A stretch of DNA of 64,000 bases from Clostridia bacterium (GTDB lineage: Bacteria > Bacillota > Limnochordia > DTU080 > RSA5), in NCBI GenBank assembly GCA_002919235.1, contig PKEX01000003.1:1-64000 (forward strand). Direction: 5' to 3'. Below the pieces are notes generated by a model. It was not told where the DNA came from, did not search any database, and was given only the letters and a program-made list of their open reading frames with translations. Of this stretch, positions 1-64,000 are shown in pieces (the first letter of the stretch is position 1; every line of letters starts with the position of its first letter). The position numbers and the translations under genes are program-made.

Positions 1-43
1 CCCGCGACCCCCCCGCGGCGGGCGGCGGGCAGCGCCCGCCGCC

Positions 44-1000
44 TCAGTCCTGACCCACTCGCACTGCCCACTCCACGCCCAGCGTCATTCGGAGCCGGTC
101 GCCGGCCGTGCTCCACCCGCCGTACACAGCCATCTCCCGGCTGCCGCCCGGGTCCATGAGGTAGCCAATGCGCCACAAGAGCACGCCGGAAGGCTCCTGG
201 ACGCCCATCGTGGGAAACCGCAGCGCCGCCGTCCCTCTCAGCGCCACCCTCTCATTGGCAACGAAGGCCAGCCCGGCGGAGAGGCGGATGGCTCTCCCGG
301 CCCCGGGCGCCCCACCGGGCTCCACCGCCGCCGCGCCGAAGAGGATCGCCGGGTCCCGGACCAGCGACACGCCCAGTTCGACGCCGGCCACCAGGCCCGC
401 TCCGGCGCCCGGGACGACCTGCAGCGAGACGCCCAGCGCACGGCCGCCCGTCGAACGAGGCGTCTCGTACTCCAGCGCGGCGCCGGTCCACCGCAGGGGC
501 CGTCCGGTGAGGCTCTCCCGCTCCTCACCGCCTTCCACCGCCTCTCTGCGGTGTACGAGGCTGGCCCGCCAGCCGAACGCCAGCGTCAGGTCTCGGCCCA
601 GCCCCAGCCGGGCGCCCAGGTGCAGCCCGGCCTCGGCCGTGGCTTGCACATAGCGGGTCCAGCCGGTGCCGTGGGGGATCGCGGCCTCAAAGCCGCCGGG
701 GGACACGTCCACGCCCAGGACCAGTGTGACACCGCCCGCGCCGCGCGGCACGGTCAAGGGATCGACGGGCAGGCCGCTTTCCGCACGCTCCCGCTCCTCT
801 CCGCGCGTCGCGCCGCGTTCTTCCCCCGCCTGGCCCGGCTGTGGGCCATCGCCGTAGGCCTCGGCGGGCCCTGCGGCTTCCGCAGAAGCGGGCAAGATCC
901 CACCGGCGAGCCCGGAGGTGACCGCCAGCCCCCAGGCCAGGACGAAAACCGCGGCCGCCCGGCGCCTCAAGAATCCCTCGCGGCCCGTCACACGCCCCAC
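44..1000 (-). CDS. exported hypothetical protein, possible beta-barrel/outer-membrane-like
   Basis: 318-aa ORF with N-terminal signal-like hydrophobic segment (RRRAAAVFVLAWGLAVTSGLAGG) and alternating amphipathic Gly/aromatic segments. Confidence 0.55.
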   Translation of the reverse strand: MGRVTGREGFLRRRAAAVFVLAWGLAVTSGLAGGILPASAEAAGPAEAYGDGPQPGQAGEERGATRGEERERAESGLPVDPLTVPRGAGGVTLVLGVDVSPGGFEAAIPHGTGWTRYVQATAEAGLHLGARLGLGRDLTLAFGWRASLVHRREAVEGGEERESLTGRPLRWTGAALEYETPRSTGGRALGVSLQVVPGAGAGLVAGVELGVSLVRDPAILFGAAAVEPGGAPGAGRAIRLSAGLAFVANERVALRGTAALRFPTMGVQEPSGVLLWRIGYLMDPGGSREMAVYGGWSTAGDRLRMTLGVEWAVRVGQD

Positions 1001-1791
1001 CTCCCCACCGCCTGGAGGAAGCGAAGCCTTTCGCCTTCTCTCGCCAGCGCAGCTACCTGCCGCTCCTGGACTCGGCGCAGCAGCGGCTCGAGAGGAACCG
1101 GCACCAGCACGTAGCCGAGAAAGCCCCAGTGGCTTTCCAGTTCCTCCGGGCGCACCAGCCGCCGGCCGTAGGAGGGGTCCGCGACCAGGAGCTCAACCGC
1201 TCCACCCCGTTTCCCGGGGACCGGGCCGATCGCTAGGAGGAAATGGTGCTGGGGGCGGGTCACGTGGAGGATCAGCGGGGGACCGCCTCGCTGGAAATAG
1301 GCCAGCAGCGCTTCTGCATCCACACGATAGCCGGCCGCCGCAATCCCCTTGGCCGCTAAGGCCCGCTTGAGATCCAGCAGCGACGCGCCGGCCCCGGCTC
1401 CGCCCGCAGGCGCGCCCTCGCTGCCCGCGCCCGTGATGAGCTCGATCATCTCGGCCTCAGAGGTCTCCTGGCCTACATAGTAGGTGAGATAAGTGGCGAG
1501 AACGGCCGGGCCGCAGGCATGCCAGCTGGACTGCCCGACGACCCCTTCGTAGCGCAGTGCGCGGTAAGACTTAAGACGCGCCGCGACCCGTCCGGACCCG
1601 GAGAGCGCGCCAGAGACGGCCGGCGGTCTCGGGGAAGCCGGTACCGCAAAGCCCGGAGAACGGGGCGAAGCCGAGGCCGCCCACGGACTCAAGGAGCTGG
1701 AAATCCGGCCGATCCGAGAAACGCGGGGAATTTCCGCAGGGACCAGAGCGCCTAGGAGGACGAAGAGTCCCGCTAAAGCCAACGCGCGCAC
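988..1791 (-). CDS. C39-like peptidase domain protein, exported
   Basis: Signal peptide, then QSSWHACGPAVLATYLTYY (Cys-containing C39-type motif) and HFLLAIGPV / VADPSYGRR segments. Confidence 0.7.
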   Translation of the reverse strand: MRALALAGLFVLLGALVPAEIPRVSRIGRISSSLSPWAASASPRSPGFAVPASPRPPAVSGALSGSGRVAARLKSYRALRYEGVVGQSSWHACGPAVLATYLTYYVGQETSEAEMIELITGAGSEGAPAGGAGAGASLLDLKRALAAKGIAAAGYRVDAEALLAYFQRGGPPLILHVTRPQHHFLLAIGPVPGKRGGAVELLVADPSYGRRLVRPEELESHWGFLGYVLVPVPLEPLLRRVQERQVAALAREGERLRFLQAVGRWGV

Positions 1792-1959
1792 GTCGATGAG
1801 GCCCTCCTGTCTCCCTCACGGGAGATGGGCCGCCTGGGGCACGGACATCACCATCATACTCGCCGGGGCACGGCTCTGGCAAGCCGGTGGAATGCGGCTC
1901 CAGCGGGACCATTGGACTATAAAAATAGGTCTTCATTCTCAGCATCGAGGGCAGGATAT

Positions 1960-2163
1960 CTGCAAAGGAATCATAAACTAAAACCTCGACTGCAAAGGAA
2001 GCTGGATGGCGGCGAGACCCCCGGACTCCCCACACCCCGTCGCCTGACAGCTCCTGTTGCACCTGCCGCAGATGCGGGCTGCGGCATCCCCCCGAAATGC
2101 GCAGGCCCGTGCGGCAGGACCCTCGAGAAGGACCGGTCGATGGCCGGTCCTTCGTCTTTTTTC
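1960..2163 (+). ncRNA. candidate structured RNA/leader of unknown class ending in an intrinsic terminator
   Basis: Nested complementary arms AGCTG..CAGCT and CTGCCGCA..TGCGGCAG, followed by AAGGACCGG..CCGGTCCTT and a T tract; no good ORF. Confidence 0.4.
2128..2163 (+). terminator. Rho-independent terminator
   Basis: AAGGACCGGtcgatggCCGGTCCTTcgtctttttt. Confidence 0.75.
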
Positions 2164-2284
2164 CCGTTTCAACCCCTTCAGCCCGCGAAAGGGATTCCCG
2201 AAGGTGCGTGGAAATTATTGGCAACAGCCATGCCTTCCGTGAGGGAGGGCGCGGCCGTGCCGCGCCAAGCTCATCGAGGAGGCG

Positions 2285-3286
2285 ATGGATTTGTCCCTGC
2301 CGCACGCCGTGGAGGTGGAGTCCAGGGCTCGGCCGGGCGAAGGGAAGAGCCGCGGCGTCCCCGGTCAGCCCGGGCCTGCTGCGCTGCACAGGCCGCTGGC
2401 CCGGTGGATTGCGGAATTCTTGGAAGACCTCGCGCGCCGCGAGGCGCGCAGCGAAAACACCCTCCGGCATTACGCCCACGATCTCGATCTCTTCACCCGC
2501 TATCTCAAAATGTACGTCCCGGGCGTCGAAACGCCCGAAGACATAGATTCACGGGTTGTGACAGGCTTCTTCCGCTACCTGCGCCTGGTGCGCGGCAACA
2601 GCGCGGCCAGCAGCCGCCGGCGCCTGGCGTCGCTCCGGCGGTTTTTCGCCTACTTGGAGCGCCAGGGCGCGATCCCGCGGGACCCCTCGTCCGCCGTGCC
2701 CGCCCAGCGGGTCCGCTCCCGGCCCAGCGTCACCTTGACCCGGGACGAGGCGCTGCGCCTCTTGGAAGCCGCCAAGATGAGCCGCTTCCCCGCCCGGGAT
2801 TACGCGATGTTCCGCCTCTTTCTCACCTGCGGCTGCACCCTGTCGGAACTGCTCTCTCTCAAACTGGACGACTTTGACCCGGCGGCCGGGACCATCACCT
2901 TCACCGGCCGCAGGGGAAGACGCCGCACACTGGGCCTTTCCCCCGCTTGCCGCCAGGCCCTCGCGGAGTACCTCGCGCAGCGCCCCAAGGCGCCGGCGTC
3001 CCGGAGCTTCTTCCTCAATCGCCGGGGAGAGCCGGTGACGAAAGGAGCAGTCTACCACGCCTTCCGCCTCGCCGTCCGGCGGGCGGGGATCGAAAGGCCG
3101 GGGCTTACGGTGCACTCGCTGCGGCGCACCTGCCTCACGCTGCTCTGGGAGGCGGGCGTCTCCTTGCGCGCCCTGCAGCAGGTGGCAGGCCATGCGTCGC
3201 TCTCCAGCACCCGGACGTACGCGCGGTCCAAAGCGCGGGGCGCGAACCCCCACGCGTGGAAATGGAACCACCCGTTGGACGGCTGA
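2285..3286 (+). CDS. tyrosine recombinase/integrase family protein (Arg I missing)
   Basis: N-terminal core-binding domain, HSLRRT, GHASLSSTRTYAR; the usual G-L-R-x-S-E motif reads GCTLSE. Confidence 0.85.
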   Translation: MDLSLPHAVEVESRARPGEGKSRGVPGQPGPAALHRPLARWIAEFLEDLARREARSENTLRHYAHDLDLFTRYLKMYVPGVETPEDIDSRVVTGFFRYLRLVRGNSAASSRRRLASLRRFFAYLERQGAIPRDPSSAVPAQRVRSRPSVTLTRDEALRLLEAAKMSRFPARDYAMFRLFLTCGCTLSELLSLKLDDFDPAAGTITFTGRRGRRRTLGLSPACRQALAEYLAQRPKAPASRSFFLNRRGEPVTKGAVYHAFRLAVRRAGIERPGLTVHSLRRTCLTLLWEAGVSLRALQQVAGHASLSSTRTYARSKARGANPHAWKWNHPLDG

Positions 3287-3293
3287 AAGCGTG

Positions 3294-4727
3294 TCAGGGA
3301 TTCAGCGGCACCCGGAGCAGGATCTCGGTGCCGTGTCCCGGCTCGCTGTGGATGGAGAGGTGGCCGCCCACCGACGCCGCTCTCCGGTACATGTTGTCGA
3401 GGCCGAGATGCTCGCCGGCGGCCCCCTTCGGCCTCTGCTCGGGATCGAAGCCGATGCCGTCGTCGACGATGGAGAGGTTGATGCCCCGCTCGTCCCGGAC
3501 CAGCGCGATGCGGACCTCCGAGGCCCGGGCGTGCCGCACCGCGTTGCTCACCGCTTCCCGCACGATGAGCAGGATGTCCATGATGGCCTCGGCCGAGATG
3601 AGCCCGGCCTCCACCGGGTCGGCCTTGATGCGCACTGGGATGCGGGCTTCTCTCTGGAGGTCCCGCACCAGGAGGCGGAGCTGCTCGTCGAGGGAGGCCT
3701 CCTCGTTGGGGGCTTTGAGCCGGACGATGTACCTCCTCATGTCCTGGATGGCGCCGTCTACCGAGCGCATGATGGAGCGGATCTCGTCTTCGGCCCCGGG
3801 CGCGCCTTGTTTCAGGCTGAGGATCAGCCCTTCGAGGTTCAGGCCCACCGCGTACAGGGTCTGGATGATCCCGTCGTGAAGGTCCCGGGCGATGCGGAGC
3901 CGCTCGTCCATCACCGCCTGCAGGCGGTTGGCCGCGTCGATGCGCCGCTGGAACTCGTCGTCGAACACGTCCAGGCTGTCCAGGATGAAAAACGCCACCA
4001 CGGCGCCGCTCGCGCCGGTGAGGAGGCGCACCGGCAGGCCCGTCCATTCAAAGACCATCCGGTCCGTCAGGAAGTAGCTCGAGAAGAAGCTGCCCTCGGG
4101 CACGATGAGGCCGGCGGCGATGCCGTGAAGCAGGAGGGAAAAGCCCACCCACATCAGCGGCGGGATCGATGCCTGAAGCTCCAGCCGCTCCAGCTCCTCC
4201 CGCTGCAGCGAGAGCGCCCAGGCGCCGGCCACCGAGCCGGTGAACGCGAAGCCGATGCGGTAGAGCACTTCAAAGTGCCGGGTGAGCCGCAGGTCCAGCT
4301 CCCACTGGAGACCGGTGCGGACGAGGCCGATGACGAGCGCTGCCAACCAGACGCCGTAAAGCGCCGGCACCACCCGGGGGAGCCAGACCCACTCGGGCTT
4401 GGTCTCTCCCAAGAGCTTCGCGGCGAACATCAGCAGGCAGGCGTACGAGAGGGCCAGCAGGGCGGCGTCCAGCACCCAGAGGATGGACATCATCTGCTCG
4501 GAAAAGACTGCGGTCTGGATGGGCAGGAAGACCAGGCCCCAGTCGCCCAAGGCGTTGAGGATGCCGAAGGCGCCGAGCCAGGGCAGGGCTTTCGCCAGCG
4601 TCAGCTCGCTCCAGCGCTTCGACTTGATCAACACGCCGAAGCCCATCAGAAAATAGATGAGGCCGTGGGCGAAGTTGAGGACGATGCGGTTGGCTTCCAG
4701 TTCAAAAAAGGATCGCAGCACGGACAC
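3294..4727 (-). CDS. membrane sensor histidine kinase (HisKA_3/NarX-LiaS type)
   Basis: Multiple TM segments, RIARDLHDGIIQTLYAVGLNLEG, HATPase motif REAVSNAVRHA and DDGIGFD. Confidence 0.9.
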   Translation of the reverse strand: MSVLRSFFELEANRIVLNFAHGLIYFLMGFGVLIKSKRWSELTLAKALPWLGAFGILNALGDWGLVFLPIQTAVFSEQMMSILWVLDAALLALSYACLLMFAAKLLGETKPEWVWLPRVVPALYGVWLAALVIGLVRTGLQWELDLRLTRHFEVLYRIGFAFTGSVAGAWALSLQREELERLELQASIPPLMWVGFSLLLHGIAAGLIVPEGSFFSSYFLTDRMVFEWTGLPVRLLTGASGAVVAFFILDSLDVFDDEFQRRIDAANRLQAVMDERLRIARDLHDGIIQTLYAVGLNLEGLILSLKQGAPGAEDEIRSIMRSVDGAIQDMRRYIVRLKAPNEEASLDEQLRLLVRDLQREARIPVRIKADPVEAGLISAEAIMDILLIVREAVSNAVRHARASEVRIALVRDERGINLSIVDDGIGFDPEQRPKGAAGEHLGLDNMYRRAASVGGHLSIHSEPGHGTEILLRVPLNP

Positions 4728-4782
4728 GCGGGCTTACCCCCGGCCCGGAGCTCGGCGCCTCAAGGACCGCCGCCGGCAGGCG

Positions 4783-5472
4783 TCACTTGAAGCTGTCGCC
4801 GCCCCGTTTCTCGTTGTCCGGGCCGCCCGCCAGCCCGTGGCGCACGGCGAAGGCCGCCGCCTCGGCGCGGTTGGAAAGGCCCAGCTTAGCCAAGATGTTG
4901 CTCACGTAGTTGCGCACCGTCTTCTCGCTCAAGTAGACGATGGCGGCGATCTCCTTGTTGGTCTTTCCTTCCGCGATGAGGCTCAAGAGCCGGCGCTCCT
5001 GATCCGTCAAGGGCTCGGGCAGGTCGTTCAAGGGGTCCCGCATCCGCATCCGCTCCAGCACCCGCTGGGTGGTGCTGGGGTCGAGGAGCGAGCCGCCGGC
5101 GTGCACCGTCCGGATGGCTTTGATCAGGTCCTCCGAGCCCACCTGTTTGAGGACGTAGCCGGAGGCGCCCGCCATCACCGAGGCGAAGATGGCCTCGTCG
5201 TCGGTGTAGGAGGTGAGCATGATCACCTTCACGTCCGGGTGCTTCGCCCGGATCTGGCGGCACGCGTCGACACCGCTGCCGCCGGGCATGCGCACGTCCA
5301 TCACGACCACGTCCGGGGCTCGCCCTTCCCCGGCCAGCTGGTCGATGGTGCGGATGGCCTCTTCGGCGGAGCCTGCTTCGGCCACCACCTCGAGGTCCTC
5401 CACCCGGGCGAGAAGCGATTTCAGGCCGATGCGCACCACTTCATGATCGTCGACGATCATCACTCGAATCAT
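4783..5472 (-). CDS. NarL/FixJ-family response regulator
   Basis: MIRVMIVDDHEVVRIGLKSLL receiver, VVMDVRMPG, LuxR HTH GKTNKEIAAIVYLSEKTVRNYVSNIL; start taken at MIRV within the longer ORF. Confidence 0.92.
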   Translation of the reverse strand: MIRVMIVDDHEVVRIGLKSLLARVEDLEVVAEAGSAEEAIRTIDQLAGEGRAPDVVVMDVRMPGGSGVDACRQIRAKHPDVKVIMLTSYTDDEAIFASVMAGASGYVLKQVGSEDLIKAIRTVHAGGSLLDPSTTQRVLERMRMRDPLNDLPEPLTDQERRLLSLIAEGKTNKEIAAIVYLSEKTVRNYVSNILAKLGLSNRAEAAAFAVRHGLAGGPDNEKRGGDSFK

Positions 5473-5745
5473 GCTGGCTCCAACTCCCGTGCGCCGACCG
5501 GGATCGTCGACGCCTGCTGGACTCCATCGCAAACAACAACAATACCTTTTCGGCAAAGAGCCCGGCGCGCCTTCACGGCACCTCACCGGCGACCGACGAC
5601 GCCGACGGCCGGCGCTGGCGTTCTCCGCAAGACAACCCGAAGCCCCCCGCGCCCCCTCCGATAGCATACACTATTTCACACGCCCGTGAGTGCAGGTACC
5701 GTTGGTTCTCAAGCGAATCTACTCTCTGGAGAAGGGGGGAACGTC

Positions 5746-6141
5746 GTGTACGACATCCTCAGGAACCTGTACACGGTGTCGTTCATCGCGCTCCTGCTGC
5801 AGTTCATGGGGCTGTACGAGCCCTTTGCGGTCCTGTTCGGCATCACCCTGCTCTACCTGGCTCTTGCCGATCTTTTCATGCCCGCCGAGATCGACCGCCT
5901 GCGGCGGATGTACTCCTTCTCCTACCAGCGCCGGACCGACACCACCGCGGCCTTCGTCGCCACGGCCGCTTCCCTCGGCTTGCTCTTCCTCGCGCAGGGG
6001 CTGCACCTGGGCCGTTTCCTCTGGCGCTGGTCGCTGGCGCTGCAGCTGATCGGGGCTGTGGGCGCGCTGTACATCTTTCTGCAGCAGTACCTCCCCGCCC
6101 CTCGCGGCGGGGGCCCGCGCCGGCTGCGGTTTTTCCGTTGA
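5746..6141 (+). CDS. small multi-pass membrane protein
   Basis: Hydrophobic segments; likely GTG start VYDILRNLYTVSF after GGAGAAGGGGG; part of ORF 5686..6141. Confidence 0.6.
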   Translation: MYDILRNLYTVSFIALLLQFMGLYEPFAVLFGITLLYLALADLFMPAEIDRLRRMYSFSYQRRTDTTAAFVATAASLGLLFLAQGLHLGRFLWRWSLALQLIGAVGALYIFLQQYLPAPRGGGPRRLRFFR

Positions 6142-6248
6142 CACCTGCTCTGCGGGGGGCCGCCGGGGTCCCGTCCCGCGGGTTCGGTGGGCCGGTGACT
6201 CGGACGAGCCACCGGCCGATAGCCTCATTAGCGATATACTAGGACAGA

Positions 6249-6953
6249 GTGGAAAGTTCCTACTCGCAGGAAGGGGTGCGGTTCGTGAACCGTAAAGCCG
6301 TCAAGCTCGGCGTGGGCGTCGCCGCCGTCCTCGCGCTGGTACTCGCGGGCGCACAGCTCTTTTGGGTCAACCAGTCGGCGCCGCAGGCGAGCCCGTCGGC
6401 GGACGACGACTACTTCAAAGGCCTGGTGACTGCCGGCACCACCATCGGGCCGGCGGACGCGCCGGTCCTGGTGGAGGAGTATATGGACTTCCAGTGCCCG
6501 GCGTGCCAGATCGCGGCCGAGCAGATCGTCAAGCCGCTGATCCAGGAGTACGTGGCCCAGGGGAAAGTGCGCTTTGCGTACCGCTTCTTCCCCTTCCTGG
6601 GACCTGAGTCGGTCGCGGCGGCCAAGGCGGCCTACTGCGCGGCGACGCAAAACGCCTTCTGGCCGTACCAGCAGGTGCTCTTCGCCCAGCGGGGCACCGG
6701 CAACCGGGGCGCCTACTCCGACGCGAACCTGCTGAAGTACGCGGAGCAGATCGGGCTGGATGTCCAGCAGTTCCAGGCCTGCTACGAGAGCGAGGACGCG
6801 GCCGTCTACGCCGAGGGCTCGTTCCAGAGGGCGCGGCAGCTGGGCATTCCCGGCACGCCCACCTTCTTCGTGAACGGGCGGGCCGTCAACGTGGGAAGCT
6901 ACGCGGCCCTGGTCCGGGAGGTTGAGGCGGCGCTGCGCCAGTCGGGACAGTGA
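6249..6953 (+). CDS. DsbA-family thiol-disulfide oxidoreductase
   Basis: N-terminal TM anchor, DFQCPACQIA CxxC active site, GIPGTPTFFVNGR. Confidence 0.88.
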   Translation: MESSYSQEGVRFVNRKAVKLGVGVAAVLALVLAGAQLFWVNQSAPQASPSADDDYFKGLVTAGTTIGPADAPVLVEEYMDFQCPACQIAAEQIVKPLIQEYVAQGKVRFAYRFFPFLGPESVAAAKAAYCAATQNAFWPYQQVLFAQRGTGNRGAYSDANLLKYAEQIGLDVQQFQACYESEDAAVYAEGSFQRARQLGIPGTPTFFVNGRAVNVGSYAALVREVEAALRQSGQ

Positions 6954-7417
6954 GCGCACGGCCTCCCTCGCGGCGGCGCTGGGTTCCCTGGGCGCTGGGC
7001 CTGGCCGCGGCAGGCCTTGCCGTCTCCGTCTACCTTTGGATGGGCAAGCGGGGCGACGCCCCGCTGGTCTGCGGCTTTCTAGGCGGCTGCATCAGCGTCA
7101 ACGCGAGCCCGTATTCGGAGGTCTTCGGCATCCCCGTGGCGGCCTTGGGCGCCGTCATGTACCTTTTCCTGGCGGCCAGCGCCGCGGTGCTCCTCGTCGC
7201 CCGGCCCAACGAGGCGCTGGCCGAAGCGCTCACGCTGGCGGGGTTCATCATCGCGCTGGCCGGCGCCCTCTTCTCGCTGTACCTCACCGCCATCGAGGCC
7301 TTCGTGCTGCGGGCTTACTGCATATGGTGCCTCATCTCGTTCGCGCTGGTGTCGACCCTGGCCGTCCTCTGGACCCGGGCCCTCTCCCGGGAGACGAGAG
7401 AAGTCGAAAGGGGCTGA
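6950..7417 (+). CDS. vitamin K epoxide reductase (VKOR) family protein
   Basis: 4 TM, GGCISVNASPYSEVFGIPVAALGAVMY and CIWC motif; overlaps the DsbA stop by 4 bp. Confidence 0.88.
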   Translation: MSARPPSRRRWVPWALGLAAAGLAVSVYLWMGKRGDAPLVCGFLGGCISVNASPYSEVFGIPVAALGAVMYLFLAASAAVLLVARPNEALAEALTLAGFIIALAGALFSLYLTAIEAFVLRAYCIWCLISFALVSTLAVLWTRALSRETREVERG

Positions 7418-7452
7418 CGTCCCGCCCCGCCGGGACCAGCCCCTTCGCGTTC

Positions 7453-9324
<1,872 letters not shown>

Positions 9325-9439
9325 GATCTCCTCCTGGTTCCTGCAGCCGGGGAGGCCCGCGCGGGCGGCACCCACGGTGAGAAGGCGCGCGCCCTGCTCA
9401 CCGCGCATCGAGGATCGGGAAAGCCGCCTTGAGCGGCTT

Positions 9440-9611
9440 AACGTATGGAAGGAACGCAGCGCCACGCGGAGCCTCTTTTGTCCCCGGGATCGCTCCCGGG
9501 ATTTGTAAGGCCCCTCACGACCGTGGCCAGCCGAGTGGCACCCGCCGAAACCTTCGATAAACCACTGCCTCGTCAACTTGCCTGCTCTGCCTCAGGCAAG
9601 TTCCGGCGCTT
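9440..9611 (-). ncRNA. glmS ribozyme/riboswitch
   Basis: Reverse strand AGCGCCGGAACUUGCC...GUUGACGAGGCAGUGGUUUAUCGAAGGUUUCGGCGGGUGCCACUCGG matches the catalytic core; immediately upstream of glmS. Confidence 0.93.
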
Positions 9612-9914
9612 GAATCCTCGAGCCGCCGCCCGGGCCCTGCCGGGCCGGGCGCCGGTTAAGCTGCGCCCGTCTCCTGCCGTATTCCAGCTCCTCGCCGCGC
9701 CTTTCGCCGCCGGCCGGTCACCCCTTCGCTGCGTGATCGATTTTTTCGGGAGTACAGTATATCGCATGGCAGCTCAGGTGTGAAAGAGGGTAGATCACGG
9801 CAAGGGCCGCCGCCCCGGCGGGGAAAGAGCGCCCGCGACGGCAGGACCGGAAGGCCGCGGGGTGAAAGTGGATGCCCGGTGCCAGATACTGCCGTCCTCA
9901 GGAGGTAGGTTCCC

Positions 9915-10643
9915 ATGAAGGCAGCGATCTTCGGCGACATCCACGGCAACGCCGCCGCGCTCCGGGCGGTTTTCGACGACATGGATCGGATCGGCGTCGA
10001 TTACGCGGTGTGCACCGGCGACATCGCCTTCCGCGGCCCGGCGCCCCTGGAGTCGCTCTCGCTTCTCCTGGAACGAGGCTGCGACGGGTTCGTGGTGGGC
10101 AACACCGACCAGTGGCTCTACCAGGGCTTTCCCGAAGGCTTTTCCCCGCCTCCCGAGCGGTTGGAGCAGCTCCGCACCTTCCGGGAGTGGGCCTTGGAGC
10201 GGCTCGGCGCTTCGGATCTGGCCACCTTGCGCTCCTTCGCCTTTTCGCACCGTTTTTCCCTAGGCCCCCACACGGTGCTGGTGGTCCACTCGTCCCCCAA
10301 GTCGACGGAAGACTGGTACGACGCCGCCTCCTCCGACCAGGAGCTGCTCCCCCTGTTCGAGGGGGCCGGTGCCTGCGACATCCTGGTCTACGGCCACATA
10401 CACACGCCGTTCGTCCGGCGGATCCACCGCCGCTGGCTCATGAACACGGGGAGCGTGGGAAACCCCGTCGACGGGGACTACCGGGCCAGCTACCTGCTGT
10501 TGGAGGCGGACCGGAACGGGCTCCACGTGCAAATCCGCCGGGTGGCGTACGACGTGGACGAAACCGCCCGCCTCGCGGCGGAGCGGGGCTTCCCCCTGGC
10601 AGAAGCGTACGCCCAAGCGCTGCGCACCGGCCACGGGCTCTAG
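9915..10643 (+). CDS. YfcE-like metallophosphoesterase
   Basis: MKAAIFGDIHGNAAALRAV, CTGDIAFRGP, VVHSSP, YGHIHTPFVR, NTGSVGNP. Confidence 0.9.
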   Translation: MKAAIFGDIHGNAAALRAVFDDMDRIGVDYAVCTGDIAFRGPAPLESLSLLLERGCDGFVVGNTDQWLYQGFPEGFSPPPERLEQLRTFREWALERLGASDLATLRSFAFSHRFSLGPHTVLVVHSSPKSTEDWYDAASSDQELLPLFEGAGACDILVYGHIHTPFVRRIHRRWLMNTGSVGNPVDGDYRASYLLLEADRNGLHVQIRRVAYDVDETARLAAERGFPLAEAYAQALRTGHGL

Positions 10644-10662
10644 ACGCTCCCACCGCCGCGCG

Positions 10663-10694
10663 AAAGCCCCGCGCCCGTCAGGGCGCGGGGCTTT
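10663..10694. terminator. bidirectional intrinsic terminator between convergent genes
   Basis: AAAGCCCCGCGCCCgtcaGGGCGCGGGGCTTT, 14-bp perfect stem. Confidence 0.8.
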
Positions 10695-10718
10695 GTGCGC
10701 CGTTCCCTTCGGCAGGGG

Positions 10719-11423
10719 TCAGAAGGTGTATACCACCCCGGCGAACAGGCCGCCGGTGTCGAAGCTGTCGCCGGTCTCAAGGTCTACCTTCAGCGTGCGG
10801 TAGCCGGCTTCGAGGCTCAGGTTGGGCCGGAGCGCGTACGCGGCCCGCAGCCAAAGGCCCCACAGGGTGCCGGTGTCCGCCGGGAGGTGCTCGATCCGGA
10901 CGGCGGGGACGACGTAGACCTTGCCGCCGACCCGGACCCTTTCGTGCACCGGGTAGTCGGCGAACGCGCCCACCGCCACGCCCCCGGCCCACCGGTCATC
11001 GCCCAGCTCGTCGGAGTAGCCGTAGGAAGCCCAGCCGGCGCCCACCGCCAGGTAAGGCAGCACCTGGTATCCCGCGAGCAGGTCGACGACCTGGACCGTG
11101 TGCTCCAGGGAAAATTCCGTCCCGGAGGCGTCCGTAAAGGACTTAGGCGCGAACGACGCGTACGAGCCGCTCAACGCGACGGGGTAGTTCTTGAGCGAGA
11201 CCAGGCCGGAAATCTGGTAGCCGGCGGCGCCGCTGGTCTCATCCGAAACGCTCCGCTGCTGGCCGGAATAGACGCCCACGCCCAGCTCCACCCGGGCCGC
11301 CGCGCTCACCTCCGCTTCCTGGGCCAGTGCCCCGGCGGAAAGCAGCAGCACCCACGCCAGTGCCATCGACAAGAGACGCATGACTCCACCTCGCATTCCG
11401 TGGAATTTTGGCCGCAGCACCAC
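10719..11423 (-). CDS. exported outer-membrane beta-barrel-like protein
   Basis: Signal peptide MRLLSMALAWVLLLSAGALAQ; alternating beta-strand pattern; C-terminal ...GLFAGVVYTF with terminal Phe. Confidence 0.65.
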   Translation of the reverse strand: MVLRPKFHGMRGGVMRLLSMALAWVLLLSAGALAQEAEVSAAARVELGVGVYSGQQRSVSDETSGAAGYQISGLVSLKNYPVALSGSYASFAPKSFTDASGTEFSLEHTVQVVDLLAGYQVLPYLAVGAGWASYGYSDELGDDRWAGGVAVGAFADYPVHERVRVGGKVYVVPAVRIEHLPADTGTLWGLWLRAAYALRPNLSLEAGYRTLKVDLETGDSFDTGGLFAGVVYTF

Positions 11424-11517
11424 ACTGCCACCGCCAATGGCTGATGTATATGATCCAGATTACAGAAAGGGCAGAGTGTCCAGGGTACGGGCGGCGCTTT
11501 CCGGGCCCGGGGCGTTT

Positions 11518-12360
11518 TCAGGAGATCAGCAGGCGCACCAGGGACTGGACGTCTTCGGCCTTGGCCTTCTCACCCTCGCGGATGAAGACCTGGGCCAGGT
11601 TGGTCAGAATGCGGGCGATGATCTGCCGGACCGTGCACGGCCTCAGGTACTCCTCGATCACCGGGTAGCCCATGGCCTGGAGGAGCTCTTCGCAGTCTTC
11701 CCGGCTGAGGATGGCGCCTTCATTGAAGGGATCGATCCATAGGGTCTCGAAGGGGCTGTCGTACCGGACCAGGAAGTGGCCGGGCACCGCCACGCCGGAG
11801 ATGGGAAGGTCCAGCCGCTTTGCGATGAGGAGGTAGATGACCGAGAGCGTGATGGGGATGCCGGTGCGCCGCTCGATCACCCGGTGGATGTAGCTGTTCT
11901 CCGGGTCGTAAAAGCGCCGGTTGTCCGGGCGAAACCCCTCGACGGCGAAGAGGTGCTCGTTGATGACGTCGATGACGTCTTCCATGTACATCTCGTCCCG
12001 GAGGTTGCGGGCGATGTTGGCGGCGATCCGGTCGAGCTCGGCGGCGTAGACCGCCGGGTCCAGGTCGGGATACCCGTAGCGGGCCACGAGAAAGGCGCCC
12101 GTCTCCAGGTCCATCTCCCAGTCGGCCAGCGCGGCGTACCGGCGAAAGGCGTCCTTGAGCTCGCGGAAGCGGAGCTTCGCCACCAGCTGCCGGGCGCGGC
12201 CGCGCACCACGGGATCGGGCGACTGCGCCGCCTCGTTGAGGTACGGCAGCGCCGCCGGGCCCGCGGCCAAGAGGTGCTCCTCGATGAGCACCAGGTTCTT
12301 CTCCTCTTCGTCCAGGAGCCGGACCAACGCCCTGAGCTCTCCGTCGGTGAGTACCTTCAC
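11518..12360 (-). CDS. SirB1-type transglutaminase-like protein
   Basis: FYDPENSYIHRVIERRTGIPITLSVIYLLIAKRLDLPISGVAVPGHFLVRY. Confidence 0.82.
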   Translation of the reverse strand: MKVLTDGELRALVRLLDEEEKNLVLIEEHLLAAGPAALPYLNEAAQSPDPVVRGRARQLVAKLRFRELKDAFRRYAALADWEMDLETGAFLVARYGYPDLDPAVYAAELDRIAANIARNLRDEMYMEDVIDVINEHLFAVEGFRPDNRRFYDPENSYIHRVIERRTGIPITLSVIYLLIAKRLDLPISGVAVPGHFLVRYDSPFETLWIDPFNEGAILSREDCEELLQAMGYPVIEEYLRPCTVRQIIARILTNLAQVFIREGEKAKAEDVQSLVRLLIS

Positions 12361-12632
12361 GTCACGACACCCCTAGCGCAAGAGGCCCGCCGTGCGGCTG
12401 CTCGCGCTTTCCCGCCTCACGCTCTTTAGCGCAAGTTGGTTCACCCTCCGGAGCACGTTTCCTTCTTCGAGGCGGCAAAATCCCGCAGGTGGATGCTGGA
12501 TTTCGCCGGGGCCGCCGGTGGCATCATCCTATGCGCCGGGCGGGGTCCGGCCATGGCACATGATTCCTGAGCCGGGCGGTCGGAGGTGGACCGCCGGATC
12601 AGGAAGAATCATACGGGAAGGGGTGAGAGAGT

Positions 12633-13718
12633 ATGAGACGACGCATCGGCATCCTGAGCGCCGGCGGCGACTGTCCCGGCATCAACGCGGTGATCCGAGC
12701 GGCCACGAAAGCGGCCCTCAGGAAAGGGTTCGAGGTGTACGGCTTTCTGGGAGGCTACGGCGGCCTGGTGGAAAAGGCGTACCGCGTCCTGGACGAAGCG
12801 GCCATCTCGGGCCTTCTGCACCGGGGCGGCACCGTGCTTGGCAGCAACAACCGCTACAACCCCATGCGCTATCCCGTCACCATCGACGGGCAGACGGTCT
12901 TTAAGGACTGCACCAAAGAGGCGATGGAGACCATCGAGGAGCTGGGGATCGAAGGGATCATCGCCATCGGCGGCGACGGCACGCTGGCGGTGACCAAGGA
13001 CATGGCCGCGTACGGCCTCAAAGCGGTGACGGTCCCCAAGACCATCGACAACGACCTCCACGACACCGACCAGACCTTCGGTTTTGACACCGCGGTCCAG
13101 ACCGCGACCGAAGCCCTCGACAAGCTGCATACCACCGCCGAGTCCCACCACCGGGTGATGGTGCTGGAGGTGATGGGGCGGAGCGCCGGCTGGATCGCCC
13201 TGATGAGCGGCGTCGCCGGCGGCGCGGACGTCATCCTCATCCCGGAGATCCCGTGGAACATCGACGCCGTCGCCCGCAAGATCCTGGACCGCAAGAAGAA
13301 CGGCAAGCCCTTCAGCATCGTGGTGGTGGCGGAGGGCACGCCCGACCCCGAGGGGAAACTGGTCATCCGCAAGCGTATCGAGGAGAGCCACGAACCCATC
13401 CGCCTGGGCGGCATCGGCCAGCTGGTGGGGGACCTCATCGAGGAGCGCACGGGCATCGAGACCCGGGTGACGGTGCTGGGCCACATCCAGCGAGGCGGCT
13501 CGCCCACGCCCTTCGACCGGGTGCTGGCCACCCGCCTGGGGGTGGAAGCGGCCGAGCGGGCCACCCGGGGCGAGTGGGGCGTCATGGTCTGCCTCCGCAA
13601 AGGGGAGATCGAGGCGATCCCCTTCGACCAGATCACCCCGGGCACCAAGCACGTTCCCCCCGACCATCACCTGGTCCTGGCGGCCAAGGCCTGCGGCATC
13701 AGCTTCGGAGACGAGTAG
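12633..13718 (+). CDS. pfkA: 6-phosphofructokinase
   Basis: GILSAGGDCPGINAVIRA, GGDGTLAV, PKTIDNDL, MGRSAGWIAL. Confidence 0.93.
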   Translation: MRRRIGILSAGGDCPGINAVIRAATKAALRKGFEVYGFLGGYGGLVEKAYRVLDEAAISGLLHRGGTVLGSNNRYNPMRYPVTIDGQTVFKDCTKEAMETIEELGIEGIIAIGGDGTLAVTKDMAAYGLKAVTVPKTIDNDLHDTDQTFGFDTAVQTATEALDKLHTTAESHHRVMVLEVMGRSAGWIALMSGVAGGADVILIPEIPWNIDAVARKILDRKKNGKPFSIVVVAEGTPDPEGKLVIRKRIEESHEPIRLGGIGQLVGDLIEERTGIETRVTVLGHIQRGGSPTPFDRVLATRLGVEAAERATRGEWGVMVCLRKGEIEAIPFDQITPGTKHVPPDHHLVLAAKACGISFGDE

Positions 13719-13753
13719 GGCCCCCGGGCCTTTCGGCGACCCGCAACGGAAGG

Positions 13754-13779
13754 AGGAGGCGCCGGCAACGGCGCCTCCT
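13754..13779 (+). terminator. hairpin after pfkA (weak U tract)
   Basis: AGGAGGCGCCggcaacGGCGCCTCCT. Confidence 0.4.
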
Positions 13780-13800
13780 GGCACAAAGGAGTGATCAAGC

Positions 13801-15558
13801 GTGAGCGAGACCCAGAGCGCGCTCGGGAGCGAGCGAGCCCCTGACGGGCGGATCCGCCGTCGGCGCCGGCTCCGCTTCCGCTTGAGGTACCTCCTGATCG
13901 CGGGCTTTCTGATCTGGTACGGCTGGAACTACTACCAATCGCCGCCTCTCGTCTTGGCCTACACCCTGCAAGCCATCCAGTCCCTCATCGTGATTGCAAT
14001 TTACATTTCCATTTCGCTGCTCCACTTCGTCGCGCTCTTCTGGTTCCTGGGCCGGGGACGGACGTACTGGATCGATCCCGGCGAGACGGGGCTCACCTTT
14101 GACGACTACAAAGGAAACGACGAGGTCCTGGAGGTCGCAAAGCGCATCGTCACCCTGCTCAAGGGCGTGAAAAAGTTCAAAGAGATGGGCGGGGAGGTGT
14201 CCAAAGGCCTGCTTCTCGTGGGCCCGCCGGGCACCGGCAAGTCGTACCTGGCGCAGGTCATCGCCAACGAGGCCGGCCTGCCCTTCGCCTACTGCTCCGC
14301 GCCGTCGTTTCAAAACATGTTCTTCGGCGTGAGCAACCTGCGGGTGATGATGCTGTATCGCAAGGCTCGCAAGAAGGCCTTGGAGCACGGCGCCTGCATC
14401 GTCTTCATCGACGAGATCGACGCAATCGGCGTCACCCGGGGCGGGACGGGCACGTTCTTCGGCGCCGGGCTGGGCCTCCTCAACGAGCTCCTCCTCCAGC
14501 TGGACCCGCCCAAGCTGGAGCACCGCCTGTGGGCCAAGATTCTCCGGCGCCTGGGCTTTCGGCCCAAGCCCGGCCCGCAGCCGGTGGTCTTCACCATCGC
14601 CGCGACCAACCTGCCGGAAGCCTTGGACAAGGCGCTCACCCGGCCGGGCCGCTTCGACCGGCAGATCACCGTCGACCCGCCTGACAACGAGGGCCGAATC
14701 GAAGTGATCCGCTACTACCTGAGCAAGGTGAAGCACAGTCCCACCATCAACGTAAAGCAGCTGGCCGCCGAGATGGTGGGCGACACCCCGGCCAAGATCA
14801 AGCACATCATCAACGAGGCCGTCATCAAGGCCCACTTCGACGGGCGGGACGAGATCACGTACGAAGACATCGCCTACGCCCGGGACGTGCACGAGTGGGG
14901 CTTGCGCCAGCCCATCCGGGACATGCTGCCCGAGGAGCGCCGGCGCATCGCCTATCACGAGGCGGGGCACACCGTGGCCCAAATGCGGCTCCTCCCCCAC
15001 CACCGGGTGGTGAAGGCCACCATCGTCCGGCACGGGCGGGCCTACGGCTTTGCCGCCGCCCGGCCCGTGGTGGAGCAGCACATCCGCTCGGACCAGGAGA
15101 TCCTGGCGCACATCCAGGTCAACCTGGCGTCGCGCGCTGCGGAGGAGCTCTTTCTCAACACCAAGCTGGTGGGCGTCGCCGGCGACCTGGCCAACGCCAC
15201 GCAGCTGGCCCTGCACTACATCGGCACGTGGGGGATGGCCGGAACGCTCTATTCCTACGCGGCGTTCGGCGACAACAAGCCCGACCGGGAGCTCCGGCAG
15301 CGGATCAACGAGCTCCTGGACGAGCAGCTCCGCCGCGTCAAGGAAGTGCTTAAAGAAGAGGAAGAGCTGGTGCACGCGATCGCCCGGGAGCTCTTGGCCC
15401 GGGAGGAGCTGTACGGCGACGACCTGGAGGAGTTGGCCAAGCGGTACGGGCGGGGGCCCTTCCCCTTCCTCCAGGAACGCCGCACGCTGGGAGATCACAC
15501 CGAAGTGGCCGCCGCTCAGGACGCCCCTGCCGCGGTGGCGGGCGGCGACCCTGCCTGA
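13801..15558 (+). CDS. divergent FtsH-like membrane AAA ATPase with M41 peptidase domain
   Basis: Two N-terminal TM, GPPGTGKS, VFIDEIDAIG, TRPGRFDRQ, YHEAGHTVAQ. Confidence 0.88.
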   Translation: MSETQSALGSERAPDGRIRRRRRLRFRLRYLLIAGFLIWYGWNYYQSPPLVLAYTLQAIQSLIVIAIYISISLLHFVALFWFLGRGRTYWIDPGETGLTFDDYKGNDEVLEVAKRIVTLLKGVKKFKEMGGEVSKGLLLVGPPGTGKSYLAQVIANEAGLPFAYCSAPSFQNMFFGVSNLRVMMLYRKARKKALEHGACIVFIDEIDAIGVTRGGTGTFFGAGLGLLNELLLQLDPPKLEHRLWAKILRRLGFRPKPGPQPVVFTIAATNLPEALDKALTRPGRFDRQITVDPPDNEGRIEVIRYYLSKVKHSPTINVKQLAAEMVGDTPAKIKHIINEAVIKAHFDGRDEITYEDIAYARDVHEWGLRQPIRDMLPEERRRIAYHEAGHTVAQMRLLPHHRVVKATIVRHGRAYGFAAARPVVEQHIRSDQEILAHIQVNLASRAAEELFLNTKLVGVAGDLANATQLALHYIGTWGMAGTLYSYAAFGDNKPDRELRQRINELLDEQLRRVKEVLKEEEELVHAIARELLAREELYGDDLEELAKRYGRGPFPFLQERRTLGDHTEVAAAQDAPAAVAGGDPA

Positions 15559-15657
15559 GCGGGAGCGAAGCAGCCCACAACGGCGATCTCCCCTGGCAGG
15601 CTCACACGGTGACGCCGCAGGGGAGATCGCCGCGCGCGTGGTGCGATTCGACGGTAC

Positions 15658-15936
15658 TCATTCGCCGATGTAGACCACCTTTTCCACGTAGTCGGCCGAG
15701 AGCGGCCACGTGTGAGGCAGCCCGTACTTGATGCAGATGGTCTCCCACCAGTTGGCCTTCTTCTCCGCGAGCTCCTTGGCCAAAGTGAGCGTGATGTGGG
15801 AGAGCCGGGCCGCTTCATACATGATCGAAATCTCGCGAAACTCCTGGGCTTCCTCGTCGGTCAGCGTCGCGACGACGGTGCCCGGTGCGGGTTTCGATGC
15901 CTCGACGTTGTCGCGGATCCGCATCATCGCCATCAT
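15658..15936 (-). CDS. hypothetical protein
   Basis: 92-aa ORF isolated between a hairpin and a divergent gene. Confidence 0.5.
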   Translation of the reverse strand: MMAMMRIRDNVEASKPAPGTVVATLTDEEAQEFREISIMYEAARLSHITLTLAKELAEKKANWWETICIKYGLPHTWPLSADYVEKVVYIGE

Positions 15937-16061
15937 CCCTTCACCTCAATTCGAGATTATATCACGGATTCCCACACCGGGGCAGGCGCGCCTTGGGGCA
16001 GAAGCCCGCAGCGCGAGCCCCGGGCGGGGCTCGCGCTGCGCGGATGTGCTAAAATGAAGGC

Positions 16062-16916
16062 ATGATTCTCGATTACCACATGCATCTCGAAGCCGACGAC
16101 CACGGAGAGCGGTGCCGCTTCACCCCGGAGCGGATCCGCTTGTACGCAGAACACGCCCGGGTCCAAGGGGCCCGGGAAATCGGCATCTCCGAGCACTGCA
16201 ACCGCTTTGCGGAGTTTCGCCCCGTCATGGAGGACGTGTTGAGCCAGGCCGAAGGAGAGGAGCTTGAGGCCTGGTACCGGCTGTCCTTTCGGGAGAGCTT
16301 GGACGCGTACGTCGAGGCGGTTCTGAGGGCCAAAGCGGAAGGGCTGCCGGTCAAGCTCTCCATCGAAGTGGATTACATTCCCGGCAAGGAAAAGGTGACC
16401 CGCGAGATCCTGGCCCGGTATCCTTTCGACTACGTCATCGGCTCGGTCCACTTCATCGGGACCTGGGGCATCGACGTCTCACCCGAGATCGGCTGGCCCG
16501 AAGCCGACGTCGACCGGGCATACCAGGAGTACTTCCGCCTGTTGGAGCAGGCGGCCCGCTCCGGGCTGTTCGACATCCTGGCCCATCCGGATCTCGTCAA
16601 GAAGTTTGGCCACCGCCCCTCCTACCCCCTGGACGAGCTTTACGACGCCGTCGCCCGGGCGGCGAAAGAGAGCGGCGCCGCGGCCGAGATCAGCTCGGCC
16701 GGGCTCTACAAGCCCGTGGGCGAGCTCTATCCCGCCCCGGGCCTTCTGGAGCGGTTCTTCGACCGCGGCGTCCCGGTGACGCTGGGCTCCGACGCGCACG
16801 CACCGGAGCACGCCGGGCGGGGGCTCCACCGCGCCGCAAAGGCGGCGGCCGAGGCCGGCTACCGCACCGTCACCCGCTTTGACGGCCGCCGGCCCACCCA
16901 GGTGGAGCTGGGCTAG
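16062..16916 (+). CDS. hisJ: PHP-domain histidinol-phosphatase
   Basis: MILDYHMHLE, EIGISEHCN, DYVIGSVHFIGTWGID, DILAHPDLVKKFG, TLGSDAHAPE. Confidence 0.85.
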   Translation: MILDYHMHLEADDHGERCRFTPERIRLYAEHARVQGAREIGISEHCNRFAEFRPVMEDVLSQAEGEELEAWYRLSFRESLDAYVEAVLRAKAEGLPVKLSIEVDYIPGKEKVTREILARYPFDYVIGSVHFIGTWGIDVSPEIGWPEADVDRAYQEYFRLLEQAARSGLFDILAHPDLVKKFGHRPSYPLDELYDAVARAAKESGAAAEISSAGLYKPVGELYPAPGLLERFFDRGVPVTLGSDAHAPEHAGRGLHRAAKAAAEAGYRTVTRFDGRRPTQVELG

Positions 16917-16922
16917 CGGCCG

Positions 16923-17408
16923 TTACTGGTGCATCCGGGCCTTCATCCGGCCGGCCAGCTCCTCCAGCTCCGCCCGGTAGTCCGACTCCGGGCGGCCAGC
17001 GGCCAGCTCCCGGCTGATCTCCCGGATGCGGCCGGCCACGCCGGGATCCGTGGAGGCAAAGGCCTGGTCGATCTTGTCGACCCGGCTGACGATCTGCTCC
17101 GTGACGGTCCGCTCGATGCGCTCGGCCCGCTCCTGGTCCACTCCCGGGCCCAGCTCCACGCCGACGTACGCCGTCCGGTCGACCACCGCGACCCACGCCC
17201 GCTCGACGCCGTTGATCTGCTCGACCACTTGCTGCGCGTGCTCCTCCTGGGCTCGCCGGTCCCCTTCTTCGTGGACCGGATCCCGGCGCAGTTGAACCAG
17301 GCGGGGCCCTTCTTGCCCTCCCGGCTCCCGCGAGCCCGGCATCGCCGCCATGGCGGCGACCAGCGCCAGTGCGCCGGCGGCGAGGACCCAAAGCCACCTG
17401 CGACCCAT
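16923..17408 (-). CDS. YhcN/YlaJ-like sporulation lipoprotein family protein
   Basis: INGVERAWVAVVDRTAYVGVEL...ERIERTVTEQIVSRV pattern typical of the family. Confidence 0.7.
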   Translation of the reverse strand: MGRRWLWVLAAGALALVAAMAAMPGSREPGGQEGPRLVQLRRDPVHEEGDRRAQEEHAQQVVEQINGVERAWVAVVDRTAYVGVELGPGVDQERAERIERTVTEQIVSRVDKIDQAFASTDPGVAGRIREISRELAAGRPESDYRAELEELAGRMKARMHQ

Positions 17409-17602
17409 CCCGGCACCTCCTCACGGGGCAGCCATGCCCGGTGACGCCGGCCGCCCCCCGATTGAGGGTGCCCCAAATCCCGGCGGTCTACGCCGCAAGG
17501 GCGCAAGGAAACGGCGAGAACCGCCGAGAACTGGAAATGTCGTCCGAAACCTGCCCGAAGGCCTGCGGCGAGGCGGCGGATCGCCCCCGGGAGGGAAGCA
17601 GC

Positions 17603-19237
17603 ATGCTCAAGCTCGTCGTCGTCATGGGCGGCGCCGTGCTCATGGCGCTGGAGATGGTGGCCAGCCGGGTGCTGGCCCCGCAGTTCGGCTCGTCCATCTT
17701 CGTCTGGGGCAGCTTGATCAGCATCTTCCTCATCGCCATCAGCGTGGGCAACTACTGGGGAGGCCGGCTGGCCGACCGCAGCCCCCGGCTGTCGCTGCTG
17801 GCCGCGCTGGTCGCGGCGCCGGGAGTGATGATCTGGTCGCTCCCCTTCTACGCCTCGGACGTCACCCGGTGGATCGCCGGGCTGGAGCTGGGCCCCCGCC
17901 TTGGCCCCCTGGCGGCGGCGTTCATCCTCTTCGCCGTCCCCAGCATCTTCCTGGGCACCATCTCGCCGTACGCCATCCGGCTGGAAGTCCGGAGCGTCGA
18001 GACGGTGGGCGACACCGCCGGCAAGCTGTACGCCCTCTCGACCGCAGGAAGCATCGTCGGCACCCTGGGCGCGTCGTTCCTCTTGATCCCCTCCTTCGGC
18101 GTGCGCAGCGTGCTGCACGGCCTCGGCATTGCCCTGCTCCTCCTGGCGCTGGCGGCCGCCGCCGTGCCGTCCGGGACGGCATCCCGGAGGGCGGGTCACG
18201 CCGCCGGCGAGGAGCGCCGCCAGGCCGGCCCCGTGCGGGAGCGCCGCCCCCGGCGAGGGGCGGGCGGGGCCACGTCCGGGACGGCGAGGATGGCCCTTGG
18301 CCCTGCGGAGCCCCGGCGAACCCTTCTCTTGCTCGGCGGCCTCGCGATGGTGCTGGCGCTGGCCTACGCTTCCCGCTGGAGCGCGGCCGCGGGCGACGTC
18401 CTGTACGAGAAGGACGGCCTCTACCACAAGATCATCGTCCAAGACCGGGGCAGCATCCGCCACCTCCATTTCGACAACACCTACCAGAGCGCGATGGACC
18501 TGGAGAACCCCGGCGAGCTGGTCTTCCTCTACACCCGCTACCTGCACCTGGCCAAAGTCTTCGCCCCGGAGGCCAAGAACGTGCTCTTTCTCGGCCTCGG
18601 CGGCGGCTCGATCCAAAAGTCCTTTCACGCCGAGTACCCGGACATGCGCCTCGAGGTGGCCGAGATCGACCCCGACGTGGTGGAGGTGGCCAAGCGCTTC
18701 TTCGGCGTGCGGGAGGACCGGCGGCTCACCATCCACACGGTGGACGGCCGCCTGTTCCTGCAAAAGACTGCTGCCCAATACGACATCGCCGTCTTGGACG
18801 CGTTCTCGTACGACACCATTCCTTTTCACTTGACGACCCGGGAGTTTCTCGAGGAGCTTTCCGAAAGGCTCTCGCCCGGCGGGGTGGTGGCGGCCAACGT
18901 CATCGGCGCCGTGGAAGGTCCAAGGAGCCGCCTCTTCCGGTCGATGGTCCGCACCTACCAGGAGGTGTTCCCGCAGGTGTACATCTTTCCCGTCGGCCGG
19001 TTTGACGGGCGGGGGGACAGCACGGTGCGCAACATCATCCTGATCGCGACCAAGTCCGGCGAGCGGCTCTCCAAAGAGGCGCTCGCGGCCCGGGCCGCGG
19101 CGCTCTTCGAACGCCGCGAGATGATCCGGGACGTGCGGCCGTTCCTCGACAGCCTGCTCACCGCCGAGGTGCCCACCCACGACGTGGTGACGCTCACCGA
19201 CGACTACGCCCCGGTGGACAGCCTGCAGCACTTCTGA
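17603..19237 (+). CDS. fused multi-TM / spermidine synthase-like protein
   Basis: N-terminal TM region MLKLVVVMGGAVLMALEMVASRVLAPQFGSS; C-terminal NVLFLGLGGGSIQKSF...VAEIDPDVVEVAKRFFG. Confidence 0.85.
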   Translation: MLKLVVVMGGAVLMALEMVASRVLAPQFGSSIFVWGSLISIFLIAISVGNYWGGRLADRSPRLSLLAALVAAPGVMIWSLPFYASDVTRWIAGLELGPRLGPLAAAFILFAVPSIFLGTISPYAIRLEVRSVETVGDTAGKLYALSTAGSIVGTLGASFLLIPSFGVRSVLHGLGIALLLLALAAAAVPSGTASRRAGHAAGEERRQAGPVRERRPRRGAGGATSGTARMALGPAEPRRTLLLLGGLAMVLALAYASRWSAAAGDVLYEKDGLYHKIIVQDRGSIRHLHFDNTYQSAMDLENPGELVFLYTRYLHLAKVFAPEAKNVLFLGLGGGSIQKSFHAEYPDMRLEVAEIDPDVVEVAKRFFGVREDRRLTIHTVDGRLFLQKTAAQYDIAVLDAFSYDTIPFHLTTREFLEELSERLSPGGVVAANVIGAVEGPRSRLFRSMVRTYQEVFPQVYIFPVGRFDGRGDSTVRNIILIATKSGERLSKEALAARAAALFERREMIRDVRPFLDSLLTAEVPTHDVVTLTDDYAPVDSLQHF

Positions 19238-19273
19238 GCACGGGGGATTCCCGGCGGAAGCTCCCGCCGCGCC

Positions 19274-19756
19274 TTACTCCCCGGGCGGCGCTTCGCCGTC
19301 TTCTAGCCGCCGGGCCGTAAAGAGACGCCAGGGATTGCCGCGGATCTGCCGGTCGCAGCGGAGCACCATCTCCCAGCCGCACGTGGTGATCACCCTAAAC
19401 GAATGGGAGTGGACGTACTTCTCCGGCGAGTCGTGGGCCCGCAGCTGCCGGTCCTCCTCGAGCACCCGCGCCACCCGGAACTCTTTTCCCCGCCAGAAAA
19501 AGCGCATGGGACACGCCGGGGCGCCGCGGCTCAGGGCGGCAGGGCGCACCGACGCCGAGTCGACCTCCACCGGTTCCGAATAGAACGTCCCCACCTCGCG
19601 GGGGTCTCGCAGCCGCTTTCGGCCGCTCCCCGGACCTTTCTTCTTTGCCGCGCTCACCCGGCTCGCCCCCTCTCGCGTGATGGCAACTCCCGACCGCAGC
19701 GGACATCCCGCCGCTCCTGGGATTTTGCACTCTTTTTTGAATAAGCCCGCCGCCAT
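19274..19756 (-). CDS. hypothetical protein (DUF6504-like)
   Basis: CPMRFFWRGKEFRVARVLEEDR...CGWEMVLRCDRQIRGNPWRLFTARRL; start probably internal (GTG near 19656). Confidence 0.5.
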   Translation of the reverse strand: MAAGLFKKECKIPGAAGCPLRSGVAITREGASRVSAAKKKGPGSGRKRLRDPREVGTFYSEPVEVDSASVRPAALSRGAPACPMRFFWRGKEFRVARVLEEDRQLRAHDSPEKYVHSHSFRVITTCGWEMVLRCDRQIRGNPWRLFTARRLEDGEAPPGE

Positions 19757-19819
19757 TTGACTATAATCCCAATGTCAACCGAAATAAAAGACTGACAGTG
19801 AAAAAGGAGGACGGCACCG

Positions 19820-19999
19820 ATGACGCTCTCGACCAGGCAGAGGGAGAGGCTGGCGGTGATCCGGGGAGCCATTCAGGAGATCGCAAACCGGCCGGACCTC
19901 AGCCCGGCGGCGAAAGAGCGGGGCATCCGGGCGCTGAAGCGCGCGGAGGCCCGGGCTTTGCAAGGGTCCGGCACGCCCGCCCATCCGCCTACGGCGTGA
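19820..19999 (+). CDS. small 59-aa protein (MTLSTRQRERLAVIRGAIQEIANRPDLSPAAKERGIRALKRAEARALQG...)
   Basis: RBS AAAAAGGAGG just upstream, TATAAT further upstream; below the ORF-track cutoff; overlaps the selB stop tail-to-tail. Confidence 0.55.
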   Translation: MTLSTRQRERLAVIRGAIQEIANRPDLSPAAKERGIRALKRAEARALQGSGTPAHPPTA

Positions 20000-21938
20000 T
20001 ATGGGCCTTGAGGCCCAGCACCCTGCTGTCGCCCACCCTGCGGGTCACCTCGATCTGGTCCAGATACTCCAGGATCGGCACCGCGTACTTGCGCGACGTG
20101 CCAAGGAGGTCCCGCACCGCGGCCACGTCGATGCTCCCGTGCTCCCGGATGTAGCGGATCACCTGCGCCCGGATGTCCTCAAAGGCTTCCCTCGACAGCA
20201 CGATCCCCTTCGCGACGCGGACGATCCGGCCCTGGTCCACCAGGGCGCTCACCAGCTCTTCATCGAGCCCTACCTGCGCCGCGAGCTCATCCAGCCCTGG
20301 CGGGGCGTAGGGATGCTGGTTGAGCAGGGCGAGAAGCCGCTCCACCTGAGCCTCCTGAGCGGGCGTCAGCGCGACCCGGTGCCCCGCCAGGCGGATGCGG
20401 GCGCCCTCCGTCGCCAAGAGCCCCTCCTTTGCCAGGGCATCCACCATCTCGTCAAAAAAGCGCCAGCCGACGCCCAAGTGGCTGCGAAGCGTCTCCCGGG
20501 GAAGCCCTGCCCGCAGCGGGTACTGCCGGTGGTAGGACTCGAGGTGGTCCAGGATCTTTTCTTTGAGGCGGAGCCAGGCGCCGGCCTGCACCAGAAACGA
20601 CGGCAGGCTCACCGCCTCGCCGGCGGCCACGGCTTCTTGCACGCACTGGGCGATCCGGCTCCGGGTCGCGGGAACGTGCCGTTCCAGGTCCTCCCGGGCG
20701 AGCCAGCCCTGTTCCTTGAGCAGGATCCGGATGAGCGCCTCTTCGGACGCCCCGATGCGAGCCCTGAGGAGCGAGAGGTCCAGCCGCTCCGGCTCCCGTT
20801 CCCCGGCAAGGACCACGTGGGCTTCGGAATACTCCTCCCGGCGGTAGCGGTGGTTGAGGCCCCGCACCTTGCGGGCGGGCGCCGCCAGCACCCGGCCGCC
20901 GCCCACCGTCACCTGCTGCGACGGATCCCGCACCACGAACCGGTCCTGCCACTGGGCGGCACACGCCTTATCCAGTTCGAGCTGGGCCAGGGCCTCTTCG
21001 CCGGGCACCAGAACGTCCACGTCCAGCAGGCGGACGCGGGCCAGCCGCTCGGCGCTGCCGATGTACACCTTGAGCAAGGAATCCCGGGGCAAGGGGCGCG
21101 GCAGGCCGGGCACCGCCTTCAGGTGCACGTGGATCACCGTGCTGGGAGCGATTTGCCCGGGCCGCACCAGGGCGTCGCCCCGTTCGAGGTGGTTTTCGAG
21201 CCCCGCCACGTTGAGCGCGACCCGGCCGCCCACCGCTCCTTCCTCCACCGGCCGGTTGTGCATCTGGATGCCCCGGACCCGCACCACGTCTCCCGTGGGG
21301 ATCACCTCGAGTTCATCTTCGAGGCGGACGGTGCCGCCCTGCAGCGTCCCGGTGACCACCGTCCCCGTGCCTTTGATGGTGAACACCCGGTCGATCCAAA
21401 GCCGGGGCCGGCCCAGGTCGGGCGGCTCGGGCGCGCCGGCGATCGCGGCGTCGATGGCCGCCTTGAGCTCGTCGAGCCCCTGGCCGGTGGGGACGGCCAC
21501 ACGGACCACGGGCGCGCCCTCCAGCACCGTGCCCCTCACCTTCTCCCGCACCTCTTCTTCCACCAGGTCGAGCCATTCCTCGTCGACCAGGTCCGCTTTG
21601 GTGAGGGCGATGACGCCCCGGGAGATGCCCAGGAGATCCAGGATCTCCAGGTGCTCCTGGCTTTGCGGCATCCAGCCTTCGGTCGCCGCGACCACGAAGA
21701 GCGCGAGGTCGACGCCGCCCACGCCCGCCAGCATGTTCTTGATGAACCGCTGGTGGCCCGGGACGTCGACGACCCCCACCTCCCGCCCTGAAGGCAGTTT
21801 GAGGTAGGCGAAGCCCAAGTCAATGGTCATGCCCCGCTCTTTTTCCTCTTTGCGGCGGTCAGGATCGATCCCGGTCAGCGCGCGGATCAGCGTCGACTTG
21901 CCGTGGTCGATGTGACCGGCCGTCCCTATGACGTGCAT
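19989..21938 (-). CDS. selB: selenocysteine-specific translation elongation factor
   Basis: [49 protein letters not shown]-terminal winged-helix repeats. Confidence 0.95.
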
Positions 21939-21996
21939 GCCGCCCTTGCACCCCAATCCGTCCCGTCGATCCGGGGCTCTGCCGTGCGCGAGACCG

Positions 21997-22650
21997 CTAG
22001 CCGCGGGTGAACTTGCCGACGCCGAAGACGAAGAAGAGACAGGCAAAGACCAGCAGGAAAAGGCCGAGCCCGGCGATGAGCCCCTGCTGCGCCCGGGGGC
22101 TCATGAGGCGCCGCCCCTTGGCCAGGGCGAACGAGAGCGCCGTCAGCCAGACGAAGTCGGCCATGATGTGCCCGGTGAAAAAGCTCGCGATGCCGAGGCC
22201 GCCCAGTCCCCGCGCCACCGCGACCGAGCCGGTGCCTACCGTAGCCCACCACAGGTACCAGTACGGGTTGGCAAGGCTCGCCAGGACCCCGCCCAGCACG
22301 GGCCGGGGCAGCCGGGTATCGGCTTCGGGGCTCTGGAAGTCCGCACCCCGGCGGGCCTCGGTGATCATCCCCCAGGCCATCCAGGCCAGGACGGCCGCGC
22401 CCAGGACGGAGATGGTCCCCGTCACCGCCGGCAGCTCCAGGAACCGCCCGGCGCCCAGGGCCAGCGCCAGGACCAAAAGGCCTTCGACGATGCCGTGGCC
22501 CAGCGTCACCAGGGGCCCCGCCGCGGCGCCCCAGCGCCCTGCGGCGGCCAGGGTGACGGACGTGACGGGCCCGGGCATCACCGCCCCGGACAGACCTATG
22601 CCGAAGGCGGCCGCCGCAATGCCGCCCAGTTCAAGCCAATTGAAACTCAT
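21997..22650 (-). CDS. LysE-family transporter
   Basis: GLSGAVMPGPVTSVTLAAA with ~6 TM. Confidence 0.8.
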   Translation of the reverse strand: MSFNWLELGGIAAAAFGIGLSGAVMPGPVTSVTLAAAGRWGAAAGPLVTLGHGIVEGLLVLALALGAGRFLELPAVTGTISVLGAAVLAWMAWGMITEARRGADFQSPEADTRLPRPVLGGVLASLANPYWYLWWATVGTGSVAVARGLGGLGIASFFTGHIMADFVWLTALSFALAKGRRLMSPRAQQGLIAGLGLFLLVFACLFFVFGVGKFTRG

Positions 22651-22735
22651 GAGAAGACTCCAACCCTCATGACGGTTCCTCCGGTGCGGCCTTCATCCGG
22701 CGCGCCCCTCTCCCGCCCCGGGCTGCGGCGGGGAC

Positions 22736-24046
22736 CTAGAGCCCGTGCTCCTTTTTCCACGCCTCCAGCGCCTCGAGCGCCCGGCGGCTCAGCGCCTCCT
22801 TGCGGGCGTCCTTGTCCCGGATGCGCTCGGGCAGGGGCGGCAGCAGGCCGAAGTTGGCGTTCATCGGTTGGAAGTGGCGGGGGTCGGCAGCCGTAATGTA
22901 ATGGGCCAGGCTGCCCATCATCGTCTCGAGAGGGAGCGTGAGGGGCTCTTCCCCTTTCACCAGCCGGGCGCCGTTGATGCCGGCGATGAGGCCGGAGGCC
23001 GCCGATTCCACGTACCCCTCGACCCCCGTGATCTGCCCGGCGAAGAGCAGGTCCTCCCGGGCGCGCGCCTGGTAGGTGGGGAAAAGCACCTTGGGGGAGT
23101 TGAGAAAGGTGTTGCGGTGGATGACGCCAAAGCGGACGAACTCCGCCTCCCTCAGCGCCGGGATGAGGCTGAAGACTCTCTTTTGCTCGCCCCACTTGAG
23201 CCGCGTCTGAAAACCCACCAGGTTCAGCAAGGTGGCGCCGATGTTTTCCCGCCGCAGCTGCACCACGGCGTACGGCCGCTTCCCCGTGCGCGGGTCGGTG
23301 AGCCCCACCGGCCGCATGGGCCCGTAGCGCATGGTCTCAGGCCCCCGGCGGGCCAGCTCTTCGATGGGGACGCACCCTTCGAAAAACTTCAGCTCCTCTT
23401 TGATGTGGCCTTCGTGCACCTCGGCGGAGACCAGCGCCTCGTAAAACGCCGCGTACTCGTCCTTGTCCAGGACGCAGTTGAAGTAGTCGTCGCCGCCCCG
23501 CCCCCAGCGGGCGCCCCAAAAGCCCTTGGACATGTCGACGCTTTCGGCCGTGACGATGGGCGCCGCGGCGTCGTAGAAGTAGAGGTCCTCCGAGCCCGTG
23601 AGCTCCCGGATCTTGGCCGCCAGGGCGTCGCTGGTGAGCGGCCCCGTGGCGATGACGGCGGGACCCGGGGGGATCTCCGTCACCTCCTCGCGAATCACCC
23701 GGATGCGGGGATGCGAGGCCAGCCTTTCGGTCACCGCCCGGGCGAAGAGCTCCCGGTCCACGGCCAGGGCGCCGCCGGCGGGCACCTCGTGCTGGTCGGC
23801 GCAGGCGATGATGCACGAGTTGAGCCGGCGCATCTCCTCCTTGAGCAGGCCGGCCGGGCTTTCGATGCGCTTGGCTCCCAGGGAGTTGGTGCAGACCAGC
23901 TCCGCCAGGTGCTGGGTGTGATGGGCCGGCGTCATCTTCTGCGGGCGCATTTCGTAAAGGTCCACGTCGACCCCGAGGTTGGCCGCCTGCCAGGCGGCTT
24001 CGGCGCCCGCGAGGCCGCCGCCCACGACGATCAGACGCGAGCTCAC
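22736..24046 (-). CDS. trmFO: methylenetetrahydrofolate--tRNA-(uracil-5-)-methyltransferase
   Basis: [51 protein letters not shown] start. Confidence 0.95.
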
Positions 24047-24142
24047 GGCAATGCCCTCCCTACACCCCATAGCATACCGTCCAAAGCAAGGGCGCACAAG
24101 TCTCGGCCCCCGCCGGGACGAGCCCGCGTCCTGCCCCGTCCT

Positions 24143-24763
24143 CTAGACGGTCCGTCCGCGCTGCTCCCCGGGCCCGGACCAGGCGGGCGCCCGCAGGGCG
24201 AGGCCGTGGGCCGCGAGGCTTTTCGCGAGGAGGTAGGCGCCGGCGGCCTTGACGATGTCCACCGGGAGAAACGCCGCGCCGACGGCCAAAGCGCTCGCGA
24301 GGGAGCCGGTGTGGTACGACAGCACCAGGACGCCCGGGACATGGATCGCCGCCAGCCCCAGCGCCATCGCCCCCATCGCCCGCCAGGGGCCGGCCGTGCT
24401 ACTCCTTTCAAAGAGGCGGCCCACCACCCACGCCGCCAGGATGAAACCCAGGAGGTAGCCGCCTGTGGGACCGGCTAGAGCCTGCACGCCGCCGTTGCGC
24501 CCGGCGAAGACGGGCAGGCCGATGGCGCCCATCAACACGTAGACGGCTTGACTCAGCGCCCCGGCCCGGGCGCCCAGCACCGCGCCGGAGAGGAGCGTCA
24601 CCAGCACCTGAAGGGTGAAGGGGACGAAGGGCATCGGGATCGTGATGACCGCGGCCACCGCGGTCAGCGCCGCGAAAAGGCCGGCGGCGGTAAGTTCCCT
24701 GAGGGACCAGGCCGGCGCACGGCCCGGCGCCGGGGAGGACTTCAGTGGCGTCGACGCGCGCAT
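24143..24763 (-). CDS. bioY: biotin transporter BioY
   Basis: ELTAAGLFAALTAVAAVITIPMPFVPFTLQVLVTLLSGAVLG, GPTGGYLLGF. Confidence 0.92.
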   Translation of the reverse strand: MRASTPLKSSPAPGRAPAWSLRELTAAGLFAALTAVAAVITIPMPFVPFTLQVLVTLLSGAVLGARAGALSQAVYVLMGAIGLPVFAGRNGGVQALAGPTGGYLLGFILAAWVVGRLFERSSTAGPWRAMGAMALGLAAIHVPGVLVLSYHTGSLASALAVGAAFLPVDIVKAAGAYLLAKSLAAHGLALRAPAWSGPGEQRGRTV

Positions 24764-24826
24764 GGGACGACCTCCGTTCGTTGGAAAATCGAACCTGTCC
24801 AGAATCATCCCCCGAAGGCGCCCCAT

Positions 24827-24859
24827 TTGTCAACCCCTATTTTTACTTTTGGTTGACAT
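24827..24859. promoter_or_regulatory. BirA-type operator
   Basis: TTGTCAACC-N15-GGTTGACAT between birA and bioY. Confidence 0.8.
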
Positions 24860-24877
24860 ATAGGTGCTCGTCCCGCA

Positions 24878-25855
24878 TCAGCGGCCCCGGCGCAAGGAGA
24901 CGTCGCCGGCGTAGACGGGGACCGTCCTTCCCTCCGGGTCCTTGACCAAGAGCGCCCCGTCGGGAGCCAGGTCCACGGCGGTCCCGGTCCAGCGGCGGGA
25001 GGCGCCGATCACTTCCACCGGCTCGCCCAGGTACGCCATCTTCCGGCGCACCTCGTCCAGGAGCGGATCGAACCCCTTCTCCATCCATTGGAGGTAGCCC
25101 GCTTCAAGGTGGGTCAAGAGCGCGGCGAGGAGCTGGACCCGGTCTACCTTGCGGCCGGTGGCCGCCATCAGCGACGTGGCCTGGTCCCGGGCGTCCTCGG
25201 GAAACGCTCCGGCCGGCAGGTTGGCGTTGATCCCCACCCCGGCCACCAGGAACCGCACCTCTTCCAGCTCCGCTTCCATCTCCACCAGGATCCCGGCCAC
25301 CTTCTTGCCGTGCACCAGCACGTCGTTGGGCCACTTCACCTGCACCGGCACGCCGGCCGTCTCCTCCACGGCCCGGCAGGCGGCCAAGGCCGCGATGAGC
25401 GCCGCCCGGGGCGCTTCGTACGGCGGGACGGCGGGCCGCAGGACGATGGAGACCCACACGCCCAGGCCAAAAGGGGACGCCCAGCTCCTTCCCCTCCGGC
25501 CTTTCCCTTTCAGCTGCTCCTCGGCGACGACCACCAGCCCTTCGGGCGCTCCCTCTTCCGCGAGGCTCTTGGCCAGGTCGTTGGTGGAGTCCACCCGCTC
25601 CCGGTACTCGATGCGGCGGCCGATGAACCGGGTCGAAAGCCGCGCCTCCACTTCCCACGGGTAGAGGCGGTCGGGGCGGGCCAGCAGGCGATAGCCCCGG
25701 CGCGGCGCCGCTTCGATCACGTAGCCGTCGGCCCGGAGCTCTTCGATCCACTGCCACACCGCCGTGCGGCTCCTTCCCGCCGCCCGGCTCAGCGCCTCGC
25801 CCGAGACGTACCCTTCCGCCTCGCTCAAGGCCTTGAGAATCTGGATCTTCATCAA
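24878..25855 (-). CDS. birA: biotin--[acetyl-CoA-carboxylase] ligase / biotin repressor
   Basis: N-terminal HTH, STNDLAKSL, GKGRRGRSWASP, VKWPNDVLV. Confidence 0.95.
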   Translation of the reverse strand: MMKIQILKALSEAEGYVSGEALSRAAGRSRTAVWQWIEELRADGYVIEAAPRRGYRLLARPDRLYPWEVEARLSTRFIGRRIEYRERVDSTNDLAKSLAEEGAPEGLVVVAEEQLKGKGRRGRSWASPFGLGVWVSIVLRPAVPPYEAPRAALIAALAACRAVEETAGVPVQVKWPNDVLVHGKKVAGILVEMEAELEEVRFLVAGVGINANLPAGAFPEDARDQATSLMAATGRKVDRVQLLAALLTHLEAGYLQWMEKGFDPLLDEVRRKMAYLGEPVEVIGASRRWTGTAVDLAPDGALLVKDPEGRTVPVYAGDVSLRRGR

Positions 25856-26009
25856 AAAGTCACAATCCTTTCATCAAAATGCCCATGTCCACCCGTTGGA
25901 GGGGCCCCGGCAGTGCGTTATAATGATCGCACGGGGGCAGTTCGGAGCGCCGCGGCGGCCGCTTCCCGACCGCGCGGCGCGGCACAGCAAGAGGAGGCGT
26001 TGACACCCT

Positions 26010-27233
26010 ATGAATCCCCGTGTTATACGCTCGATTCCCATTCTCCTGGTGGCTGCCTTGGCTTTTGCAGGCGCCTTCGCATGGATGGGAAACGAGCCGG
26101 GTGTGCTCCATGCCCAGCCCAGCGAGACGCCGGTAGTGCGGGCGGCGCTTCCCGGGGCCCTCGACGCCGCGATGGGCAACCCGTACCTCATCGCGGACAT
26201 CGCCGAACGGGTGACGCCGGCGGTGGTCTACATCGAAGTGACGTGGCCGGCGCCGGAGCGCTCGTCGCGCAATCCGTTCGCCAACGACCCGTTCTTCCGG
26301 GACTTTTTCTGGTTCAACCCCTGGCCTGAGACGCCGCGGGGACCGCAGATCTCGCGCGGCAGCGGCTTCATCATCAGCGAAGAGGGGTACATCCTCACCA
26401 ACCAGCACGTGGTCGGAAACCCCGGCGACGGGCAGAAGGTGACCGTCAAGCTCCACACCCCCGACTTCCAGGGCGAGGTGGAGGCGCGGATCGTCGGCGC
26501 CGACTACGGGCTGGACCTGGCAGTGCTGCAGATCGACAAGCCCCGGGGGCTCGACAAGCTCCCCACCGTGCCGCTGGGCGACTCGGACGCGAGCCGGCCC
26601 GGCGAGTGGGTGATCGCCATCGGCAACCCCTACGGCGAGCAGTACGAGCACACCGTCACCGTGGGCGTGCTCTCCGCCAAGGGGCGGGAGATCCAGATCT
26701 ACGACTCCAACCAGCGCCGCTGGAAGACCTACACCAACCTGATGCAGACCGACGCGGCCATCAACCCCGGCAACTCGGGCGGGCCGCTCATCAACATCCG
26801 GGGCGAAGTGATCGGCATCAACACGGCCGTGAACGCCGCGGCGCAGGGGATCGGTTTCGCCATTCCCATCAACACCGCCCTTGACGTCATGGAGCAGCTG
26901 ATCACCGAAGGCCGGATCCGCCGGGCCTACCTGGGCGTCGAGCTCTACGACCTGGACGAGATCCAGGACCGGGTGAAGCAGCTCCTCGGCCTCGACCTCA
27001 AAGAAGGCGCGATGATCACCCGGATCGAACCGGGCACCGCGGCGCTGGAGGCGGGCCTGCAGGTGTACGACGTCATCCTCCGGATCGGCGACACGCCCAT
27101 CCGGTCCCGCCAGGACGTCGTCGACGACCTGGCCAAGCGCAAGCCCGGCGATGAGGTCGTCATCCAGGTGTGGCGGCGCGGCCGGACCATCATGGTCCCC
27201 GTCATCCTGGGCGAGCGCCCGCCCGGCATCTGA
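26010..27233 (+). CDS. HtrA/DegP-like S1C serine protease with PDZ domain
   Basis: Signal/TM anchor, TNQHVV, DLAVLQID, NPGNSGGPL, C-terminal PDZ. Confidence 0.92.
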   Translation: MNPRVIRSIPILLVAALAFAGAFAWMGNEPGVLHAQPSETPVVRAALPGALDAAMGNPYLIADIAERVTPAVVYIEVTWPAPERSSRNPFANDPFFRDFFWFNPWPETPRGPQISRGSGFIISEEGYILTNQHVVGNPGDGQKVTVKLHTPDFQGEVEARIVGADYGLDLAVLQIDKPRGLDKLPTVPLGDSDASRPGEWVIAIGNPYGEQYEHTVTVGVLSAKGREIQIYDSNQRRWKTYTNLMQTDAAINPGNSGGPLINIRGEVIGINTAVNAAAQGIGFAIPINTALDVMEQLITEGRIRRAYLGVELYDLDEIQDRVKQLLGLDLKEGAMITRIEPGTAALEAGLQVYDVILRIGDTPIRSRQDVVDDLAKRKPGDEVVIQVWRRGRTIMVPVILGERPPGI

Positions 27234-27305
27234 CGCCGGCGGCCGGGACCTCTCAGGCGGCCACCACGACGACGAGACCCAAGCACGACCCAAGCGAAAC
27301 GCGAA

Positions 27306-27345
27306 GCGGCCCGGGTCGCCTCGAGGCGATCCGGGCCGCCTGTTG
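27306..27345 (+). terminator. hairpin after the HtrA gene
   Basis: GCGGCCCGGGTCGCCTCGAGGCGATCCGGGCCGC near-perfect 34-bp palindrome. Confidence 0.55.
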
Positions 27346-27366
27346 TTCCCCGGGCACCGGGAAGCG

Positions 27367-27759
27367 TCAAAGCTCTTCTTCGGCCGGGGAGCGCAAGTCC
27401 GCAGGCGTCCGGGTGATCTCCACTTCCACTTCGCCCACGATGCCGCCTATGGGCACGCTGGGCTTTCTCACCCGCACCACCACCGCCTCAAGGTCGTACG
27501 CGGAGAGCAGCACCTCCGCGATGGCCTCCGCCAGCGATTCGATGAGGCGGAACTCCTGCTCTTCCACGATCTCCTTGATGGCCGTGTACACGTCGACGTA
27601 GTTGATGCTCTGGTCGATGTCGTCCGCCTGGGCGGCGGACCGGAGGTCGAGATGGAGCTCGACGTCGACTTCAAAGCGCTGCCCGATCTCCCGCTCCGCC
27701 TCGAAGACGCCGTGATAGGCGTAAAACTCCATATCCCGCACGACGATCCGGTCGCTCAT
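27367..27759 (-). CDS. folB: dihydroneopterin aldolase
   Basis: MSDRIVVRDMEFYAYHGVFEAEREIGQRFEVDVEL, NYVDVY, SLAEAIA. Confidence 0.92.
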   Translation of the reverse strand: MSDRIVVRDMEFYAYHGVFEAEREIGQRFEVDVELHLDLRSAAQADDIDQSINYVDVYTAIKEIVEEQEFRLIESLAEAIAEVLLSAYDLEAVVVRVRKPSVPIGGIVGEVEVEITRTPADLRSPAEEEL

Positions 27760-27810
27760 CGCTGGCCTCCTGTCGCGTCGGTACGCTCCGCCTGGCGCGG
27801 CGAGCGGCTG

Positions 27811-29775
<1,965 letters not shown>

Positions 29776-30113
29776 AAAAGCGGCCTCCCCTCGATTGCTG
29801 CCTCCGCTTCGGGTTCCTTATTCGGGTTTCCTATCGGTCAGATCACCCGGATCGGACGCCCTCGTCTGGGCCGTCCAAAAGAAAGCAGAGCCGGGATGCT
29901 CGTGTGCACCGCCGGCAAGCGACCCTCCTGCCGCTTCGGCGTCCCCCCCACATCGAGCTCGCGCTCCCGGCACACGCGTCCACATCCAGATGATATCGGC
30001 TGTGACCAAGGCGGGAAAATCCTTTTCCACCGTCATTTCATTATACCATACGCCCGCCGCGGGACACAATGAAACGCCGCCTGCTCCGGTTCTTCGGCGG
30101 GGTGCCCCCGGGA

Positions 30114-31526
30114 TCAAAGGGGCTCCGCCTCAAGGCAGAGGATCCGGCGGCTCTCCTCGCCCGCCCGAACCCGCTCGGCCAGCGCATAGCCCACCACCCA
30201 GACGACGCCCCGGCGGTCCGCGACCACCGGCACCTTTTCCCGCTGGCTCTTGGGCACCTTGGCGTCGATCAGGATATCTTTCACTTTCTTGGTGCCGGAC
30301 AAGCCCAGCGGCTGCAGGCGGTCGCCCTCTTTGCGCGACCGGACCGCCAGCGGGGGTGCGAGCTTCTCCCAGTCGAGGAGCGCCCGCCGGGGGCCGGGAG
30401 GAAACCGGACGCGCACCGCCGAGAGGGGCCCGTCCACCACCTGGGCCCGAAGCCGCACGGCAAGACCTGCGTGGACCGTCTCCCCGGGCACGTTCACCGG
30501 GCGTTCCGGCTGCGGCTCCGCCCGGTTTGCGCCGGACGGCTCGAACACCACCCGGCCGTATTCATTTCGCACCGCGACGCCTCCGAACACGCCGATGGTA
30601 AAGCTCCCCCGGCTTTCCGCGGCCCGTTCCAGCACCTCTTCCACGTGGTCAAAGTCGAGCCCCTTTTCGTCCCCGGCCGCCATCCCGTACGCCCGGCGGA
30701 CGAGCCGGCGGGCGATCGCCCGGGAAAGCCCGGTCAAGGCCTTCCCGTCCACCCGCACCGCCACGGCTCCCTCCGCCTCCTGTACCTCGAAGAGAGCCCG
30801 GGCGGCCCGCTCCGCCTCCGCGGCCACCACCGCGTCCTCCTCCCGGGCGATCTCCGCCAGCTGCGCCAGGTGCCGCTCGGCTGCCGGGTTGATCCCGGCC
30901 AGCAGGGGAAAGAGCCGGCGGCGAATCCGGTTTCTCAAATAGGTGTCGCTGGCGTTGGAAGGGTCGTCGACGTATTCCAGGCCGTGCTCCCGGCAGTAGC
31001 TTTCCGTCTCGGCGCGGGACACCCAAAGGAGCGGCCGGACGATGTCGCCCAGGACGGGAGCGATCCCCGAGAGGCCCCGGAGACCGGCGCCCCTCAGGGC
31101 CTGCATGAGCACGGTCTCCGCCTGGTCCGTCAAGGTGTGGCCCACGGCGATCCGGCGGGCGCCTTGCGCCGCCGCCGCCCGCCGCAGCGCTTCGTAGCGG
31201 AGCTCCCGGGCGGCCTCCTGCACCGATTCCCCGGTGGCCGCCACCCGCGCCGGGACGTCCACCTTCATCTCGACGTACTCGGCGCCGCACCGGCCGGCGA
31301 GCCGCCTTACCCACTCCCGCTCGGCGCGGGTGTCATCCCTCAGCCCGTGATCGACGTAGACCGCCACCAGCGAAAGGGACCACTCCCGCAGCCCCTCGGC
31401 CAGGACGTGCAGGAGACAGGACGAGTCGGCCCCGCCCGAGCAGCCCACGGCCACCCGCTCGCCCGGGGAAAACATGGCGTGCCGCTCGATGCATCGTTTC
31501 ACGCGCGTGGGCAGGTCCGCATGCAT
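30114..31526 (-). CDS. tilS: tRNA(Ile)-lysidine synthase
   Basis: VAVGCSGGADSSCLLHVL, ARELRYEALRRAA, VGHTLTDQAETVLMQALRG. Confidence 0.95.
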   Translation of the reverse strand: MHADLPTRVKRCIERHAMFSPGERVAVGCSGGADSSCLLHVLAEGLREWSLSLVAVYVDHGLRDDTRAEREWVRRLAGRCGAEYVEMKVDVPARVAATGESVQEAARELRYEALRRAAAAQGARRIAVGHTLTDQAETVLMQALRGAGLRGLSGIAPVLGDIVRPLLWVSRAETESYCREHGLEYVDDPSNASDTYLRNRIRRRLFPLLAGINPAAERHLAQLAEIAREEDAVVAAEAERAARALFEVQEAEGAVAVRVDGKALTGLSRAIARRLVRRAYGMAAGDEKGLDFDHVEEVLERAAESRGSFTIGVFGGVAVRNEYGRVVFEPSGANRAEPQPERPVNVPGETVHAGLAVRLRAQVVDGPLSAVRVRFPPGPRRALLDWEKLAPPLAVRSRKEGDRLQPLGLSGTKKVKDILIDAKVPKSQREKVPVVADRRGVVWVVGYALAERVRAGEESRRILCLEAEPL

Positions 31527-31571
31527 GATAGGCTTAGGATTCCCGCCGCGCCCCGTTCCTCCTGCCGGGGT

Positions 31572-34061
31572 TCACCCCCTCCGCCGGCGCCGCTGGTACG
31601 CCGGCAGATCCCCTTCCCCGTCCCTGCGCCGGACCAGCCGGGCCACCATCACCGTCATGTCGTCCCGGACGGCCCCGCCCGCGGCCTGCTTCGCCCGCTC
31701 CACCAGGAGCGAGACCAGTTCGGCGGGCTCCAGCGTCTTTTCCCGGCGCAGCATGCGGGCAATCCATTCTTCTTTATCGGCCTTCCCGGGAAGGGCGTCG
31801 AGGATCCCGTCCGTCATCATCACCAGGACATCGCCGGGCTCCAGGACGCGCCGGTGGGCCCGCACGTCGATCTCGGTGAGGATGCCCACGGGCAGCGATT
31901 CCGAGCGGACCACGTCGACGCCCCCTTCCCTCTTGATGAACGTCGGCGATGAACCTACCTTTAAGAACTCCGCCTCGCCCGAGAAGAGATCGATCACCGC
32001 CAAGTCCACGGTGGCGAAGGTCTCCTCCGTCGAGCGCAGGAGGAGGACAGCGTTCACCGTGTGCGCCGCAAAGGTGTGGTCAAAGCCGGCTCGGAGCATC
32101 TTTTCAAAAAGCCCCACCGTCGCCTGGCTCTCCACCGCCGCCCGGTCCCCGACGCCCATGCCGTCGCTGAGCATGAGCGCGAGCCGCCCCCCGCCCAGGT
32201 CCACCCGGACCGCGGCGTCGCCCGAGACGGCGGCCCCGTCCTTGGCCAGGCGGACCATCTCCACCTTGAGCTCGTAAGGGGGTACGGGCGCAAGGCGCAC
32301 GGTGCACGTCTCCCCGTCGCCGCGGCGGCAGGCGGACGCGCCCGCGTAGCGCTGGCCGAAGAGCCATTCGGCCACGCCCGCCGCGACCTGGACGCAGCGG
32401 CCGCAGCGGTCGCAGGGGCCGCGGTAGACGATCTCCAGCTCCGGCCGGCTGCCGGGGTGTACCACCCGCACGTCGGCCACGTCGATCCGCCGCACGGCAA
32501 ACTCGTCCCGCAACTGGGCCTCGATCTCTTCGGCCCGTCCCGTGTCGATGCGCACCTGCTCCGCCGTGCTCTCGATCAGCTCCGCGACGCCCCGCAGCTG
32601 CTGGGGGACCAAGTCGAACGAGGCGTCGCCCCGCCCTCTTGCCTGGAGAGCCCGGCCCGACATGGCCCGGTTGAAGCTTTCCACGAAGCCCCCGGGACGG
32701 ATGCACCGGGCGGCAAGGCCCCGGGGAAGGTCCGCCGCGGTCACCGCCCCGCCTTTCAGGTCGGCGACCGCCACCAGGTCGACGAACTCCCAGTACGAAC
32801 GGTAAAACGACTCCTGCCAGCACGCGGCGAAGTGGCTGCACCCGTAGCACTGGCCCCGCCACACCTCTTCCACCAGGGCGTTGAGCCGGTCCTCGCCCTG
32901 CCCCGTCCCGGCGCGGCGGGCGCCGGCAAACACTTCCGCCAGCTCCTGAAAGACGGCGCTCACGTCTTTGAGCCGGGAGTTGATGGCCTCCCGCAAGCGC
33001 CGCTCGCGGGCCAGCTCCAGATGCGTCCTGGCTTCGGTGCCGGGCATCGCCCGGGAGAACCGGGCCGTCCACCGGCGGGGCGTCAAGGCCAGCAGCGCGG
33101 CGGCCGCGGCGGTGTGCGCCGCGCCCAGCACGATCTCCTGCCCGTCGCCGGCGTGGACCGAGACCAGCATCTGGCCCAGCACGAAGCCGCAGATCACCCC
33201 CGCTTTTCCCCGCCGGGCCAACAGCCCTCCGAAAAGGCCGCCGACGCCGTAGAGGCCGGTGCCCCCCAGCGGGAACGCACCCACCAGAGACAGGAGCACG
33301 CTGACAAACGTGCCCATGGCGGCGCCGCCCCCGCCCGATCCCACCAGTGCGGCGCCCATCACCAGCCAGCGGTGCCACACTTCCGCCGGTTCGAACCAGC
33401 CCCACGCGACCGGCGAAAGGCCCAAGCCGGAGACGGCCGTCGCCAGCCCCAAGGCGATAGCCGCCGGCCGTTCCAGACGCCCGGACCCCAGCGGCCACTC
33501 CAGTTCCCCGAGAGGGAGCAAGAGGTACGTGGAAAGGCCCAGGATCACCGCTTCGACGGCGATGGAGACGCTCTCGTACGCCGACGTGCCGTAGATCCAG
33601 CCGGGAAGGGCGCGGGCCGCCCCGAAGAGCGCCGTCAAGAGCAGCGCCCGTTTAAAGAGCGCCTCCGGCTTTTTGGAGCGGGAAAAGCTCCGGGAAAGCG
33701 CCAGCGCGGCGACGGCCCAGGCTGCCGCCGCCAGCGCCCGGGGCACGGCCGTGACGGTAAAGCCGGCGGCGGCCAGCGCCAGCGCCGCGGCCACGGCCCG
33801 CCGGCGCTCGCCGGTCAGAAGCACCGCCAGGAAGACCGCCGCCCCGAAGGGATAAAGCGAGCCGAGGACGCCCGCCCGGGCGGCCAGGAAGACCAGGACG
33901 TTTTGGATCCAAATCTCTTTTGAGAGGAAGAGCGCGCGCGTGATTTTTAATATGGTACCGGCTTCATCGCTGTGGACGGTCCGGCGGGCTCCCGCCGCCC
34001 GGCGGAGGGTTTGAAGGCTCTTGATCGACAGCGTCAGCCGGTTTGCCATGGAGGGAAACAC
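31572..34061 (-). CDS. spoIIE: stage II sporulation protein E
   Basis: ~10 N-terminal TM segments; PP2C domain SDGMGVGDRAAVESQATV, VMMTDGILDALP. Confidence 0.92.
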   Translation of the reverse strand: MFPSMANRLTLSIKSLQTLRRAAGARRTVHSDEAGTILKITRALFLSKEIWIQNVLVFLAARAGVLGSLYPFGAAVFLAVLLTGERRRAVAAALALAAAGFTVTAVPRALAAAAWAVAALALSRSFSRSKKPEALFKRALLLTALFGAARALPGWIYGTSAYESVSIAVEAVILGLSTYLLLPLGELEWPLGSGRLERPAAIALGLATAVSGLGLSPVAWGWFEPAEVWHRWLVMGAALVGSGGGGAAMGTFVSVLLSLVGAFPLGGTGLYGVGGLFGGLLARRGKAGVICGFVLGQMLVSVHAGDGQEIVLGAAHTAAAAALLALTPRRWTARFSRAMPGTEARTHLELARERRLREAINSRLKDVSAVFQELAEVFAGARRAGTGQGEDRLNALVEEVWRGQCYGCSHFAACWQESFYRSYWEFVDLVAVADLKGGAVTAADLPRGLAARCIRPGGFVESFNRAMSGRALQARGRGDASFDLVPQQLRGVAELIESTAEQVRIDTGRAEEIEAQLRDEFAVRRIDVADVRVVHPGSRPELEIVYRGPCDRCGRCVQVAAGVAEWLFGQRYAGASACRRGDGETCTVRLAPVPPYELKVEMVRLAKDGAAVSGDAAVRVDLGGGRLALMLSDGMGVGDRAAVESQATVGLFEKMLRAGFDHTFAAHTVNAVLLLRSTEETFATVDLAVIDLFSGEAEFLKVGSSPTFIKREGGVDVVRSESLPVGILTEIDVRAHRRVLEPGDVLVMMTDGILDALPGKADKEEWIARMLRREKTLEPAELVSLLVERAKQAAGGAVRDDMTVMVARLVRRRDGEGDLPAYQRRRRRG

Positions 34062-34368
34062 CTGCCTGCCTCAAGGGTGGGATCGCTGCGGCCGGGGGGC
34101 CGGAAAGGGGGCAAGGTCCACTATAGCAAGGCGGGCCGGCGCGGCATGTCGATTCGTCGAGGCCCTGTGGAAGACATCTTCAGAGTTTCAAAAGAGGTTC
34201 GACGCTGTCTTGCGCCAAGCTGGGCTCGAGCAGTCCGATCGGGAAGGAAAGCTTTCCACCTCGTCGAAAATTTGCTTATTCCCTGACGCTCCGGCGCGCG
34301 GGAACGGCCGTAGGCCTCAGGATCTAGTGCGTTCGCCGATCGCACGAACCGGTGAGGGAGGGTGTGGC

Positions 34369-36294
<1,926 letters not shown>

Positions 36295-36410
36295 GCCGCT
36301 CCACTCGAGATCGGCTCGAACTCATCGAAGGCGCCGGGCTGCCGGTGCCTTTCGTGTTTCGCCGTCGTGATCCTGCGGAATCAAGGAGGAGCTTGAGACA
36401 GCGGGCGATG

Positions 36411-36681
36411 TGTGCACAAATTTTACAGTTATGCCGGTGACGCACTGTCAATAGCGTGTACAGATCGCCGGTCGCGAACGCCAGGCGCCGCGGGTCCGGA
36501 GGAATCCCGGGAAAGGCGGCTCGGCCGGCTTCGATCTGACCCGGCTTAAGCTGGGATTTCGCACCGGACTCCGCCGGCGCGCCGGGTGCGGGAAGGCGGG
36601 AACCCCTCGCGGTTCGCGATCCGGCGTGGATCTGTACACGCCATTGACACTCGCTCCCCGCGCGAGTTGTAAAGTTTTTGC
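36411..36681. repeat. ~270-bp imperfect palindrome with outward promoter-like motifs
   Basis: Arms share GCGTGTACAGATC (36454-36466) and GATCTGTACACGC (36629-36641), TCGCGAAC and GTTCGCGA, plus TTGACA-N18-TGTAAA in each arm facing outward. Confidence 0.75.
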
Positions 36682-36684
36682 TCA

Positions 36685-36750
36685 GATCGCCGGGGGATCG
36701 CCGGATGATCGCCGGACGACCGCCGGGCGACCACCGCACGCCCGCCGGGG
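36685..36750 (+). repeat. ~6 imperfect 11-bp tandem repeats (GATCGCCGGNN)
   Basis: GATCGCCGGGG GATCGCCGGAT GATCGCCGGAC GACCGCCGGGC GACCACCGCAC GCCCGCCGGGG. Confidence 0.8.
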
Positions 36751-36793
36751 CGGACCGCAGCAAAAACGGATCGCAGACACCCCGCGCCCCGGT

Positions 36794-38038
36794 TCAGCTC
36801 CGCCGGGCCAGCTCGTTTTCGATCCCCAGCAGGCGCTCCGCGGCCCGTCCCGCCGCCGGGACGCTCTCCTCGGGCACGAACACCCAAAAGCGCCAGATGC
36901 GGGCGTAGAGCTCATTGAGGGCGTCGAGCTCCAGGTGGCGGTCGGCCACTTCGTTGAGCCGCCGGGTGCCCCCGGGCAGGCGAGCGAGGACCGAAGCCTC
37001 CTTGAGCACGCTCTTGGGCGGGCAGTACACGATCACCTGGTGGGACGGGATCCCCGCTTCCGCGGCGATGGCTTCTTCGAGGCCCCGGCGCCCTTCGGCA
37101 GACTCGTGGTACGTCCGCACCAGCCGCTCCTGCTCGTGGGGCGAGACCCGGCTGTAGCTTGCCGCAAAGGCCCGCTTAAAGAGCCGGCGGCGCCGCACGC
37201 CCTCGACCAGCCGGGCGATGGGCTCCCCGAGCCCCGCCAGGAAGCGGAAAAGCGACTCGTCGCCCAGGTCGTAGAGATCTTCTTCCGTGACGCCTTGCTC
37301 CGTCGCCAGCTCCAGGGCTTTGCTCACCATCGCCCCCGAGATCACCTTGGCGTGGTGAAAGTACACCCGTTCCGTGAGGAAATAGCGCATGCGCAGCAGG
37401 TGAACGATCTCGGAGCGGGCGTCGTGCCGTTCCAGCCCGTTCTTGGTGAGGTCGCAGGCCAGCTGGCCGTCTTCAATGCAGAAGTAGGAATAGATGCGAT
37501 CGTCGTAGTCCTGCTTCAAACCGGCGAAATACGAGTCCCGCCGCAGGTAGTCCAAGAGATCCGCGTCCAGGGTGCTGGCGACCACCTGGCCGCGCCAATC
37601 GCGAGGCGCCGTCAGGAGGTCGATGACCTCCTCTTGCAGCCCCAAGTCGGCCAGCACCCCGCCCAGCTCGCCGCGGGTCAAAAAGCGGCGGATGCGCTGG
37701 GGCGTGTCGTGGCGGGGAAACACCTTGCGCTCGTCTTCGAAAGTGTGGCCGAACGGGATGTGGGTGACGTCGTGCACCAGGGCAACGATGCGGATCAGGC
37801 GGGCGTCGCCGGCGGAGATCCTCTCCCCCTTCTTGCGCAGGGAGTCGAGGATGCGGGCCGCCGCCGCCAGCGTGCCGAGGGAATGGTCAAAACGGGTATG
37901 CGTGCAGCCGGGGTAGACCAGGTACGCCGTCCCCAGCTGCTTGATGGAGCGAAGCCGCTGCATCTCGCGGCTGTCCAGCACCCGCTGCTCCTCCCGGGTG
38001 AGCTCGATGTCTCCGTGGATAGGGTCGCGGATGATCAC
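36794..38038 (-). CDS. HD-superfamily phosphohydrolase (YwfO-like)
   Basis: MIIRDPIHGDIELT, TRFDHSLG, ALVHDVTHIPFGHTFED. Confidence 0.88.
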   Translation of the reverse strand: MIIRDPIHGDIELTREEQRVLDSREMQRLRSIKQLGTAYLVYPGCTHTRFDHSLGTLAAAARILDSLRKKGERISAGDARLIRIVALVHDVTHIPFGHTFEDERKVFPRHDTPQRIRRFLTRGELGGVLADLGLQEEVIDLLTAPRDWRGQVVASTLDADLLDYLRRDSYFAGLKQDYDDRIYSYFCIEDGQLACDLTKNGLERHDARSEIVHLLRMRYFLTERVYFHHAKVISGAMVSKALELATEQGVTEEDLYDLGDESLFRFLAGLGEPIARLVEGVRRRRLFKRAFAASYSRVSPHEQERLVRTYHESAEGRRGLEEAIAAEAGIPSHQVIVYCPPKSVLKEASVLARLPGGTRRLNEVADRHLELDALNELYARIWRFWVFVPEESVPAAGRAAERLLGIENELARRS

Positions 38039-38074
38039 GGCAGTCCTGATCGCGTGAGATGAAATCCCTGCTGC

Positions 38075-38275
38075 CTAATTATCGATCCCTGCCCGGATCT
38101 CAATTGTACTCTGCCCTTCACGAACTTCGGTGCCCAACTCCAGCCTGGTCGACACCCCTCGCCGGGAATCCATCTCCACCTTCACGCCGACCGTGTTCTT
38201 CACCCGTGCTTCCTCCCGCTGGGCGGTGACGCTCAGCGCCAAGATCAACGCGAGGACGATCACCCAAAACTGCAC
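38075..38275 (-). CDS. small exported/membrane-anchored hypothetical protein
   Basis: 66 aa, MQFWVIVLALILALSVTAQ signal-like N-terminus. Confidence 0.5.
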   Translation of the reverse strand: MQFWVIVLALILALSVTAQREEARVKNTVGVKVEMDSRRGVSTRLELGTEVREGQSTIEIRAGIDN

Positions 38276-38300
38276 GGCGTGTTCCCTCCTTTGCCGCTGC

Positions 38301-38669
38301 TCAACCCGCGCTGCCGAGAAGCCGCTCCGCCCACTCGGCCTCGGAGAAGCCGACCAGCACCGTCTCGCCGTCCGTCAGGATAGGCCGCCGCAAGAGGCGG
38401 GGGGTCTCTTCGATCAGGTCCAGCCACTGCTCGTCGCTGAGCTCCTTGCCCGCAAGGCCCAACTCCTTGTAGGCCCGCCCGCGGGTGCCGATCAGCTGCT
38501 TGACGCCTCCCTCCAGCTTGGAGGCCATCCGCTGGATCTCGGCGCGATCAGGCGGGTTGTTGTAGATGTGCACCTTGTTCACTTCGATGCCCTTCTCCTT
38601 CAGCCACGCTTCGGCCCGGCGGGCCGTGGTGCAGCTGGGATAGGTGTAAAGCGTCCAGGTCTTGGCCAC
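38301..38669 (-). CDS. ArsC/Spx-family thioredoxin-fold protein
   Basis: LYTYPSCTTARRAEAWLKEKGIEV...LLRRPILTDGETVLVGFSE. Confidence 0.85.
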   Translation of the reverse strand: MAKTWTLYTYPSCTTARRAEAWLKEKGIEVNKVHIYNNPPDRAEIQRMASKLEGGVKQLIGTRGRAYKELGLAGKELSDEQWLDLIEETPRLLRRPILTDGETVLVGFSEAEWAERLLGSAG

Positions 38670-38798
38670 CGGCGCTGCCTCCTTTCAGCGCGGCGTGCTG
38701 CCGCTGCCGTCGTACCATAATAAGAAGGATAACCCATCTCCGCCAAGAAGCAGTCGTGACACACCAGGTCTTTCGTGACCAATTGGGGGACGAGCCTT

Positions 38799-39365
38799 AT
38801 GGTTGACCAAGAGAAAATCCGCCGGGCGGTCCGGATGATCCTCGAGGCCATCGGCGAGGACCCCGACCGGGAGGGCCTGCGCGAGACCCCCCGCCGGGTG
38901 GCGGAGATGTACGCCGACATCTTCCGCGGCCTGCACGAGGACATCGGCAAACCCCTGGAAGTCATCTTCGACGAGAACCACGACGAAATGATTCTCGTGC
39001 GGGACATCCCGTTCTACTCCATGTGCGAGCACCATCTCCTCCCCTTCATGGGCGTGGCCCACGTGGCCTACATCCCCGACAAGGGGAGGGTGACGGGCCT
39101 GTCCAAGCTGGCCCGGGTGGTGGAAGGCGCCGCGCGGCGGCCTCAAATGCAGGAGCGCCTCACGTCCGCCGTGGCCGACACGCTGATGGAGCGGCTCAAG
39201 CCCAAAGGCGTCGCCGTGGTCATCGAGGCCGAGCACCTGTGCATGAGCATGCGCGGGATCCAAAAGCCCGGCCACCGCACCATCACGTCGGCGGTGCGCG
39301 GCGTGTTCCGGACCGACGAAAAGACGCGGCTTGAGGCCTTCTCGCTCATGGGCTACAGGCCCTGA
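38799..39365 (+). CDS. folE: GTP cyclohydrolase I
   Basis: [58 protein letters not shown]. Confidence 0.96.
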
Positions 39366-39423
39366 GGCGCCGGCCCGTCCGGAGCCGGGGCGGCCCTTCC
39401 CGGCCGTCCCGGCCCCTGCCCGG

Positions 39424-40011
39424 CTAAAGCCCCAGCTCGCCGGCGATGGACTGCAGCGCCTCGATCACCGTCGCGACGTGCTCGTCAAAATCCACGCCCA
39501 GCTCTTGGGCCCCCCGCAGGATGTCTTCCCGGTTGCACCCTTTCGCAAAGCTCTTCTCCTTGAACTTCTTCTTCACCGCTTTGACGTCGACGTCGGCCAG
39601 CTTCTTGGTGGGCCGCACCAGCGCCACCGCGATGACGAGCCCGGTGAGCTCGTCCACGGCGTAAAGCGCCTTGGCCAGCAGCGTCTCCCGGGGCACGCCC
39701 GAGTAGTCGGCGTGTCCCAGGATCGCTTGGAGCATCGTCTCGGGATAGCCCAGCTCCCGCAGGTGCTCGACCCCGCGGAACGGGTGCTCTTCCGCCGTCG
39801 GGTAGCGTTCGTAGTCCAAATCGTGCAGGAGGCCGGTGATCCCCCAGAGGTTCTCGTCTTCGCCGAACTTGCGGGCGTACGCCCGCATGGCCGCTTCGAC
39901 GGCCAGCGCGTGCTTGCGCAGGTTTTCACTCTGCGTCCACTGGCACAGGAGCTGCCAGGCGGCCTCCCGGTCCAGAGAGACCGTCCCGGGCGCGGAAGCT
40001 TCCGTCGTCAC
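39424..40011 (-). CDS. HD-domain hydrolase
   Basis: LRKHALAVEAAMRAYA, GLLHDLDYERYP, ILGHADYSG. Confidence 0.85.
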   Translation of the reverse strand: MTTEASAPGTVSLDREAAWQLLCQWTQSENLRKHALAVEAAMRAYARKFGEDENLWGITGLLHDLDYERYPTAEEHPFRGVEHLRELGYPETMLQAILGHADYSGVPRETLLAKALYAVDELTGLVIAVALVRPTKKLADVDVKAVKKKFKEKSFAKGCNREDILRGAQELGVDFDEHVATVIEALQSIAGELGL

Positions 40012-40107
40012 CTTCCGTCACCTCATGCGTCCCGGCTTGGGTGTTCCGGCAAAACGCCATGGGTGTTGGATTCTGCTCCCTCTTCGGGTATCCCTTTCGC
40101 CGGGGCG

Positions 40108-40290
40108 CTACGCGCCGGCGCTGCGCCCGCCGCCCCGGCGGCTGAGCTCCCGCATGGTCCCGTAACAAAGGACGCCCAGCAGGATCCCGACGCCGCTCAG
40201 AGCGGGATTGCGGGCCCGCACGCTGAGGATGAGCAGCACGATGCTGAAGGCGATGCCGATCCAGAGCACCACGGCTTCAAACGGGCGCAC
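40108..40290 (-). CDS. small two-TM membrane protein
   Basis: VVLWIGIAFSIVLLILSVRARNPALSGVGILLGVLCYG. Confidence 0.5.
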   Translation of the reverse strand: MRPFEAVVLWIGIAFSIVLLILSVRARNPALSGVGILLGVLCYGTMRELSRRGGGRSAGA

Positions 40291-40610
40291 ACGTCCTGCC
40301 TCCCTAAGACGGCCGCGGCCGGAAAGCCGCCTCGGATCTCGCGGCTTGCGGTGCGAGAGCCCCGCGCCGGCCTCTTTTCTTCATTATAAATGATCGGCTT
40401 CCGTCCCCGGTTCCCGGACGCTCCCGGGATAGGCGGCGGCTCCCCTTCCGCGCCCCGGAGGCGTACTCCGGGGCGCCCGGTGCCGAAACCCCCTCGCCGC
40501 CACTTCGTTCCAGGCCCTTCACCCTGTGGCAGACCCGCCAGGCATTGTTCCTTGGCCCGCTCAAGGGCCTCCGGTACAGTCGAAAGTGAAGTGAAAGGAG
40601 CGATCCAGCA

Positions 40611-41513
40611 ATGGCTCAATCCTTGCTGACGCTGATCTTCACGGGGCTCCTGCTCCTGGCCCAGACGCTGGGAATCCAGACGGGCACTGAACGCAAGACC
40701 GTAGATGACTTGATCTCCGCGTTCCATGACCTGAGAGCGTCGTTCCTGGAGGAACCCGGGGCGAAGAGCGACGCCGGGAACGCGGGAACCGCGCCCGAAA
40801 GCCCCGGAGCACAGGACGGCCGCGCGGCCGGTGACCAGCCCGCCGCGGCCCGGGTCGAACGCCGGGTTCTCGGCGCCGGCGAGAGCTGGGAGACGGCTTA
40901 CTACGTCATCGACAGCGGCCGGAGCGGTCCGGTGGTGATGGTGGTGGCCGGGCTTCACGGCGACGAGCCGGCGGCGCTCCTGGCGGCAGAGCGCCTCATC
41001 GAGCAGGCCGGCGAGATCACGGCCGGCCAGGTGGTCTTGCTGCCTGAGGCCAACGCCCCGGCCGTGCGGGCCCGCAAGGCACACACCGGCGCCGACCTCA
41101 ACCGGGCGTTTCCCGTCGAGACGGTCCGGGGAGAGGCCCCCGCGCCCCAAGAGCCCGCGGCCGCGGCCATCTGGCAGCTGGTAGAAGAGCACCGCCCGGA
41201 CTGGCTGGTGGACCTGCACGACGAAAGCTCCGACGTGACCGGCCAGACCGTGGTCTACCACGAAGCGCAGCCCGAGGCCGCCTGGGCCGCCCAGGCCATG
41301 GCGGGCCACCTCAACGAAGCGCTGGACGAGGCGGACACTGCCTTCCGCACCGCCGGCGGGCTGCCCTCCGGGAGCCTGGCCCGAGCCGCGGCCGAGCTCT
41401 TCGATGCCCGCGCGCTGGTCGTCGAGACCCACCGGCGGCATTCGCTGGCGGCGCGGTCTGAGTGGCTCGCGGACGGCGTCATGTACCTTCTGGCTTACCT
41501 TGGGATGCGCTGA
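40611..41513 (+). CDS. exported AstE/AspA-like (M14-type) deacylase/peptidase
   Basis: Signal peptide; VVAGLHGDEPAALLAAERL, HTGADLNRAFP, WLVDLHDES. Confidence 0.8.
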   Translation: MAQSLLTLIFTGLLLLAQTLGIQTGTERKTVDDLISAFHDLRASFLEEPGAKSDAGNAGTAPESPGAQDGRAAGDQPAAARVERRVLGAGESWETAYYVIDSGRSGPVVMVVAGLHGDEPAALLAAERLIEQAGEITAGQVVLLPEANAPAVRARKAHTGADLNRAFPVETVRGEAPAPQEPAAAAIWQLVEEHRPDWLVDLHDESSDVTGQTVVYHEAQPEAAWAAQAMAGHLNEALDEADTAFRTAGGLPSGSLARAAAELFDARALVVETHRRHSLAARSEWLADGVMYLLAYLGMR

Positions 41514-42646
41514 AAGAAGTCCCGCAGGATCTCGGTCATCTGGGCCGCTTCAATCAAGAAGCCGTCGTGCCCGTAAGGACAGTCGATCTCCTCGTACCAG
41601 GCCTCTACGCCGTGCTCCCGCAGGATGGAGACCAGCTCTTTCTGCTGGTACGTCGGGTACAGGATGTCCGAGCTGATCCCCACCACCATGGTGGGAACCC
41701 GGATGCGGGAGAGGGCCTTCCTGAGCCCTCCCCGCCCGCGGCCCAGGTCGAAGAGGTCGAGCGCCCGGGTGAGATAGAGGTAGGAGTTGGCGTCAAAGCG
41801 TTCTACCAGCTTTTTCCCCTGGTAGTGGAGGTAGCTTTCCACCTGGAACTGGGTGGAGAACGAATAGATCTCGTCGACGCTGGCGTTCATCAGCTCCCGG
41901 CCGAACTTGCGCCACATCGACTCGTCGCTCTGGTACGTGATCATCCCGATCATCCGGGCCAGCGCCAGCCCCCGGTCGGGGCCCTCGCCGTCGTAGTAGT
42001 CGCCCCCGCGCCAGTTGGGATCGGCCATGATGGCCTGCCGGCCCACTTCGTTGAAGGCGATGGACTGGGGCGAGGAGCGCCCCGGCGTGGCGATGGGCGC
42101 GATGGCGTTCACCATCTCCGGGAACGCGACGGCCCACTCCAGCGTCTGCATGCCGCCCATGGAGCCGCCCACCACGGCGTGGAGCCGCTCGATGCCGAGG
42201 TGCCGGAGGAGCTCCCGCTGGGCCCGCACCATATCGCCGATGGTCACCATGGGAAAGCGCATGCCGTACGGCTTTCCCGTGCGGGGATCGATGCTGGCCG
42301 GTCCCGTGCTCCCTTGACAGCCCCCGAGCACGTTGGAACAGATGACGAAGTACTGCTCGGTGTCAATCGCCAGGCCCGGCCCGACGAACCCTTCCCACCA
42401 CCCGGGCTCGTCGCCGGGGAAGTGGGAGGCGCAGTGCGAGTCCCCGGTGAGCGCATGAGGGATGAGGACGACGTTGTCACCCCGGGGGCTCAACGTGCCG
42501 TACGTCTCGTACGCCAGCGTGAAGCCCGGAAGCGTCGCGCCGCTCTCCAGCCGGAACGGCTCCGAGTAGGTGAAATACTGCATGGTCGGGCGCCGCTTCA
42601 GGCGCCGGAACGCGCTCTGGTGGGTAACCGTCGTCTCTTGGGACAC
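41495..42646 (-). CDS. metX: homoserine O-acetyltransferase
   Basis: LTGDSHCASHF, NVLGGCQGSTGPASIDP, VVGGSMGGMQTLEWA, PYGHDGFL. Confidence 0.95.
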   Translation of the reverse strand: MSQETTVTHQSAFRRLKRRPTMQYFTYSEPFRLESGATLPGFTLAYETYGTLSPRGDNVVLIPHALTGDSHCASHFPGDEPGWWEGFVGPGLAIDTEQYFVICSNVLGGCQGSTGPASIDPRTGKPYGMRFPMVTIGDMVRAQRELLRHLGIERLHAVVGGSMGGMQTLEWAVAFPEMVNAIAPIATPGRSSPQSIAFNEVGRQAIMADPNWRGGDYYDGEGPDRGLALARMIGMITYQSDESMWRKFGRELMNASVDEIYSFSTQFQVESYLHYQGKKLVERFDANSYLYLTRALDLFDLGRGRGGLRKALSRIRVPTMVVGISSDILYPTYQQKELVSILREHGVEAWYEEIDCPYGHDGFLIEAAQMTEILRDFFQRIPR

Positions 42647-42681
42647 GCCCGCGCCTCCCTTCCCCGGGACCTTTCGCGCCG

Positions 42682-43980
<1,299 letters not shown>

Positions 43981-44056
43981 TCAGGCTTCCTCCTTGTGAA
44001 ACGTTCGGTTCCCTTGGAGAGCGAGATCGGCCTTCCACACGCCGGCCCTGCGATGC

Positions 44057-44087
44057 AAAAGACCCCTTCGCCTGAGACGAAGGGGTC
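44057..44087 (-). terminator. SAM riboswitch expression-platform terminator
   Basis: Reverse strand GACCCCTTCGtctcaggCGAAGGGGTCTTTTGC. Confidence 0.85.
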
Positions 44088-44118
44088 TACGACGACCTAA
44101 AGCCGCGCAGTGCAAAGA

Positions 44119-44250
44119 ACCCCTCTCATCTCCCAAGGCCGCCACGGCTTGGCTGCCTTGCAGGAATTGGCACCGCGACGTGGACCCTCGGGGTCCACCG
44201 GTTGCCGGGCTTCATTGGGCCAGTCCCTCCGCCACTCTTGATAAGAGTGT
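44119..44250 (-). ncRNA. SAM-I (S-box) riboswitch aptamer
   Basis: Reverse strand CTCTTATCAAGAGTGGCGGAGGGACTGGCCCAATGAAGCCCGGCAACC...GGTGCCAATTCCTGC. Confidence 0.96.
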
Positions 44251-44413
44251 CTTCCTGCGTATGCAGTTGTGGGAATTTGAGGCTAGTATAGCGCACGGAT
44301 TTCTCGGATGTCAACAAATTCCTACGCGCGGTTTCATGCTTCAATTCCGGGAAAACCGGTCGCCAAACGATTGCGCGACGTCAGGGCCGCCGCTATAATG
44401 TATGAAGGGATAT

Positions 44414-44438
44414 AAACCCGATAGGATTCATAGGAATC
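44414..44438 (+). promoter_or_regulatory. possible Rrf2/CymR-like operator downstream of TATAAT
   Basis: AAACCCGATAGGATT imperfect inverted repeat and tandem ATAGGATTC/ATAGGAATC; TATAAT at 44394-44399. Confidence 0.3.
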
Positions 44439-44460
44439 AGCATCTGGAGGTTTAGAAACG

Positions 44461-45405
44461 TTGGCCAAAGTCGCACGATCCATCACAGAGCTGATCGGGA
44501 ACACGCCGCTGCTCCGCCTCAACCGGATCTCCGACGAGACCGGCGCCGAGGTCTACGGCAAGCTGGAGTACTTCAACCCGGCCGGGAGCGTCAAGGACCG
44601 CATCGGGTTCGCCATGCTCCAGGCGGCGGAGCGGGAAGGCAAGCTCGACAAGGACACCGTGATCATCGAGCCCACCAGCGGCAACACCGGCATCGCCCTG
44701 GCCTTTGCCGCGGCCGCCAAGGGCTACCAGGTGATCCTGGTGATGCCGGACACCATGAGCGTCGAGCGCCGGAATCTCCTGAAGGCCTACGGGGCCAAGC
44801 TGGTCTTGACCCCCGGCTCCCTGGGGATGCGCGGCGCCATCGAAAAGGCGCAGGAGCTGGCCCGGGAGCTTCCCAAGGCGTTCATCCCGCAGCAGTTCAA
44901 GAATCCGGCCAACCCGGCCATTCACCGGGAAACCACCGCCGAGGAGATCTGGAGAGACACCGACGGCAAAGTGGACATCCTGGTGGCAGGCGTCGGCACC
45001 GGCGGGACCATCACCGGCGTCAGCGAGGTGATCAAGGCCCGCAAGCCCAGCTTCAAGGCGGTGGCCGTCGAACCGGCGGACTCGGCCGTGCTGTCGGGCA
45101 ATCCGCCCGGCCCCCACAAGATCCAGGGGATCGGCGCCGGGTTCATCCCCGACGTGCTGAGGGTGGATCTCATCGACGAGATCGTCCAGGTGAAGAACGA
45201 GGAGGCGTTCGCCGCGTCCCGCCGTCTCGCCCGGGAGGAAGGGCTCCTGGTGGGCATCTCCTCCGGCGCCGCGGCGCATGCGGCGGAACTCATCGCCTCC
45301 CGGCCCGAAAACCGGGGCAAGACCATCGTCGCGATCCTGCCCGACACCGGGGAGCGCTACCTCTCCACCCAGCTCTTCCAGGATCCGGACGATGAAGCCA
45401 ATTGA
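44461..45405 (+). CDS. cysK: cysteine synthase A
   Basis: [38 protein letters not shown] start. Confidence 0.96.
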
Positions 45406-45712
45406 ACTCGTCCTGTACACCAAGCCCCGCTGCCCTCTTTGCGACGAAGCGAAAGAGACGCTGGGGGCAGTCCAGCGGGAGCTGGATTTTCACCTGGTGG
45501 AGCGGAACATCGAAGAGGATCCGGCATGGTGGGATAAGTATCACACGTTGATACCGGTGGTCGAGCTGGACGGAGAGCCCATCTTTTACGGCAAAGTCTC
45601 GGTCCACCGGCTCCGCCGGATTCTCGCAGCCAAGAGGGCGGGGGCCCCATGGCTCAGCCCCAGGTACAAACAGTTTCTCGCCTGGCTCAGAGAACGGCGG
45701 GGAAACGCGTAG
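45392..45712 (+). CDS. glutaredoxin-like protein
   Basis: [24 protein letters not shown]...[15 protein letters not shown]; overlaps the cysK stop. Confidence 0.88.
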
Positions 45713-45729
45713 AAGGGAGCGGCTCGTTC

Positions 45730-46134
45730 ATGTCCAAGAGACTGGGAGCCATCGCAGGGCTCCTGCTCATCGCAGTGGTCGCTGCCGCGTGCGGCAGCGG
45801 CGGATCCGGATCGTCCGGCTCGTCGGGCCAGAGCTCATCGGGCTCGTCCAGCCAGGCGGCGCAGCGCATCGAAGTGGTCGGCACGGAGTTCGCCTACAAT
45901 CCCGGGACCATCACCGTGAAGCAGGGCCAGCCGGTGGAGATCGTGTTTAAGAACGAGGGCACGGTCCCCCACGACCTTCTCATCGACGAGTTCAACGTCA
46001 AGACCGCGGCCATCGCCGCGGGACAGTCCACCACAGTCCGCTTCACGCCCAGCCGGGCCGGCCAGTTCAAGATCTACTGCGCCGAGCCCGGCCACGAGGC
46101 AGCGGGCATGGTCGCCACCTTGATCGTGGAGTAG
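45730..46134 (+). CDS. cupredoxin-domain lipoprotein
   Basis: Lipobox VAAACGSGG; Ser/Gly linker; VPHDLLIDEF...FKIYCAEPGHEAAGM. Confidence 0.9.
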   Translation: MSKRLGAIAGLLLIAVVAAACGSGGSGSSGSSGQSSSGSSSQAAQRIEVVGTEFAYNPGTITVKQGQPVEIVFKNEGTVPHDLLIDEFNVKTAAIAAGQSTTVRFTPSRAGQFKIYCAEPGHEAAGMVATLIVE

Positions 46135-46150
46135 CGGCGAGTGACGGCAC

Positions 46151-46180
46151 GGCCCCCGGGACGTCCCCGGGGGCCGCTTT
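46151..46180 (+). terminator. intrinsic terminator
   Basis: GGCCCCCGGG..CCCGGGGGCCgcttt. Confidence 0.6.
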
Positions 46181-46212
46181 ACTGCCGGCGAAGAGGCGGG
46201 AGCCCGGCTTCC

Positions 46213-46719
46213 TCACGGGCCGGGCTCGCCCGGCTCCTGCTCTGTCCCCGCCGGCGAAGGGCGGCTCACGGCGGGCCTGGGCTTCCAGGCCCTGGCGCCC
46301 CAGCGGTTGAGCGGGCGCCGCGGCGGGCCCGGGCTGCTGCCGCCCGCTCCCGCCTCTGCGGGCTCTCGGTGTGCCCGATCCAGCTCCCTGTCCGGCCGGG
46401 GCGCCGGTTGCAGGCTGCCGCCGGCGCTGCTCAGCTCCAGGAGGTCGTACAGCGGGCAGTAGCGGGTGATCCCTTCCGCCACCTTGGACGCCCCGAGCAC
46501 CACGGCCAAAAACGATCCCACCCGCCCAAATTTTCGCCCTGCTCCCAGGGCCAACAGGGAGAGGCCTCCAAAAAGTCGAAGGTATGCGTCGACGACGCCG
46601 ATGTTCTCTGCAGGCCTTCGCGACAACGCCGGCACCTCCACGTCTGCTCCCAGCACGAAGCTAGGTTTTCCACAGGCGTCGCGCTTAGGATGCCCAATCG
46701 GGCCGGCCTGATCCCGCAT
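46213..46719 (-). CDS. DUF2892/YgaP-like membrane domain protein
   Basis: [25 protein letters not shown]...[12 protein letters not shown]. Confidence 0.65.
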
Positions 46720-46908
46720 TCTTCCGAGAAACGGCGTCTCGCCCCGGCTGCGGCGGAAAATCTCCCGCTTTCTTCCTCTCTACCGTTTGACGACGGGCAC
46801 CGCCCCGCGTATAATAGAATCGCTCCACATATTGTACCGATCGCCTGTTTGGTGTCCTATATACGGTGCATATGGTGCGTGCATGCTGCAATCGTGGGGG
46901 ATGCGACG

Positions 46909-47430
46909 GTGAAGTGCCCGTTCTGCGGTTTTGCCGACACCCGCGTGCTCGAGAGCCGGCCCACGGAGGAAGGGTCGGCCGTCCGAAGGAGGCGAGAGTG
47001 CTTAGAGTGCAAGGAGCGATTTACCACCTATGAACGGGTGGAGACCGTTCCCCTGATCGTGATCAAGAAGGACGGCACCAGGCAGGAGTTTGATCGGAAC
47101 AAGATCCTCCAGGGACTCATCACCGCCTGCGAAAAGCGGCCGGTTCCTCTCGGAAGGCTGGAGGAGCTGGTCTCGGACATCGAACGCCGCCTGCGCAACT
47201 CCATGGAGCAAGAAGTTTCGTCACAAGTCATCGGCGAGATGGTGATGGAAGGCCTGAGGGAGATCGACGAAGTGGCCTACGTCCGTTTCGCTTCGGTGTA
47301 CCGGCAGTTCAAAGACATCAACGGCTTCCTGGAGGAGCTCCACGCCCTGCTCCGGGAGCGGCAGGAGCGGCAGAAGGCGCCGGCTCCGGAGGCGGCGCCG
47401 GGCGAACCGAGCGGTTTTTCGGGTATTTGA
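46909..47430 (+). CDS. nrdR: transcriptional repressor NrdR
   Basis: [48 protein letters not shown] start. Confidence 0.97.
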
Positions 47431-50400
47431 TTGAAGGAGGCGTGTTGCCGGTGCGTCAAAAGACCCCTCAGACGGGAGTAGACGAGCCCGCCATCGAGCT
47501 GAGCGGCATTTCGGAGCTGATTTTCCTTGACCGCTACGCGATCAAGGATCCCAACAAGGACATCCAGGTGGGCGACACCGTCGTCGTCCTGGTGAAGGAC
47601 GACCCGCGCTTTCCCCAGCGGGAAGTGGGCACCGTCAAGGCGGTGGACGGCGACAAGATCACCGTGGAGATCAAGGCGACGGGCGAGGTGATCACCCAGG
47701 AGCGCCGCAAGGTGGACAAGCCCCTGGAGACGCACCCGTCGCAGATGTGGGACCGGATGGCCAAGGCCATCGTCCAGGTGGAGCCCGAAGAGAAGCGGGC
47801 CGAGCTCGAAAAGGAGTTCCGCTGGGCGCTCCACAACTTCCGGTTCAGCCCGGGCGGGCGGATCAACGCGATGCTCGGCACGGGCCAAAACCTCACCGCG
47901 TACAACTGCTACGTCATCCCCATCGAGGCCAAGGATCCCAACGTCGGCCGCGACTCGCGCCAGGCCATCATCGACACCCTGGGCAACATGGTGGAGATCA
48001 TGTCCCGGGGCGGCGGGGTCGGCATCAACCTGTCGACGCTCCGGCCGCGCCTCGCGTACGTGGCCGGGGTGAACGGCCGCAGCTCGGGTGCGGTGAGCTG
48101 GGGGGCGCTCTTCAGCTTCGCCACCGGCTTGGTGGAACAAGGCGGCAGCCGGCGCGGCGCGCTCATGCTCATCCTCAACGACTGGCACCCGGACATCCTC
48201 GACTTCATCAACGCCAAGCGCGACATGTCGGCCATCAACAACGCCAATATTTCAGTCGGCATCAGCAACGATTTCATGAAGGCGGTGGAGGAGGACCGGG
48301 AGTGGCAGCTGGTCTTCCCGGACACGTCCGATCCGGACTATGACAAGCTCTGGGACGGCAATCTCAAGCGCTGGCGCGACGAGTACAAGAAGCCGGTCAA
48401 GGTGTACCGCACCATCCGGGCGCGGGAGATGTGGGACACCATCATCGAGTCGGCCTGGCTTTCCGCCGAGCCCGGAGTGGTCTTCCTCGAGCGGATGAAC
48501 GAGTACAACAACGCGTGGTATTTTGAGGATTTGATTTCGACGAACCCGTGCGTCACCGGCGACACTCTGATCTACACGGACCAGGGGCTGGTACGGGCCG
48601 ACCAGCTTTGGTTGGAAGCGACGCCCGTTTCGGTGGCCGTGGACGCGCGCATGGCTGAGGAGCCATTTCGTCCGGCTTCCCAAGTCTTTGCGACGGGCGT
48701 TAAACCCGTTTACCGTCTGATCACCAAGGAAGGGTTTGAACTGCGCCTCACGGGGGACCACCGCGTGCTTACGGAACGCGGCTGGGTCGAGGCGCACGCG
48801 CTGAAGCCCGGCGACCGGATCCGGGTGCTCAACCGGGGCGGCGGCTTTGGCACCGAGGGCTCGCTTGAACTCGGCCGGGTCCTGGGCTGGTTGGTCGGCG
48901 ACGGCACCATCAAGTCGGATCGGGCCGTGCTCTCGTTCTTCGGCGGGGAAAAGCACGAGGTCAGTACGCTGATGCGGGACGCCGTAAACAGCGTGGTTCG
49001 CAAGGCGGTCAACGGCCGCGAGTACACCGTCAGTGTGATCGACATCGAGAAGCGCGATGAAGCCCGAGTTCAATCCGCCCGCCTGCGGGAGATCGCCGAG
49101 GAGCACGGGTTGCTCGGGGAAAAACTCCAGGTGCCGGAATCGGTGCTTCGCGGCTGCCGGGATATGCAGCTGGGCTTTCTGCAGGCGCTCTTTACGGCCG
49201 ACGGGCATGTCGAAATCGGCGACAAGAGCCGCGGTGCGGTGGTCTTGACGTCCAAGTCGCGCCGGCTGCTTCAGGGCGTCCAGCGGCTGCTCCTCAACTT
49301 CGGAATCTACAGCCGCATCTATTCCGACCGGAAAGCCACGGGGACGAGCCTTCTGCCCGACGGCAAAGGCGGCGTCCGGGAGTATCCGGTTGAAGCCTAC
49401 CATGACCTGCGCATCACCGGCGCCAGCGCCGTGCGCTTCGCCGAGCAGATCGGCTTCCTCACCTCCGACAAGCAAGGCAAGCTTGAGGCCCTTGTCGGAA
49501 GGTACTCAAGGGGTCCGTACCAGGAGACCTTCGTCGCGACCTTCTCGGAGCTGGTGCCTGACGGCGAAGAGATGGTCTTCGACCTCAACGTGCCCGGCCT
49601 GCACGCCTTCGTGGCCAACGGCCTTGTGGTCCATAACTGCGGCGAGCAGCCGCTTCCAGGCTGGGGTGTCTGCAACCTGGGCCACATCAACCTCTCGCGC
49701 TTCGTCAAGGACGGCAAGGTCCTTTGGGATGACCTGAAGAGGGCCGTCCGCCTGGGCGTGCGCTTCCTCGACAACGTCATCGACGTGACGCCCTACTTCT
49801 TTGAGCGCAACGAAGCGGTGCAGAAGGCGGAGCGGCGGATCGGCCTCGGCACCATGGGCCTGGGCGAGATGCTGATCCGGCTGGGCCTGCGCTACGGCAG
49901 CGACGAGAGCGTCGAGTTCATCGACAAGCTCTACAAGTTCATCGCGACCGAGGCGTACCTGGCCAGCATCGAGCTGGCCAAGGAGAAGGGGCCGTTCCCC
50001 AAGTTCGACGCGGAGAAGTTCCTCCAGGGCAAGTTCGTCCAGGGCATGCCCGACGAAGTCAAAGAGGGCATCAAGAAGTACGGCATCCGCAACGTGTGCA
50101 TCCTCACGCAGGCGCCCACCGGCAGCACGGGCACCATGGTGGGCACCAGCACCGGGATCGAGCCGTACTACAGCTGGACGTACTGGCGCAGCGGCCGCCT
50201 GGGTATGAAGGAAGTGCGCGAGCGCATCGTGGACGAGTGGTTCGAGGCCCATCCCGAGGTGGAGCCCAAGCTCGAGAACCTGCCCGACTACTTCGTCACC
50301 GCCCTGGAGCTCACGCCGAAAGAACACATCCGGGTGCAGGCCGCAGTGCAGCGCTGGACCGACTCCAGCATCTCCAAGACGGCCAACTGCCCGAACAACT

Positions 50401-51146
50401 ACACCGTCGAGCAGACCCGGGAGCTGTACGAGTACGCCTATCGCCTGGGCTGCAAGGGAGTCACCATCTACCGGGACGGCTCCCGTGACACCCAGGTGCT
50501 CAAGGTGAAGGAGGACGAGGAGGACAAAGCCTCCTCGGCCCAGGCCGGCGGCGGCAGCGAAGCCGGGGAGCGGATGGCTGCCCGCAGCGAAGCGCCGGAG
50601 GTCGCGGCGGAGCCGGCCATCTCCCCCGCCTCGGCGGCGGGCGGCGAGACCGCCCAGTCCGGCGGCCGCAAGCGCTGGAGCCACCGCCCGCAAAAGCTGA
50701 CGGGGGCCACCTACGAGTGGCCGACGCCGCTGGGCAAGGCGTTCATCACCGTCAACGAGCTGGACGGCGTGCCCGTAGAAGTGTTCGTCAACGTGGGCAA
50801 AGCGGGAAGCGACGTCGCCGCGGCGTCCGAGGCCTTGGGCCGCCTGGTGACGCTCTTCCTCAAACACGCCGACATCCCCGACGTCGAGCGCCGGGTGGGC
50901 TACCTCATCGACCACCTGAGCAATATCGGCGGCTCCTCCTCGGTGGGCTTCGGGGAAAACCGGGTGTCGTCGGTGCCCGACGCCGTCGCCAAGACCCTCC
51001 GCAAGCACCTGGCCGAAAACGGCAGCGGCGTCAAGGTGAAGGTGAGGGTGCGCGGGCTCGACCTCTGCCCCACCTGCGGCGTGGCGGCCTTGGCCCGTGA
51101 GGAAGGCTGCTACGTCTGCAAGTCGTGCGGCTATACCAAGTGCTAG
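47427..51146 (+). CDS. nrdJ: adenosylcobalamin-dependent (class II) ribonucleoside-diphosphate reductase, intein-containing
   Basis: [32 protein letters not shown][intein][16 protein letters not shown]-terminal CPTCG...[12 protein letters not shown]; 4-bp overlap with nrdR. Confidence 0.95.
48549..49637 (+). mobile_element. intein with LAGLIDADG homing endonuclease domain
   Basis: [13 protein letters not shown] (block A), LTGDHRVL (block B), LGWLVGDG and LQALFTADG (LAGLIDADG), [22 protein letters not shown] (blocks F,G). Confidence 0.95.
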
Positions 51147-51184
51147 CGGGCGCGCCGAACGGCTGACCGCGGAGCGTTGGAGCG

Positions 51185-51238
51185 AACGGCTGCCCGTCGC
51201 CGGGCGAACGGCCATCCCGGCGGCGGCAGCCGTTTTTC
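51185..51238 (+). terminator. intrinsic terminator after nrdJ
   Basis: AACGGCTGCC...GGCAGCCGTTttt. Confidence 0.7.
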
Positions 51239-51275
51239 CTGGGTCCCGCCGGCTGAGCGGCGGCCCGGGCCTGGA

Positions 51276-51854
51276 TCACGCCCACCTGCCCCAGACCTGC
51301 GGCGGCTCGTAGCTTTCCAAATAGGCGAAGGCTGAAGGCACGTCGGTAGCCACGTGATAGAGCTCCCGGTGGTGCTCCAGCGCAAAGCCCCCCTCGATGA
51401 TCTGGTCCAAGAGACGCACCACCGGCGCGAAGAACCCGTCCACGTCCAGGAGGACCAGCGGGCGGGAGTGGTAGCGAAGCTGCTTCAGCGTCAGCGTTTC
51501 GAACAGCTCGTCCATGGTGCCGAAGCCCCCGGGGAGCACGATAAAGGCGTCCGCCCGCTGGTCCATGATGCCCTTGCGCTCTCTCAGGTCCTTGGTGACG
51601 ATGAGCTCGTCCGTCTCTTCAAAGATGATGCCGGTCCGGTGGAGCGCCTCCGGGACGACACCGACCACGCGCGCTCCGTGGGCGCGGGCCGCCCGGGCCA
51701 CGGCACCCATCAGCCCGGCCCCGCCCGCACCGTACACCAGCGTGTTGCCCCGCCGGCCGATCTCGGCGCCCAGCTCCCGGGCGACCTCAAAGTACTTGGG
51801 TGCGATGCTGTCTTGTGACGAGCAAAAGACGCAAATGGCCATCGACATGTCCAC
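51276..51854 (-). CDS. LOG-family protein (TIGR00730-type)
   Basis: VYGAGGAGLMGAVARAA, LPGGFGTMDELFE. Confidence 0.9.
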   Translation of the reverse strand: MDMSMAICVFCSSQDSIAPKYFEVARELGAEIGRRGNTLVYGAGGAGLMGAVARAARAHGARVVGVVPEALHRTGIIFEETDELIVTKDLRERKGIMDQRADAFIVLPGGFGTMDELFETLTLKQLRYHSRPLVLLDVDGFFAPVVRLLDQIIEGGFALEHHRELYHVATDVPSAFAYLESYEPPQVWGRWA

Positions 51855-51921
51855 CGCCTCCTGTCCGTACCCGTGCGGCCGGGACGGTCACCGACCGGCT
51901 CGCCCGGCCGGGCGAGGGTAC

Positions 51922-51960
51922 AAAAAGGGCCTTTCACCTCGCTGAGAGGCAAAAGGCCTC
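51922..51960 (-). terminator. intrinsic terminator after the IscA/ErpA-like gene
   Basis: Reverse strand GAGGCCTTTTGCCTCtcagcGAGGTGAAAGGCCcttttt. Confidence 0.7.
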
Positions 51961-52026
51961 TGCATCTAAGCGAATGCGTTTACGGCGAAGCCGGCAGCAA
52001 ACGTCCCGCCGGCCCGGACGCCGGCC

Positions 52027-52383
52027 TCAGTCGCAGAGCTCGGGTTCGCCCTCCTCATCGGCGGTCCGGAAGGAGCTGCCGCAGCCGCACGTGCGGACGG
52101 CGTTGGGGTTGTTGATGGCGAACCCGCCGCCCATGAGGGCTTCCTTAAAGTCGATCTCGGAGCCGTCCACGAACCGTGCCGACCACGGATCGACGAGGAT
52201 CGTCACACCGCCGCATTCAAAGATGTTATCGTCTTCACGAGGCGTATCGAGAGCGAGTCCATAGGTGAACCCGCTGCATCCACCGCTTTTGACATAGAGC
52301 CGGAGGGCCAGCTGCTCTTTGTCTTCGCGCGCCTCGAGGATCTCTTTCACTTTCAGCGCCGCCTTCTCGGTGAGCGTCACCAT
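52027..52383 (-). CDS. Fe-S cluster assembly accessory protein (IscA/ErpA/SufA family)
   Basis: LYVKSGGCSGFTYG...NNPNAVRTCGCGSSF. Confidence 0.93.
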   Translation of the reverse strand: MVTLTEKAALKVKEILEAREDKEQLALRLYVKSGGCSGFTYGLALDTPREDDNIFECGGVTILVDPWSARFVDGSEIDFKEALMGGGFAINNPNAVRTCGCGSSFRTADEEGEPELCD

Positions 52384-52464
52384 GGCGATCCCTCCTTCTC
52401 GTATAGTTATTATAATGGGCTCTCACCGGTGGATGCAAACCTTTGCGAAACTCTCAAAGCGGGG

Positions 52465-54690
52465 CTATCCCGCCCGCCGCGCGGCGCCCGTCCACGGCCG
52501 CCGGGTCTTTTTCACAAGGCGCGCCGCATTGGCCGCCACCGCGGCGGCAGCCAGAAATTCGAGGGCAGCCGCCAGCCAGAGGGTGAGCCCGCCGGACAGC
52601 AAGAGCGCCAGCGCCAGCGCCTTGAGCCCCAGCACCACGGCGATGTTTTGCCGGATCACCCGCAGCGTTCTCCGGGCCAGGCTCAAGGCGAACGGCAGCC
52701 GTTCGAAACTCTCCCCCACCAGCATCACGTCGGCCCGGCCGAACCGGCGCACCTCGTCCCACGGCCCGAACACAATGTCGACGTCGGCGGCCGAGGCTGT
52801 GCCGCGCGGGCCGGTGCAAGGCCGCACCACCGCCACCCGCCGACGCTGCCGCTGCAGCGCTCGAATCGCCTCGAGGCGCCGGCCCGCCCGCAGCCCTGCC
52901 AGGTGTTGATCCACCTCCAGCTCCGCGGCGGCCCGGGCCGCCTGCCGGGTCTCCTCCCCGCTCACCATCGCGAGGTGGCGGATTCCCACGGCCCGGGCGC
53001 GGCGCAGCGCCTTCTTGCTCTCCTCGTTCACCGTCTCCACCAAGGCGAAGACGGCGACAGGCTCCTTCCCTTCCACGACGAGGGCAATGCGAACGCCTTC
53101 CCGTCTCAAGGCGTTGATTTTGGGCAACACCGGCGTGAGGGCAATCCCTCGCCGCTCAAGGCTCGCCAGCTCCCCGAAGGCGAAGAGCCGCTCCCCAGCG
53201 ACGGCCTCCACGTTGCCGTACTCGTCCGTCCGGACAGAGTCCACGGCCACCACGCCGCTCCCCGCTTCCTGCGCCGCCCGGACCACCGCCTCCCCGGCCG
53301 CGTCGTACCTTCCCCACAGGACGCCCGCCGCGAGCGCCAGCGCCTCTTGGCGGCTCCACCCCGGCAGGGGGTACACTTCGCACACATCCAGGCGCTCGGC
53401 CGTCAGCACGGCGCCGGGTTCAAAGGCGACGGCGTCCACCCGTCCCAGGCGTCCTAGCGCCTCGCCGCTCTGGAACAGGACGCCGCCTCGCACGCCCGCG
53501 ACCACCGCCGCCCCGAAAGCGGCGGGGACGCTGAGGCTCAGGGCGCACGGCAGGGCCAGCAGAGCCAGGATCAAGGCGGTGTAGAGCCAGGTGCCGAACG
53601 CCGCGCCCAGAAGGAGCGGCGGCAGCGCAGCGACGCCCACGGCCGCGTAAAGCAGCAGCCGGGCCATGCGGGCCGCCGCCCGCTGAGCCCATTCGTGGCC
53701 GGGGCCCGGCGTGTTCAGCGCCCCGGTGACCCGCTCCAGCGCGGCCCACCCCGCGCTCTCCTTCGCCGGGCGCTCCGCCCGGACCCACACCTGCCAGTCT
53801 CCGTTGAGGCTTCCCGCGTCGACCCGGTCTCCCTCGCCGACACGGCGCACGGGCTCCGAGACGCCCCACGGGCCTTGGGAGACCTCCGAGACGCCCTCCA
53901 CCACCACGCCGTCCACGGGAAACGGCTCCCCGGGGTCCACGACGCACACGTCCCCCGGGGCGATCTGGTCCACCGGAACCCGCCGGGGCTGCCCGTCCAC
54001 GAGGCAAAAGGCGTGCTCCGGAAGCCGCGCCGCCCACTCCCAGACGAAGCGGCGCAGCTTGTCCATGGACGATGCCTGCAGCAGTTCGCTTCCGGAAAAA
54101 ATGCACAAGACGGCGGCCGCCTCCAGCCACCGGCCGAGGAGCACAGCGCCCAGGGAGGCGCACATGGCGGTGAACGAGGCGTCGACGCGGCGGCGCACGA
54201 GGCCGCCCAACGCCCGTTTGACAGGATGGTATCCGCCGAGGACCAGCGCCGCGGCCGCGATGAGCCGCCCTGGGGTCAGCTGGGGAGGAGCCGTCTCGAG
54301 GAGCACCGGAGGCCACTGGAGCCCGGCGGCCTCCACCGCTGCGCCGGCGGCGACGAGAAGGACACCCAAGGTGAGGAGCACGAGCTGCCTGCGGTGCTGT
54401 CTGGGGCGGCTTCTGCCATGGGAGTGGGGTTTCCCCGCCCGGTGGAGCCGGACCGCCTGTACGCTCTGGCGGCTGGCCAGGCGGGCGATCTCGTTGGGCC
54501 CATACGGCCCTTCGGTCCGGAGCAAGCCGGCGCCGTAGTTGAGCTCGACCCGCTTCATCCCTTCGAGGCCGGCCAGGCCTCGCTGGAATTGGGCCGCGCA
54601 TTCAGGGCAGGAGAGCCCGCTGAGACGAAAGGTGATCCCGCCGGATCCCTCGACCCGCTCCTCCTCCGGCCGCTTCATCTCACGGGCCAC
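52465..54690 (-). CDS. P1B-type heavy-metal ATPase-like protein with degenerate catalytic motifs (putative pseudoenzyme)
   Basis: N-terminal GLSCPECAAQF; LPCALSLSVPAA; VDAVAFEPGAVLTAERL in place of DKTGTLT; VAVVRPCTGPRGTASAADV in place of GDGxNDAPAL; C-terminal RRTLRVIRQNIAVVLGLKA. Confidence 0.88.
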   Translation of the reverse strand: MAREMKRPEEERVEGSGGITFRLSGLSCPECAAQFQRGLAGLEGMKRVELNYGAGLLRTEGPYGPNEIARLASRQSVQAVRLHRAGKPHSHGRSRPRQHRRQLVLLTLGVLLVAAGAAVEAAGLQWPPVLLETAPPQLTPGRLIAAAALVLGGYHPVKRALGGLVRRRVDASFTAMCASLGAVLLGRWLEAAAVLCIFSGSELLQASSMDKLRRFVWEWAARLPEHAFCLVDGQPRRVPVDQIAPGDVCVVDPGEPFPVDGVVVEGVSEVSQGPWGVSEPVRRVGEGDRVDAGSLNGDWQVWVRAERPAKESAGWAALERVTGALNTPGPGHEWAQRAAARMARLLLYAAVGVAALPPLLLGAAFGTWLYTALILALLALPCALSLSVPAAFGAAVVAGVRGGVLFQSGEALGRLGRVDAVAFEPGAVLTAERLDVCEVYPLPGWSRQEALALAAGVLWGRYDAAGEAVVRAAQEAGSGVVAVDSVRTDEYGNVEAVAGERLFAFGELASLERRGIALTPVLPKINALRREGVRIALVVEGKEPVAVFALVETVNEESKKALRRARAVGIRHLAMVSGEETRQAARAAAELEVDQHLAGLRAGRRLEAIRALQRQRRRVAVVRPCTGPRGTASAADVDIVFGPWDEVRRFGRADVMLVGESFERLPFALSLARRTLRVIRQNIAVVLGLKALALALLLSGGLTLWLAAALEFLAAAAVAANAARLVKKTRRPWTGAARRAG

Positions 54691-54712
54691 GGCTCGTCAT
54701 CGCCCCCGGCCC

Positions 54713-54949
54713 TCACGAGACGATCTCATTCAAAAGCCGTTCGAGAAGGTCCGGAGAGCCTTTGTCCACGACGAGGGTAATGCCCACCAGGAGGGCGAGC
54801 GTGAGCAGGAACTTCGCCAGCGGCCGGAGCGACTGGGGCACCCGGACTCCCGGGAGATTGCCGCCCATGGCCAGGCCGACAATCCCCGTGACCATCGCCC
54901 CCGTGCCGATCAAGGCAAAGAGGAGATCCCACCAAACGCCTTCGAACAT
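54713..54949 (-). CDS. small two/three-TM membrane protein
   Basis: MFEGVWWDLLFALIGTGAMVTGIVGLAMGG...KFLLTLALLVGITLVVD; 22 bp upstream of the P-type ATPase-like gene. Confidence 0.6.
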   Translation of the reverse strand: MFEGVWWDLLFALIGTGAMVTGIVGLAMGGNLPGVRVPQSLRPLAKFLLTLALLVGITLVVDKGSPDLLERLLNEIVS

Positions 54950-55131
54950 CGCGTACCACCTTTCCCCTTGCCGTACCGTGACCAACCTTGTTTATTCCTG
55001 GCGGCGGCCGTTTCTCCTGCTGGCCCCGCCCCACCCGGACCGCTCCAGGAAGGTGATGGCGCGGTCCATCCCGAATATCACTGGGTTACTACCGCAATTG
55101 GCGCACGTGTCGAGGGGGTTCTGTCATTACT

Positions 55132-56187
55132 ATGTACAAAATCGCGGTGATCCCCGGCGACGGGACGGGTCCTGAGGTCGTCCGGGAAGGGCTCAAAGTG
55201 CTGGAAGCCGCAGGGGCCAAGTTCGGTTTCCGCTACGAAACCGTGCACTACGACTTCGGCGGCGACCGCTACCTGCGCACCGGCGAGACGCTGCCCGATT
55301 CGGCCCTGGAGGAGCTGCGCGGCTTCGACGCCATCTACCTCGGCGCCATCGGCCACCCGGACGTGAAGCCGGGCATCTTGGAAAAGGGCATTCTGCTCCG
55401 GATCCGCTTCGAGCTGGACCAGTACGTCAACCTCCGGCCCGTCAAGCTCTACCCAGGGGTGGAGACGCCGCTGAAGGATAAGGGCCCCGAGCACATCGAT
55501 TTCGTGGTGGTGCGGGAGAACACCGAGGGCCTCTACACCGGCAGCGGCGGCTTTCTCAAGCGGGGCACGCCCGACGAAATCGCCATCCAGGAGTCGATCA
55601 ACACCCGCAAAGGCGTGGAGCGCTGCGTCCGGTTCGCGTTCGAGTACGCCCGCAAGCGCAACAAGCAGAAGAAGGTCACCCTCTGCGGCAAGACCAACGT
55701 CCTCACCTACGCCTTCGACCTGTGGGAGCGGGTCTTCCACGAGGTGGGCGAGAAGGACTACCCCGACATCCAGCGGGACTACGCCCACGTAGACGCCACC
55801 GTCATGTGGATGGTGAAGAACCCCGAGTGGTTCGACGTCATCGTCACCGACAACATGTTCGGCGACATCATCACCGACCTGGGCGCGATGATCCAGGGCG
55901 GCATGGGCATCGCCGCCGGCGGGAACATCAATCCCGAGGGGACCAGCATGTTCGAGCCCATCGGCGGTTCGGCGCCCAAGTACACCGGCAAGAACATGAT
56001 CAACCCGCTGGCGGCCATCTGCGCGGCGGGCATGATGCTGGAGACCCTGGGCGAAACCGAGGCGGCCCAAGCCATCGACCAGGCGGTGGCCACCGTCTGC
56101 TCCCGGCACCTCAAGAGCCTGGCCGCGGGGCAAATGGGCTACACCACCAGCGAAGTGGGCGACCTGGTCTGCCGGTACATCGCCTGA
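55132..56187 (+). CDS. isocitrate/isopropylmalate dehydrogenase family protein
   Basis: IAVIPGDGTGPEVVREG, VVRENTEGLYTG, DNMFGDIITDLGAMIQGGMG, EPIGGSAPKYTGKNMINPLA. Confidence 0.92.
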   Translation: MYKIAVIPGDGTGPEVVREGLKVLEAAGAKFGFRYETVHYDFGGDRYLRTGETLPDSALEELRGFDAIYLGAIGHPDVKPGILEKGILLRIRFELDQYVNLRPVKLYPGVETPLKDKGPEHIDFVVVRENTEGLYTGSGGFLKRGTPDEIAIQESINTRKGVERCVRFAFEYARKRNKQKKVTLCGKTNVLTYAFDLWERVFHEVGEKDYPDIQRDYAHVDATVMWMVKNPEWFDVIVTDNMFGDIITDLGAMIQGGMGIAAGGNINPEGTSMFEPIGGSAPKYTGKNMINPLAAICAAGMMLETLGETEAAQAIDQAVATVCSRHLKSLAAGQMGYTTSEVGDLVCRYIA

Positions 56188-56224
56188 GTTCACCCGAACG
56201 CGCGCGAAAGTTGGGGACGGCCTT

Positions 56225-57772
56225 ATGTCGGCGGTGGAGCGGACCGATTTTCTCGTGGTGGGCAGCGGCATCGCCGGCCTGGCCACGGCCATCAAAGCCA
56301 GCCGGCACGGCGAGGTCACGCTGCTGACCAAGGGCCATCTGATGGAAAGCAACACCTTTTACGCCCAGGGGGGCATCGCGGCCGCCGTGGGCCCCGACGA
56401 CTCGCCTGCGGAGCACCTTGTCGACACACTGCGGGCCGGCCACGACCTGGTGCGGGAGGACGCCGCCGCCATCTTGGTGGAGGACGGCCCCCAGCGGGTG
56501 ATGGAACTCATCCAGCTCGGGGCCCGCTTCGACGTGGGCCCCGACGGCTCGCTCCTCTTGGGCCGGGAAGGCGCCCACAGCCGCAACCGGATCCTCCACG
56601 CCCGGGGCGACGCGACCGGCGAGGAGATCGCCGAGGTGCTGGCCGCCCGGGCCACAGAGATCCCGGCCATCCGGATCCGGGAGCACCACCACGTCCTGGA
56701 CCTGGTGGTGGACCAGGGCCGCTGCATCGGGGCGGCCGCGGTGGACGCCTCAGGGGAGCTGCGCCTCTTCCTGGCCCGGGCGGTCGTGATGGCCACGGGC
56801 GGCTGCGGCCAGGTGTACCGGTACACCACCAACCCGCCGGTGGCCACCGGGGACGGGTTCGCCGTCGCCCACGCCCACGGCGTCACCCTGGTGGACATGG
56901 AGTTCGTGCAGTTTCATCCTACCGCGCTGGCCCGGGCCGACGACCCCCTGGTCCTCATCTCCGAAGCGGTGCGGGGCGAAGGAGCCCGGCTGGTCAACGA
57001 CGCCGGCGACCCGTTCATGCGCCGAGAGCACCCCATGGCCGATCTCGCGCCCCGGGACGTCGTGGCGCGGGCGATCTTTCGGGAGATGCAGGCCGGCCGC
57101 AAGGTGTTTCTCGACGCTCGCCCTATCGGCCCGCGGTTTGCAGACCGGTTCCCTACGATTTACCAAGCGTGCCGGGAGCGAGGCATCGACCCGGCGCGGG
57201 ATCTTATTCCCATCGCCCCTGCCGCCCACTTCATCATGGGCGGCATTCAGACCGACCTCCTGGGCCGCACCAGCCTGCCCGGGCTGTACGCCGTGGGCGA
57301 AGCGGCGTGCACGGGAGTGCACGGCGCGAACCGCCTGGCCAGCAACTCGCTCCTGGAAGGACTAGTCTTTGCCGACCGGATCGCCGGCGCCTTGAAGGAC
57401 GAGGCTCCGGCGGCGGCGGCCGTGCCCCCGGGGTACCAAGAGCAGCTGGCCGCCCGGCGCGGCCTCGTCCAGGGCAGGCCGTACCGGGACCGCACCGGGG
57501 AATTTCCCGAGCTGGTGGCACGGCTGCGGCAGGTGATGTGGGATCACGTGGGAATCATTCGCAGCGCCGAGGGCCTCCGCCGGGCTTTGGACGCCCTGGC
57601 GGAGATCGAGCGCGCCGCGCCGCGGGACGCCTGGACGCTGCACAACATGGTCCAGACCGGAAAGCTCATCGCCCGCGCGGCGCTGGAGCGCGAAGAGAGC
57701 CGCGGCGGGCACTACCGGGAGGATTTCCCCGAAGAGCGCGCGGCGTGGAAAGGGAGGCGCGTGACGCTTTGA
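56225..57772 (+). CDS. nadB: L-aspartate oxidase
   Basis: DFLVVGSGIAGLATAIKA, TFYAQGGIAAAVGPDD, MEFVQFHPTAL, GLYAVGEAACTGVHGANRLASNSLLEGLVF. Confidence 0.96.
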   Translation: MSAVERTDFLVVGSGIAGLATAIKASRHGEVTLLTKGHLMESNTFYAQGGIAAAVGPDDSPAEHLVDTLRAGHDLVREDAAAILVEDGPQRVMELIQLGARFDVGPDGSLLLGREGAHSRNRILHARGDATGEEIAEVLAARATEIPAIRIREHHHVLDLVVDQGRCIGAAAVDASGELRLFLARAVVMATGGCGQVYRYTTNPPVATGDGFAVAHAHGVTLVDMEFVQFHPTALARADDPLVLISEAVRGEGARLVNDAGDPFMRREHPMADLAPRDVVARAIFREMQAGRKVFLDARPIGPRFADRFPTIYQACRERGIDPARDLIPIAPAAHFIMGGIQTDLLGRTSLPGLYAVGEAACTGVHGANRLASNSLLEGLVFADRIAGALKDEAPAAAAVPPGYQEQLAARRGLVQGRPYRDRTGEFPELVARLRQVMWDHVGIIRSAEGLRRALDALAEIERAAPRDAWTLHNMVQTGKLIARAALEREESRGGHYREDFPEERAAWKGRRVTL

Positions 57773-58611
57773 ACCGGCTTCACCCCCTGCTGTACCAGGA
57801 GATCGTCGACCGCGCCTTGCTGGAGGACGTGGGGCACGGGGACCTCACCTCGGAAGCCATCATTCCCCCGCACCGCCTGGCCAAGGGCAAGATCGTCGCC
57901 AAAGCGCCCGGGCGCATCGCCGGCGTCGAGGTGGCGGCCTACGCCTTTCGCCGGGTGGACCCCGGCCTTGAGCTGGAGACGCTGGTCCAGGACGGCGACG
58001 CCGTCCAGCCCGGCGACGAAGTGCTCCGGCTGCGGGGCTCCGCCCGCAGCATGCTCACGGCGGAGCGGGTGGCTCTCAACTTTTTGCAGCGGCTCTCCGG
58101 GATCGCGACGGAAACGGCGAAAGCGGTGGAGGCCACCCGGGGCACCCAGGCCATCATCGTCGACACCCGCAAGACCACGCCCGGCCTGCGGGTGCTGGAA
58201 AAGTACGCCGTCCGGGTGGGGGGCGGGCGCAACCACCGCTTCGGCCTGGACGACGCGGTCCTGATCAAAGAGAACCACATCGCCGTGGCGGGCGGCATCC
58301 GCAGCGCCGTGGAGGCTGCCCGGGCGTACCTGGGGCACATGCACAAGATCGAGGTGGAAGTGGAAACCCTGGCGCAGGTGGAAGAAGCCGTGGCCGCGGG
58401 GGCCGATGCCGTCCTCCTGGACAACATGGACCTGGAGACCATGGCGGAAGCCGTCCGGCTGGTAGGCGGCCGGGCCCTCGTCGAAGCCTCCGGCGGCATC
58501 CGGCCCGAGACCGTCGCGCAGGTGGCCCGCACGGGAGTGGACGTCATCTCCCTGGGCTGGATCACCCACTCCGCCCCGGCCTTGGATTTGAGCCTGCTGG
58601 TGACGGTGTGA
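57769..58611 (+). CDS. nadC: nicotinate-nucleotide pyrophosphorylase (carboxylating)
   Basis: LLEDVGHGDLTSEAI, TRKTTPGLRVLEKYAVRVGGGRNHRFGLDDAVLIKENH; TTG start overlapping the nadB stop. Confidence 0.96.
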   Translation: MNRLHPLLYQEIVDRALLEDVGHGDLTSEAIIPPHRLAKGKIVAKAPGRIAGVEVAAYAFRRVDPGLELETLVQDGDAVQPGDEVLRLRGSARSMLTAERVALNFLQRLSGIATETAKAVEATRGTQAIIVDTRKTTPGLRVLEKYAVRVGGGRNHRFGLDDAVLIKENHIAVAGGIRSAVEAARAYLGHMHKIEVEVETLAQVEEAVAAGADAVLLDNMDLETMAEAVRLVGGRALVEASGGIRPETVAQVARTGVDVISLGWITHSAPALDLSLLVTV

Positions 58612-58614
58612 ACG

Positions 58615-59499
58615 TCACGAGGCACGCGGTGCGATAAGCCCGTCGATGCTCTCGCCGGCCCGCACCCGCTCCACCAGCCGGTCGTACTGCGCCTGGATCC
58701 GGCGGGTGACGGGACCGGGGCGCCCGTCGCCGACGGGGCGCCCGTCCACCGAGACCACCGCCATCACTTCCACGTTGGTGCTGGAGATGAAGAGCTCGTC
58801 CACGGCGTCCAGCGCGGCGGCCAGCGGTTCCTCCTCCACACCGATGCCTTCCTCCCTAGCGATGGCCAGGATCAGCCGGCGGGTGATGCCCGGGAGGACG
58901 TGCCCGTCCTCGGGATGGGTGACCAGCTTGCCGCCCTTCACGGCGAAGACGTTGGACGAGGTCCCTTCCGTCAGGATGCCGTCCCGCACGAACAGCGCCT
59001 CGAAGGCTCCGGCCTCCACCGCCTGCTGCTTCGCGAGGACGTTGGGCAAAAGCCCGATGGACTTGATGTCGCAGCGAGCCCAGCGGATGTCGGGGACGGT
59101 GATGCAGGCCACTCCCTGCTCCACCAGGCTGCGGCTGGGCCTGGCCAGCTCCCGGGCGATCATGAACACCGTGGGCTTGGGCTCGCGCGGGAAGGCGTGA
59201 CTGCGCGGGGCGGGCCCCCGGGTGACCTGGACGTAGAGGCTCCCGTCGCCGATCCCGTTCTTCCGCACCGTTTCGAGGCCGGCCTCCGCCAGCGCCGCGA
59301 CGTCGATTTCGGGCAGGCGGATCTCCCGGGCCGAGCGGGCCAGCCGCTCCATGTGGGCCTGCATGGCAAAGGGATGGCCGCCGTAAAACCGGATCACTTC
59401 GTACACCCCGTCGGCGAAGAGGTTGCCGCGGTCCTCCACGGGCACTCGCGCCTCTTCGTACGGGACAAACCTGCCGTTGAGATAGACGATCTCAGCCAA
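58615..59499 (-). CDS. dat: D-amino acid aminotransferase (class IV)
   Basis: YLNGRFVPYEEARVPVEDRGNLFADGVYEVIRFYGG, ALFVRDGILTEGTSSNVFAV. Confidence 0.88.
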   Translation of the reverse strand: MAEIVYLNGRFVPYEEARVPVEDRGNLFADGVYEVIRFYGGHPFAMQAHMERLARSAREIRLPEIDVAALAEAGLETVRKNGIGDGSLYVQVTRGPAPRSHAFPREPKPTVFMIARELARPSRSLVEQGVACITVPDIRWARCDIKSIGLLPNVLAKQQAVEAGAFEALFVRDGILTEGTSSNVFAVKGGKLVTHPEDGHVLPGITRRLILAIAREEGIGVEEEPLAAALDAVDELFISSTNVEVMAVVSVDGRPVGDGRPGPVTRRIQAQYDRLVERVRAGESIDGLIAPRAS

Positions 59500-59510
59500 C
59501 GCGATTCCCC

Positions 59511-60605
59511 CTAGAGCCGCCTGGATGACGAGGCGACTTCAAACTCCTGCTGGTACTGGCGCCATCCGTCCACCTCGACGCTGACCCGCCAGCGGCCGTC
59601 GAACTCGCCGGGCCAGCGCTCCGCGATGAGACTGCGGCGGTAGATCACGTCATTCCGGGAGTCGGCCCGAAAGACCGTCCCCCGGTCGGTGCGCCAGAGC
59701 TCCCACTGGCCCGCGGCGTCCAAACGCTGCCAGTACACCGAATATTCCCCGTATTCCCCGGCGCCTGCCCGGCCCCCTCCTCGCTCCCAGCGCCAGTATA
59801 CGCCGAGGGCGATGGGGCTTTCCCCGGGCCGGTCTACCAGCCGGCCCACCCGGCGCCACTCCCCTTGCCCGCGGTCCGTCTCCGTCCACAACACCGCCGC
59901 GTCCGCCGCGACGAAGGGGGCAAAGTACCGGCCGTAGCGGGCTTCGGCCCACGCCACCACCGCCTGCTGCCCGGTGGCCCGGGCGAGGGAAAGGGGTGAC
60001 AGCGCCGCCCAGCTCAGCAGGGCGATCAGGACCAGCGCGGCAGCCCGCTCCAGCGGGCCGGCCCGGGGCCGGGTCGCGGGCCAAGGCTCCGGCAGGCCTA
60101 CGAGGCTCGCGGCCAGGGCGCCGCCGATGAGCCCGCCCAGATGAGCGTATTGGTCCACGTTGGGCACGGTGAAGCCGATGATCAAGTTGAGCCCGAGGAT
60201 CTGGGCGAAGGACGAATCGATGCTGAGCCACCTCTTGGGCAGCCGGCGCAGGCGGTAGTGGAGGGTATAGCCCATCAGGCCGAAGATGGCCGCCGACGCG
60301 CCCACGGCGAGCCCGTCCGGCCTCATCAGCAGGCTGGCGTAGGCGCCGATGATCCCGCCCACGAAGTAGACCGCGAGAAACCGCCCCGTGCCGATCAGCC
60401 CTTCCACCAGCCGCCCGAAGATATAGAGCGCGTACATATTGAACGCGATGTGGGTCAGGCCGGCGTGGATGAAGTGAGGGGCAATCAACCGGTGCCACTC
60501 GCCCGCCCACAGCGAATGCGAGACCGCCCCCCAAAGCAGGATCCTTCCGCCCAGGAGCCAATCGACCGCGAAGACGGTGGCGGAGATGACGATGAGCGCT
60601 TGGGT
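59511..60605 (-). CDS. rhomboid-family intramembrane serine protease (5' end uncertain)
   Basis: HAGLTHIAFNMYALYIFG, GASAAIFGLMGY (catalytic Ser), YAHLGGLIGGALAA; conserved TM1 TQALIVISATVFAVDWLL lies upstream of the first canonical start codon (TTG 60488). Confidence 0.8.
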   Translation of the reverse strand, partial: TQALIVISATVFAVDWLLGGRILLWGAVSHSLWAGEWHRLIAPHFIHAGLTHIAFNMYALYIFGRLVEGLIGTGRFLAVYFVGGIIGAYASLLMRPDGLAVGASAAIFGLMGYTLHYRLRRLPKRWLSIDSSFAQILGLNLIIGFTVPNVDQYAHLGGLIGGALAASLVGLPEPWPATRPRAGPLERAAALVLIALLSWAALSPLSLARATGQQAVVAWAEARYGRYFAPFVAADAAVLWTETDRGQGEWRRVGRLVDRPGESPIALGVYWRWERGGGRAGAGEYGEYSVYWQRLDAAGQWELWRTDRGTVFRADSRNDVIYRRSLIAERWPGEFDGRWRVSVEVDGWRQYQQEFEVASSSRRL

Positions 60606-60650
60606 GCCACTCCAGCGTTGCGTCCCTAGCCACCTCGCTCGGAAGGACCG

Positions 60651-60959
60651 TCAAAGGGCGACCTTGATCTCCCCGTCTTCCACTTTCACCGGGTACGTCG
60701 CGACGGGCGCCCACGCCGGCAGGGACAGCGCGGCCCCGGTCTTCACATTGAAGCGGGCGCCGTGCCTGGGGCAGACCACCACTTCGCCGCGGAACTCCCC
60801 CTCCGAGAGCGACGCTTCGGCGTGGGAGCACATGTCGTCGATGGCGTAGACGGTCCCGTCCACGTTGAAGAGCGCCACCCGCTTGCCGTGGACGATGACG
60901 CACATCTTTTCGCCCGGAGCCAGATCTCCTGCCTTGGCGACGGGGACAAACTCAGCCAT
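60651..60959 (-). CDS. Rieske-type [2Fe-2S] ferredoxin-like protein
   Basis: DDMCSHAEASLSEGEFRGEVVVCPRHGARFNVKTG. Confidence 0.93.
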   Translation of the reverse strand: MAEFVPVAKAGDLAPGEKMCVIVHGKRVALFNVDGTVYAIDDMCSHAEASLSEGEFRGEVVVCPRHGARFNVKTGAALSLPAWAPVATYPVKVEDGEIKVAL

Positions 60960-60991
60960 GGGCCTACCTCCTGAAGGGTAAACGTTGCCGC

Positions 60992-61019
60992 GAAAAGGCC
61001 CCCGCATGAGAGGGGGCCT
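60992..61019 (-). terminator. intrinsic terminator after sufB
   Basis: Reverse strand AGGCCCCCtctcatgcGGGGGCCTTTTCGC. Confidence 0.75.
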
Positions 61020-61087
61020 GTCGCACGCGTCACCTGCGCGCCGGAAGAGAGGGGCGCTTCGCCGGCGGGCTGGACGGCCCGCCGCGA

Positions 61088-62488
61088 TCAGCCCACCGAA
61101 CCTTCCATCTCCAGTGCGATGAGCCGGTTGAGCTCGACGGCGTACTCCATCGGCAGCTCCTTCGCGAAGGGTTCGAAGAACCCCTGCACGATGAGCATGG
61201 TGGCCTCCTCCTCGCTGAGGCCGCGGCTCATCAGGTAGAAGAGCTGCTCCTCCGAGACCCGGCTCACCGTGGCTTCGTGCTCCATGGTCACGTCGTTCTC
61301 CAGGATCTCGATGTACGGGATGGTGTCCGACTTGGAGCCGTCGTCGAACATCAGGGCGTCGCACTCCACCCGGATCTTGGACCGGGTCGCGCCCTTGGCC
61401 ACGTGAGCCAAGCCGCGGTAGGTGGTGTGGCCGCCGCCGAAGCTGATGGACTTGGAGACGATCTTGGACGTGGTGTCCGGCGCGGCGTGGATCACCTTGG
61501 CGCCGGCGTCCTGGTGCTGGCCGGGGCCCGCCATGGCCACCGAGATGATGTCGGCCCGGGCGCCGCGGCCCAGCATGTACACGGCCGGGTACTTCATGGT
61601 CAACTTGGAGCCGAGGTTGCCGTCGACCCACTCCATGGTCGCATCCTCGTAGGCCACGGCCCGCTTGGTCACCAGGTTGTAGACGTTGTGCGACCAGTTC
61701 TGGATGGTGGTGTAGCGGCACTGGGCGCCCTTCTTGACGATGATCTCCACCACGGCGCTGTGCAGCGAGTCGGTGGAGTAGATGGGCGCCGTGCAGCCCT
61801 CGACGTAGTGCACCTTGCTCCCCGGCTCGCAGATGATGAGCGTCCGCTCGAACTGGCCCAGGTTCTCCGCGTTGATGCGGAAGTACGCCTGGAGCGGGAT
61901 GGTCACTTCGACCCCCTCAGGGACGTACACGAAGCTGCCGCCGCTCCACACCGCCGTGTTGAGGGCGGCGAACTTGTTGTCCGAAGCGGGCACTACGGTG
62001 CCGAAGTACTCCCGCACCAAGTCGGGGTATTCCCGCACCGCCGTGTCGGTGTCGCAGAAGATGACACCCTGCTCCTCCAGGTCCTTGCGCATGTTGTGGT
62101 AGACGACCTCGGAGTCGTACTGGGCCGACACGCCCGCGAGCCACTTCTGCTCGGCTTCGGGGATCCCCAGGCGGTCGAAGGTGCGCTTGATGTTTTCCGG
62201 CACCTCGTCCCAGGAGCGCCCCTGGCGGTCGGTGGGCCGGGAGTAGTAGTAGATGTCGTCGAAGTTGAGCTCGCTCAGGTCCCCGCCCCAGGTAGGCATC
62301 GGCTTGGACAAGAAGATGTCCAGCGCCTTGAGACGAATCTCCCGCATCCAGCCGGGCTCGCCTTTCATCTCGGAGATCTGCTCAACCACCCTGCGGCTGA
62401 GGCCCTTTTCGGTCCGGAAAACCGCGAGGTCCGGGTCGCGAAACCCGTACTTATACTCGGTACTCAGTTCAAGTTGGTCCTTGGCCAA
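61088..62488 (-). CDS. sufB: Fe-S cluster assembly protein SufB
   Basis: [74 protein letters not shown] start. Confidence 0.96.
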
Positions 62489-62685
62489 CGCTAGAAACCT
62501 CCTTCGCGGGCCGTAAGCAAGACGACATTACGGCTCGCTTCTAGCCTAATCGTTTCGGAGGGAGTCGTCAAGCACAGGGATGGCATCCCTTCCTTTTACA
62601 TCGCGCGATGGGCAGCGGCGCCGCCTTCGCCCGGCGGTCCCACGCATAAGATGCGGCACGGGCACGCAGATTAACCCTGTCTGGG

Positions 62686-63285
62686 GTGGGCGGCGTGGCG
62701 CGCATTCTGCTGGACATGGACGGCATCCTCTGCGACCTGACGGGGAAGTGGTTCTCCCTCTACAATGAGGAGTACGGCGACGACCTCCGCGTCGACGCCC
62801 TCAAGGAGTGGGGTCCCCACAAGTTCGCCAAGGCGGGCAAGGCCATCTACAAGTACCTGGCCCGTCCGGGCTTCTTCCGGGACCTCGAGCCCCTCCCGGG
62901 CGCCGTCGCGGGGGTGCGGGCCCTGTGCCGGCGGGGCCACGAGGTGGTGATCGTCACCGCTGCGCGGAAAGGGCACGGGGACAAGCTGGAGTGGATCCGC
63001 CGGCACCTGCCCTTCCTCCCCCGCGACCACGTGGTCTTCGCCCACCGCAAAGAGCTGATCCGGGGCGATCTCCTTTTCGACGACGCACCCCACAACCTCG
63101 AGGCGTTCGCGCCCTACGGCGTCCCGGTGGCGATGGCGTATCCCTACAATGAGACTGTCCCGTACACCCGGGTGCGGGACTGGCCCGAGTTCCTCGCCCT
63201 GGTGGACCGCCTGTTCCCCGCGGCGAAGCCGGCCCGCGGCCCAAGAGCCGGGGCCGCGCTTGAACCCCCGCTCCCCTTCGTATAA
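62686..63285 (+). CDS. HAD-type 5'(3')-deoxyribonucleotidase-like protein
   Basis: ILLDMDGILCDLTGKW, GDLLFDDAPHNLEAF. Confidence 0.8.
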   Translation: MGGVARILLDMDGILCDLTGKWFSLYNEEYGDDLRVDALKEWGPHKFAKAGKAIYKYLARPGFFRDLEPLPGAVAGVRALCRRGHEVVIVTAARKGHGDKLEWIRRHLPFLPRDHVVFAHRKELIRGDLLFDDAPHNLEAFAPYGVPVAMAYPYNETVPYTRVRDWPEFLALVDRLFPAAKPARGPRAGAALEPPLPFV

Positions 63286-63353
63286 GCTGGAAGTACCCTC
63301 AATCAGCTTCCGAGGCGGCGCCCGGCGCCGCTCTGGAAAGGAGTGTGCTCTCC

Positions 63354-63653
63354 ATGGCGCTCACCGAAGAGAAGGTGAGGGAGGCGCTGACCGCGGTCGT
63401 CGATCCCGAACTGGGTTTCAACATCGTCGATTTGGGCTTGGTCTATGACGTCGCCATCGAAGGCGACACGGTGACGGTGACGATGACGCTCACGTCGATG
63501 GCGTGTCCCTTGGGACCCCAGATCGTGCAAGAGGCGCGCGAGGCCGTCGAAAAGCTGGAAGGGGTCTCCCACGCCAACATCAACGTCGTCTTTAGCCCCC
63601 CGTGGCATCCCGACATGATGCGGGAGGAGATCCGCTGGCTGTTCGGCCGGTGA
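63354..63653 (+). CDS. DUF59/MIP18-type metal-sulfur cluster assembly factor
   Basis: VVDPELGFNIVDLGLVYDV, TLTSMACPLGPQI, VVFSPPWHPDMM. Confidence 0.92.
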   Translation: MALTEEKVREALTAVVDPELGFNIVDLGLVYDVAIEGDTVTVTMTLTSMACPLGPQIVQEAREAVEKLEGVSHANINVVFSPPWHPDMMREEIRWLFGR

Positions 63654-63670
63654 TGGGCGGGAACGAAAAA

Positions 63671-63707
63671 GGTACCTGCCCGGGCGACCTCTTCCCGGGC
63701 AGGTACC
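63671..63707 (-). terminator. intrinsic terminator
   Basis: GGTACCTGCCCGGG/CCCGGGCAGGTACC 14-bp perfect stem; TTTTT on the reverse strand. Confidence 0.85.
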
Positions 63708-63734
63708 GGATACCGCTCGCAAAGGAGTCTCTTT

Positions 63735-64000
63735 CTACCAAGCGTAACCGACGCTGAACGTGAGTCCCGCGCCCAAGAGCGTCACATCATCATATTCCGG
63801 GCCCAGGGCGGGCTGCCACAAGGCCCCTCGGATTCCCAGAGTCGAACCGGGAGACGTCTGAGACTCGTATTCACCCGACAGCACCCCCACCAGGAGCCCG
63901 ATGGGGTTGACAGTGACGGCGTTGTTCGGCGCGCCTTGTGCGAACACTAAGCTAGTTAGAGTCAGTAAGGCGATCGCAACAGCTACAACAAAGGCAAGCA
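63735..64000 (-). CDS. exported beta-barrel-like protein, truncated by window end
   Basis: In-frame signal peptide LAFVVAVAIALLTLTSLVFAQ runs to the window edge; C-terminal LGAGLTFSVGYAW ends in an aromatic residue. Confidence 0.6.
   Translation of the reverse strand, partial: LAFVVAVAIALLTLTSLVFAQGAPNNAVTVNPIGLLVGVLSGEYESQTSPGSTLGIRGALWQPALGPEYDDVTLLGAGLTFSVGYAW

Follow-up and report, generated by a model that had tools for sequence, protein, structure and literature searches.

The 64,000-nucleotide stretch of DNA analysed here (the window) carries on its minus strand an uninterrupted gene whose product is, judging from its sequence, a P1B-ATPase homologue of the ZntA/CadA (P1B-2) type. This protein no longer has the residues for phosphorylation and dephosphorylation, nor the first thiolate of the CPC motif. 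We propose, with a probability of about 0.6, that it belongs to a family of P-type pseudo-ATPases that spans the order, descends from a P1B-2 (ZntA/CadA-type) pump and is kept in the membrane for a role other than pumping. That it is a retained pseudo-pump that no longer pumps appears quite probable. More tentatively, we suggest that it may act on another membrane or metal-handling protein in a regulatory or scaffolding capacity, with an internal ion pair to gate or stabilise it. The features that bear on these proposals are collected in Table 1.

Table 1. Features of the pseudo-pump gene, its product and its surroundings (window coordinates unless a locus is given)
Feature	Position	Strand	Remarks
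NrdJ-like ribonucleotide reductase	47427..51146	+	One flank of conserved block
ErpA/IscA-family gene	52027..52383	-	Downstream of pseudo-pump; adjacent in 3/6 genomes
Pseudo-P1B-ATPase, 741 aa + stop	52465..54690	-	GTG start at 54690, stop 52465-52467
E711, equivalent of ZntA D714	52558..52560	-	D or E in 5/6 by alignment
K690, equivalent of ZntA K693 (built-in counterion)	52621..52623	-	K or R in 6/6
Former GDGxND hinge motif, residues 623-628, RPCTGP	52807..52824	-	Comparison with intact pumps
N domain, residues 441-540	53071..53370	-	Most conserved domain in window/G001 pair
Former DKTGT phosphorylation site, residues 424-428, EPGAV	53407..53421	-	Comparison with intact pumps
Former CPC metal-binding motif, residues 380-382, LPC	53545..53553	-	Second Cys kept
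Former TGES loop, residues 275-278, WGVS	53857..53868	-	Comparison with intact pumps
E190, equivalent of ZntA E202 (ion-release acid)	54121..54123	-	E,D,D,D,D,D in six orthologues
HMA domain with CxxC, residues 20-57, CPEC	54520..54633	-	Pfam HMA E=0.0046, below cut-off
Small membrane protein, 90 aa	54713..54985	-	22 bp upstream of pseudo-pump
IDH, NadB, NadC	55132..58611	+	Other flank of conserved block
G004 pseudo-pump copy split by TAG	L139:7752-9932		

A preliminary description of this DNA had reported an uninterrupted frame of 741 codons with homology to ZntA/CadA-type pumps. The frame is indeed free of internal stops, and the homology was borne out far above chance by profile and structure database matches. 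Thus, the protein matches Pfam E1-E2_ATPase (2.6e-21), and among solved structures ZntA is nearest to it in sequence (PDB 4umv; 7.7e-56, residues 14-728 aligned). The NCBIfam Zn/Cd/Hg/Pb-ATPase (4.8e-75) and TIGR01525 (1.4e-65) profiles were matched below their curated cut-offs, although the NCBIfam and PDB matches together indicate full-length similarity to P1B-2 pumps. A chance reading frame in GC-rich DNA is ruled out by the profile matches and by codon-position conservation. A weak Pfam match to CoA_binding_2 fell below cut-off and was ignored, and a promoter scan detected no sigma-70-like site. The source genome encodes four further P1B pumps, all of them with intact DKTGT and GDGxND motifs.

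Alignment against 40 intact P1B pumps upheld every motif replacement that had been listed at the outset. In addition to the four former motifs of Table 1, HP has become DA and TGD has become SGE. The window copy therefore lacks the DKTGT motif with its Asp, the TGE(S) loop and the GDGxND motif of functional P-type ATPases, as well as a CPC membrane metal site, and we infer from its sequence that it would be incapable of the E1-E2 cycle and hence of pumping. It keeps 2 of 22 catalytic positions, versus 49 of 84 other conserved positions (Fisher p = 2.6e-5). This preferential loss is found in the window copy only, which counts against the pseudo-pump reading. The fold and domain order are nevertheless kept in this copy: an AlphaFold model built from eight sequences has a mean pLDDT of 82.6, and its best Foldseek match is ZntA (4umw). 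TM-scores were higher to the copper-ATPase entries 7r0g (CopA in an ion-uptake state) and 7xuk (ATP7B) than to E2 ZntA, which may reflect a bias of the predictor.

The order was sampled through its six available genomes, which fall into three families according to the kinship labels of the search tool: the window's genome (G000) and G001 in family 1, G002-G004 in family 2, and G005 in another family of the same order. Scanning the genome contigs with the single protein gave no match, and an alignment used as query found the G001 copy along with intact pumps. The syntenic G001 copy is 42% identical to that of the window and carries LPC, DQSGA, SGAE and GDCARD, whereas the syntenic G005 copy has kept TGES and DHP and is devoid of DKTGT, CPC, GDGxND and the CxxC of the HMA domain. 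With a profile made from these three copies, a motif-poor relative was found in G002, G003 and G004 alike. Because these relatives match TIGR01525 (2.3e-31, 3.7e-13 and 3.3e-22), they too are P1B derivatives. Across the six copies, the first Cys of CPC is lost in all and the second in four, LPC being found in the window and G001 copies. The Asp of DKTGT is retained in its motif in G001 alone.

Each of the six genomes thus carries a motif-poor P1B relative on the same strand in the interval between NrdJ and NadB-NadC, and this persistence at one spot suggests that the pump fold has been kept for a non-pumping job. The order of the conserved block is NrdJ, variable genes, the pseudo-pump on the minus strand, in some genomes IDH, then NadB, NadC, a transaminase and a rhomboid protein gene. 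IDH was seen in four of the six genomes (it is absent from view in G004 and G005) and NadB and NadC in all, and the rhomboid part of the block was compared in the genomes other than G005. The NrdJ-like reductase itself is encoded in one 1239-aa frame with an apparent intein, from about CVTGDTL to VVHN, and a similar arrangement occurs in G005.

Three findings had been named beforehand as capable of overturning the idea of a conserved pseudo-pump, namely orthologues in close relatives with intact DKTGT and GDGxND motifs, evidence of relaxed selection, and a sequencing or assembly error. None of the three came about in full. No intact pump version was found at this locus among the six genomes of the order. 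Nor was one seen there in neighbouring orders, and the three best intact relatives sit in other surroundings. Sequencing or assembly error is ruled out by the occurrence of the same state in six separate genomes, and decay confined to one species is ruled out by the order-wide synteny. In a search of 73 genomes of the class with a six-member profile, the six copies scored 553-1079 bits and the other matches listed at most 443 bits, a gap that is partly due to construction since the profile was built from those same six. Among the matches listed, the next three in the class were ZntA-type pumps with intact motifs. Both DKTGT and GDGxND were present in all of the best 24 further relatives checked in the phylum, and a plasmid search yielded distant relatives only, annotated as heavy-metal ATPases.

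The six copies group together in a tree with 80% bootstrap support and very long branches, and because of these branches the case for a single origin relies mainly on synteny. Twenty-one conserved positions, several of them catalytic, are lost in all six copies. This is in keeping with an early loss of activity, yet G001 and G005 have retained different motifs, the former the phosphorylatable Asp and the latter TGES and HP.

The absence of stops had originally been taken to suggest that the gene is kept by selection. This view holds in part: the gene is intact, coding and probably non-pumping, but it is clearly under weaker selection than active pumps are, and there are signs of damage in two of the six copies. 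For the window and G001 copies, the identity at codon positions 1, 2 and 3 is 0.56, 0.62 and 0.43, and the NG86 estimates are 0.59 for dN and 1.23 for dS, the latter being saturated. Active pumps of the same two genomes have dN values of 0.20-0.27, the value of the pseudo-pump being about 2.5 times higher. Pairs within family 2 conform to this pattern, the G002 and G004 copies being identical at 0.49, 0.58 and 0.30 of codon positions 1, 2 and 3. Taken together, the dN and codon-position data indicate that constraint is real yet weaker than on the pumps. About 7-10 stops would be expected from neutral simulation at this GC content and comparable divergence, as opposed to none in the window copy, whose open frame and codon-level constraint are not those of a pseudogene.

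The damaged copies are those of G003 (L129, L138), in which most of the A domain is missing, and of G004, in which an in-frame TAG replaces a sense codon of intact pumps and both halves are still open. The reading frames are open in five of the six copies. The damage in G003 and G004 could mean that the gene is still being lost there, or else that the draft genomes contain errors. At the former A-domain site, the G003 copy has a short repeat, NMTAGA, and it adjoins a spore germination gene that looks GerA/SpoVAF-like by eye.

These data bear on the alternative that survives best, a relic in slow decay, i.e. a redundant pump that has lost its activity and erodes lineage by lineage without having gained a new function. 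Fast evolution, the different motifs that survive in each copy, the loss of the HMA domain in family 2 and the damage in G003 and G004 are what such a relic would display. However, it would hardly be expected to stay in the same place in six of six genomes despite identities between families of only 17-24%, nor to keep five frames open with second codon positions still conserved while third positions are near saturation. Moreover, the relative constraint on the N domain is raised rather than lowered: it is 55% identical between the window and G001 copies versus 40% elsewhere (p = 0.008), and three pairs of active pumps follow the opposite trend, with N-domain identity equal to or below that of the remainder. 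We therefore regard slow decay as unlikely, albeit the foremost competitor of a retained pseudo-pump.

Further indications of function come from the membrane region. In ZntA, E202, K693 and D714 aid zinc release and form a built-in counterion pair (PMC6305203, PMC8880997). We considered 32 alignment columns in which the charge is the same throughout 31 intact P1B-2 pumps. Charge is retained in all six copies only at E202, K693 and one Arg column, with D714 following in five of six. In the sixth copy, that of G003, an acidic E can be placed by hand near the D714 site, whereas the alignment puts that residue elsewhere. Only 7 of the 4960 triples of columns are as well kept as E202/K693/D714 (p = 0.0014), in a test made after the alignment had been inspected. 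As for the P1B-2 signatures of the last two membrane helices, N682(x)7K690 is kept in the window copy and the spacing from E711 to N721 is right, but D has become E and G has become L. In the other copies, only the charges remain of N(x)7K and DxG(x)7N.

The descendants of a P1B-2 zinc/cadmium pump have probably lost the ability to run the E1-E2 cycle, and the protein would persist in the membrane with the charged intramembrane network of E190, K690 and E711 as its working part. The cytosolic head would then present the N domain to a partner. A regulatory or scaffolding partnership, gated or stabilised by the internal ion pair, would be the likeliest function. A rather doubtful extension is that a single conversion in the ancestor of the order gave rise to an ATP-independent device retaining only the acid-Lys/Arg-acid pathway within the membrane and a repurposed N domain, to serve as an ion-gated regulator or a passive conduit. 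A gated facilitator pure and simple, in which zinc, another cation or protons would cross by way of the acid-Lys-acid pathway without ATP, strikes us as improbable. The ZntA ion-release and counterion residues are among the best-kept charges (PMC6305203, PMC8880997), and LPC retains one thiolate in two copies, but the first Cys of CPC has vanished everywhere and the second from most copies, and the salt bridge could be purely structural.

The preliminary description had suggested metal sensing or chaperoning through the N-terminal HMA domain and a link with the adjacent IscA/ErpA-family gene. In both family-1 copies, the domain has its CxxC (CPEC or CADC). This motif is lost in G005, and the domain is absent from G002-G004. 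As no family but that of the window retains the CxxC domain, metal sensing is weakened as a general role, and sensing based on the HMA domain could apply to family 1 only. The neighbours are as had been described, with the small membrane protein gene upstream and ErpA/IscA downstream on the same strand, but the ErpA link finds no support, that neighbour being absent in family 2. The 90-aa membrane protein, for which no family match rose above cut-off, is adjacent in three of the six genomes, and its homologues are found in other surroundings in five genomes of family 16. The small membrane protein and ErpA genes do not, as a general rule, form a fixed operon with the pseudo-pump, since families 1 and 3 are the only ones in which both adjoin it. 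A metal sensor, buffer or chaperone acting through the N-terminal CxxC domain, possibly in the service of ErpA, therefore seems quite improbable in spite of the two family-1 domains and the three genomes in which ErpA is adjacent. The regulatory or scaffolding reading that we prefer faces its own difficulty here, since no partner gene is conserved beside the pseudo-pump in all six genomes.

Lastly, an unorthodox but active pump, or an assembly artefact, is very improbable: G001 has kept the Asp of DQSGA and GD..RD, but the Lys of DKTGT and the P-domain Lys at the K605 position are changed in all six copies, and many independent substitutions are spread over six separate assemblies.

To our knowledge, P-type ATPases are regarded as pumps that necessarily pass through a phosphoenzyme. 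The window copy resembles ZntA/CadA (4umv, 4umw) over nearly its full length in sequence and predicted fold, with HMA, A, P and N domains and a membrane core, and in the charges kept at the E202, K693 and D714 positions. It differs from them by the absence of TGES, CPC, DKTGT, HP, TGD and GDGxND, and phosphorylation and pumping are not expected of it. The six syntenic, presumably inactive copies are reminiscent of pseudoenzymes such as pseudokinases, with long-term conservation, a retained fold and loss of catalytic residues, preferential in the window copy. The vertebrate protein TMEM94/ERMA is also P-type ATPase-like and outside the classic pumps, and its core motifs may likewise be atypical. 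Unlike the pseudo-pump, it is not a P1B relative; it is eukaryotic and has been described as an ER Mg2+ transporter (cited in PMC11758815). We found no description of a P-type pseudo-ATPase family in the open-access literature searched, which does not prove that there is none. If our proposal is correct, a natural family with the fold and charge pathway but without the catalytic cycle would reveal which parts of the scaffold are useful independently. Such engine-less variants would offer ready-made means to probe the coupling between ion binding and phosphorylation. Their genes are easily labelled as heavy-metal ATPases in annotations, although the products probably do not pump.

Several features of intact pumps and their surroundings also came to light. 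In G000 and G001, a separate small HMA-domain frame precedes a CPG-type pump, unfused to it (L007, L016). One of the three next-best matches in the class, the ZntA-type pump of L018 (G061), is intact except that one Trp position is occupied by an in-frame TGA (EWAP*IYRG). Finally, in L093, L095 and L099 (G241, G289 and G099), intact P1B pumps have an in-frame TGA where the HMA motif has its first Cys (SGLT-TGA-[MI]DCAA), suggesting a putative selenocysteine in the metal-binding domain.
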